From positions 1 to 36,432 of the forward strand of contig CAMOCC010000022.1 in the NCBI GenBank assembly GCA_946610035.1: DNA of 36,432 nt. Reading direction: 5' to 3'. Under the pieces are notes generated by a model. That model was not told the origin of the DNA. It did not search any database and saw only the letters and a program-made list of their open reading frames with translations. Positions 1 through 36,432 of this stretch are shown in pieces. Position numbers and translations under genes: made by a program. The stretch comes from an uncultured Verrucomicrobiota bacterium. GTDB taxonomy: Bacteria; Verrucomicrobiota; Kiritimatiellia; RFP12; UBA1067. The stretch's first letter is position 1. The number at the start of each line of letters is the position of its first letter.

Positions 1-144
1 ATGCGTATGTTCCGTATGACATACCACGCGCGCGCACGCGAGGGTTTCCGGGTTGTCTTGCGACAACCTGTTTACAACTTTGTTGACAAACTAAAGCGGC
101 CCCACAATTCCTTGCGTTTTCCGTCCCCCGAGCGGGGTTAGATA

Positions 145-153
145 TGATATAAT
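145..153 (+). promoter_or_regulatory. Extended -10 promoter of scpA, probably leaderless
   Basis: TGATATAAT at 145-153 is an extended -10 element (TGn plus TATAAT). The ScpA start codon is at 161, only 7 bases past the box, so transcription would begin at or within a base or two of the ATG. No Shine-Dalgarno sequence could be carried on the mRNA. No good -35 lies 17 bases upstream, which is usual for extended -10 promoters. Confidence 0.6.
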
Positions 154-160
154 ATGTCAA

Positions 161-961
161 ATGGCACAGGAACAGCTTTTTGCGGACGACTACAAGGTGA
201 GCCTCGACGTGTTCGAGGGTCCCCTTGACCTTTTGCTGTACCTGATCCGCCGCGAGGAGCTCGACATATACGACATTCCTATCGAGCACATAGCCGCGGA
301 GTACATGAAGTTCATCAACGCGGCGAGGGCCCTGAACCTCGACATCGCGGGGGAATTCATCGTCATGGCGGCGACTTTGATGGTCATTAAGTCCAGGATG
401 CTCCTTCCCGTGGAGCGCAGGACGGCCAACGAGGACGGGGACGAGGAGTGGGTCGACCCGCGACTGGACCTCGTCCGCCAGCTCGTCGAGTACAAAAAGT
501 TCAAGGACGCGGCGATCCGCCTCGGGACGATGGAGGCGATGCGCCAGGCGAGCTTCGACTACGGCGGGGGGCGTCCCAAGTTCGAGAAGACCGCGGCGGA
601 TGCGCGCGGGGCGATTGCGAACCTCGACCTCTACGACCTCCTGACTGCGTTCCAGGAGGTGCTCGCGCGTGCGAACGAGATGCCGCACGAGGAGCTAAAG
701 GGCGTAAGGTACTCGGTGCCGGACAAGATGGACTACGTACTGGAGCGCACGAGGTCCGAAGGACAGGTCTCGTTCACCACGCTCTTCGAGCCAACCGCGG
801 CAAAAGGCGAGATAATCGTCACTTTCCTTGCGCTTTTGGAGCTGTTGCGCCAGCACCGCGTGATAGTGTACCAGAATGCGGCGTTCCACGAGATTACGAT
901 CCTGGCGTCGAAGGAGATGCCCGAGGACAAACCGCTAGAAAGACCCGACGACTATGAGTGA
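161..961 (+). CDS. scpA: Segregation and condensation protein A
   Basis: ScpA is the kleisin subunit of the bacterial SMC-ScpAB condensin, which compacts and helps segregate the chromosome; it bridges the SMC heads and binds ScpB. The 266-residue product has the family N-terminus: an acidic start, then FEGPLDLLLYLIRREELDIYDI-type sequence at residues 18-40, which is the most recognisable ScpA stretch. A helical middle follows, then a C-terminal winged-helix-like segment around 190-250 that contains VSFTTLF and VTFLALLELLRQ. Length is usual for the family. The gene overlaps scpB by 8 bases, so the two are translationally coupled. The start at 161 is set by the box at 145-153. Identification is firm. 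Confidence 0.97.
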   Translation: MAQEQLFADDYKVSLDVFEGPLDLLLYLIRREELDIYDIPIEHIAAEYMKFINAARALNLDIAGEFIVMAATLMVIKSRMLLPVERRTANEDGDEEWVDPRLDLVRQLVEYKKFKDAAIRLGTMEAMRQASFDYGGGRPKFEKTAADARGAIANLDLYDLLTAFQEVLARANEMPHEELKGVRYSVPDKMDYVLERTRSEGQVSFTTLFEPTAAKGEIIVTFLALLELLRQHRVIVYQNAAFHEITILASKEMPEDKPLERPDDYE

Positions 962-1910
962 TGACGTGAAGATACCGCTTCCGAGGAGCCTGCAGGAGAT
1001 TGTGGGTTCGCTGCTCTTCGCGAGCGAAACGCCGCTTACGGCAGGCGACCTGCGCGCGGCGGTGAAGGCCGTCGAACCCGAGGAGGGGGAGAACGCCGAG
1101 GTCATGGACGTATACAGGACATGCACGAGCCGCGAGATAGAGGAGGCGCTGAAGGGGCTCGAGAAGGCGCTGGACGTAGCCGGGTGCGGATTCCATCTCG
1201 TGTGCACGGGTGGCACCTACCGGTTGCAGACGGTTCCAAACTGCGGCAGGTACGTTCGCGCGATGCTGAAGCTCGACCGTCCCAGCCGCCTCGGCAAGGC
1301 GTCTCTAGAGACTCTGGCCATCATCGCCTACCGCCAGCCGATCACCAAGAGCGAGGTGGAGGAGATTCGCGGAGTGGACGTCTCGGGCAACATAAAGACG
1401 CTCCTCGATCTGCAGATCATCCGACTCGTCGGCAAGTCGGAGCTCCCCGGCCACCCGTTCCTCTACGGGACGACGCCGCTCTTCCTTGAGCATTTCGGGC
1501 TTTCTTCGCTCCAGCAGCTCAACGAGCTGGACCCGACGCTCCAGCGCTCCAACCCGCGCGAGAAGGCGGCCTCGTACAGACGGCCCGCGCCGGAGAAGAC
1601 GGAGCTGGAAAAGGCTGCGGACGAAGCGGCCGCCGAGGAGGCGAAGAAGGCCGAGGAGGCCGAAAAGGCGGAGAAGGCCGCGCAGGAGAAGGCGGCGTCC
1701 GCCGCCGAGAAGCCGAAGGATGAGGATCAGCCGTCCCTCTTCGAGGAGGGGGACATCGAGGTCGATTCGCTCCCGCAGTCCGACAAGGCGGACGACGACG
1801 ACGATTTCTTCATCGACGACACGCCGGACGAGTTCGACGACGATGACGACGAAGATGAGGATGAGAACGAAGAGGACGAGGAAGAGGAGGATGAAGATGG
1901 GGAGAATTGA
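954..1910 (+). CDS. scpB: Segregation and condensation protein B with long acidic tail
   Basis: ScpB forms a dimer of winged-helix proteins that binds the kleisin ScpA in the SMC complex. Residues about 8-190 show the conserved core: an N-terminal helix with SLLFASETPLT, then TLAIIAYRQPITKSEVEEIRG and the GRP-type loop ending in FLYGTTPLFLEHFGL. A typical ScpB is near 200 residues. This one has 318, because about 110 residues of tail are added: an Ala/Glu/Lys helical stretch and then an almost pure Asp/Glu run to the stop. The start ATG at 954 overlaps the scpA stop. The last codons overlap the next gene and supply its ribosome binding site. The core call is firm; the role of the tail is unknown. 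Confidence 0.96.
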   Translation: MSDDVKIPLPRSLQEIVGSLLFASETPLTAGDLRAAVKAVEPEEGENAEVMDVYRTCTSREIEEALKGLEKALDVAGCGFHLVCTGGTYRLQTVPNCGRYVRAMLKLDRPSRLGKASLETLAIIAYRQPITKSEVEEIRGVDVSGNIKTLLDLQIIRLVGKSELPGHPFLYGTTPLFLEHFGLSSLQQLNELDPTLQRSNPREKAASYRRPAPEKTELEKAADEAAAEEAKKAEEAEKAEKAAQEKAASAAEKPKDEDQPSLFEEGDIEVDSLPQSDKADDDDDFFIDDTPDEFDDDDDEDEDENEEDEEEEDEDGEN

Positions 1911-2913
1911 GTTTTACGTCGCAATTGCGTCGCTTGCGGCGTTCGCGGGATGCGACTATGCGATGCGCGAGGAGTTCAAGACCGAGCGCGCGGAGAAGCA
2001 GTACCAGTCCGCGATTGCGGACTACACAGCCGGACGCCTCGACGCCGCCGAGAACGGGTTCAGGTCGGCGGTGAAGGCCGACCCCGGCAATGCGAGCGCG
2101 CGCTTCCAGCTGGCCGTCCTCCTCCAGGACGCCCGCCAGGACTACCTAGGCGCTATCGCCGCCTACCGCAGCTACCTTCTTCTTGAGCCGTCGAGCGACA
2201 AGGCGAAGCTCGCGAAGGAGCGCGCGGCGAACTGCGAGCGACTGCTCGCGCGCCAGCTTGCGGCGAAGATGAACCTCACCGACAACCAGGAGATCGTCGA
2301 GGAGCTGAACCTCGCGCTCGCGGCCAAGGACAAGGCGGAGGCGTCGAACGCCGCGCTCATGAAGCAGATCGAATCGCTCCAGAAGGAGCTTGCGACGGTG
2401 AAGAGGGAGAGCGAGGGGAGGCTTGCGCTTCTGCGCAGGATGGGCGGGGTGGACGAAGACGAAGCCGCCGGACCCGCCCTCCTGGGCGACAGGCGGTCGG
2501 CCGACGTGCCGGACGACGCATCCGCCGCGCCGAAGCGCGTCGATGCGGCGAAGGCGGTCCCGGACGACGGGGACGGCCCCGTGCGCCTGAATCCCGAGGC
2601 GCTGGCGCTCAACGAGGAGGCGGAGCGGACCGAGTCCGAACTTCTGCCGCGCCAGACGGCGGACAACAAGGCGCCGGTGAAGCTCACTTCCCTTGGTGAG
2701 GCGTTTAGGACAAAGGAGCATGAGGGGAAGGACGATCCGCTTTCGTCGATGCGCCCTGCGACCTACGTGGTGCAGCCTGGCGACACGCTCTACTCCATCG
2801 CGCGCAGATTCTACGGCAAGAAGTCCGCCTGGAGGCGAATTCAGGAGGCCAACAAGGCGACGGTGTCGACGGACGGAAAGGTCCGCGCCGGCGCGGAACT
2901 GAAACTTCCCTGA
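1897..2913 (+). CDS. Lipoprotein with TPR, coiled coil and C-terminal LysM
   Basis: The N-terminus reads as a lipoprotein signal (hydrophobic AIASLAAFAG followed by Cys), so the protein is probably anchored in the envelope. Residues about 35-100 resemble TPR repeats (YTAGRLDAAENGF and related). A coiled coil follows around 135-165. The last 50 residues are a LysM peptidoglycan-binding domain containing YVVQPGDTLYSIARRFYG. I chose the ATG at 1897 because GGAGG at 1886-1890 sits 6 bases upstream; an ATG at 1891 in the same frame is possible. It overlaps the scpB end by 14 bases in another frame. The exact function is not recognised. The architecture resembles envelope scaffold or division-associated lipoproteins. 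Confidence 0.85.
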   Translation: MGRIEFYVAIASLAAFAGCDYAMREEFKTERAEKQYQSAIADYTAGRLDAAENGFRSAVKADPGNASARFQLAVLLQDARQDYLGAIAAYRSYLLLEPSSDKAKLAKERAANCERLLARQLAAKMNLTDNQEIVEELNLALAAKDKAEASNAALMKQIESLQKELATVKRESEGRLALLRRMGGVDEDEAAGPALLGDRRSADVPDDASAAPKRVDAAKAVPDDGDGPVRLNPEALALNEEAERTESELLPRQTADNKAPVKLTSLGEAFRTKEHEGKDDPLSSMRPATYVVQPGDTLYSIARRFYGKKSAWRRIQEANKATVSTDGKVRAGAELKLP

Positions 2914-2917
2914 CGTC

Positions 2918-3187
2918 ATGGACATCGACTTCCTTCCAGGCATTGTGCGCGATGCGCACGCATACACGAGGTCCAAGTCGCCTTGGCTCCTCGACGCGTA
3001 CCGCGACGCCCACGGCGAGACGACGAAGGGCAAGAAGTTCGGATGGAAGCTATTCCACTACCTCTCCGGCGGCGGGATGCGCACGTTCGGAAGGACCGTC
3101 GCGCAGGAGGAGGCGGACATCAAACGCACACGATTCCTCGTCGCCTCCGGGGTGATGGGGCTGGTGTGGTTCATTTTCTGGATTTAA
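2918..3187 (+). CDS. Small protein with C-terminal membrane helix
   Basis: An 89-residue protein that starts 4 bases after the preceding stop. It is hydrophilic and mildly basic for about 70 residues and ends with one hydrophobic helix (FLVASGVMGLVWFIFWI), which suggests a tail-anchored inner-membrane protein. I do not recognise the family. It lies between two LysM proteins in the same orientation, so it may belong to the same envelope operon. A real gene is supported by the tight spacing and the clean C-terminal helix rather than by homology. Confidence 0.65.
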   Translation: MDIDFLPGIVRDAHAYTRSKSPWLLDAYRDAHGETTKGKKFGWKLFHYLSGGGMRTFGRTVAQEEADIKRTRFLVASGVMGLVWFIFWI

Positions 3188-3208
3188 TCAAAAGAAGAGG
3201 AGCAAAAG

Positions 3209-3766
3209 ATGAGAAAGACGATGACAGCACTTGTGATGATCGCGGCGGCGTCCGCACTGGCCGCGCCGAATCCGGGAGGCGGACGCGAGGCGTTCATCCA
3301 GCAGCAGGCGTACGACGCCGTCCAGCGCGTCACGGGACAGGTGGACGTCCTGGAGGCGAACCAGAACGCGCTTGCGGAGCGTGTCGGACGCCTTGAGAGG
3401 GGCGGCGGCGAGATGGCGGCGCTGAAGGCCGAGATCGACGCGTTGAAGGCCGAGATTTCGCGCCTTCGCAGCGAGATGCAGGCCCAGCGCAAGGAGATCG
3501 TCGACGACCTCCTCAAGCGAATCGCGGCGCAGGAGGCCGTGCGGCAGAAGGAGAACGCCCGCATCCAGGCGGAGGCCGCGCGCCAGGCGGCCGCAGCCGC
3601 CGCGGCGCAGACGCCGCGCGGAACGTACACCGTCCAGAAGGGCGACACGCTCTCGCTCGTCGCGCAGGCATTCGGCACGACCGTCGGCAAGCTCAAGGAG
3701 ATGAACAACCTCCACAGCGACATGCTGAGGGTCGGGCAGAAGCTTACCGTCCCGGACAAGCGTTGA
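3209..3766 (+). CDS. Exported coiled-coil protein with C-terminal LysM
   Basis: The 185-residue product has a Sec-type signal peptide (MRKTMTALVMIAAASALAAP), a long charged coiled coil at about residues 35-125 with heptad-like EIDALKAEISRLRSEM, an Ala-rich linker, and a LysM domain in the last 50 residues (TYTVQKGDTLSLVAQAFGTT). LysM domains bind peptidoglycan or related glycans, so the protein is expected in the periplasm. AGAAGAGGAG upstream of ATG 3209 is a good ribosome binding site. Together with the lipoprotein at 1897 it makes two LysM proteins within 2 kb, arranged with coiled coil then LysM in both. The specific role is unknown. Confidence 0.88.
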   Translation: MRKTMTALVMIAAASALAAPNPGGGREAFIQQQAYDAVQRVTGQVDVLEANQNALAERVGRLERGGGEMAALKAEIDALKAEISRLRSEMQAQRKEIVDDLLKRIAAQEAVRQKENARIQAEAARQAAAAAAAQTPRGTYTVQKGDTLSLVAQAFGTTVGKLKEMNNLHSDMLRVGQKLTVPDKR

Positions 3767-3788
3767 CAAGGAAGAAAGGAACGTCATC

Positions 3789-5093
3789 ATGAAGATCTTG
3801 GTAGTAGGCGGCGGCGGACGCGAACATGCGATTGCGTGGAGGCTCGCGCAGGACGAGGCGAGGCACGAGATATTCTGTGCACCGGGGAACGCCGGGACCG
3901 CCGCGATTGCGACGAACGTCGCCGTCGGCGCGGAGGATGTGGACGGCGTCGCGAAATGGGCGCGTGAGAACAATCCCGACCTTGTCGTCGTCGGCCCCGA
4001 GGCGCCGCTCGTCAAGGGACTCGTCGACCGCCTCCTCTCCCTGGGCATCCCCACGTTCGGCCCCGTCGCCGCCGGTGCGCGCATGGAGGGGTCGAAGCGC
4101 TTCGCCAAGGAGGTGATGGACGCGGCCGGCGTCCCGACCGGGAAGGCGGAGACGTTCACGGACGCGGCGAAGGCGAAGGCGGCGCTCCCGGACTACGGGC
4201 TCCCGGTCGTCATCAAGGCGGACGGACTCGCCGCCGGCAAGGGCGTTATCGTGGCGGAGACGAAGGAGCAGGCGGAGTCCGCCATCGACGACATGCTCGT
4301 CGGCAACAAGTTCGGCGCGGCGGGCGCGGAGGTCCTCGTCGAGGAGTTCCTCCACGGCGAGGAGTGCTCGATACTCGCGATGGTCGACGGCGAAAGGGCG
4401 GTGCTCCTGCCGAGTTCGCAGGACCACAAGAGGATCTTCGACGGCGACAAGGGCCCGAACACCGGCGGGATGGGCGCCTACTCGCCCGCGCCCGTGGTGA
4501 CGGAGGACAAGCTCCCGCTCATCAAGGAGAAGATCATAATGCCCGTCGTGCGCGAGCTGAAGCGCCGTGGCGTCACCTATCGCGGAATCCTCTACGCGGG
4601 GCTCATGGTCAACGACGAGAACTCCAATCCGTACGGTCCGTTGGCGAAGAGCGGCTCTACGGTGAACGTTGTCGAGTTCAACGCGCGCTTCGGCGACCCG
4701 GAGACGGAGGCCGTGCTGCCGCGTCTCGGCGGGGACTTCGCGACGGCACTCCTCCACGCGGCGACGGGAAGGCTCGCCGACGAGGACATCGTCGTCAAGC
4801 CCGAGGTCGGGGCGACCGTTATCGTCGCCTCCGGCGGCTATCCGGGGTCATACGAGAAGGGGAAGGCGATATCCGGCCTCGCCGATGTGAAGGACGCGGT
4901 CGTCTTCCACTGCGGCACGAAGTCCGACGGCGGCGAGGTGCTCACATCCGGCGGACGCGTCCTCAGCGTCACCGGACTCGGCGCGACGCTTCGCGAGGCC
5001 GTGGACAAGGCGTATGCCGGCGTCTCGAAGATATCCTTCGACAAGATGTTCTACCGCCGCGACATCGCCCACCGCGCGTTTGAAAGGCAGTGA
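3789..5093 (+). CDS. purD: Phosphoribosylamine--glycine ligase
   Basis: GAR synthetase joins glycine to 5-phosphoribosylamine using ATP, the second step of de novo purine synthesis, in the cytosol. The 434-residue length is normal. Visible landmarks are the N-terminal KILVVGGGGREHAIAW, the PEAPLVKGL segment, the ATP-grasp loop GLAAGKGVIVA, and the PurD signature RFGDPETEAVLP near residue 300. The C-terminal domain is intact. A ribosome binding site (AAGGAAGAAAGGA) precedes ATG 3789. The stop overlaps the GTG start of the following metallohydrolase, so the two are coupled. No other purine gene is present in the window. Confidence 0.98.
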   Translation: MKILVVGGGGREHAIAWRLAQDEARHEIFCAPGNAGTAAIATNVAVGAEDVDGVAKWARENNPDLVVVGPEAPLVKGLVDRLLSLGIPTFGPVAAGARMEGSKRFAKEVMDAAGVPTGKAETFTDAAKAKAALPDYGLPVVIKADGLAAGKGVIVAETKEQAESAIDDMLVGNKFGAAGAEVLVEEFLHGEECSILAMVDGERAVLLPSSQDHKRIFDGDKGPNTGGMGAYSPAPVVTEDKLPLIKEKIIMPVVRELKRRGVTYRGILYAGLMVNDENSNPYGPLAKSGSTVNVVEFNARFGDPETEAVLPRLGGDFATALLHAATGRLADEDIVVKPEVGATVIVASGGYPGSYEKGKAISGLADVKDAVVFHCGTKSDGGEVLTSGGRVLSVTGLGATLREAVDKAYAGVSKISFDKMFYRRDIAHRAFERQ

Positions 5094-5854
5094 GGCTCGT
5101 CTCGCTAGCCAGCAGCAGCGCGGGCAATGCGTATTGCGTCGAATCGGGAGGCGACGTCCTCCTGATCGACTGCGGTATATGCTGCCGCGACATCAGGGTG
5201 CGCATGGAGTCCGCAGGACTCGACCCGGCGCGCATCGTCGGAGTCCTCTTCACGCACAACCACGTGGACCACGTTAAGGGCGCATCTGCGTTCCACCGGC
5301 GTTTCCCCGATGTTCCGCTCTTTGCGAACTTCATGACGGCTGAGGCGATCGCGGCGGTCATGAAGATGGACGAGGCGGACTTCATCCCGTTCGAGAACGG
5401 GCAGTCCTTCGAGGTGGGTGCCTTTGAAGTCGCCGCGTTCTCGATACCGCACGACGTCCCCGATCCCGTCGGCTACACGGTCCGCGCGGAAGGGCTCTGC
5501 TACTTCCATGCGACGGACGTTGGGACGCCACTCGACTCCATAGGCGTCCACCTCGCGGAGGCCGACTTTGCGACACTGGAGTCGAACCACGATCCGGTGA
5601 TGCTGCGCACAAGCGGACGGCCCGAGCTTCTGAAGCGGCGCATTCGCGGACCGCGCGGACATCTCTCCAACGACGATGCGGCGTCGCTCGTGCGGCGCTT
5701 CGCGTCGCCGAAACTGAAGGTGCTCCGCCTCGCGCACCTTTCGGGCGAATGCAACGCGCCGCACATTGCGGAAGGCGTGATGCGCGAGACGCTGTCGGCG
5801 ATGGGCCGGACGGACGTCGAACTCGCAGTGCTGCCGTCCGACGAAGTGATGTAG
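5090..5854 (+). CDS. MBL-fold metallohydrolase, WalJ/YycJ-like
   Basis: A 254-residue metallo-beta-lactamase-fold hydrolase. It opens with SLASSSAGNAYCVESGG and LLIDCGICCR, as in the YycJ/WalJ family. The metal-binding motif FTHNHVDHVKG (HxHxDH) is near residue 60, with further His and Asp ligands at HATDVGT and ESNHD, and a C-terminal HLSGECN. WalJ-type proteins are linked to cell-wall or DNA metabolism as exonuclease-like enzymes in other bacteria. The start is GTG at 5090, overlapping the purD stop TGA at 5091-5093; there is no better ATG. The substrate is not evident from sequence. Confidence 0.9.
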   Translation: MRLVSLASSSAGNAYCVESGGDVLLIDCGICCRDIRVRMESAGLDPARIVGVLFTHNHVDHVKGASAFHRRFPDVPLFANFMTAEAIAAVMKMDEADFIPFENGQSFEVGAFEVAAFSIPHDVPDPVGYTVRAEGLCYFHATDVGTPLDSIGVHLAEADFATLESNHDPVMLRTSGRPELLKRRIRGPRGHLSNDDAASLVRRFASPKLKVLRLAHLSGECNAPHIAEGVMRETLSAMGRTDVELAVLPSDEVM

Positions 5855-5880
5855 GGATGCTCAAATTTACAAAAGATGGT

Positions 5881-5917
5881 ATTGGGGGTTGATATTGCCC
5901 CCAATATATGGTATTAT
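5881..5917 (+). promoter_or_regulatory. Promoter with inverted repeat over the -35
   Basis: TTGATA at 5889-5894 and TATTAT at 5912-5917 are separated by 17 bases and form a good sigma70-type promoter for the transporter at 5955. The -35 lies in the middle of an inverted repeat, ATTGGGGG (5881-5888) and CCCCCAAT (5898-5905) with 9 bases between. An 8-bp inverted repeat spanning the -35 suggests an operator. It is not followed by a T-tract, so it is less likely to be a terminator of the gene before it. Confidence 0.5.
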
Positions 5918-5954
5918 TTCAGCATCGAAATCACCAACCAAGGACGTCACAACA

Positions 5955-7256
5955 ATGAAGCGATTCATACGCGCCGTCTTCCCGGCCTTTCTGCTGGCAG
6001 TCTCAGTAGGTCAGATATACGCATTCACCAACTTCTCGACGGAGATAGTTCAGTCCGTATTCGGGAGCGGACTCTCCGCCGATGATTTCGCGGAGCGGCA
6101 GAAGGACGTCCAGTTCGCCTTCTCGCTCGGCATCTTCTTCCTCGGCATGGGCGCGGCGTTCTTCGGCAAGATCGTGGAGCGGAACATCCGGCTCTCGACG
6201 ATAGTCGGCACGACGCTGTTCCTTTCGGGGCTGTGCGTCACCGGCGTCGGCATAACAACGAAGTCGCTGGCGCTCATCTACCTCGGCTACGGGTTCCTCG
6301 TCGGGACGGGTACGGGCATCATCTACATCTCGCCCGTGAAGACGATGATGCTCTGGTTCCCCGAGCACAAGGCGATCGCGGCGGCCCTGCCGATCATTTC
6401 GTTCGGCCTCGGCTCCACGCTCTCGACGATAGTGTACAGGGGGATGGGCTTCGGCGGACCCGACTCGCTCTTCACAATGCGCTTCCTCGGGTTCTTCGAC
6501 TACTTCAATGTGAAGTCCGATCCCACGGCGATAGCGAAGGTCTTCTACGCCTTCGCCGTCTTCTACCTCGTCCCCATGGTCGTCGCCTCGATGCTCCTCA
6601 AGAAGCCGAAGATCCAGGTGCAGAGCTTCGGCCACGGCATCCCCGAACTCGAATTCAAGTATCTCACGCTTGCGAAGGACTCCTTCTTCCTGCGCTCGTG
6701 GCTCTTCATGTTCCTCAACATCTCCGCCGGGCTCTGCCTGATTCCGCTTGCGAAGCAGATGATGAAGTCCCCGACAGTCGGCTACGGCGAGGGCCTTGCG
6801 TCGACGATAGTGGCACTCTCTGGGCTCATGAACGGCGGAGGACGATTCCTCTTCGCGTGGTGGTCCGACCGCCTTGCGCGCCGCATCGACATCCTTCTCT
6901 TGATCCTCGCGATATCGGGCGGGTTGATGACGCTTTCCTTCTGGCCGCCGGTAATCGGCCTTGCGCTCCTCGTCATCAACGCGTGCTACGGGGCGGGCTT
7001 CTCCGTCATCCCGGCGATCCTTGCGGACAACTACGGCATGACGAACATCTCGAAGATACACGGCGCCGTCCTTTCGGCATGGGGCTTCGCGGGCCTTTGC
7101 GGCAATCAGGCGGCGATGGCCGTGTCCAAGTTCTTCGGCGGCTACGGAGAAGGGGGCCACGGCTACGTGGCCGTCGTCGGGCTCCTTGTCGTCGCCTATG
7201 CACTCAATCTGGCGAACGCATGGTCCCTGCGCCGTTCGTCCATCAGAAAAAATTAA
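5955..7256 (+). CDS. MFS transporter, OFA (oxalate/formate antiporter-like) family
   Basis: A 433-residue integral membrane protein with about 12 hydrophobic helices. The N-terminus (FLLAVSVGQIYAFTNFSTEI), the loop GTGTGIIYISPVKTMMLWFP and the GRFLFAWWSDRLARR segment between helices 8 and 9 match the OFA branch of the major facilitator superfamily, whose members exchange or import small carboxylates. The substrate cannot be read from the sequence. I start it at ATG 5955 (AAGGA at about 5940), not at the upstream in-frame ATT-type codon, because the upstream extension covers the promoter at 5889-5917. It is a single-gene unit between MBL and galM. Confidence 0.9.
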   Translation: MKRFIRAVFPAFLLAVSVGQIYAFTNFSTEIVQSVFGSGLSADDFAERQKDVQFAFSLGIFFLGMGAAFFGKIVERNIRLSTIVGTTLFLSGLCVTGVGITTKSLALIYLGYGFLVGTGTGIIYISPVKTMMLWFPEHKAIAAALPIISFGLGSTLSTIVYRGMGFGGPDSLFTMRFLGFFDYFNVKSDPTAIAKVFYAFAVFYLVPMVVASMLLKKPKIQVQSFGHGIPELEFKYLTLAKDSFFLRSWLFMFLNISAGLCLIPLAKQMMKSPTVGYGEGLASTIVALSGLMNGGGRFLFAWWSDRLARRIDILLLILAISGGLMTLSFWPPVIGLALLVINACYGAGFSVIPAILADNYGMTNISKIHGAVLSAWGFAGLCGNQAAMAVSKFFGGYGEGGHGYVAVVGLLVVAYALNLANAWSLRRSSIRKN

Positions 7257-7286
7257 TTTACGTGATGACTTCCCGGGTCCTTTTTT

Positions 7287-7322
7287 GATAAAATATTCCA
7301 TAAATAAATCCATACAAGGAGG
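7287..7322 (+). promoter_or_regulatory. -10 box and strong RBS of aldose epimerase gene
   Basis: TAAAAT at 7289-7294 is a plausible -10. A TGACTT at 7266-7271 lies 17 bases upstream, within the end of the intergenic region. AAGGAGG at 7316-7322 is a near-perfect Shine-Dalgarno sequence 7 bases before ATG 7330 and fixes the start of galM. Confidence 0.5.
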
Positions 7323-7329
7323 CTGTTTG

Positions 7330-8466
7330 ATGAAAAAGGTTTCTATTATCGCCGCGGCTGCGATGCTCGCCGCCGGATGCTGCAATTGCGACAAGGATTC
7401 CGCAGGTGGAAGCGGCGGCGGATCCGATGGCGTCAAGACGTTCGGCATGACCAAGTTCGGCGAGAAGGCGAGCCTCTACACGCTCAAGGGCAAGGACGGC
7501 CTCGTCCTCGAGGTGACGGACGACGGCGGCAAGGTCGTGAAGCTCATGGTTCCGGACAGGGAGGGCAAGCTCCTCGACGTCACGATCGGCTTCGACTCGC
7601 CCTCCGGCTGGGAGCAGACAGACCCGTACTTCGGCGCGATCATCGGGCGCTTCGGCAACCGTATTGCGGACGGCAAGTTCACGCTCGACGGCGTCGAGTA
7701 CAGCGTGCCGATCAGCGACGCGACTCACAATGCGGCGCTCCACGGCGGCGTTCGCGGGTGGGACGCCTACGTATGGGACGCGGCGCCGTTCAAGGACGGC
7801 GACAACGTGGGCATCGTCTTCTCCAAGACCTTCCCCGACGGCGAGCAGGGCTTCCCGGGCAACGTGAAGGCCGAGGTCACGTACACGGTCCTTCCCGGCA
7901 ACATCTGGCGCATCGCCTACTCCGCGACGACCGACAAGGCGACGCCCGTCAACCTCACCCAGCACGTCTACTTCAACATGAACGGCGAGGGGACGATTCT
8001 CGACCAGGACCTCATGATCGACGCCGACAGCTACCTCGCGGTCGACAAGAACCTCGCGCCCGTCGGGGCCCCCAGGTCGGTCGAGGGCACCCCCTTCGAC
8101 TTCCGCACGTTCCACAAGGTCGGCGAGCGCATCGACGCGCCTGACGAGGTGCTTCAGTACGGCCCCGGCTACGACCACAACTGGTGCCTGAACGGGCAGG
8201 GCTTCCGCAAGGTCGCGGAGCTTCGCGGCAAGGCCCGCGCGGTCGAGGTCTGGACCGACCAGATCGGCCTCCAGTTCTACGCCGGCAACTTCATCAAGAA
8301 CGAGTGGAAGATGAAGGGCGGCACTCCCATGGTCTACCGCGGGTGGCTCGCGCTCGAGACGCAGCACTATCCCAACACCCCCAACAGGCCCGACTTCCCG
8401 TCCGTGACCCTCAAGCCCGGCGAGACCTACAAGACGGTCACCGAGTACCGTTTCAAGGCTCTCTGA
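7330..8466 (+). CDS. galM: Aldose 1-epimerase, predicted lipoprotein
   Basis: Mutarotase interconverts alpha and beta anomers of aldoses such as galactose and glucose. The 378-residue product has family motifs: FGAIIGRFGNRIADGKF, THNAALHGG (conserved His), QHVYFNMNG, GYDHNWCL (catalytic His) and ALETQHYPNTPN (catalytic Glu region). Unusually for a mutarotase it starts with a lipoprotein signal, MKKVSIIAAAAMLAAG then Cys, so it is expected in the periplasm or on the outer membrane. Exported mutarotases of this type fit polysaccharide-degrading bacteria. The ribosome binding site at 7316-7322 fixes the start. The following kinase-like gene begins 19 bases after the stop and may be co-transcribed. 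Confidence 0.94.
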   Translation: MKKVSIIAAAAMLAAGCCNCDKDSAGGSGGGSDGVKTFGMTKFGEKASLYTLKGKDGLVLEVTDDGGKVVKLMVPDREGKLLDVTIGFDSPSGWEQTDPYFGAIIGRFGNRIADGKFTLDGVEYSVPISDATHNAALHGGVRGWDAYVWDAAPFKDGDNVGIVFSKTFPDGEQGFPGNVKAEVTYTVLPGNIWRIAYSATTDKATPVNLTQHVYFNMNGEGTILDQDLMIDADSYLAVDKNLAPVGAPRSVEGTPFDFRTFHKVGERIDAPDEVLQYGPGYDHNWCLNGQGFRKVAELRGKARAVEVWTDQIGLQFYAGNFIKNEWKMKGGTPMVYRGWLALETQHYPNTPNRPDFPSVTLKPGETYKTVTEYRFKAL

Positions 8467-8485
8467 CAGAAAGGCCTCAGAGCAA

Positions 8486-9778
8486 ATGGTGATTCGCAAG
8501 ACAATGCCGGCGAAGCCGGTCAAGGCGTTCCATCCCGGTGGCCACAAGCCAGTCGGGTTCGGGCGCAAGCAGCATCCGGCCATGGCCCCGCACGGAGTGC
8601 ACTCCGCGCAGCCCCATGCGGGGCGCAGCGAGAAGCCCCAGGCGAAGGCGGTCGTTCCGCCGCTTGCGCAGGCCGTTCGCCGCGCCGAGTCGGCCGAGAA
8701 GGTGAAGGACTACCTCCTCTCCTCCCTCGCGTCCGGTGTGCGCAGTCCGCTCACCATCTTCGCCGAGAAGGCGGACGCCTTCCTCAAGCTCGCGCCCGAG
8801 GCGCGCGATGCCGCGGCGAAGGAACTCGCCGTGCGCGCGCGGGCCGTGGCCCGCACCGTGGACGACATCCTCGACCTTGTGGACCTCGAACCCGGGCAGG
8901 GCGCCAGCTCGACCGAGCCTTGCGACATCGGCGAGCTCGTTGACGACATAGTGGCTCCGTTCCGCAAAAAGGCGCTGGCGAAGGGCGTCACGCTCTCGGC
9001 CAACGTGAAGGAGATGCCTCAGCTCGTCGTGAACGCACACCGCCTGAGGCTCGTGCTGAGGGCGCTCCTGGACAATTCAGTGAAGTTCACCTCCGCCGGG
9101 CGAATCGGCGTCGTCGCCTCGTTCTTCGGCGGACGCTTCACGCTCACCGTCGAGGATACGGGATGCGGGATCCCGCTCTCGGAGCAGCGCCGCTTCGCCG
9201 AGGAGGGGCTCTCCAGTGCGAAGGAGGGCGTACTGCCGTCAGGGCTGGAGGTCATCGAGCGGCTGGTCCTGTCGATGAACGGCGAGATATCGCTCAAGAG
9301 CACCCCCGGCATCGGGACCGTCATAACGCTCACTTTCGTCGGGGTCTCCGCCGCAGGGGCCAGCGTCACGCGCCGCCTTTCGGCGATGCAGAGGATAGGC
9401 ACGATCAAGATACAGGACCAGCTTTCGTGGAAGGCGAACTTCCTCCTCGTGGACGGCTCGCCGGTACACCAGGCGGCGATGGACGGCATGCTGAAGTCCA
9501 TCGGCTTCGAGAACATCGGCTTCGCCTCGAACGGCAACGAGGCGCTCGTTAGGCTGATGACAGGCGCCGTGGACATCATCCTGACCGAGCTCGACCTCGA
9601 CCAGATGGACGGACGCAAGCTTGTGAAGGAGATTCGCAAGGTTGACGCCTTCGCGAAGCTGCCCGTCTACGCCATTACGACCGATGAATCGATCGTGGAT
9701 ACCTTCTCGGACCTCGGTTTCGACGGCTATCTTCTCAAGCCCGTCACGACGTCGAAGCTCCACATGATACTCGGCTGA
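8486..9778 (+). CDS. Hybrid histidine-kinase-like protein lacking both phospho-acceptor residues
   Basis: 430 residues with no membrane segment. Residues 1-70 are a basic, His/Pro-rich leader. About 70-130 align with the HisKA dimerisation helix. 145-285 are a HATPase_c domain with N-box LLDNSVKFT (N197), G1 VEDTGCGIP and a GLEVIERLV G2-like segment. 315-430 are a receiver domain. The H-box reads SLASGVRSPL, so the usual phospho-accepting His is Ser83. In the receiver the expected Asp is Glu368 (IILTELDLDQMDG), and the N-terminal acidic pair is reduced to D323. The conserved Thr398 and Lys418 remain. A Glu at the acceptor site often mimics the active state. The ATP-binding site looks intact, so ATP binding without phosphotransfer is inferred. 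Confidence 0.85.
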   Translation: MVIRKTMPAKPVKAFHPGGHKPVGFGRKQHPAMAPHGVHSAQPHAGRSEKPQAKAVVPPLAQAVRRAESAEKVKDYLLSSLASGVRSPLTIFAEKADAFLKLAPEARDAAAKELAVRARAVARTVDDILDLVDLEPGQGASSTEPCDIGELVDDIVAPFRKKALAKGVTLSANVKEMPQLVVNAHRLRLVLRALLDNSVKFTSAGRIGVVASFFGGRFTLTVEDTGCGIPLSEQRRFAEEGLSSAKEGVLPSGLEVIERLVLSMNGEISLKSTPGIGTVITLTFVGVSAAGASVTRRLSAMQRIGTIKIQDQLSWKANFLLVDGSPVHQAAMDGMLKSIGFENIGFASNGNEALVRLMTGAVDIILTELDLDQMDGRKLVKEIRKVDAFAKLPVYAITTDESIVDTFSDLGFDGYLLKPVTTSKLHMILG

Positions 9779-9780
9779 GG

Positions 9781-9810
9781 CATGAAAGCCCGTTCATGGC
9801 AACTTTTTTT
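9781..9810 (+). terminator. Rho-independent terminator after the kinase-like gene
   Basis: CATGAA (9781-9786) pairs with TTCATG (9793-9798) across a 6-base loop, and seven T residues follow at 9804-9810. The stem is short, but the T-tract and the position just after the stop (9778) support a terminator that separates this gene from fusA. Confidence 0.55.
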
Positions 9811-9821
9811 CAACTACCCCC

Positions 9822-9851
9822 TTGCGTTCCGGGGGGCAAATAGAGTATAAT
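9822..9851 (+). promoter_or_regulatory. fusA promoter
   Basis: TTGCGT at 9822-9827 and a perfect TATAAT at 9846-9851 with an 18-base spacer. Transcription should start near 9858, giving a leader of about 30 bases that carries AAAGGAG before ATG 9889. Confidence 0.7.
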
Positions 9852-9888
9852 ATATCCTCAATATTTCAAACCAAAGGAGTAGATTCAG

Positions 9889-11991
9889 ATGGCAAAAAGA
9901 GACATACCGCTTGATCATGTGCGTAACTTCGGCATCATGGCCCACATCGACGGCGGCAAGACCACCACGTCCGAACGTATTCTCTACTATTCGGGCAAGA
10001 ACTACAAGATCGGCGAAGTGCACGACGGCGCCGCGACGATGGACTTCATGGTCCAGGAGCAGGAGCGCGGCATCACGATCCAGTCCGCCGCTACGTGCGT
10101 ACAGTGGGGCAGCTACCGCCTTTCGTTGATCGACACCCCCGGACACGTGGACTTCACCGCCGAGGTCGAGCGCTCGCTGCGCGTCCTCGACGGCGCGATC
10201 GCCCTCTACTGCGCGGTCGGCGGCGTTCAGCCCCAGTCCGAGCAGGTCTGGCGTCAGTCCGAGAAGTACAAGGTCCCGAAGATCGCCTTCGTCAACAAGA
10301 TGGACCGCGTCGGTGCGAACTTCTACAGCGTCATGGAGCAGATGAAGAACCAGCTCGGCGCCAACCCCGTCCCGATGGTCATCCCGATCGGCGCGGCCGA
10401 CACCTTCGAGGGCGTCGTCGACCTCGTCAAGATGAAAGCGCTCTATTTCGACATGAAGTCGCTCGGCAAGACCGTCATAGAGAAGGACATCCCCGAGGAG
10501 CTCGTCGAGAAGGCCAAGGAGTACCGTCAGAAGATGGTCGAGTCCGCGGCCGAGCAGGACGACGCGCTCATGGAGAAGTTCTTCGCCGGCGAGGAGCTCA
10601 CGAACGACGAGATCAAGAAGGCTATTCGCAAGGGCTGCCTTGCCCGCGCGATCACCCCGGCGTTCTGCGGCACCGCCTTCAAGGACAAGGGCATCCAGCC
10701 CCTCCTCGACGCGGTCTGCGACTACCTCCCGTCCCCGCTCGACGCGGGTCCGGCGATCTCCCAGGACAATCCCGAGGAGAAGCGCGAGGTCTCCGACGAC
10801 GAGCCGTTCTGCGGCCTTGCGTTCAAGATCATGAACGATCCGAAGTCCGGCGGCAAGATCACCTTCGTGCGCGTCTACTCCGGCACGCTCAAGCTCGGCG
10901 CCGAACTCCTCGACTCCACGATCGACAAGGAGCAGCGCATCTCCCGTCTCTTCCGCATGCACGCCGCCAAGCAGGAGCCTCTCGACGAGGCGCATGCCGG
11001 CGACATCGTGGCGTGCGTCGGCCTCACCGAGACGCGCACCGGCGACACGCTCTGCGATCCCGAGCACCCGATCACCCTCGAGTCCATCGACTTCCCGGCG
11101 CCCGTCATCTCGGTCGCCGTCAAGCCGAAGAGCCGCGGCGACAACGAGAAACTCGGTTCCGCGCTCCACGCCCTCGCGATGGAAGACCCGACCTTCGTCG
11201 TAACCTTCGACCAGGAGACCTCCGAGACGATCATCGCCGGCATGGGCGAGCTCTACCTCGAGGTCATCGTCGACCGCCTGAAGCGCGAGTTCAACGTCGA
11301 CTGCGACGTGGGCGCGCCGCAGGTCGCGTACCGCGAGTGGATCACGGCCAAGGTCGAGAACGAGTACAAGCACGTCAAGCAGTCCGGCGGCCGCGGCCAG
11401 TACGCCCACGTCTGCCTCAGGCTCGAACCGCAGGAGCCCGGCAAGGGCTTCGAGTTCGTCAACGAGGTCAAGGGCGGCGTCATCCCGACGGAGTACATCC
11501 CGGCGGTCGAGAAGGGCGTCAAGAAGGCCCTCGAGTCCGGTCCTCTCGCGGGCTTCCCTGTCGTGGACGTCAAGGCGACGGTCTACTTCGGCAGCTACCA
11601 TGAGGTCGACTCGAACGAATTCGCGTTCATCACCTGCGCGGCCCAGTGCTTCAAGCAGGCCTTCATGAAGGCGAAGCCTCAGCTCCTCGAGCCCATGATG
11701 GACGTCGAGGTCGTCGTCCCCGAGCAGTACATGGGCGCGGCGAACGGCTCCATCAACCAGCGTCGCGGACGCGTCGAGGGCATGGACGACCGCGCCGGCG
11801 TCAAGCTCATCAAGGCTACGGTCCCGCTGGGCGAGATGTTCGGCTACTCGAACGCAATCCGCACCGTGACGCAGGGCCGCGGCTCGTTCACGATGATCTT
11901 CAAGCAGTACGAGGCCGTTCCGAAGAACATCGCCTCCGAGGTCATCGAGAAGCGCGTCAAGGAAGGCAAGGTCCGTCCTTCGGCCGAGTAA
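9889..11991 (+). CDS. fusA: Elongation factor G
   Basis: EF-G is the GTPase that drives ribosome translocation and, with RRF, ribosome recycling. The 700-residue length is standard. Visible landmarks are the G1 loop region [18 protein letters not shown]2 [12 protein letters not shown]3 [17 protein letters not shown] and G4 NKMDR, followed by domains II-V to the end. The G1 loop carries AHIDGGKT where AHIDAGKT is commoner, a Gly for Ala change that is tolerated in some bacterial EF-G proteins. The gene stands alone, with its own promoter and terminator, rather than in a str operon with rpsL, rpsG and tuf. That may mean it is a second EF-G copy, which the window alone cannot settle. Confidence 0.96.
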
Positions 11992-12014
11992 TCTGCAAGC
12001 CGGATTCAACCGCG

Positions 12015-12057
12015 AACCCGTCGTTCCGCATCAGCGGCACGGCGGGTTTTCGTTTTA
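12015..12057 (+). terminator. fusA terminator
   Basis: AACCCGTCG (12015-12023) pairs with CGGCGGGTT (12040-12048) with one G-T pair, and TTTTCGTTTT follows. This is a typical Rho-independent terminator 24 bases after the fusA stop. Confidence 0.8.
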
Positions 12058-12090
12058 TGGAAACTTGTCATGGCGGATGCGGTGTAGATG

Positions 12091-12099
12091 TGGTATAAT
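12091..12099 (+). promoter_or_regulatory. Extended -10 promoter, probably leaderless
   Basis: TGGTATAAT at 12091-12099, with the start codon of the next gene at 12108, 8 bases downstream. Transcription would begin essentially at the ATG. There is no Shine-Dalgarno sequence in the gap (ATCCGCCA). Confidence 0.6.
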
Positions 12100-12107
12100 A
12101 TCCGCCA

Positions 12108-13508
12108 ATGAAATTCTTTCTATATCTTTCCCTGTCCGTGGTGGCGTGGACGCTCCTTGCGGACGAGGAGGTCCCAGGCGACGGCGCGGCGTGGAACGCC
12201 GGCGTCGACGCGTACTTGAGCGGAGACGCGACCAATGCGTTGCGGACTCTTAAGCCGCTCCTTTCCTCCAAGACTCACGCAGCGCGGGCGGCGGAGGTGG
12301 TCGCAAAGCTCGAGTACGACGCCGCGCACGATCTCGGGGCGTCCAACACGCTCCAGCACCTCGAAGCCGCCGCATCTGCGGCGCAGATAGCGCTGAGGGC
12401 GAATCCGGCGGACGCGAGGGCGAACGCCAACTTCACGCGCGCGACGGAGGGGCTTGCCGAGCTTCGGGAGACGACACGCGTAAACGACCTCATCGCCGCC
12501 GCGGAGGGCAAGGACCCCGCAGCCGTGCTCGGTGAAGCGATGAAGGAGGCCCGTGCGCTTATCAAGGAGGCGAAGTCCGCCGCGAAGCTCGACGCCGCCG
12601 GACGCATCGAGAAGGCCGATGCGATGGAGGATCGCGCCAGGAAGCTCGCCGATGTATGGATTCCGCTGAAGGACGCCGTCGCCAAGAACATGACGAACGA
12701 GTCCGCTGCCGCGGAGGCGACGGCGAGGATGGATGAGGCGCTTGCGCTCAGCAGGGACGCCGCGAAGAAGCTTGGGGACCTGGAGCGCGGGGGCGAGGAT
12801 GCGATTGCTGCGAGCGAAGATGTTTTCAACTCATTCTACAAGTCGGTCGTCATGCCCCCGGAGGCGATGGCCGAGAATTTAGCCTCGCAGTCGAATGCAT
12901 GGTCGGGCGCTGAGCAGATAGGGGCGCGGAGCTGGCAGGCGGACGCCGTGGGATACACGAAGGCGTTCCGTTCGAGACTTGGACAGTGGGCGGAGCAGTA
13001 CCGGCAGCAGGCGCAAGCGGATACAAACAAGCCGCCTTTCACCGTCGAGATGGAGAACAAGGTGTCCGACCTCGCCGAGAAGCTTGAGTCGCTACAGGTT
13101 GCGTGCTGTCAGGAGCCGGACAAGGCGAAGTCCAAGGAGGCGCTTGACATCATAGGCCAGATTCTGGGGCTTCTACCCAAGCCGCCGCAGAACCAGCAAC
13201 AGCAGAACCAGCAACAGCAGAACAAGCAGGACAAGCAGAATCAGAAGCAGGACAGCCAGCAGGGCGGCGAGGACAACAAGGACGACAAGCAGGACGGCGA
13301 ACAGCAGCAGGATGAGCAGTCTTCCAGTGGCGAAGACAAGCAGGATGAGCAGAAGCAGGAGCAGCAGGCGGAGGCCAAGCCGGACGAGCGGAGCCAGGAG
13401 GAGAAGGAGGACGACGCCATGCTGCGGCGCGTCCTGGAGCGAAGCGCCGAACACGAGGCGGAGAAGAGGGCGCGGAGCGGACAGCGCCGCGCGGTCAAGG
13501 ATTGGTGA
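12108..13508 (+). CDS. Exported TPR-like protein with Q/K/D/E-rich C-terminal tail
   Basis: 466 residues. The N-terminus is a Sec signal (MKFFLYLSLSVVAWTLLA). Residues about 25-110 resemble tetratricopeptide helices (AWNAGVDAYLSGDATNALRTL and others). Then come Ala-rich charged helices to about 350. From residue about 355 the sequence turns into low-complexity Gln/Asn/Lys/Asp/Glu, with QQQ and NKQDKQ runs, ending in a basic RSGQRRAVKDW. I do not recognise a named family. TPR proteins with such tails occur beside von Willebrand (Bat) operons, but no Bat gene is here. It is followed 25 bases later by murG. Function unknown; it is probably periplasmic. Confidence 0.82.
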   Translation: MKFFLYLSLSVVAWTLLADEEVPGDGAAWNAGVDAYLSGDATNALRTLKPLLSSKTHAARAAEVVAKLEYDAAHDLGASNTLQHLEAAASAAQIALRANPADARANANFTRATEGLAELRETTRVNDLIAAAEGKDPAAVLGEAMKEARALIKEAKSAAKLDAAGRIEKADAMEDRARKLADVWIPLKDAVAKNMTNESAAAEATARMDEALALSRDAAKKLGDLERGGEDAIAASEDVFNSFYKSVVMPPEAMAENLASQSNAWSGAEQIGARSWQADAVGYTKAFRSRLGQWAEQYRQQAQADTNKPPFTVEMENKVSDLAEKLESLQVACCQEPDKAKSKEALDIIGQILGLLPKPPQNQQQQNQQQQNKQDKQNQKQDSQQGGEDNKDDKQDGEQQQDEQSSSGEDKQDEQKQEQQAEAKPDERSQEEKEDDAMLRRVLERSAEHEAEKRARSGQRRAVKDW

Positions 13509-13533
13509 ATTTTTTCCAAGGAGATACAAGAAG

Positions 13534-14631
13534 ATGCTTAAGATAGTAGTGGCGTGCGGCGGCACGGGCGGACATGCGTTCCCGGGTCTCGCCGTCGCCG
13601 AAGAGTTGAAGAGAAGGGGACACGAGGTTGTCGTCTGGGATTCGGGACGCGATGTGGAGTCCAGTGTGATGCGCAGGTGGGACGGGGACATCTTCTCCAC
13701 GGGGGCGAAGCAGCTTTCCCTTAGGAACGCTTTTGCGATACTGCGGTCGATCTTCCGCTGCAGGCGCGAGATGCGCCGTTCCAAGCCGGACGTCCTGCTC
13801 GCCATGGGCAGCTATTCGTCGCTTCCGCCGGTCCTCGCCGCGCACGCATACGGCGTGCCGGTCGTCCTCCACGAGGCCAATACGGTCCCCGGACGCGCCG
13901 TGGACTTCCTGGCCAGGTATGCGAAGTCCGTTGCAATCAGCTTCGACATGACGGCGAAGTACCTCCCCCATGCGACGACGCTGAGGACGGGGCTCCCCGT
14001 CCGCGCAGGCATCGCCGCCGGAAGGCGCTTCGCAAACATACCTGAAAACGCCTTCGTCGTCTTCGTCACGGGCGGCAGCCAGGGCGCACACCGCGTCAAC
14101 GAGCTGATGACCGAGGCGCTTGTGCAGATGGACAGGGCGGTCAAGGCGCGCGGCGCGGGGGCGCGTCCGCTATACGTCATCCACCAGACGGGCGAGAAGG
14201 ACGAGGGGCTCGTCATCGCGGCGTACGGACAGGCCGGTGTCGCCGCCCGCGTCAACGCCTTCGAGAACGAGATGGCAGACGCCTTTGCATCGGCGGACAT
14301 CGTGGTCGCGCGCGCTGGCGCCTCCACCTGCTTCGAGCTCGCGGCCTGCGGCAAGCCCGCACTGATGATACCGCTTCCGTCCGCACTTCGCAACCACCAG
14401 CATTTCAATGCGGACGCCTTCGCCTCCAAGGGCGCGGCCGACGAGGGGTTGCAGGACAAGCTCACGCCCCACAGCATAGCGCGCTACCTCATCGGCAAGT
14501 ACGACAATCCCGCCCGCCTTGCGGAGATGCGCGATAAGATGCGCGCGCTTGCGACGCCAGACGCGGCCTCACGCGTGGCCGACCTCGTAGAGAAGTCGTC
14601 CAGCCGCAAGTTCCTCAGGGTGACGGTCTGA
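13534..14631 (+). CDS. murG: UDP-N-acetylglucosamine--N-acetylmuramyl-(pentapeptide) pyrophosphoryl-undecaprenol GlcNAc transferase
   Basis: MurG adds GlcNAc to lipid I to make lipid II, the peptidoglycan precursor, at the cytoplasmic face of the membrane. The 365-residue product has the N-terminal glycine-rich loop ACGGTGGHAFPGLAVAEEL, the HEANTVPGRA segment, the second glycine loop TGGSQGAHRVN, and the donor-binding region ARAGASTCFELAACGKPALMIPLP with HQHFNA. Length matches the family (about 355). I use ATG 13534, which has AAGGAG at 13518-13523, and not the longer in-frame start, because the upstream extension runs through the tail of the preceding gene. No neighbouring mur or fts genes are present, so it is outside a dcw cluster. 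Confidence 0.97.
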   Translation: MLKIVVACGGTGGHAFPGLAVAEELKRRGHEVVVWDSGRDVESSVMRRWDGDIFSTGAKQLSLRNAFAILRSIFRCRREMRRSKPDVLLAMGSYSSLPPVLAAHAYGVPVVLHEANTVPGRAVDFLARYAKSVAISFDMTAKYLPHATTLRTGLPVRAGIAAGRRFANIPENAFVVFVTGGSQGAHRVNELMTEALVQMDRAVKARGAGARPLYVIHQTGEKDEGLVIAAYGQAGVAARVNAFENEMADAFASADIVVARAGASTCFELAACGKPALMIPLPSALRNHQHFNADAFASKGAADEGLQDKLTPHSIARYLIGKYDNPARLAEMRDKMRALATPDAASRVADLVEKSSSRKFLRVTV

Positions 14632-14644
14632 TCGGAGATTCGCC

Positions 14645-14980
14645 ATGGTCCGATTCCTTATCATAGCCGCGTTTTCCTTGCAGCCCCTTGTAAGCGAGGA
14701 CGTGCTGGAGCCGAGTGTGCAGAACGAAGTGGACCATGCGATCGCCGTCGCCCCCGCCGATGCGTGGGCGGCGGCGACGAACGACGTCTTGACGGCGGTC
14801 GCGCCGGCGCAATGCTGTACGACCAACGCGTCCATATCCGTCGACGTGTTTGGCACCAATGGACTCTCCGCCACGGCGGTTGCTCTCAAGCTCGTCTCCG
14901 CGCAGCGCTCCGACGGGCGCTGGGTGGTAGGGACGAACGACGTGACATCCGTCGCGCTCAGGATACTCCGCGACCTTTGA
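14645..14980 (+). CDS. Small exported hypothetical protein
   Basis: 111 residues between murG and an ABC ATPase, with short gaps on both sides. The N-terminus is weakly signal-like (MVRFLIIAAFSLQPLVSED), followed by a soluble domain rich in Ala, Val, Asn and Thr, with one Cys-Cys pair. The end, DGRWVVGTNDVTSVALRIL, looks like a beta-rich domain edge. No family is recognised. Codon use matches the surrounding genes, and the neighbours suggest an operon with murG. Confidence 0.6.
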   Translation: MVRFLIIAAFSLQPLVSEDVLEPSVQNEVDHAIAVAPADAWAAATNDVLTAVAPAQCCTTNASISVDVFGTNGLSATAVALKLVSAQRSDGRWVVGTNDVTSVALRILRDL

Positions 14981-14996
14981 CGAAAGGATTCCAATC

Positions 14997-15746
14997 ATGT
15001 CTGAAGAGATCGTCCTCGAGGTGAAGGGACTTAGGGTCCGCTACGGCGATTTCGAAGCCGTGAAGGGCGTAGACTTCACATTGGAGAAGGGCGGCATACT
15101 CGGCATCGTCGGCGAATCGGGAAGCGGCAAGTCGACTGTTGCGAGGACACTCATCGGATTGCAGCGCAAGTCGTCCGGCGATGTACACGTAAACGCGAAG
15201 TCGATGCAGATGATCTTCCAGGACGCCGTGGGCTCGCTCAATCCGCGCATGACGGTGCGGCAGACGCTCGGCGAGGTGCTCAAGGTCAAGGGCATCGCAG
15301 ATGCGACGCCGGAGTCGCTTCTGGAGCTTGTCGGTCTCTCCACTGCGGTCCTCGACCAGTATCCGCGCGAGCTTTCCGGCGGACAGTGCCAGCGCGTCAG
15401 CATTGCGCGTGCGCTCGCCTGCCGTCCGGAGGTGCTGATTGCGGACGAGCCTGTCTCGGCGCTGGACGTGTCAGTGCAGGCGAGGATACTAAACCTCATC
15501 CGCGAGCTTCGCAGTAAGCTGAACCTTTCGATTCTTCTTATCGCCCACGACCTCGCTGTCGTCAAGAACGTCTGCGATCGCATTTGCGTCATGGAGAAGG
15601 GCGTCTTCGTCGACTCCGGCACGGCGCTCGACGTCTTCACGAATCCGAAGAGCGACTACACCAAGCGCCTCATCTCCGCCGTTCCCGATGTCGACCGCGC
15701 CCTCGACGAGCGCAGTGGCTCCCTCGCCCTCAAGCGCAGCTACTAG
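14997..15746 (+). CDS. ABC transporter ATP-binding protein, dipeptide/oligopeptide type
   Basis: A 249-residue ABC ATPase. The Walker A GESGSGKST is near residue 40, the Q-loop at IFQDAVGSLNPRMTV, the signature LSGGQCQRVSIARAL near 125, Walker B VLIADEPVSALDVS, and the switch His in LIAHDLAVV. The SLNPRMTV segment and the C-terminal TNPKSDYTKRLISAVPDVD are typical of DppF/OppF-like subunits, which power peptide import. It is shorter than OppF (about 330 residues) and lacks most of the oligopeptide C-terminal extension. GAAAGGA precedes ATG 14997. No permease or binding protein is adjacent, so the partners must be elsewhere. It is the last core gene before the repeat region. Confidence 0.88.
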   Translation: MSEEIVLEVKGLRVRYGDFEAVKGVDFTLEKGGILGIVGESGSGKSTVARTLIGLQRKSSGDVHVNAKSMQMIFQDAVGSLNPRMTVRQTLGEVLKVKGIADATPESLLELVGLSTAVLDQYPRELSGGQCQRVSIARALACRPEVLIADEPVSALDVSVQARILNLIRELRSKLNLSILLIAHDLAVVKNVCDRICVMEKGVFVDSGTALDVFTNPKSDYTKRLISAVPDVDRALDERSGSLALKRSY

Positions 15747-15789
15747 GGCGAAATCCTCGTCGAGTCGAGCAGGGATGATATGCTGCACC

Positions 15790-15989
15790 TTTGGAGACGC
15801 GGCTTCCAGCCGCGTCAAGTGATGAGGGGACAGTCCCCGTTTGGTTTGGAGACGCGGCTTCCAGCCGCGTCAAGTGATGGGGGACAGTCCCCGTTTGGTT
15901 TGGAGACGCGGCTTCCAGCCGCGTCAAGTGCGCTAAAGTAGTCGCAAACCAACCACTCGATTAACGCGGCTGGAAGCCGCGTCTCCAAA
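15790..15989. repeat. REP-like palindromic repeat cluster, three direct copies plus one inverted
   Basis: Three direct copies start at 15790, 15845 and 15899 (periods 55 and 54). Each begins TTTGGAGACGCGGCTTCCAG and contains the palindrome ACGCGGCT-TCC-AGCCGCGT. The first two also carry a GGGACAGTCCCC palindrome. A fourth copy is inverted at 15964-15989 and ends GTCTCCAAA. The layout of a REP-type palindrome in head-to-tail copies with an inverted partner resembles BIME elements. It lies directly after the ABC gene, and the inverted pair could also form a long hairpin that ends transcription. Confidence 0.85.
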
Positions 15990-16246
15990 TTGTCCACGCA
16001 GGGATGTGCTATCCATGTTGCTTGCGTGTAAGGGCTTGGCTTCGTTCGGGGCAACGGTCCTCACCTATTTGATATGGCCGATTGATAGCAACAGCTCTGT
16101 CACTTTTAGCGACTACCGACAAACGACTACCGACTACCGACTAGCCCGAAATCGTCTGATTTGACGCGCCTTGGAAGAAGCTGTCGCCTGCTTCACAGAA
16201 AGCTGTGAGGCTGTTGAAACATTTTCGCCTCCCGCTTCCACCTCGC
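15990..16246. other. Intergenic stretch without recognised genes
   Basis: No coding sequence is supported here. The only visible structure is a short run of CGACTAC-type heptamers at about 16110-16143. Confidence 0.5.
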
Positions 16247-16333
16247 GAGCTGCCCCATGCCCACCTCCTGAGCTGCCCCATGCCCACCTCCCGAGCTGCC
16301 CCATGCCCACCTCGCGAGCTGCCATACGCCCAC
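16247..16333. repeat. 23-bp tandem repeat, three full copies and one degenerate
   Basis: Units at 16247-16269, 16270-16292 and 16293-16315 share GAGCTGCCCCATGCCCACCT and differ only in the last few bases. A fourth, diverged unit runs from 16316. The unit length is not a multiple of three, so this is not a protein repeat. The repeat number may vary between strains. Confidence 0.85.
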
Positions 16334-16500
16334 CGAGCGCGCCGCCTAACCTACACGCTCTACATGTTCTGCACGGCTAAATGATTTAACTCCGACGGTT
16401 GAGAAAGTGGCCTCCGCTACCGCTTCGGCTTCTGCTCCGCGCGTTTCAACCTCCGCAGCATTGTATTGCTTTCGCTGCGGGGAGTTTTGGAGTCTTGGAG
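16331..16500 (+). repeat. Dispersed repeat family 1, copy 1
   Basis: This 170-base segment is closely matched at 17437-17603. Shared text includes CGAGCGCGCCGCCTAA, the stretch TGATTTAACTCCGACGGTTG, and GCTTTCGCTGCGGGGAGTTT. Part of it recurs around 19345-19450 and 17307-17348. It shows no conserved reading frame and is probably a non-coding interspersed element. Confidence 0.75.
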
Positions 16501-16558
16501 TATGGTGGAAACAACTTTTTGAAAACAAAGTTGTTTTTACCAGTTGTTCAAGTTGTTT

Positions 16559-16678
16559 CTTGTTTTTCCGGTAGGGTCGGCGTTCCACCGCCGACCGCGT
16601 TGAGCCCTCTGGGCGAGGAGGATGCGCCAACAGCCTTGGACGCGCAAGGAGCGTAGCGAGTGGAGTGTCCGAACCGAC
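16559..16678 (+). repeat. Dispersed repeat family 2, copy 1
   Basis: A 120-base segment repeated at 17634-17753 with a handful of substitutions and the same length. It contains GGTCGGCGTTCCACCGCCGA, an inverted repeat, and ends with GTGTCCGA-CCGAC. No gene is present in 16501-16924. Confidence 0.8.
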
Positions 16679-16924
16679 TTCCTCGCACGGTGACTAATGA
16701 CTGACTCTATAGTTTCGCGTTGGTTATTTCGCCGCAGAGAACGCAAAGATCGCAAAGGGGGGAGCGGAGTCAAAGAGCTTGTGAGAGGACGGACGACGAA
16801 CGACATAGGACATGTTGTTTCCAGTGCTCAAAAGGCCACTCTCCCAATAGTGTCCAATCTTAACGATATCTTAACCATGCGGTGAGCGTAATATGCGATA
16901 ATGTTCGCATCAAAAGAAAGGAAA

Positions 16925-17221
16925 TCAACATGGACTAGATACGCCACCCCGCCTTTGATCTGTTTGATGTCGCCTTCGGCAGAATCCATTCGCCGCTCGA
17001 GTTTTGCGATCACTGGCAGTATATGCATTTTTTGCATAAACTGAATCTCTATCTAATTCGCCTTCTTTAAAAATGTTGGCAATGTGTCTGGCGATCACTG
17101 ATTGCGTTCTGCCGAATAGCCGGCACATCTGCTCCTGTGTCAGCCAGACGGTTTCACCATCTGTCTGGACCTCAAGACGAATGTCGTCCTCTGTCTTGTA
17201 AACCACGATTTGCTTGTCCAT
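16925..17221 (-). pseudogene. Broken RhuM-family gene (N-terminal fragment)
   Basis: On the minus strand, AAAGGAG at 17229-17235 precedes an ATG at 17221. The first 60 or so residues read like the RhuM virulence-protein family (MDKQIVVYKTEDDIRLEVQT, then VWLTQEQMCRLFGRTQSVIARHI and IFKEGELDRDSVYAK). After this the frame leaves the family and stops at 16925, so only about one fifth of a normal RhuM is present. Another frame just downstream (VIAKLERRMDSAEGDIKQI) looks like a C-terminal coiled segment, which suggests an internal deletion with a frameshift. RhuM-type genes often accompany restriction loci. Not expected to be functional. Confidence 0.65.
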
Positions 17222-17436
17222 GTCTCGCTCCTTTCGTTGAGATGTGAATATTATCTCATATTCATGTCGAGCTATCGTTAATTTATCGTTAAGATTTGAC
17301 CGCAGCATTTGATTGCTTTCGCTACGGGGAGTTTCGGAGTCTTGGAGGATGGAAGAGCCGGCCTCCGTGTCGGCAACAGGGGGTTGCGTCGCTCCGCGAC
17401 GCAACAAGAAAGTCCCAACCTTCGGTAGGGCGCGAT

Positions 17437-17603
17437 CACCGAGCGCGCCGCCTAATCTACACGCTCTACACGTTCTGCACGGCTAAATGATTTAACTCCG
17501 ACGGTTGAGAAAGTGGCCTCCGCTACCGCTGCGGCTTATGCTCCGCGCATCCAAACCGCGGCATTTGGTTGCTTTCGCTGCGGGGAGTTTCGGAGTTTGG
17601 GAG
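17437..17603 (+). repeat. Dispersed repeat family 1, copy 2
   Basis: Second copy of the segment at 16331-16500. The two copies differ by scattered substitutions and small indels. Confidence 0.75.
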
Positions 17604-17633
17604 AACGCGTCAGAATTTCGGTTCATGTTGTTG

Positions 17634-17753
17634 CTTGTTTTTCCGGTAGGGTCGGCGTTCCACCGCCGACCGCGTTGAGCCCTCTGGGCGAGGAGGATGC
17701 GCCAACAGCCTCGGACGCGTAAGGAGCGCAGCGAGTGGAGTGTCCGAGCCGAC
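17634..17753 (+). repeat. Dispersed repeat family 2, copy 2
   Basis: Second copy of the 120-base segment at 16559-16678, with the same length and the same orientation. It is followed by GACCCGCCGGTAGGGCGCGA at 17761, which also occurs at 19331. Confidence 0.8.
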
Positions 17754-17814
17754 GACATCCGACCCGCCGGTAGGGCGCGATCACCTCGCGCGCCGCCGGT
17801 ACAACGCGCGGCCC

Positions 17815-17949
17815 GTGCGTTCCTCGCGCTGGTTTGGCCCCCGTTCCGCCCTCTTCCGCCATATCAAGCCCCAAAATGCCGTTTTTTGTCCAATTTCGGC
17901 CTCTTTTGACAACTCGAAACGCCGCAAAGACCTCTTTTTTGGTATAATA
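17815..17949 (+). promoter_or_regulatory. Promoter-bearing direct repeat, copy A
   Basis: 135 bases that match 19455-19588 closely, ending in CTTTTTTGGTATAATA with an extended -10 (TGGTATAAT, 17941-17949 region). Conserved parts include GTTCCTCGCG, TTTGGCCC, CCAAAATGCCGTTTTT and CCTCTTTTGACAACTCGAA. This copy would transcribe the small gene at 18049 and the YhcG nuclease at 18204, with a leader of about 90 bases. Confidence 0.7.
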
Positions 17950-18048
17950 TCAATGCTCGGATAGGAATATCTGAGCGCACATAGCCCCGCGACGAGAACC
18001 GCCGCGGAGAGATGAAACCGGCTAACGAGAGAGAAGCGGGAAAAATAG

Positions 18049-18207
18049 ATGGCGGAGTGGTTCTTCAGAAAGAAGAGCAAAGGCGAGGTCGAGCGCGACC
18101 CCGGCTGGGACGAGTATTTCACCTCGAACCGCTCCACCGACAACTCGCCCATGCGCGGCAATTGTATGACTGGTAGAGCAGCCCAATGGAAAGGGGCCGT
18201 GGAATGA
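18049..18207 (+). CDS. Short reading frame coupled to the YhcG gene, possible gene remnant
   Basis: 52 codons starting ATG 18049 (MAEWFFRKKSKGEVERDPGW...) and ending in a TGA that overlaps the YhcG ATG (ATGA at 18204-18207). The first 34 residues are hydrophilic and look protein-like (DPGWDEYFTSNRSTDNSP); the last 15 look like random sequence. It may be the truncated N-terminus of a larger gene that now serves only to couple translation to the nuclease. I do not recognise the family. Confidence 0.4.
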   Translation: MAEWFFRKKSKGEVERDPGWDEYFTSNRSTDNSPMRGNCMTGRAAQWKGAVE

Positions 18208-19259
18208 AGAAGGACGATCTTATCGCCGCGGCGAACTTTGACGAATTGATCGCGATGATCGAGTCTGCCCGCGCCCGCGCATGGCAGGCCGTCAATTCGG
18301 AATTGGTGGCTCTTTATTGGAATGTCGGGAAGTGGCTTTCGGACAAGTGTGCGAAAGCAAATTGGGGAGATAAGACAATACGGTCGATTGCGGAGCATCT
18401 TGCCAAGACCCGTCCTGATATCAAAGGATTTAGTCGTGCAGGTTTGTACCGAATGAGGCAATTTTATGAGTTTTACAAAGAGGATGAAATTGTCTCACCA
18501 CTGGTGAGACAAATTGACTGGTCTCATCATCTGATAGTCATGGCGCGCGCAAAATCGCCGGACGAGCGACGATTTTATATTGAGAAATGCGCCGCTGAAC
18601 ATTGCTCGAAGCGCAATCTGGAGCGTCTGTTCGACAGTTCATTTTACGAGCGCCATCGCATAGGCGAGGCGGCCCCGGCGTCCGCATTGGTTATCCAGCC
18701 CGTCCGGGCGGTTGTGCCCGACGTCTATTCCCTTGAGTTTCTCGATCTACCGGAGCGTCATCGCGAGGCGACTCTAAGGGATGCCATCGTCTCGCATTTG
18801 CGCGATTTCATACTTGAGCTCGGAAAGGACTTCACGTTCGTTGGCAAGGAGTATCCGGTCAAGGTGGGGAAAAGCGACTTCAATATCGATCTCGTGTTCT
18901 TCAACCGAACGCTGCGTTGTTTCTTCGCCTTCGAGCTCAAGACGCGGAAGTTTCGCCCGTCGGACATTGGCCAGATAGACTTCTATCTAGAGGCGCTCGA
19001 CCGCGACGTGAGGAAGCCAGACGAAAATCCAAGCGTTGGTGTGATACTTTGCACCGACAAGGACGATTCGGTTGTTGAATACGCCCTGTCGCGCAGCATG
19101 TCGCCGACAATGGTTGCCTCCTACCAGCTCGTATTGCCGAACAAGGAGATCCTGCAAAACAGATTGCGCCAAATTACGGAACTTGTCCTAGAGGAGAACC
19201 AGATCTCGGAGCTTCCGTGTTCCGAGGAAGAAGAGGAGCCCGAGCCAAATGAAACTTAG
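18204..19259 (+). CDS. DUF1016 / YhcG-family PD-(D/E)xK nuclease
   Basis: 351 residues. The N-terminal half (to about 155) is the DUF1016 helical domain: ARARAWQAVNSELVALYWNVGKWL, then FSRAGLYRMRQFYEFY and the WSHHLIVMARAKSPDERRFY segment. The C-terminal half is a PD-(D/E)xK nuclease fold with D229 (FNIDLVFFNR) and E244-x-K246 (FAFELKTRKF), followed by GQIDFYLEALDRDVRKPDENPSVGVILC. All expected catalytic residues are present. YhcG-like proteins are common in defence islands and beside restriction systems. The start at 18204 is preferred over ATG 18186, because GGAAAGGGG at 18188-18196 is well placed for it. A short acidic tail ends the protein. Confidence 0.92.
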   Translation: MKKDDLIAAANFDELIAMIESARARAWQAVNSELVALYWNVGKWLSDKCAKANWGDKTIRSIAEHLAKTRPDIKGFSRAGLYRMRQFYEFYKEDEIVSPLVRQIDWSHHLIVMARAKSPDERRFYIEKCAAEHCSKRNLERLFDSSFYERHRIGEAAPASALVIQPVRAVVPDVYSLEFLDLPERHREATLRDAIVSHLRDFILELGKDFTFVGKEYPVKVGKSDFNIDLVFFNRTLRCFFAFELKTRKFRPSDIGQIDFYLEALDRDVRKPDENPSVGVILCTDKDDSVVEYALSRSMSPTMVASYQLVLPNKEILQNRLRQITELVLEENQISELPCSEEEEEPEPNET

Positions 19260-19454
19260 GCGGTTCACGTCTGCAGGTGTCGCGAAGGCGTGCGCGTTCC
19301 TCCCAGCGGTCAAGGAGTCGGTGTTCGGCTGACCCGCCGGTAGGGCGCGATTGCCAAGCGCGCCGCTTAATCTACACGCTCTACACGTTCTACACGGCTA
19401 AACCTCACTGCGGTGAGCCCGCCCTACCGCTGCGGCTTATGCTCCGCGCGGACC
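19260..19454. other. Repeat-derived spacer
   Basis: No gene. It contains pieces of dispersed repeat family 1 (CGCGCCGCTTAATCTACACG onward) and the GACCCGCCGGTAGGGCGCGA block shared with 17761. Confidence 0.6.
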
Positions 19455-19588
19455 GCGCGTTCCTCGCGCCGGTTTGGCCCGCGTTCCGCCCTACTCCGCC
19501 ATATTCCGCCCAAAATGCCGTTTTTCGTTCAATTTCGGCCTCTTTTGACAACTCGAACCGCCGCCAAGACCTGTTTTTTGGTATAATA
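19455..19588 (+). promoter_or_regulatory. Promoter-bearing direct repeat, copy B
   Basis: Second copy of the element at 17815-17949. It ends TTTTTTGGTATAATAC with TATAAT at 19582-19587. The HNH gene ATG is at 19594, 6 bases past the box, so this copy probably gives a leaderless transcript for the HNH-NUDIX-helicase unit. Confidence 0.7.
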
Positions 19589-19593
19589 CTATT

Positions 19594-20448
19594 ATGTTTC
19601 GGCAGTCATTTACAGACTTCATCTTCGCGACGAACACGGACGGAAGCGGCAAGGCCGCGTCGTATGTCCGTGCGCTTGACATGCTTGGCCCGATTTTGAC
19701 GAAGCACTATCCTAGACCAATCGTTGGTGGCTCGATGTGGCACAGTTTCTCACTCGCTGACATTCACGCCTTACACGAATGGATCTGTGCTGAATCTCGG
19801 AAGGGTGCGGCGAGTTCCATATATCCTGATTTCGAGTCGCCCAGTTATCTTAAGAACAACTTCTGCTCGGCGGCTGTTCGCGCCTACGGCGAGTTTTTGG
19901 CGACAGAGGCATTTGAGGACGGCATTGTCGCAAAGGTATCGGGCGAGACCGGCGGCAAGGCCGTCGCGCAAAAGGCCGAATCTCTGATTGATACTACATC
20001 GCAAACCGACCTCGAGGCGCATCTGAATCTCACCGCGAAAGAAGGCAAGGAAAAGCTTGCCGCCGTCAAGGTGCGTGTGAACCAAGACATCTTCCGAAAG
20101 ATGGTACTGGCGAACTACGAAGGCAAATGCTGTGTGACGGGACTCGCCGTGCCGGATGTCCTTCGCGCCAGCCACATTAGCCCGTGGGCGGAAGACGAAA
20201 AGAACCGCCTCAATCCCGAAAACGGCTTGTGCCTTTCCGCAACCTACGACGCCGCGTTTGACCGTCACCTCATTTCCTTCGACGAACACTACCGTCTGAT
20301 CGTCTCGAAGGCAATCAAAGACCACTATACCGACGCGGCGGCAAAGTCTTACTTCCTTGACCGCGAAGGGCAAGCAATGTCCTTGCCGACAAAGTTCTTG
20401 CCGTCACAGGCGTTACTTGAAAAGCATAGGGAATTATTGGTAGGATAG
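19594..20448 (+). CDS. HNH endonuclease
   Basis: 284 residues. The C-terminal part carries a classical HNH fold: CCVTGLAVPDVLRASHISPW (His194 in ASHI), NRLNPENGLCLSATYDAAFD (Asn210 and Asp residues) and HLISFDEHYRLIVS. This form is typical of restriction-type HNH nucleases that cut DNA with metal ions. The N-terminal 120 residues are a separate domain with no family I can name; they may recognise the target. The stop overlaps a possible GTG of the NUDIX gene, so the two are tightly linked. It is the first gene of a three-gene unit driven by the repeat-borne promoter. Confidence 0.9.
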   Translation: MFRQSFTDFIFATNTDGSGKAASYVRALDMLGPILTKHYPRPIVGGSMWHSFSLADIHALHEWICAESRKGAASSIYPDFESPSYLKNNFCSAAVRAYGEFLATEAFEDGIVAKVSGETGGKAVAQKAESLIDTTSQTDLEAHLNLTAKEGKEKLAAVKVRVNQDIFRKMVLANYEGKCCVTGLAVPDVLRASHISPWAEDEKNRLNPENGLCLSATYDAAFDRHLISFDEHYRLIVSKAIKDHYTDAAAKSYFLDREGQAMSLPTKFLPSQALLEKHRELLVG

Positions 20449-20453
20449 TGGGC

Positions 20454-20861
20454 ATGAACGATAAGCGTATAGTTGAAGTTGTTGGTGCCATCATCAAAGA
20501 TGGCGACAGGTATCTTGTCGGACAACGGCCAGCGAACAAGGCGCAAGGTGGCCTTTGGGAATTCATGGGCGGCAAGATAGAGCCGGGCGAAACGCCGGAA
20601 GAGGCCTTGGCGCGCGAGTGCCGCGAAGAGCTTTCCCTCGATATCGAGAACGAACACATAATTGATTCGGTTGTGCATGAATATCCCGAAAAGACGATAC
20701 GCTTGACTCTTATCTCTTGCTCGCCGAAGCACGGTTCAATTCCTAAGGCCTTGGAGCATCAGCAGATAAGATGGGTGACGGTCCCCGAGATGCGCGGGAT
20801 GCCATTTGCCCCGGCGGATTCCGAGTTGATAGACAAGTTGTTTGTGGAGGTGGGCACATGA
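20454..20861 (+). CDS. NUDIX hydrolase, MutT-like
   Basis: A 135-residue MutT/NUDIX protein. The NUDIX box is complete: GGKIEPGETPEEALARECRE followed by ELSL, with the catalytic REx2EE core. The N-terminus (VVGAIIKDGDRYLVGQRP) and LWEFMGGK are typical of (d)NTP pyrophosphatases of the 8-oxo-dGTP type. I start at ATG 20454; GTG 20448, overlapping the HNH stop, is an alternative. The stop overlaps the helicase ATG (ATGA at 20858-20861). A NUDIX enzyme embedded between an HNH nuclease and a PLD-helicase suggests that nucleotide handling is part of a defence function rather than housekeeping sanitation. This last point is inference. Confidence 0.92.
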   Translation: MNDKRIVEVVGAIIKDGDRYLVGQRPANKAQGGLWEFMGGKIEPGETPEEALARECREELSLDIENEHIIDSVVHEYPEKTIRLTLISCSPKHGSIPKALEHQQIRWVTVPEMRGMPFAPADSELIDKLFVEVGT

Positions 20862-23800
20862 AATTTGATCTGACACAGCCTGGTCTTTACTATCTTCTGA
20901 ATACGCCAGAAGTAAAGGCGGAAATAGAACGACTGAAACTTAACGAGAAGGCCTCATATGAAGAAAAGCCGGACGCAGATACTATCGCGCGCATGATGGC
21001 GCGGGCGATTTCTGACGAAGTAGAAAAGTTTATTGCAGATAAATTAAAAGAAGAAGCCGCAAAGGAAGATCGCTCCGACGATTGGGTGCATGATGCTCTT
21101 AAGAACCTTCCAGAAACAATTGAGTTAAAGAATGCAGCGGCAAGAACCTTGCCAGCAGAAGGAACGACCGATAAGAACATCTTGAAAGAAATCAAGTTGA
21201 TTCCGGATGCGGATGAAACAGAACGTCCAAATACTGATCTGACTGAATCTGAATTGATCGTTCCAAATGGACGTTCATTGCAGCTGGGCAATGAGATTGA
21301 GCGAGAGCTGAAGTCATGCGAAAGTGCCGACTGGCTTGTTTCATTCATCAAGCTCAAGGCAATAAGGGCTTTCTATCCACAACTCCAGCAGTTTTGCGGC
21401 AGGGCAAACTCAGATGGTTCGCCTCGATTGCGAATCGCAACAACAACGTATATGGGGGCGACCGACTTGGAGGCGCTTAAGCTGCTTTTTAAGCTCCCCA
21501 ACACCGAAGTGAAAATCTGCTTCAACACATCGCAGACAAGACTTCATGCCAAGGCGTATATATTTCATCGTAAAACGCAGTTTGGCTCCGCTTACATTGG
21601 TTCTGCGAATCTTTCTTCTCAGGCGCTCACATCTGGTCTTGAGTGGACTATTAAGGTTGCACAGCAGGAAATTCCGCATTTGTGGGCTCGATCAATAGTT
21701 GAGTTTGAATCGTGCTGGAATGACGAGAACTTCGAAACATGCACAGAGGGCGACATTGACCGGATCAGAGCGGCGTTGAATGACAACAGGGTCCAGGTCG
21801 CGACTTGCAAGAAACCCGTTTCCGATGAGAGCCTGCGTTCATATGTGACCATTCATCCTCATTCATACCAGGCCAAAATGGTTGCTGAGCTTGCGGCAGA
21901 GCGTGACTTGGGGAAGCATCGCCATCTTATTGCCTCTGCAACTGGAACGGGAAAGACTATTGTTGCGGCATTTGACTACGCAAATGAGGCAAGGAAGTTG
22001 AAGCGAAAGCCAAAGCTGTTGTTTTTGGCTCACAGGAAGGATATCGTCGAACAGGCCAGGGAGAAATACCGGGCCGTGTTGCAAGAGCCTAAATTTGGCG
22101 CATTGATTTCTGAGGGGGCGTCATTTGACTCGCAAGCGGCAGAGCAGATTTTTTGTACGGTTCAGTCATGGGCAACGCACGTCTGTAAACAGCTGCCGTA
22201 TAATTTCTTTGATCTTATTGTTCTGGACGAGTGTCATCATGCGGCGGCAGCGTCATACCAGGAAATAATCCAGTTTTACCACCAGCCGATTGAGAGTGGC
22301 AAGACGGATTTGCTTGGATTGTCTGCGACTCCGTTTCGTGCAGACGGCAAGGATATCCGAGGCGACTTTGGCGGTGACTTCACGCATGAGTTGTCTCTTG
22401 CTGAGGCGATAGAGCATGGCCATATCGTTCCTTTTACTTATTTCGGTATTGATGATGACGTTGACTACTCTGATGTAAATTGGGGACAAGGCGAGAAAGA
22501 GCAGATAGAAAACATCTTGCATCACAACGGCAAGCATCTTCAGAATGTCCATCAAACAGTTCTGAAGTATGTCGCAGACCTGTCGTTGTTGCGAGCCGTT
22601 GGTTTTTGCGCGGGGTTGAAGCACGCGCATGCGGCCTGTGATTATTTCAACGAGAAGGGGATAAAATCTATTGTCTTGTCGGGATCTTCTTCTGAAGAAG
22701 AACGGGCAAAGGCAATGGATGCGATAGCCAGGATGGAGCCTGATGTCAAGGTCATCTTTACGGCCGATCTATTTAATGAAGGCGTGGATATTCCATCAGT
22801 GAACACGGTCTTGATGATGCGTCCGACGAACAGTCCGTTGATTTTCCTGCAACAGCTCGGGCGTGGATTGCGCATTGCGCCACCGCAGTATCAAAAAGAT
22901 GATTTGCTTGTCCTTGATTTTGTTGGGAATCACAACTCCAAGTATCGTGGGTTTGAGCGCTACTTGTTCATGTCCACGAGAAAGGATATTCCTTTGCAGG
23001 AGCAGGTCAAGAAGGGAATGCCGTTTCTTCCTGCAGGTTGCTCAATCTCGCTTACTGAACAGGCACAAACAAAGGTGCTTGAGAATATTCAGAAGCACAT
23101 GGCGGCACTCCGAGGGAACACACTTAAGAGCCATTTGATAAACGTTATTCGCGATGCCCGCATACATTTGCCACTTCGCCGCTTGATGGATGAGATATCT
23201 GCGTCGTCGCCCGCGCCAATTTTCCGTTATACGTTGCCCGCGGCGCTGGAGGCGAAGGCGCTGGGTATTGATGGTCCTGAAGATGAAATGGGGAAAGGGT
23301 TTAATTCCTTGGCTCAGACAGACAGCCCGCGGATGATCAACGCATGGATTAAGGTGCTTTCCGGTTGCACAGAGGGCATGTCTCCCGATGATGTAAAGTA
23401 TGCGAAGTTTTTCCTGTTGTCGGCATTTGATTCGAAGGTCGGAATGAATAACGTTGATGCAGTGTGGCATAAGATTATGGCGCGCACAGGAGTTTGTCGT
23501 GACTTGTGCGAGTTTCTGGAGTGGCGCCAAAGTAAGTGTGCTCCGTTGGAGTATCAGATATTCCCGCAGACGTCAAAGTATCTAGAGTTGCATCGTTCGT
23601 ACAATTCCAAGCAGATATATGCGGCGTTAGGCACTAACGGTATGACGTTGGTTAGTGGAGTTTATTATTGCAGGGAAAGAATGATGGATGCGTTTTTCAT
23701 AACGCGATTAAAGGGCGATAAGGATTTCTCGCCTACAACCATGTACAAGGATCATGCAAAATCGCAGAACATCTTTCATTGGGAGAGCCCTAATAATACA

Positions 23801-24052
23801 ACGCTTATTTCCGAGCCTGGGAAGCGATATGTCTCGGACAGCTTCACGAAGATGTTGTTCATTCGTCAATCCAAGAGAAAACAGATGGACATCACAGGTT
23901 CTTATCCGATCGGCAATCAAACGTCGAACTATATCTTCCTCGGCCCTGTCAGTCGAGTGCTAAACCATGAAGGCGAATGCCCAATTGGCATCGACTATGA
24001 GCTCAAGTACCCAATTCCGGCCGACGTCTACGAATATGCGAGAGGGGCCTGA
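20858..24052 (+). CDS. PLD-like nuclease / SF2 helicase with DUF3427-type C-terminus
   Basis: 1,064 residues. About 1-130 are a charged helical leader. 130-300 are a phospholipase D-like nuclease domain with RLHAKAYIFHR (H230, K232) and GSAYIGSANLSSQAL. 335-780 are an SF2 DEAD/DEAH helicase with Walker A ASATGTGKTIVAA, motif Ia FLAHRKDIVEQA, DECHH (457-461), LSATPFRADG and the motif VI-like LQQLGRGLRIA. The C-terminal region ending HWESPNNTTL..., GKRYV and NYIFLGPVSRVLNHEGECP resembles DUF3427. Such proteins occur in restriction-like and other defence islands, and the likely role is DNA translocation plus cleavage. ATG 20858 overlaps the NUDIX stop and has GGAGG 8 bases upstream. Only one HKD half-motif is seen, so dimerisation is expected. 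Confidence 0.93.
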   Translation: MKFDLTQPGLYYLLNTPEVKAEIERLKLNEKASYEEKPDADTIARMMARAISDEVEKFIADKLKEEAAKEDRSDDWVHDALKNLPETIELKNAAARTLPAEGTTDKNILKEIKLIPDADETERPNTDLTESELIVPNGRSLQLGNEIERELKSCESADWLVSFIKLKAIRAFYPQLQQFCGRANSDGSPRLRIATTTYMGATDLEALKLLFKLPNTEVKICFNTSQTRLHAKAYIFHRKTQFGSAYIGSANLSSQALTSGLEWTIKVAQQEIPHLWARSIVEFESCWNDENFETCTEGDIDRIRAALNDNRVQVATCKKPVSDESLRSYVTIHPHSYQAKMVAELAAERDLGKHRHLIASATGTGKTIVAAFDYANEARKLKRKPKLLFLAHRKDIVEQAREKYRAVLQEPKFGALISEGASFDSQAAEQIFCTVQSWATHVCKQLPYNFFDLIVLDECHHAAAASYQEIIQFYHQPIESGKTDLLGLSATPFRADGKDIRGDFGGDFTHELSLAEAIEHGHIVPFTYFGIDDDVDYSDVNWGQGEKEQIENILHHNGKHLQNVHQTVLKYVADLSLLRAVGFCAGLKHAHAACDYFNEKGIKSIVLSGSSSEEERAKAMDAIARMEPDVKVIFTADLFNEGVDIPSVNTVLMMRPTNSPLIFLQQLGRGLRIAPPQYQKDDLLVLDFVGNHNSKYRGFERYLFMSTRKDIPLQEQVKKGMPFLPAGCSISLTEQAQTKVLENIQKHMAALRGNTLKSHLINVIRDARIHLPLRRLMDEISASSPAPIFRYTLPAALEAKALGIDGPEDEMGKGFNSLAQTDSPRMINAWIKVLSGCTEGMSPDDVKYAKFFLLSAFDSKVGMNNVDAVWHKIMARTGVCRDLCEFLEWRQSKCAPLEYQIFPQTSKYLELHRSYNSKQIYAALGTNGMTLVSGVYYCRERMMDAFFITRLKGDKDFSPTTMYKDHAKSQNIFHWESPNNTTLISEPGKRYVSDSFTKMLFIRQSKRKQMDITGSYPIGNQTSNYIFLGPVSRVLNHEGECPIGIDYELKYPIPADVYEYARGA

Positions 24053-24097
24053 TGATTGAGAGACTCTTAGGGGTGAGGCTGATGTAAAGGACATGAC

Positions 24098-24310
24098 ATG
24101 GAAAAGAAATACTACATCCTCAAGTTGGACTCGTATGAAGGCGTGGGAAGCTCGTTGACGGTGGACGCCGACGGAGCGGACAGCATGTATGTCGTCTTGA
24201 ATGTTGAAGGCTCGTCGGCGGAGATTGTCGATTGGGGTTATCCAACGGTCGAAGATCTTCTTTCGGCTTGGGACAATGTGACGTTTGAGAACATTGGAGA
24301 TTTTGCGTAA
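24098..24310 (+). CDS. Small acidic protein between helicase and McrBC
   Basis: 70 residues, strongly acidic, with only a few Lys and no Arg. AAAGGA at about 24086 precedes ATG 24098. The sequence (MEKKYYILKLDSYEGVGSSL and then YVVLNVEGSSAEIVDWGYP) looks like a small folded beta-alpha protein. No family is recognised. Acidic proteins of this size in such islands can be DNA mimics or inhibitors, but nothing here shows it. The stop overlaps the ATG of the RadC fragment at 24310. Confidence 0.6.
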   Translation: MEKKYYILKLDSYEGVGSSLTVDADGADSMYVVLNVEGSSAEIVDWGYPTVEDLLSAWDNVTFENIGDFA

Positions 24311-24492
24311 TGGCCAGTAAGTTCAATAAGTCCGACTACCAATTCACCTCCGCCTTGCAATCTGCCGCGCAAATGCTTGGTGTAAAGTTCCTCGACCACC
24401 TCGTTCTCGGTTCCGCCGATAGCGAAGAGGTGCGGGGTTTCGTGTCGGTAGTGGAACGAGGAGAATGTTGTCCAACAAAAGAGAGACTGTAA
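24310..24492 (+). pseudogene. RadC-like JAB domain remnant
   Basis: 60 codons. FTSALQSAAQMLGVKFLDHLVLG matches the C-terminal region of RadC-family proteins, just before the usual end of the JAB/MPN domain. The zinc-ligand HxH and SxxD part that should precede it is absent, and the rest of the frame (EEVRGFVSVVERGECC) is the degraded tail. It looks like the end of a deleted radC gene. RadC-like genes are frequent in mobile and defence DNA. Confidence 0.55.
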
Positions 24493-24504
24493 GGAGAATG
24501 AAAA

Positions 24505-26523
24505 ATGACAAAGCTTGAAGAACTGGACGAAAAGATTAAGTCCTATCATCCGACTGAAACAGAGTTAGAGCAGGCGAAGGTTGCTGGCGAGCAGCGGGTT
24601 GCGTTCGTGGCAAAGTTCCCAATAGCCGAACTAGACCATCTGACGCCGGAATCCTATTGTATCGGCCATGGCGACAAGGAAAACTTTTGCTGGTGGATTG
24701 AACGAGGAACAAACGGAATGTCGAGTTATTTCCCTGGTTCCTCACGGAGTTACGGTATGTTTTGGGAGAAGGATACCAATTCATATCAGATGACTATGGC
24801 CTTGAAACGTTATAAGGATTTACATTCGGATGCCGACAATGGAACAATATTGCATGAGGTGATCGCTAAGCCACTTAAGGCACTAGTTGAAGCTCATGGT
24901 CAACAAGGGACATTCGATTCAATTAATTGTGTCGGCAAGAGTTTTCTGCTGAAGATTCTGATTTTGTATTACCCAGACGAGTTTCTCCAAGTCAACAGTA
25001 CGCATTGGATTGACACCATAATTGACGGCTACGGTCTGGGAAAGCCGGAAAGTTATGTTGATCGCAACAAGGTACTGCGCAAGTTCTACGAGGATAAAAA
25101 GAAACTGGTGCAGGGAGGTGAATTGACGCAGCAGGCCTTTGTAGGCGTTATTGCTCGGCAGCTCGGAATCGTGCGTCCTCGCTTCTGGCACATGCAGCTT
25201 CATCCGGGAAGTGATTCACAGTTTAGCCAGGAAGATGTCCTTAAAATACTCAAGCAGTATGGCGTTGTTGGAATGGGTGAAGCGTGGGACAATGACGGCG
25301 GCCAGCCGGAACAGTTCGCTGGGGACATGCACGAGGGTGATGTCATCGGGATACGGGAGAAGGGGTTTGTCGCGCTGGTCCGGGTGACTGGACCCTGCCG
25401 TAAGAACGATCAGAAGGATGAGTTGAATTGGTTTGACATTGTCCGCCCCGTAGAAGTTCTGAGTGAGGATGCTGCTGACTATATCGAAAAGTATAGGGAG
25501 AAAACCGGGAAAGGGCCACATGACAATTTGTACAATCTTGCGACGTTGAGCGAAGTCAAGCCAACGTGCAAGAACAAGTTCTTGAGCTTTTGGTATGATG
25601 CTGTCATGGGGATGAGTGCTGTTGATGATGGAAAGATAGATAATTCTGGTACTAAGCCTTTGCCTGATAATGGGGGGAAGGTTTACGGGAAGACAGAATT
25701 CTTGCGAGACGTGTTTGTTTCGGTTGAAACCTTCGATCTGATGGTATCGCTCCTCGAAAAGAAGAAGAACATCATTCTGACCGGCGCGCCGGGCGTGGGA
25801 AAGACCTTTGCCGCGCGGCGCCTTGCTTGGGCGATGATGGGGGAGCGCGATGATGAACGCGTGGAGTTCGTCCAGTTCCACCAGAGTTACGGATACGAGG
25901 ATTTCATCTGCGGCTACAAGCCGTCCTCTGATGGTGGATTTGAACTTCGCGAAGGTGTGTTCTACACATTCTGCAAGAAAGCGGAAAACGATCCATACAA
26001 AGACTATTTCTTCATCATCGACGAGATAAATCGCGGGAACATCTCCAAGATTTTTGGTGAGCTATTGATGTTGATTGAGGCGGACAAGCGCGGGGATCAG
26101 GCCTATGCGGTACGTCTCGCCTACAGACCAGACGAGCAGTTTACGGTTCCCAAGAACCTTTACATCATTGGGTTGATGAATACGGCCGATCGTTCGTTGG
26201 CGATGATGGATTACGCGCTTCGCCGTCGGTTCAGCTTTATTTCCATGGAGCCTGGATTCGATTCGGCGGGGTTCGCTGCGCTTATGTCGGGCGACGACAA
26301 GATGAAAAGGCTTGTTGAAGCCGTGAAGAAGCTCAATAACGAAATCATAGCCGATGCTTCTCTCGGAAAGGGCTTTGTCATCGGACATAGCTTTTTCTGC
26401 GGCGAGCTGAGTCCAGAGGAAATCGTACGTTACGATATCGGGCCGACACTCGACGAATATTGGTTTGACAATCAGTCGAAGGCCAACGAGGAGAGAAACA
26501 AACTTTTGAATGCGATACGATGA
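24505..26523 (+). CDS. mcrB: McrB-like AAA+ GTPase with N-terminal specificity region
   Basis: 672 residues. The C-terminal 270 are the McrB NTPase: Walker A GAPGVGKT (427-434), FVQFHQSYGYEDFICGYKP, Walker B FFIIDEINRGNISKIFGELL (D506, E507) and the McrB signature MNTADRS (558-564), then ALRRRF. McrB translocates DNA using GTP and drives the McrC nuclease at modified sites. The N-terminal 400 residues are unlike E. coli McrB: residues 95-220 hold a helical domain with LLKILILYYPDEFLQV, and about 225-315 hold a segment starting RFWHMQLHPG with GDVIGIREKGFVALVRVTGP, which resembles an EVE-type modified-base reader. The latter is inference. AAGGAG at 24491-24496 fixes the start. Confidence 0.92.
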   Translation: MTKLEELDEKIKSYHPTETELEQAKVAGEQRVAFVAKFPIAELDHLTPESYCIGHGDKENFCWWIERGTNGMSSYFPGSSRSYGMFWEKDTNSYQMTMALKRYKDLHSDADNGTILHEVIAKPLKALVEAHGQQGTFDSINCVGKSFLLKILILYYPDEFLQVNSTHWIDTIIDGYGLGKPESYVDRNKVLRKFYEDKKKLVQGGELTQQAFVGVIARQLGIVRPRFWHMQLHPGSDSQFSQEDVLKILKQYGVVGMGEAWDNDGGQPEQFAGDMHEGDVIGIREKGFVALVRVTGPCRKNDQKDELNWFDIVRPVEVLSEDAADYIEKYREKTGKGPHDNLYNLATLSEVKPTCKNKFLSFWYDAVMGMSAVDDGKIDNSGTKPLPDNGGKVYGKTEFLRDVFVSVETFDLMVSLLEKKKNIILTGAPGVGKTFAARRLAWAMMGERDDERVEFVQFHQSYGYEDFICGYKPSSDGGFELREGVFYTFCKKAENDPYKDYFFIIDEINRGNISKIFGELLMLIEADKRGDQAYAVRLAYRPDEQFTVPKNLYIIGLMNTADRSLAMMDYALRRRFSFISMEPGFDSAGFAALMSGDDKMKRLVEAVKKLNNEIIADASLGKGFVIGHSFFCGELSPEEIVRYDIGPTLDEYWFDNQSKANEERNKLLNAIR

Positions 26524-27581
26524 CGGTCAAGGGCATAAATATCCTGAACATCTATTACATGCTCGCGTATGCGTTCAAGGCGCTTCGCGAAGGCGTGTAT
26601 TCGAACATGTCTGGCGAAGATTTCGAGCACGCCGAAGACCTGTTTGGGGAGATATTGTCTTTGGGGTTGTCCCATCTTTTGAAGCGCGGCCTGCTCCGGA
26701 TGTACGAAGAGATCCATGAAGACATGGCCGGGTTGCGCGGGAAGATCAACATGACGGGGACGATTCGGCATCTGCAGAATAAGCGGCAGGTCATATCCTG
26801 CGTTCACGACGAGTTCTCGGTCAACAACGGCTTTAACCAGATTCTGAAGACCACGGCGGTCGCACTTCTTGGCACGGGCAAGCTGGAGCGCAGCGGGAAA
26901 AGACTCAAGCGGGCGCTCTCCTTCTTTGGAGATGTGGACACTCTTGACATCCATCGTATCAGGTGGAGTGCCTTACGGTATGAGAGAAACAACCAGCACT
27001 ATCTTATGCTCATTAATGTTTGCAAGTTTGTAATTGACGGCTTGCTGCTGGATGAAGCCCATTCTGTGAATCGTCGAATTCGGGAGATGGAGATTGATGA
27101 AGACAACATGGCGTCACTTTATGAAGGGTTCATTCGTGAATACTATGCACGGCATTATGATCTGCATGCAATGTCAAAGCAGATAGCCTGGGACGTTCCG
27201 CACGGGACGGATGAATCTCTTCTGCCCACGATGCAGTCCGACGTGATGCTTTCGGACGCGTTGAAGACGTTGATTATCGATGCCAAGTTCTACGGATCGA
27301 TCATGCAGATGCATTGGGATCGTTTATCGATTCGAAACAGCCATCTTTATCAGATACTAGCGTACGTGAACAACCAGCAGGCGGTGGAGCCGCGCAAACC
27401 TATCGGTGGAATGCTCCTTTACGCCAAAACTTCTGAGAATGCTCCAGAACCCGCGACTTGGACGATCGGCGGACATGACATAGCCGTGCGAGTTCTTGAT
27501 CTAGCAAAGCCGTTTGCGGAGTTGTCAAAGCAACTTGATGAAATCGTAGCAATGACCTTTGGAGCAAGGCGGAAAGTCTAA
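26520..27581 (+). CDS. mcrC: McrC-like nuclease subunit
   Basis: McrC is the PD-(D/E)xK endonuclease partner of McrB and cuts modified DNA. The 353-residue product has the N-terminal INILNIYYMLAYAF, the SVNNGFNQILK segment and a nuclease core with MQSDVMLSD (D241) and LIIDAKFYG (D254, K256). The start ATG overlaps the mcrB stop (ATGA at 26520-26523), as is usual for McrBC pairs. All catalytic residues are visible. It ends before a 60-base gap that precedes the first MGLVKTRRL peptide. Confidence 0.95.
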   Translation: MTVKGINILNIYYMLAYAFKALREGVYSNMSGEDFEHAEDLFGEILSLGLSHLLKRGLLRMYEEIHEDMAGLRGKINMTGTIRHLQNKRQVISCVHDEFSVNNGFNQILKTTAVALLGTGKLERSGKRLKRALSFFGDVDTLDIHRIRWSALRYERNNQHYLMLINVCKFVIDGLLLDEAHSVNRRIREMEIDEDNMASLYEGFIREYYARHYDLHAMSKQIAWDVPHGTDESLLPTMQSDVMLSDALKTLIIDAKFYGSIMQMHWDRLSIRNSHLYQILAYVNNQQAVEPRKPIGGMLLYAKTSENAPEPATWTIGGHDIAVRVLDLAKPFAELSKQLDEIVAMTFGARRKV

Positions 27582-27641
27582 TTGGCCTTTAATTGCCTCA
27601 TTGGCAAAGTAACATGGAAACAGGAAAGTGAGAGCATAATC

Positions 27642-27806
27642 ATGGGACTCGTGAAGACCAGACGATTGGCGGCGATGCAGAAGCAGACCACGTACGCCAA
27701 GGTTACGGTGGTCAGGCAGCGCGCAAAGGCGGGGATGAAGTCGCCGGTGAAGAAGGGTGGGGATATGTTGTCGGCAAATAGAAGGGATAATGGCTATGGA
27801 TTGTAG
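27642..27806 (+). CDS. Repeated basic small peptide MGLVKTRRL, copy 1
   Basis: 54 codons. The first 33 encode the basic peptide starting MGLVKTRRLAAMQKQ and continuing TTYAKVTVVRQRAKAG. Over 27642-27740 it differs from the copy at 34082 by 8 bases in 7 codons, and every change is synonymous. The 3' end is not shared and runs into the start of the PLD-NTPase gene, overlapping it by 17 bases in another frame. Translation through this frame could therefore control that gene. Function unknown; basic, no membrane segment. A typical sigma70 box is not visible just upstream. Confidence 0.65.
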   Translation: MGLVKTRRLAAMQKQTTYAKVTVVRQRAKAGMKSPVKKGGDMLSANRRDNGYGL

Positions 27807-29805
27807 AGACGACATGGATTTGTTTGGCGGAACTGATGCAGCAGGCGGTTTGCGAGCCGATGTTAGGCTCGACGTTGCCAAGCTCGACTACATGTCCTCG
27901 GAGTCGATGACATGGCAGGAGCTGTTTGGCGGATTTGACCGCCTGAGGGCGATTACATATTCGTCTGGCATTGGATTCGTATATCAGCTTATAGAGATGT
28001 TCAAGGACGTGGAAATCATCTTCGGTTGCGAGGAGGTGATGTCGTATAACCTTCAGGAGATCATGGCGTACCAGTCGAAGCTGATGGAGCGCATCCGTGA
28101 GGCCGATTCCAAGTCAAAGACGAAGATGATTGAACGCGTTGAATCCGGGGATATCCGACTCTTTGTCGCCCGAGAAATGCTTTCTCACGAAAAGCTATAT
28201 CTTCTAGAGGCCGATGATGGACGTAAACGCGTTATCCTGGGCTCCGCGAACATGTCGTTCAATGCCTTCCGCGGACGGCAACGCGAGACAATATGCTACA
28301 TTGATTCTGATGCGGCGTACGAGAGGTTCAATGAGGCCTACGAAGATTTGAAGGGCATTAGCGTCGATACCATTACAAAGAAGGCCATAGTCGTTGGGGA
28401 TGCGTCGGAGAATTTGGATGCGCTGCCGATAGCTGAAACGGTCAAGGTGAAAAAGGCCGTCTACATCGAACCCGCGAAAGATGCAGATGAAGAGGTTCGG
28501 TTCGTTCTTGACACTCGTGAACTTGCGAAGAGAATCAAGCCGGCCATTCCAATCACAAAGGCTGACAAGAAGGCAGGCAAGATTTTCATATCGTCAGAGA
28601 TTATCCAGAAGGTGCGTCGCCAGGTTATTCGGGATACCGAGCGCGAAAAGGAATTGAGAAGTGAGTATCCGCAGCTTGTCATAGATTCGGAGCATGGCAC
28701 TGTTTCATTAAACGGCAAGAATCTAGACTTGAATCCTGATGCCGATGCAGTGAAAAGCGACGTCGACATGTTCATTCGCTACATGAATGGATATGAGCGT
28801 TTCCACGGCGACAGCAAAGGGATGCAGAATCGCTACTACGAGTTTGCCAACTGGTTTTTCTGCTCGCCACTCATGGCTGTTATGCGTGACACTGCCTTGC
28901 GATTTGACCAGAAGACTCTGCCATATCCTGTGTTTGGGCTCGTCTATGGACAGTCAAAGGCGGGTAAGACATCTTTTCTTGAGACGATTCTCAAGATGAT
29001 GATTGGTCAGAAGACCAAGATGGGCGCGCCGGAGTTTACTCGCACGGCCATTGACGGGCTCCGTCATAGAGTCCAGGGCGCCCCCATAATTGTTGACGAC
29101 CTTACAAACAACAGGTTCAATCAGCATGCCGTCGAGACAATCAAGAATGACGATTTCGGCTTGTTGGAGCATTTAGTTCATTACCCAGCAGTTGTCATAA
29201 GCGCGAACGAAGATGTCAAGGCAGTGGCGCAAGAGGTGATCCGCCGAACAGTTATATGTCGCGTTCAGGCCGGCCTTACTAACACTGAAGTCATGAAGAG
29301 CAATGTCGTTCGCGCTGTCCAGCAGAAGATTGGAACGGCGTTCTATCGCGAATATCTGCGCTTGATGTTGGGGAAGATTCCGGACATGATGGACCAGCTG
29401 AAGGATGACAATCCGGAGTCGGAATGCCCAGACATACTGAAGGTTTCTTCGGAAGTGTTGTATGAAATCTTCTCGGCGCATGAGAGCGAGTTACCTTCAT
29501 ATATTCGCAAGTTGTCGCTTGAAGACTATTTCAGCGAAAAGGTGACTGGCAAATATGCGATTCAGGTGATTAAAACTGCGTGGTCTAGCAATCCAAAGTC
29601 TTTCGAGGTTGATGAGCGCGCGGGAACTGTCCGCTATGATGCCGGCGTAAACTGGGACGCCGATAGGCTCATGAAGGAGCTGCCGGAGAACCTTTGTGCC
29701 AAGCGCTCTCGCGACAGCGTCATCATGGAGCTCGACGAAGCGAGAGAATTCTTTGGAATAGATTTCAGGCGGAAGTCGTTCCTTTCTCGCTTGTTGGGAA
29801 AATGA
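27790..29805 (+). CDS. PLD-like nuclease fused to a P-loop NTPase
   Basis: 671 residues. About 40-190 are a phospholipase D-type nuclease domain with SHEKLYLLE (H133, K135) and ILGSANMSFNAF (151-160). About 200-330 are charged linker helices. About 330-510 are a P-loop NTPase with Walker A YGQSKAGKT (387-394), Walker B APIIVDDLTN (D436, D437), sensor-like VVISANED (N473) and possible arginine fingers in EVIRRTVICRVQ; the layout resembles SF3/AAA-type helicases. The last 160 residues are helical. A single HKD half-motif implies a dimer, as in BfiI-type nucleases. ATG 27790 or 27796 are both possible (GAAGGG at 27781). I know of no characterised system with this fusion. Confidence 0.85.
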   Translation: MAMDCRDDMDLFGGTDAAGGLRADVRLDVAKLDYMSSESMTWQELFGGFDRLRAITYSSGIGFVYQLIEMFKDVEIIFGCEEVMSYNLQEIMAYQSKLMERIREADSKSKTKMIERVESGDIRLFVAREMLSHEKLYLLEADDGRKRVILGSANMSFNAFRGRQRETICYIDSDAAYERFNEAYEDLKGISVDTITKKAIVVGDASENLDALPIAETVKVKKAVYIEPAKDADEEVRFVLDTRELAKRIKPAIPITKADKKAGKIFISSEIIQKVRRQVIRDTEREKELRSEYPQLVIDSEHGTVSLNGKNLDLNPDADAVKSDVDMFIRYMNGYERFHGDSKGMQNRYYEFANWFFCSPLMAVMRDTALRFDQKTLPYPVFGLVYGQSKAGKTSFLETILKMMIGQKTKMGAPEFTRTAIDGLRHRVQGAPIIVDDLTNNRFNQHAVETIKNDDFGLLEHLVHYPAVVISANEDVKAVAQEVIRRTVICRVQAGLTNTEVMKSNVVRAVQQKIGTAFYREYLRLMLGKIPDMMDQLKDDNPESECPDILKVSSEVLYEIFSAHESELPSYIRKLSLEDYFSEKVTGKYAIQVIKTAWSSNPKSFEVDERAGTVRYDAGVNWDADRLMKELPENLCAKRSRDSVIMELDEAREFFGIDFRRKSFLSRLLGK

Positions 29806-29807
29806 GT

Positions 29808-29832
29808 GTGACTATGGGGACCCCATAGTCAC
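29808..29832. promoter_or_regulatory. Perfect 12-bp inverted repeat between two genes
   Basis: GTGACTATGGGG and CCCCATAGTCAC are separated by one A and begin 3 bases after the PLD-NTPase stop. There is no T-tract on the + strand (AAAGAAGAAAATC follows), so a classical terminator is unlikely. Its symmetry suits a dimeric DNA-binding protein or a recombinase site; an RNA hairpin with a 10-bp stem is also possible. Confidence 0.6.
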
Positions 29833-29887
29833 AAAGAAGAAAATCATTCATAAATCACAAGTAAATGCAAAACAACAAAGGGCCGTC

Positions 29888-30970
29888 ATGAATTATTCCG
29901 ATTCAGCTCAGAAGATAAAGGAAGTGTGCATCGGCAAGGGACTGTTGCGCTTTGATGAAGAAGAGTGCAGCCTCTGGGAACCGGCTATACGCGTTAGGTT
30001 CAACAATGCCAAGGCATTCTGGCAGCATATGTTTTCATTTTCGTCCGGCAACTTGTTTGGATACTTGATTTTGACGAACATGAACGTCTGGGTGTTCAAC
30101 GATGTGCAACAGCTTAAAATTCCGATTGAAACCGTGCGGACTGCGTCGGTGAAAGAAGGGCTGTTTTCCCCTTCTCTGGAAATATTCGCCAGAGACGGCG
30201 AGATCCATCGGTTCACGTTTTTCGATGCCTCGCAACAAGTGGTCAGACGTCTGACCGAGGAGGCGGTAAAAAAGATTACCGATCTAGCCATTGAACCTGT
30301 CAAGACCAAAACGCAGATTGAGCAGGAGAAGAAGGCAAAAGAAGATGCCGAAGAGCTCGAAAAGGCAAGGAAGAAGGCCGCGCGCAAGGTAAAGAAGGAG
30401 GCGCGTGACCGAGAGCGGAAAGAAGAAGAGGCAAGAAGGGCTAAGGAGGCGGAAGAATTCGCTGAAAGAATGCGTCGCGAGAGCGAGAAGACCAGGGCGG
30501 ATTTGCTTGACAAGCACTACAGACGTTATGCAATCAGGGAAATAGCCGAAGGCCATGTGCCGCCAAGGCTCACCAAGGAGGAGTACGACGAGGGATTCTT
30601 TTCTCCGTGGCTTGAAGAACAGGAGGAAAAAGAAAAAGAGCGCTACGACGCCGAATGTCGGCAATGGGAGCAGGAACAACGCGAAAAAGAGCGGGAAGAC
30701 GAGAAGCGAAGGGAAAAGGAGGAGCAGGAACGGCAGAGTTATCTGGCGGATAAGATGGAAGAAGAGAACGCGCAAAGACTCGCCCGGCGAGATGAGATTC
30801 TCGCCATGATAGAGCGCGAGGCTCTTGATGCAAAGAGCAGAATCCTGTTTTCACGGCGGGAAATGGATGCGGATGAGAAGCGGAACCTGGCGGAGTTCTG
30901 GTATTCGTCCACGAAGTCTGCTCTGCTCACGAGATACGAAAAAGAGCTGGCTGCGATATGTAAAGGGTGA
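29888..30970 (+). CDS. PH-like domain plus long coiled-coil protein
   Basis: 360 residues. The first 130 look like a bacterial PH/GRAM-type beta domain: GYLILTNMNVWVFND, KIPIETVRTASVKEG, LEIFARDGEIHRFTFFD, then an amphipathic helix. Residues about 140-310 are extremely charged, Glu/Lys/Arg-rich coiled coil (EKARKKAARKVKKEARDR and others), interrupted near 220-245 by GHVPPRLTKEEYDEGFFSPW. The C-terminal 50 are helical. No enzyme motif is seen. AAAGGG precedes ATG 29888. It follows the PLD-NTPase gene by 82 bases and is probably co-transcribed, so it may be a sensor or scaffold for it. That is inference. Confidence 0.8.
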   Translation: MNYSDSAQKIKEVCIGKGLLRFDEEECSLWEPAIRVRFNNAKAFWQHMFSFSSGNLFGYLILTNMNVWVFNDVQQLKIPIETVRTASVKEGLFSPSLEIFARDGEIHRFTFFDASQQVVRRLTEEAVKKITDLAIEPVKTKTQIEQEKKAKEDAEELEKARKKAARKVKKEARDRERKEEEARRAKEAEEFAERMRRESEKTRADLLDKHYRRYAIREIAEGHVPPRLTKEEYDEGFFSPWLEEQEEKEKERYDAECRQWEQEQREKEREDEKRREKEEQERQSYLADKMEEENAQRLARRDEILAMIEREALDAKSRILFSRREMDADEKRNLAEFWYSSTKSALLTRYEKELAAICKG

Positions 30971-31029
30971 AAGGGGCAAAGCTTATTGATACAGCTTGAT
31001 TGATACAGTAGCAATCATATGCGGATGTC

Positions 31030-31440
31030 ATGGGACTTGTTAAAACAAGAAGGCTGGCAGCGATGCAGAAGCAGCAGCGCGCAAAGGCGAACGGATCGCC
31101 CAAGCCGATACTGGAGACGAATACCCATCGTGATTACTTCACGTTTATATTGCCGATCCATGAGATGTTCCTGAAATCTGACGCTGAAACGGTGCGCGAA
31201 TTGAATGTAACCGACCCTGTTGAGGGAGTAAATGAGGGAGTAAATGAGGGAGTAAAAATTCTCCTCGCGGCCATTCGCAAGAATCCGGGAAAACGGACCA
31301 ATGAGCTTGCTTTGCTTATCGGGAAAAGCGTCCAGACGGTTGAGCGTTATGTCAAGGAATTGAAAGGTGCTGGTGATATTGAATTTCGTGGTGCACCTAA
31401 GAATGGCGGATATTTCGTAATTGATAACGAGGAACGCTGA
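31030..31440 (+). CDS. MGLVKTRRL peptide copy 2 fused to AlbA_2-type regulator C-terminus
   Basis: 136 residues. The first 15 are the repeated peptide MGLVKTRRLAAMQKQ. Relative to copies 1 and 3 exactly ten codons (TTYAKVTVVR) are missing, after which QRAKA continues in frame. The rest, NGSPKPILETNTHRDYFTFI onward, is the end of an AlbA_2/divergent AAA-4 (RecG-like annotated) regulator: a three-fold EGVN linker (12-base repeats at 31222-31257) and a winged-helix domain TNELALLIGKSVQTVERYVK with the closing FRGAPKNGGYFV. The N-terminal AlbA_2 domain is gone, so this is either a fused remnant or a stand-alone DNA-binding protein. Confidence 0.65.
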   Translation: MGLVKTRRLAAMQKQQRAKANGSPKPILETNTHRDYFTFILPIHEMFLKSDAETVRELNVTDPVEGVNEGVNEGVKILLAAIRKNPGKRTNELALLIGKSVQTVERYVKELKGAGDIEFRGAPKNGGYFVIDNEER

Positions 31441-31443
31441 GCC

Positions 31444-31569
31444 GTGCAAATTATCATCGAGGGGTATCAGTATCCGGCGGGATCGGTCGACAAGGTCCTG
31501 TGGGAAGGTGCCTTTCAGACGGTGGACGGCAAGGTCTCCATCGGATATGTGGGGTATTTTGTCATTTGA
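31444..31569 (+). CDS. Short remnant reading frame
   Basis: 41 codons from GTG 31444, 3 bases after the previous stop (VQIIIEGYQYPAGSVDKVLW..., ending SIGYVGYFVI). The sequence is protein-like and reads as the first part of a longer gene that has lost the rest. I do not recognise the family with confidence. It lies just before the ankyrin gene. Confidence 0.4.
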   Translation: MQIIIEGYQYPAGSVDKVLWEGAFQTVDGKVSIGYVGYFVI

Positions 31570-31626
31570 GTGTGTTGTGCTATGGTGCCCCCATGGTGCG
31601 CGCAGAGCTTCGCAAGAGAGTTGAAT

Positions 31627-33840
31627 ATGGTTGTTGTAACCCCATACGATGAGAAACTGAAACCGTTGATCGAGGCTGTGCGCAGCGGGAACCTTGACTA
31701 TGTTCGAAAGTGGATGGAATCAGGAGAGCCTATCTATAATCCAAAATCGCGGACGTCGTCGGTGTTGGAGGTCGCGTCGGAATCGGGCTTCTTTTCAATG
31801 TTGGAATTGTTGTTGTCTGTTGGTGGCTGGGAACAGTATGCGAACACGATGAATTCAGCGTTGAGGGATGCTGTTCTATATCCACACGTTGATAACGCGC
31901 GAATTCTTTTAGATCATGGTGCCGATCCAAATTATGTACAGTGGTATTCGATTTTTGAATCCCATAAACGTGATCTTGTAACGGCATTCCTCGAACACAA
32001 TAAAGACACGACGGACATTGACAGCGGCATCGATGAAGTAGAGTGGGGGACTGCGAGGGCGCTGCGAGATTGGTTCGAACAGGATCGCTCCATGGAAGTC
32101 CCGTTGCTACGGAAGATGATTGAACTTATTGATGAGATTTATGAGAATTCTACGTGGTACATTGGACGGAACGACGATTATAAGCAAAGTGAACAACAGA
32201 TAGCGGCGGCCAAGCAGGCAGAACGAATCTTTTCGCTGATTCGATGGATTGGGGTGGATGTGCGTAGGAGTATCGTAGTTGATGAGGATGATGGTGCTAA
32301 AGATTCAGTTTTCGCTGCAGCAGTCCGCAAGGGAACCCGAAATCTGCTTAGGTCTCTGGGGCATAATGATTCTGATGCAAAGTTGTTGAATGAGGCGGCG
32401 AGGGACATGGAATGGTGTGACGCAACTAAGGCTGATTATATGTGCAAATGCGGTCTCGTTGTCAATGATCGAGAAGACGGCACCTCTACTTTGTTGTTAT
32501 CGCATTTTAAGCAGCAGAACGAAGCCATAGTCATATATCTTGCAGACCATGGGGCTAAAATGCCCCAAGTCGATGCTGAAACATTGAAGGAATGGCAGTC
32601 TCACTTTTATAAATATTCGAAGCCCATGCCGGGTGTCTTATTATCTCTTGCCAAAATCCTAACTCCAGAACAGATGGCCATCGCTATACATGGGATCAAG
32701 GCTGTTGATGTTTTTGGTGCTGATGAAGAAACGATAGTCGAGGATTTATATAATGCTGACAAATCGCAGTCACCTGATGCATTCACAAGATGCATGGAGA
32801 AAGTTAAAGCAACTATAAAAGGCGCTGTGTTACATCCGCTTGCTCGAAACTTCAGAGGCTATTGTCTTCGGTCTGATCGTGAGCCGTATCCTCCGGAATA
32901 TGTGCGCATGTTTGGGCGTCAAGTCAAGATGTGTAATTTCAGGGGTAATGAATGCTCAAAAGAGATTCGCCCATGGATTGTCTGTGTTCTAAATCAGTTT
33001 ATCCCCAAATGCATTGAAAAAGGTGCGAAGTTCAAGTTTAAGGAAATATCAAACGGGTATGGTTATCGGAATGACAGGCCAGACGTTGATTTTATAGCTG
33101 AGATAGATGGGTATGATGTCCCGCTTGTGTTCCGAGAGGGGAAGATTAAGCCCAAAGCATATCTACTTCGCGAGCCTGTCGCGGGGGATGTTTATTCTGG
33201 TAAACTTCAATTCTGTCATCGGCTAGATCGGTCGTTGGGCTCGCCGGAAGTGATTCTGAGGGAGCACAAGTATCTATGGTTTCAGGATCACATAGAAGAA
33301 ATGGTCGACGGTTTGTTTGCCGTCGTAGCGAAGAAAAAGAAAGCTGAAGTTCGCGAAAAGGAACGGCAGGAGCGCTTTGAACGTGAGCGTATAGAACGTG
33401 AGAGAGCCGCTCGGGAGCGTGAAGAGAAGCGAATGGAGGAAGAGCGTTTGCGGGCTGAGGAGGACCGTAAGCGGCGTGAGGCGGCGGCGGCAACGGAGGC
33501 ACGAAAGGCGGCGGCAGAAAAGCTATTCAACGATGTTCTGCTTAAGGCGAAGGTGGCTGAAGATTGTTGCCATGTTCGTGCTTATCTGGATGAATTACGA
33601 CAATCAGTGGGGAACTTGGAGTCTGAGGAGCGTGCGAAGATGCGGGCATGGTTTGAGAGCGTCGAGGCGGTACTTGCGCAGAAAGAGCGATGGAGTCATG
33701 ATCCATTTTCAAAAGCTGAACCAGTTCAGATGGAATTGACTCATCCGCCTCAGCAAGTGGACGTTGATGGCTTCTCGGGTATTGGAACAAGTTCGCAATG
33801 CAATTATTGGTCAAGTAGAGGGTGGTGGAATAAAAGGTAA
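31627..33840 (+). CDS. Ankyrin-repeat protein with C-terminal coiled coil
   Basis: 737 residues. The N-terminal 150 contain ankyrin-like repeats (PLIEAVRSGNLDYVRKWMES, VLEVASESGFFSMLELLLSV, ARILLDHGADPN, KRDLVTAFLEHNK). Another such segment occurs near 280-330 (STLLLSHFKQQNEAIVIYLADHGAKM). A central domain of unknown type follows at about 390-560, and residues about 568-632 are a continuous Glu/Arg coiled coil (REKERQERFERERIERERAA). The tail ends with an aromatic SSQCNYWSSRGWWNKR. No catalytic motif is visible. I start at ATG 31627; a longer in-frame start at 31570 has no support. GC is lower than in the core. Probably a protein-protein interaction factor; a role in defence is only suggested by location. 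Confidence 0.8.
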   Translation: MVVVTPYDEKLKPLIEAVRSGNLDYVRKWMESGEPIYNPKSRTSSVLEVASESGFFSMLELLLSVGGWEQYANTMNSALRDAVLYPHVDNARILLDHGADPNYVQWYSIFESHKRDLVTAFLEHNKDTTDIDSGIDEVEWGTARALRDWFEQDRSMEVPLLRKMIELIDEIYENSTWYIGRNDDYKQSEQQIAAAKQAERIFSLIRWIGVDVRRSIVVDEDDGAKDSVFAAAVRKGTRNLLRSLGHNDSDAKLLNEAARDMEWCDATKADYMCKCGLVVNDREDGTSTLLLSHFKQQNEAIVIYLADHGAKMPQVDAETLKEWQSHFYKYSKPMPGVLLSLAKILTPEQMAIAIHGIKAVDVFGADEETIVEDLYNADKSQSPDAFTRCMEKVKATIKGAVLHPLARNFRGYCLRSDREPYPPEYVRMFGRQVKMCNFRGNECSKEIRPWIVCVLNQFIPKCIEKGAKFKFKEISNGYGYRNDRPDVDFIAEIDGYDVPLVFREGKIKPKAYLLREPVAGDVYSGKLQFCHRLDRSLGSPEVILREHKYLWFQDHIEEMVDGLFAVVAKKKKAEVREKERQERFERERIERERAAREREEKRMEEERLRAEEDRKRREAAAATEARKAAAEKLFNDVLLKAKVAEDCCHVRAYLDELRQSVGNLESEERAKMRAWFESVEAVLAQKERWSHDPFSKAEPVQMELTHPPQQVDVDGFSGIGTSSQCNYWSSRGWWNKR

Positions 33841-34081
33841 TAGTTAAATAGGTCCGGAGTCGAATAGGGGCAGGACCCATTGATACTGTAGGATCATAAA
33901 GGGGCTGAACTAATTGAGACGGGACTCGAACGGGTTAATGCTTGTTGAAACAGCTCGATTGATGCAGTGTCCGACTTTTCGTGTATTTCGTGGTTAATCC
34001 TCCGCGGCGGATTTGCCGCGGTGCGCGGCTATACGGGAAGAAGGGGATATGGTATAATGTATGCGTAAACGGGATGATTAT
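33841..34081. other. Intergenic region with hairpin, dispersed repeat and promoter
   Basis: No gene. ACAGCTCGATTGATGCAGT at 33950-33968 resembles ACAGCTTGATTGATACAGT at 30991-31009, upstream of peptide copy 2. The palindrome CGCGGCGGATTTGCCGCG at 34003-34020 recurs at 36278-36295. TGGTATAAT at 34050-34058 is an extended -10 that would start transcripts of peptide copy 3. Confidence 0.6.
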
Positions 34082-34264
34082 ATGGGACTTGTAAAAACCA
34101 GAAGACTTGCGGCGATGCAGAAGCAGACCACCTACGCCAAGGTTACGGTGGTCAGGCAGCGCGCGAAGGCGGGGATGAAGGTTGTGAAACCTTGTAGTAA
34201 GTTCCAGGGCAGTTCATTTGAAGCAGGCTTAAAGATACGCTTACGAGGGAATGGAGGCAGATGA
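34082..34264 (+). CDS. Repeated basic small peptide MGLVKTRRL, copy 3
   Basis: 60 codons from ATG 34082. The first 33 codons (34082-34180) encode exactly the same peptide as copy 1 at 27642, while 7 of those codons use a different synonym. The remaining 27 codons (VVKPCSKFQGSSFEAG...) are not shared. The upstream TGGTATAAT at 34050-34058 gives it its own promoter, so the ATG at 34061 is too close to the box and is not used. The stop lies 1 base before ATG 34266 of the next small frame. Confidence 0.65.
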   Translation: MGLVKTRRLAAMQKQTTYAKVTVVRQRAKAGMKVVKPCSKFQGSSFEAGLKIRLRGNGGR

Positions 34265-34265
34265 C

Positions 34266-34475
34266 ATGGATCTTGATCTTACAGGATTTACACCCAGCGC
34301 GAATCAAGGTAAATCAGTCCTCCATGATTGGCGGATGTATGAACAATTTGGGGGACGTGACAGCCGACATCGTCGATGGGATGGTATTCGAAAGAAACCT
34401 TGGTACACGAGAGTGTTGATTCGTCTTGGAGACGCTGTTTTTAACCGCAATCATCGTGACGCGGGGAGGGCATGA
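34266..34475 (+). CDS. Small reading frame after peptide copy 3
   Basis: 69 codons, MDLDLTGFTPSANQGKSVLH onward, with GGAGG at 34253-34257. Like the PLD-NTPase gene after copy 1, it begins with a short acidic start right at the end of a MGLVKTRRL frame. The remainder is basic and Arg/His-rich and shows no domain. It may be the start of a gene that has been truncated. Its stop is followed by about 150 non-coding bases. Confidence 0.35.
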   Translation: MDLDLTGFTPSANQGKSVLHDWRMYEQFGGRDSRHRRWDGIRKKPWYTRVLIRLGDAVFNRNHRDAGRA

Positions 34476-34585
34476 CCCCATTGGTGGAGTAAGCGTGGTG
34501 GAGTAGGCGTCAATGAAACGGCGGAACGAATCAAGGCATAGCATTGCAATGTACCCACCAATCCCCAGCCCATGTCCCATCTGTC

Positions 34586-34617
34586 GCCCCGTCACATATT
34601 GCAATAAGTGACGGGGC
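34586..34617. terminator. Hairpin between convergent genes
   Basis: GCCCCGTCAC (34586-34595) pairs perfectly with GTGACGGGGC (34608-34617) around a 12-base loop. It lies just past the stop of the minus-strand ligase-like gene and downstream of the + strand island, as expected for a two-way terminator. T-tracts are weak on both sides (CTTGATTGTT on the + strand). Confidence 0.55.
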
Positions 34618-34626
34618 CTTGATTGT

Positions 34627-35196
34627 TCAATCGCTCGGCCATTTGAAGCCAAAGTCGCTGCGCTTGATTTTGCACTTAGGTTCCCCGTCGAGCCAGAACA
34701 CTATGCCCTCTATGTTGTGAAAACCGAGATAGTCCCTCAATTCGACGAATGAGCGCGGGCAATCGTGGATGACGTCCGCACCGTGGCGGACGAGTGTGTC
34801 ATGCGTGAGGCCGTAGGGATTCTTCTGAAAGTGAGGTCCGATTGCCTCGTATGTGCCATCCTTAAGCTTGAATCCGCCCGCATTGTACAGTGCTGCGAGA
34901 TGCCAGTTGTCAGCCGTGTTGGTGAAATTACATTCAATCCAATGCGGCCAATGGCCGGTGATTGGATCTGGCGTGCAGCAGGGAATCGCGCCAGCGGGCG
35001 GCACCTTGCCTTTTTTCGCGTCGTAGCGGCGGTAGAATCTGCCGGAATTGATGGCACAGCATGTGCCATCGTACTTTACTGTGGCGACTCCGCGTCCCTC
35101 CAGTACCCATTCAAACCCGGGCGTCAGTTCGTCTGTAGTGGTCAGGTGGCTGGCATCATGGTAGATTCGTTTGAAGAGAGTGGGTATTTTCTTCAT
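34627..35196 (-). CDS. RNA-ligase-like nucleotidyltransferase
   Basis: 189 residues, minus strand. The pattern is that of the covalent nucleotidyltransferase fold of ATP-dependent RNA/DNA ligases: motif I VKYDGT with Lys41 as the expected AMP-accepting residue, motif III-like YEAIGPHF (117-124), motif IV IEGIVFW (162-168) and motif V CKIKRSDFG (K176, K178). It is close to the small stand-alone RNA ligase family often labelled DUF5565. Such enzymes seal or repair RNA, for example after anticodon nuclease damage. AAAAGGAG at 35203-35210 fixes the start at 35196. It is downstream of the MGYTT-family gene by 40 bases, so the two form an operon. Confidence 0.82.
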   Translation of the reverse strand: MKKIPTLFKRIYHDASHLTTTDELTPGFEWVLEGRGVATVKYDGTCCAINSGRFYRRYDAKKGKVPPAGAIPCCTPDPITGHWPHWIECNFTNTADNWHLAALYNAGGFKLKDGTYEAIGPHFQKNPYGLTHDTLVRHGADVIHDCPRSFVELRDYLGFHNIEGIVFWLDGEPKCKIKRSDFGFKWPSD

Positions 35197-35235
35197 GGCA
35201 TTCTCCTTTTCAGCTTTTGGTTGCATTTGGGGGTG

Positions 35236-35997
35236 TTACTGCTTGGTTGCAAATGGCCAGTAGGTGTCGGCGCATTCCTTAAGTTTTTTCGCTGCGTTGT
35301 AGATGTCCGTAAGGCGAGTCCTCGCTCCTCTTTCGGAATCCACGAGCGGGAAAAGCATGTCAAGGGACATTATTCTTACGCGCCGTTTGTCACCCCATGA
35401 ACTGAACCCTCGCCACTCTTTGTTGGTGCCTGGCTCCGCTGAGATGTCAACGAATACGGCGACTGCATCCGCGTTGCCTATGGTTATTCCAAACAGTTTG
35501 CTCTGCTCTGCGTCTTCCGTCTCGCTGCCCATCAAGGAGGTATCTCCGAAGTCGCAGAACACGCTTCGGTCATGGCTTATCCAATGGACTCCTTGTCCTT
35601 CTTGAATGTGGCATTTCGCCTTTGACTTGGGTGCAAAGTTCGAAAGTTTTGGATCGTCGTAATTCCAGAAGACTTCGATCTTTCCGTCCTTTGCTACGAT
35701 TCTTCCGCAGTCCTTGAGGCTTTCGCCTTGAAAAAGAACTTCCCCGTTCAGTATGTATTTCTTTGGTCGAAGATACCGACGATTAATGGCCCTGATCCAT
35801 TCGATGTAGTAGTAGAACTTTTCGCCGCCGTCCCATTTAATAGACTGCCAATCATCTCCCACTTTCCATTGACAGTACGAATCCGGCAGCTCGCCATTTG
35901 AGAAAGAACCGTCCAAATCCTCAAGCGCGTAGAACGTGTCGTCGTCAAGTGGTTTGTTCAAGCTGAACTCACCTTCGAATTCCGTGGTGTATCCCAT
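35236..35997 (-). CDS. MGYTT-family protein of unknown function
   Basis: 253 residues, minus strand. The N-terminus MGYTTEFEGEFSLNKPLDDD and the block GSFSNGELPDSYCQWK, then WDGGEKFYYYIEWIRAI and YILNGEVLFQGESLKDCGRI, is a pattern I associate with a widespread family of uncharacterised bacterial and phage proteins. The C-terminal 130 residues are less familiar. GAAAGGA at about 36004-36010 precedes the ATG at 35997; the longer in-frame start at 36090 would add 31 basic residues read from a hairpin-rich leader and is rejected. Upstream of the RNA-ligase-like gene in the same unit. Confidence 0.75.
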   Translation of the reverse strand: MGYTTEFEGEFSLNKPLDDDTFYALEDLDGSFSNGELPDSYCQWKVGDDWQSIKWDGGEKFYYYIEWIRAINRRYLRPKKYILNGEVLFQGESLKDCGRIVAKDGKIEVFWNYDDPKLSNFAPKSKAKCHIQEGQGVHWISHDRSVFCDFGDTSLMGSETEDAEQSKLFGITIGNADAVAVFVDISAEPGTNKEWRGFSSWGDKRRVRIMSLDMLFPLVDSERGARTRLTDIYNAAKKLKECADTYWPFATKQ

Positions 35998-36239
35998 GTC
36001 CGATTCCTTTCGCCTGCATTGCAGGATGCGTTTGCGTTTCGCCGACGGCACGCGCCGTCGCTGCAGTTTGGAATCGGCTCTGCCAGCCATGCCGCTGAGC
36101 GGCGTCCGCGTTTTTCAGCGGATTACCTCGCTACCCGGCCCAATGCGGATTCCTGCGGATCTCCTTCGCCGCAGGCCCGGTCCGGACGGCTTCCGTTTTA
36201 TATCCCCATCCCGGGGCATCAATTCCCGAAAGCGACAAT
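35998..36239 (-). ncRNA. Hairpin-rich leader, candidate structured RNA
   Basis: Between the minus-strand promoter at 36240-36248 and the ATG at 35997 lie about 240 bases with several strong hairpins: CCTGCGG/CCGCAGG at 36152-36175, CGACGGC/GCCGTCG at 36043-36060 with a 4-base loop, CCTGCA/TGCAGG at 36013-36025, and CCGCTG/CAGCGG pairing in 36091-36121. Leaders of housekeeping genes in this window are far shorter. It may be a cis-regulatory RNA or a separate small RNA. No known class is recognised. Confidence 0.4.
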
Positions 36240-36248
36240 ATTATACCA
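36240..36248 (-). promoter_or_regulatory. Extended -10 promoter of the ligase operon
   Basis: Read on the minus strand this is TGGTATAAT preceded by a T-run (TTTTTTGG), the same form as at 17941 and 19580. It would transcribe the structured leader and the two minus-strand genes. Confidence 0.6.
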
Positions 36249-36318
36249 AAAAATAGCCGTTGTGTGGCGGCGTTGTTCGCGGCGGATTTGCCGCGCTTGT
36301 GATAGTGGGTGCCCGCTC

Positions 36319-36348
36319 TTGACCGCCTTCGGAATCTTATGGTGTAAT
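36319..36348 (+). promoter_or_regulatory. Promoter at the right edge
   Basis: TTGACC (36319-36324) and TGTAAT (36343-36348) with an 18-base spacer. It is followed by an inverted repeat ATATCGGC/GCCGATAT (36356-36363 and 36378-36385) that could be an operator, and then the partial gene at 36393. Confidence 0.45.
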
Positions 36349-36392
36349 TTCCCCGATATCGGCAAAATGCGAATAATGCCGATATTTGGAAA

Positions 36393-36432
36393 ATGGTTGC
36401 GAAACTGTCAGAATGGGTCCGTAAGTACGGGA
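36393..36432 (+). CDS. Start of a gene cut by the window edge, possibly IS607-type recombinase
   Basis: Thirteen codons, MVAKLSEWVRKYG, then the window ends. KLSEW-x-x-K/N-G at the very N-terminus is how many IS607-family serine recombinases begin (their MerR-like helix-turn-helix). TTGGAAA before the ATG is a weak ribosome binding site. The evidence is short, so this is a tentative reading. Confidence 0.3.
   Translation, partial: MVAKLSEWVRKYG

Follow-up and report, generated by a model that had tools for sequence, protein, structure and literature searches.

The window, which is the whole 36,432-nt stretch of DNA analysed here from an uncultured Verrucomicrobiota bacterium, carries three copies of a short basic peptide gene. 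Comparison with related genomes suggests that a repeated seam, of which this gene is the coding half, joins accessory and often anti-phage cassettes in one direction. We consider it probable that the seam is a translated joint, at which recombination swaps defence genes and across which translation is handed on from one gene to the next. Recombination between seams would allow cassettes to be gained, lost and swapped, and the seam would relay translation from one cassette to the next whatever the neighbours. The sequences compared contain a peptide conserved at the protein level, its placement at the joints, flanks shared on one side only, recombinant copies and defence genes among the cassettes. 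The seam bears on how bacteria gather anti-phage genes and rearrange them elsewhere than in integrons and phage-borne hot spots, and it is accessible to direct tests of recombination, translation and peptide activity. At the level of titles and abstract openings no description of such a seam was found in the literature, which does not prove its absence from print.

Copies of the peptide gene in the window

The copies begin at 27642, 31030 and 34082, all on the + strand, as the earlier note had read them. No other copy was found in the draft source genome (88% complete; n = 3 in total); one extra weak match was unrelated on reading and another had an E-value of 0.5. Copy 1 (27642..27806, + strand, 54 aa) lies 60 nt after the stop of a McrC-like gene (26520..27581, + strand, PF10117, E = 3.2e-29), which follows a McrB-like AAA gene (24505..26523, + strand, PF07728, E = 3.8e-23). 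Its own stop overlaps the start region of the next gene, a PLD-nuclease/ATPase gene (27757..29805 with a putative start, + strand, PF09565, E = 1.4e-8), and the pairing of copy 1 with this gene recurs in genome G045 at a DNA identity of 95%. Copy 2 (31030..31440, + strand, 136 aa) starts 59 nt after the stop of a 360-aa gene (29888..30970, + strand). Its conserved part takes up about codons 1-20 and is followed in frame by a winged-helix part (PF13412). An ankyrin-repeat gene (31570..33840, + strand, PF12796, E = 1.9e-7) has copy 2 on one side and copy 3 (34082..34264, + strand, 60 aa) on the other. Left of the McrB/McrC pair the window contains a PLD-helicase, a DUF1016/YhcG nuclease and an HNH gene, and these three, the McrB, McrC and PLD-nuclease/ATPase genes and the ankyrin gene, seven in all, are on the + strand.

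Two other readings were considered and rejected. The view of copy 2 as a remnant of the AlbA_2 gene that follows the seam of G040 is not supported, as there is no real similarity between them. The form of 108-130 aa was rejected as the general ancestral protein, its C-terminal part being matched in only 5 of 61 genomes of the genus, in 2 of them weakly.

Selection on the peptide sequence

Copies 1 and 3 differ at 8 bases in 7 of 33 codons; all differences are synonymous and the protein is identical. The earlier note had concluded from this that the amino-acid sequence is under selection, and the conclusion holds across 28 distinct uninterrupted copies from related genomes, for which dN/dS is 0.06 (0.062 over codons 2-19 and 0.028 over codons 2-9). 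In the same copies the mean heterozygosity at codon positions 1, 2 and 3 is 0.060, 0.037 and 0.311. A wider set of 70 distinct copies uses all six codons at Leu3, all four at Val4 and Thr6, and five each at Arg8 and Leu9. This set favours a conserved protein, because its members were recruited by protein similarity and could differ in GLVKTRR by no more than one residue. As a check on recruitment bias, sets were recruited by the upstream motif alone or by the downstream tail alone. Their deviating cells were synonymous and non-synonymous in ratios of 54:26 and 85:37, where 28% of single changes are expected to be synonymous, and the non-synonymous cells came mostly from displaced, broken or unrelated sites.

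GTG stands for the ATG start codon in 3 of the 70 copies, and GTT, ATT or ATA in another 3. Some copies are broken. A stop follows an insert in G027, G100 (27295), G105 (3295) and G045:C125, the last having a large palindrome with an in-frame stop (locus L076, 6267); G101 has a stop at codon 5, and G006 a frameshift, near the start in contig C78 (locus L079, 2082).

No known protein family was found for the peptide in Pfam, PHROGs or PDB, where the best E-values (0.12 to 0.88) were taken as chance, and the result that the earlier note had named as refuting, copies that belong to a single known gene family or a transposon end, was sought and not found. A likeness to the arginine-rich RNA-binding peptides of phage antiterminators is not claimed, there being no PDB or PHROGs match. 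Since the first 20 or so residues are conserved under selection, it is probable that this basic micro-protein does something itself, and it may bind nucleic acid. It might also be the small anti-phage peptide that the earlier note suggested.

The repeated unit and its arrays

The peptide ORF is the coding half of a repeated unit of about 130 bp, read in 70 distinct copies. In array-rich genomes about 45 nt before the ATG are conserved as well and consist of TTGAYACAGTAG-like repeats followed by GCGCGAGAGGTGATGTC. The DNA upstream of the three starts had been described as not alike. That is correct among the copies of the window. The 53 nt that precede copy 2 (30977..31029, + strand), with direct repeats of TTGATACAG, nevertheless recur without a change in G096, ahead of a copy whose preceding gene is a different one, and they align with the conserved upstream half in the array-rich genomes. 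From the ATG onwards, the first 57 nt of copy 2 and of the G096 copy differ at 7 sites, all synonymous. In G102:C128 (locus L136, 8961-8977) the upstream half immediately precedes a different ATG and the peptide is missing, as is also the case at a similar site in G101:C64; the two halves can therefore part.

Arrays are found in RUG14821 (G099), with 7 copies in 6 kb, and in RUG572 (G100), with 9 strict copies in 17 kb. In 9 of 11 genomes searched by way of such loci, every match at E <= 0.01 is on a single contig, two of these nine having only one match. No opposite-strand copies were found in 36 contigs, 14 of which have at least 2 strict copies. The tails of the peptide vary between copies.

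Genes of the cassettes

Forty genes at seam loci, mostly immediate neighbours and some one gene further, were hand-picked after their starts had been read. Nuclease, restriction, abortive-infection or candidate defence families account for 22 of the 40, as compared with 0 of 16 controls, a share possibly inflated by the hand-picking; the link with defence genes proposed from the window alone is borne out by this comparison. Among the 22 are NERD (4), GmrSD (2), AbiEii (2), Schlafen helicase (2) and one each of PDDEXK_7, PDDEXK_4, Nmad3, AbiEi, NYN, AIPR, HsdR, KAP, Vsr, YhcG, AlbA_2 and HNH. Seven others are AAA_14/DUF4143 (twice), DUF6994 (below cut-off), RadC, DnaJ-like, CoiA and metallo-beta-lactamase, and 11 of the 40 have no Pfam family. 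A conserved coding seam is a simple handle, as its sequence locates arrays together with uncharacterised cassettes. The controls were the largest one or two ORFs of each of ten arbitrary stretches of the same genomes (one stretch gave none); the 16 include one group II intron reverse transcriptase and 8 ORFs without a family. PADLOC has models for 6 of ten seam-locus genes (five of the ten in the window); the 4 without a model include the PLD-nuclease/ATPase gene and the McrC-like gene.

The gene content bears on the most serious alternative, which we consider possible but rather unlikely. The peptide might be an ordinary micro-protein, a cassette-borne partner or regulator of defence genes, the re-joining of cassettes being an unselected by-product of homologous recombination between repeats. 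Low dN/dS across the first 19 codons and variable tails agree with such a partner, as do placed crossovers spread within the unit, which ordinary homologous recombination predicts. However, the peptide has no constant neighbour: the commonest neighbour clusters are common to only 5-6 of 28 loci, the families beside it are highly diverse, and the non-coding upstream half is conserved between seams too.

Recombination at the seam

We checked 400 nt on each side of a copy for a colinear match to another contig. Among 159 flank matches, which are not independent since the contigs are related, 76 were on the left only, 81 on the right only and 2 on both sides. At five sets of control points, placed 700-1200 nt off, both sides matched in 22-32 of 44-91 cases and one side in 18-69. 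G103:C118 and G109:C2 have identical seams, which may yield the 2 two-sided matches and also feed the controls. When copies were paired with copies, 19 pairs shared the left flank only, 22 the right flank only and 2 both flanks, each of these two being neighbouring copies on one contig. As judged from these flanks, gene content is re-assorted across the seam almost every time, and the arrays are one-directional arrays of exchangeable cassettes. The earlier suggestion of a module spread between defence genes came close to this, but the unit is a seam between cassettes, not an N-terminal domain of the neighbours. A short repeat conserved at the protein level has to be read together with both of its flanks.

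One recombinant could be followed in detail. The G104 copy at 5047 matches the G100 copy at 22342 up to +47 and, from +77, mainly the G100 copy at 25341, with four stray left-type sites beyond +77. The 3.0 kb between these two G100 copies, with GmrSD and Nmad3 genes, are missing at that place in G104. Five more trios were compared. In one of them the switch is near +26/+30, beside an insert; in a second it lies somewhere from -7 to +68, where the sites are mixed; and in a third it is close to the ATG. The remaining two are uninformative or mixed. Those crossovers that can be placed lie within the seam, between about -15 and +77 as counted from the start codon. Because the switch points vary, homologous recombination is favoured over cutting at one fixed site, and we infer that cassettes are exchanged by this route.

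An integron-like system with an unrecognised dedicated recombinase, cutting at or near the start codon of the seam, is in our view improbable. It would agree with one-directional arrays that have, in places, about one seam per kb, and with a shared cassette that begins within 3 nt of the ATG in several contig pairs. Against it, besides the varying switch points, none of 15 seam genomes has an integron integrase (TIGR02249) over the curated cut-off, nor does any of 14 control genomes, a provisional count as the genomes are drafts. A tyrosine recombinase, the recombinase class that was looked at, occurs on a seam contig in 1 of the 15 genomes, and such genes occur elsewhere in all 15. The attC core motifs GTTRRRY and RYYYAAC have 6 and 8 matches in 70 seams of 240 nt, where about 16 are expected with uniform bases, and share no offset. 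An alignment of 18 seam sequences, folded on the + strand with RNA parameters, gave 0 predicted pairs and so no conserved fold on that one strand.

Comparison with integrons

Sedentary chromosomal integrons store defence cassettes (Darracq 2025, Getz 2025 and Kieffer 2025, as reviewed in PMC12409362), and stores of defence genes in integrons are described there for Vibrio. The seam arrays resemble integrons, as outlined in that review (PMC12409362), in being one-directional cassette arrays that include anti-phage genes and have a repeated joint between cassettes. They differ in that no integrase reaches the cut-off in the 15 draft genomes and no attC core is at a fixed place, and in that the joint is an ORF conserved at the protein level. 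Some of the genes beside the seams are also large, a 1042-aa HsdR-like protein among them. An integron is rejected on integrase and core sites, provisionally as far as the integrase count in draft genomes goes; the array works like a cassette array, and we do not call it an integron. More tentatively, the arrays might represent a gene-capture architecture separate from integrons, in which a single translated micro-ORF, as the point of exchange in arrays of defence cassettes, would be both recombination seam and ribosome relay and would also encode a micro-protein under selection, which may bind nucleic acid and act on the array or in defence. We hold this broader reading to be considerably less likely than the translated seam itself.

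Gene spacing and translation

In 29 of 64 copies the 60 nt before the start codon contain the end of an ORF on the same strand that is at least 100 aa long, compared with an opposite-strand ORF edge in 1 of 64. For all 70 copies the nearest upstream ORF of that size was sought within 400 nt: 46 copies have it on the same strand, 6 have it on the opposite strand, and 18 have none. The nearest downstream ORF, as called mechanically, is on the same strand in 37, on the opposite strand in 18 and absent in 15. The distance from the peptide stop to the next start is short at some loci (1 nt in G016 and G040, 6 in G056 and G006, -4 in G046) and longer at others. A seam that often lies just after a stop, and whose own stop often abuts or overlaps the next start, suggests a translation relay. 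Promoter-like boxes, read after the seam in some cassettes, weaken the relay idea.

It seems quite improbable that the peptide is a leader which governs the defence gene after it, by ribosome stalling for instance. A ribosome-binding-site-like AGAGGTGA or GGAGG precedes many copies, and a promoter-like box was read by eye just upstream of some, as before copy 3 (TATAAT, a -10-like box at 34053..34058, + strand). These signals, and the tight spacing of several copies to the next gene, would suit a leader. However, no conserved RNA structure is predicted from the seam alignment, the N-terminus is conserved while the part closest to the next gene varies, and many copies closely follow another gene and are not at the head of a transcript. 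Intergenic small ORFs are described in PMC8092293 as affecting the translation of the next gene. The seam ORF is like them, as presented in that source, in being a short ORF between two genes (PMC8092293). The small ORF described there (PMC8092293) is a regulator at one locus, in contrast to the seam ORF, which is repeated between unrelated genes.

Occurrence

Within the genus, matches at E <= 1e-3 were found in 17 of 61 genomes, and three more genomes with weaker scores have copies confirmed by reading. The genomes are metagenome assemblies, where titles were seen, or multi-contig drafts, and ORFs were called mechanically. In a search of relatives, 16 of 96 genomes matched at E <= 1; two matches are not seam copies, one of them being the palindrome described below in another gene. 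The 38 genomes of other genera within this search gave no match. When the GTDB r220 species genomes were scanned with a pattern, 30 loci were obtained, whose titles name Kiritimatiellae, Verrucomicrobia, Lentisphaerae, Victivallales or an uncultured bacterium, and many a ruminant gut site; one lies on a Paludibacteraceae contig that is possibly mis-binned. The arrays are known from Kiritimatiellae of ruminant guts, where a tiny conserved gene marks the joints between accessory genes.

No convincing relative was found in collections of mobile elements (viral contigs of IMG/VR, plasmids, phages), and spread on viruses or plasmids was rejected on this result. A fragment or end of a transposable element might be repeated, absent from some genomes and clustered in accessory regions as the seam is, but with no relatives in those collections, one-directional runs and protein-level selection we give this explanation practically no weight.

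Palindromic inserts

Copy 2 had been thought to have lost ten codons (TTYAKVTVVR) in frame. The reverse was found: copies 1 and 3 carry an in-frame palindromic insert of 30 nt, at 27687..27716 (+ strand, core 27688-27711, an offset of +30 relative to uninterrupted copies) and at 34127..34156 (+ strand, core 34128-34151). When the tail was sought by DNA alone in the 70 copies, 33 had the uninterrupted distance, 13 had an insert, one was 3 nt shorter and 23 had no recognisable tail. Copy 2 therefore keeps the common form, which is that of 33 of the 47 copies with a tail. The frame is kept in 11 of the 13 inserted copies with a measurable tail and lost in 2. Reading the 23 tail-less copies by eye revealed 4 inserts with an open frame (G008, G009 twice, G054) and 3 with an early stop (G027, G100, G105).

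The palindrome core occurs twice in the window, as against 0 expected from 100 shuffles, and nowhere else in the source genome. Of 96 related genomes, 32 have a near form of it, the source genome not being one of them; a reversed control pattern gave 0. In other genomes the palindrome occupies other positions of the seam ORF; near codons 9-12 there is also a larger one of about 66 nt, in either orientation. The palindrome also lies in frame within a long open frame at G036:C6:18311-18367 (locus L018, 1501-1557), which resembles, as judged by eye, a shikimate-pathway fusion gene; thus it enters other coding genes too.

In-frame palindromic elements are known from Rickettsia (RPE; Ogata 2002 and Claverie 2003, as cited in PMC3733652). 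The likeness to RPE, as these are characterised in PMC3733652, consists in short palindromes within the seam ORF, mostly in frame, and the 30-nt insert is likewise a dispersed palindrome in coding genes that mostly keeps the frame. It differs in that at least 2 kinds of palindrome enter one tiny gene, one kind in both orientations. This comparison is by description, and it accounts for the 30-nt insert, not the seam.

A perfect palindrome, GTGACTATGGGGACCCCATAGTCAC, lies directly after the stop of the PLD-nuclease/ATPase gene (29808-29832), where G045 and G012 have a seam instead. Another short palindrome, CGCGGCGGATTTGCCGCG, has two exact occurrences in the window (34003-34020 and 36278-36295), and stretches resembling it adjoin seams in other genomes. 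Similar open frames are found at the end of the window (36019-36432) and at the start of G045:C31, both of which are contig ends; this shared stretch may be a repeat that breaks the assembly at the edge of the island. Adjoining copy 3, on the - strand, is a gene with an RNA ligase 1 domain (34627-35226, PF17720, E = 7.1e-8). RNA ligases have possible roles in RNA repair or defence.
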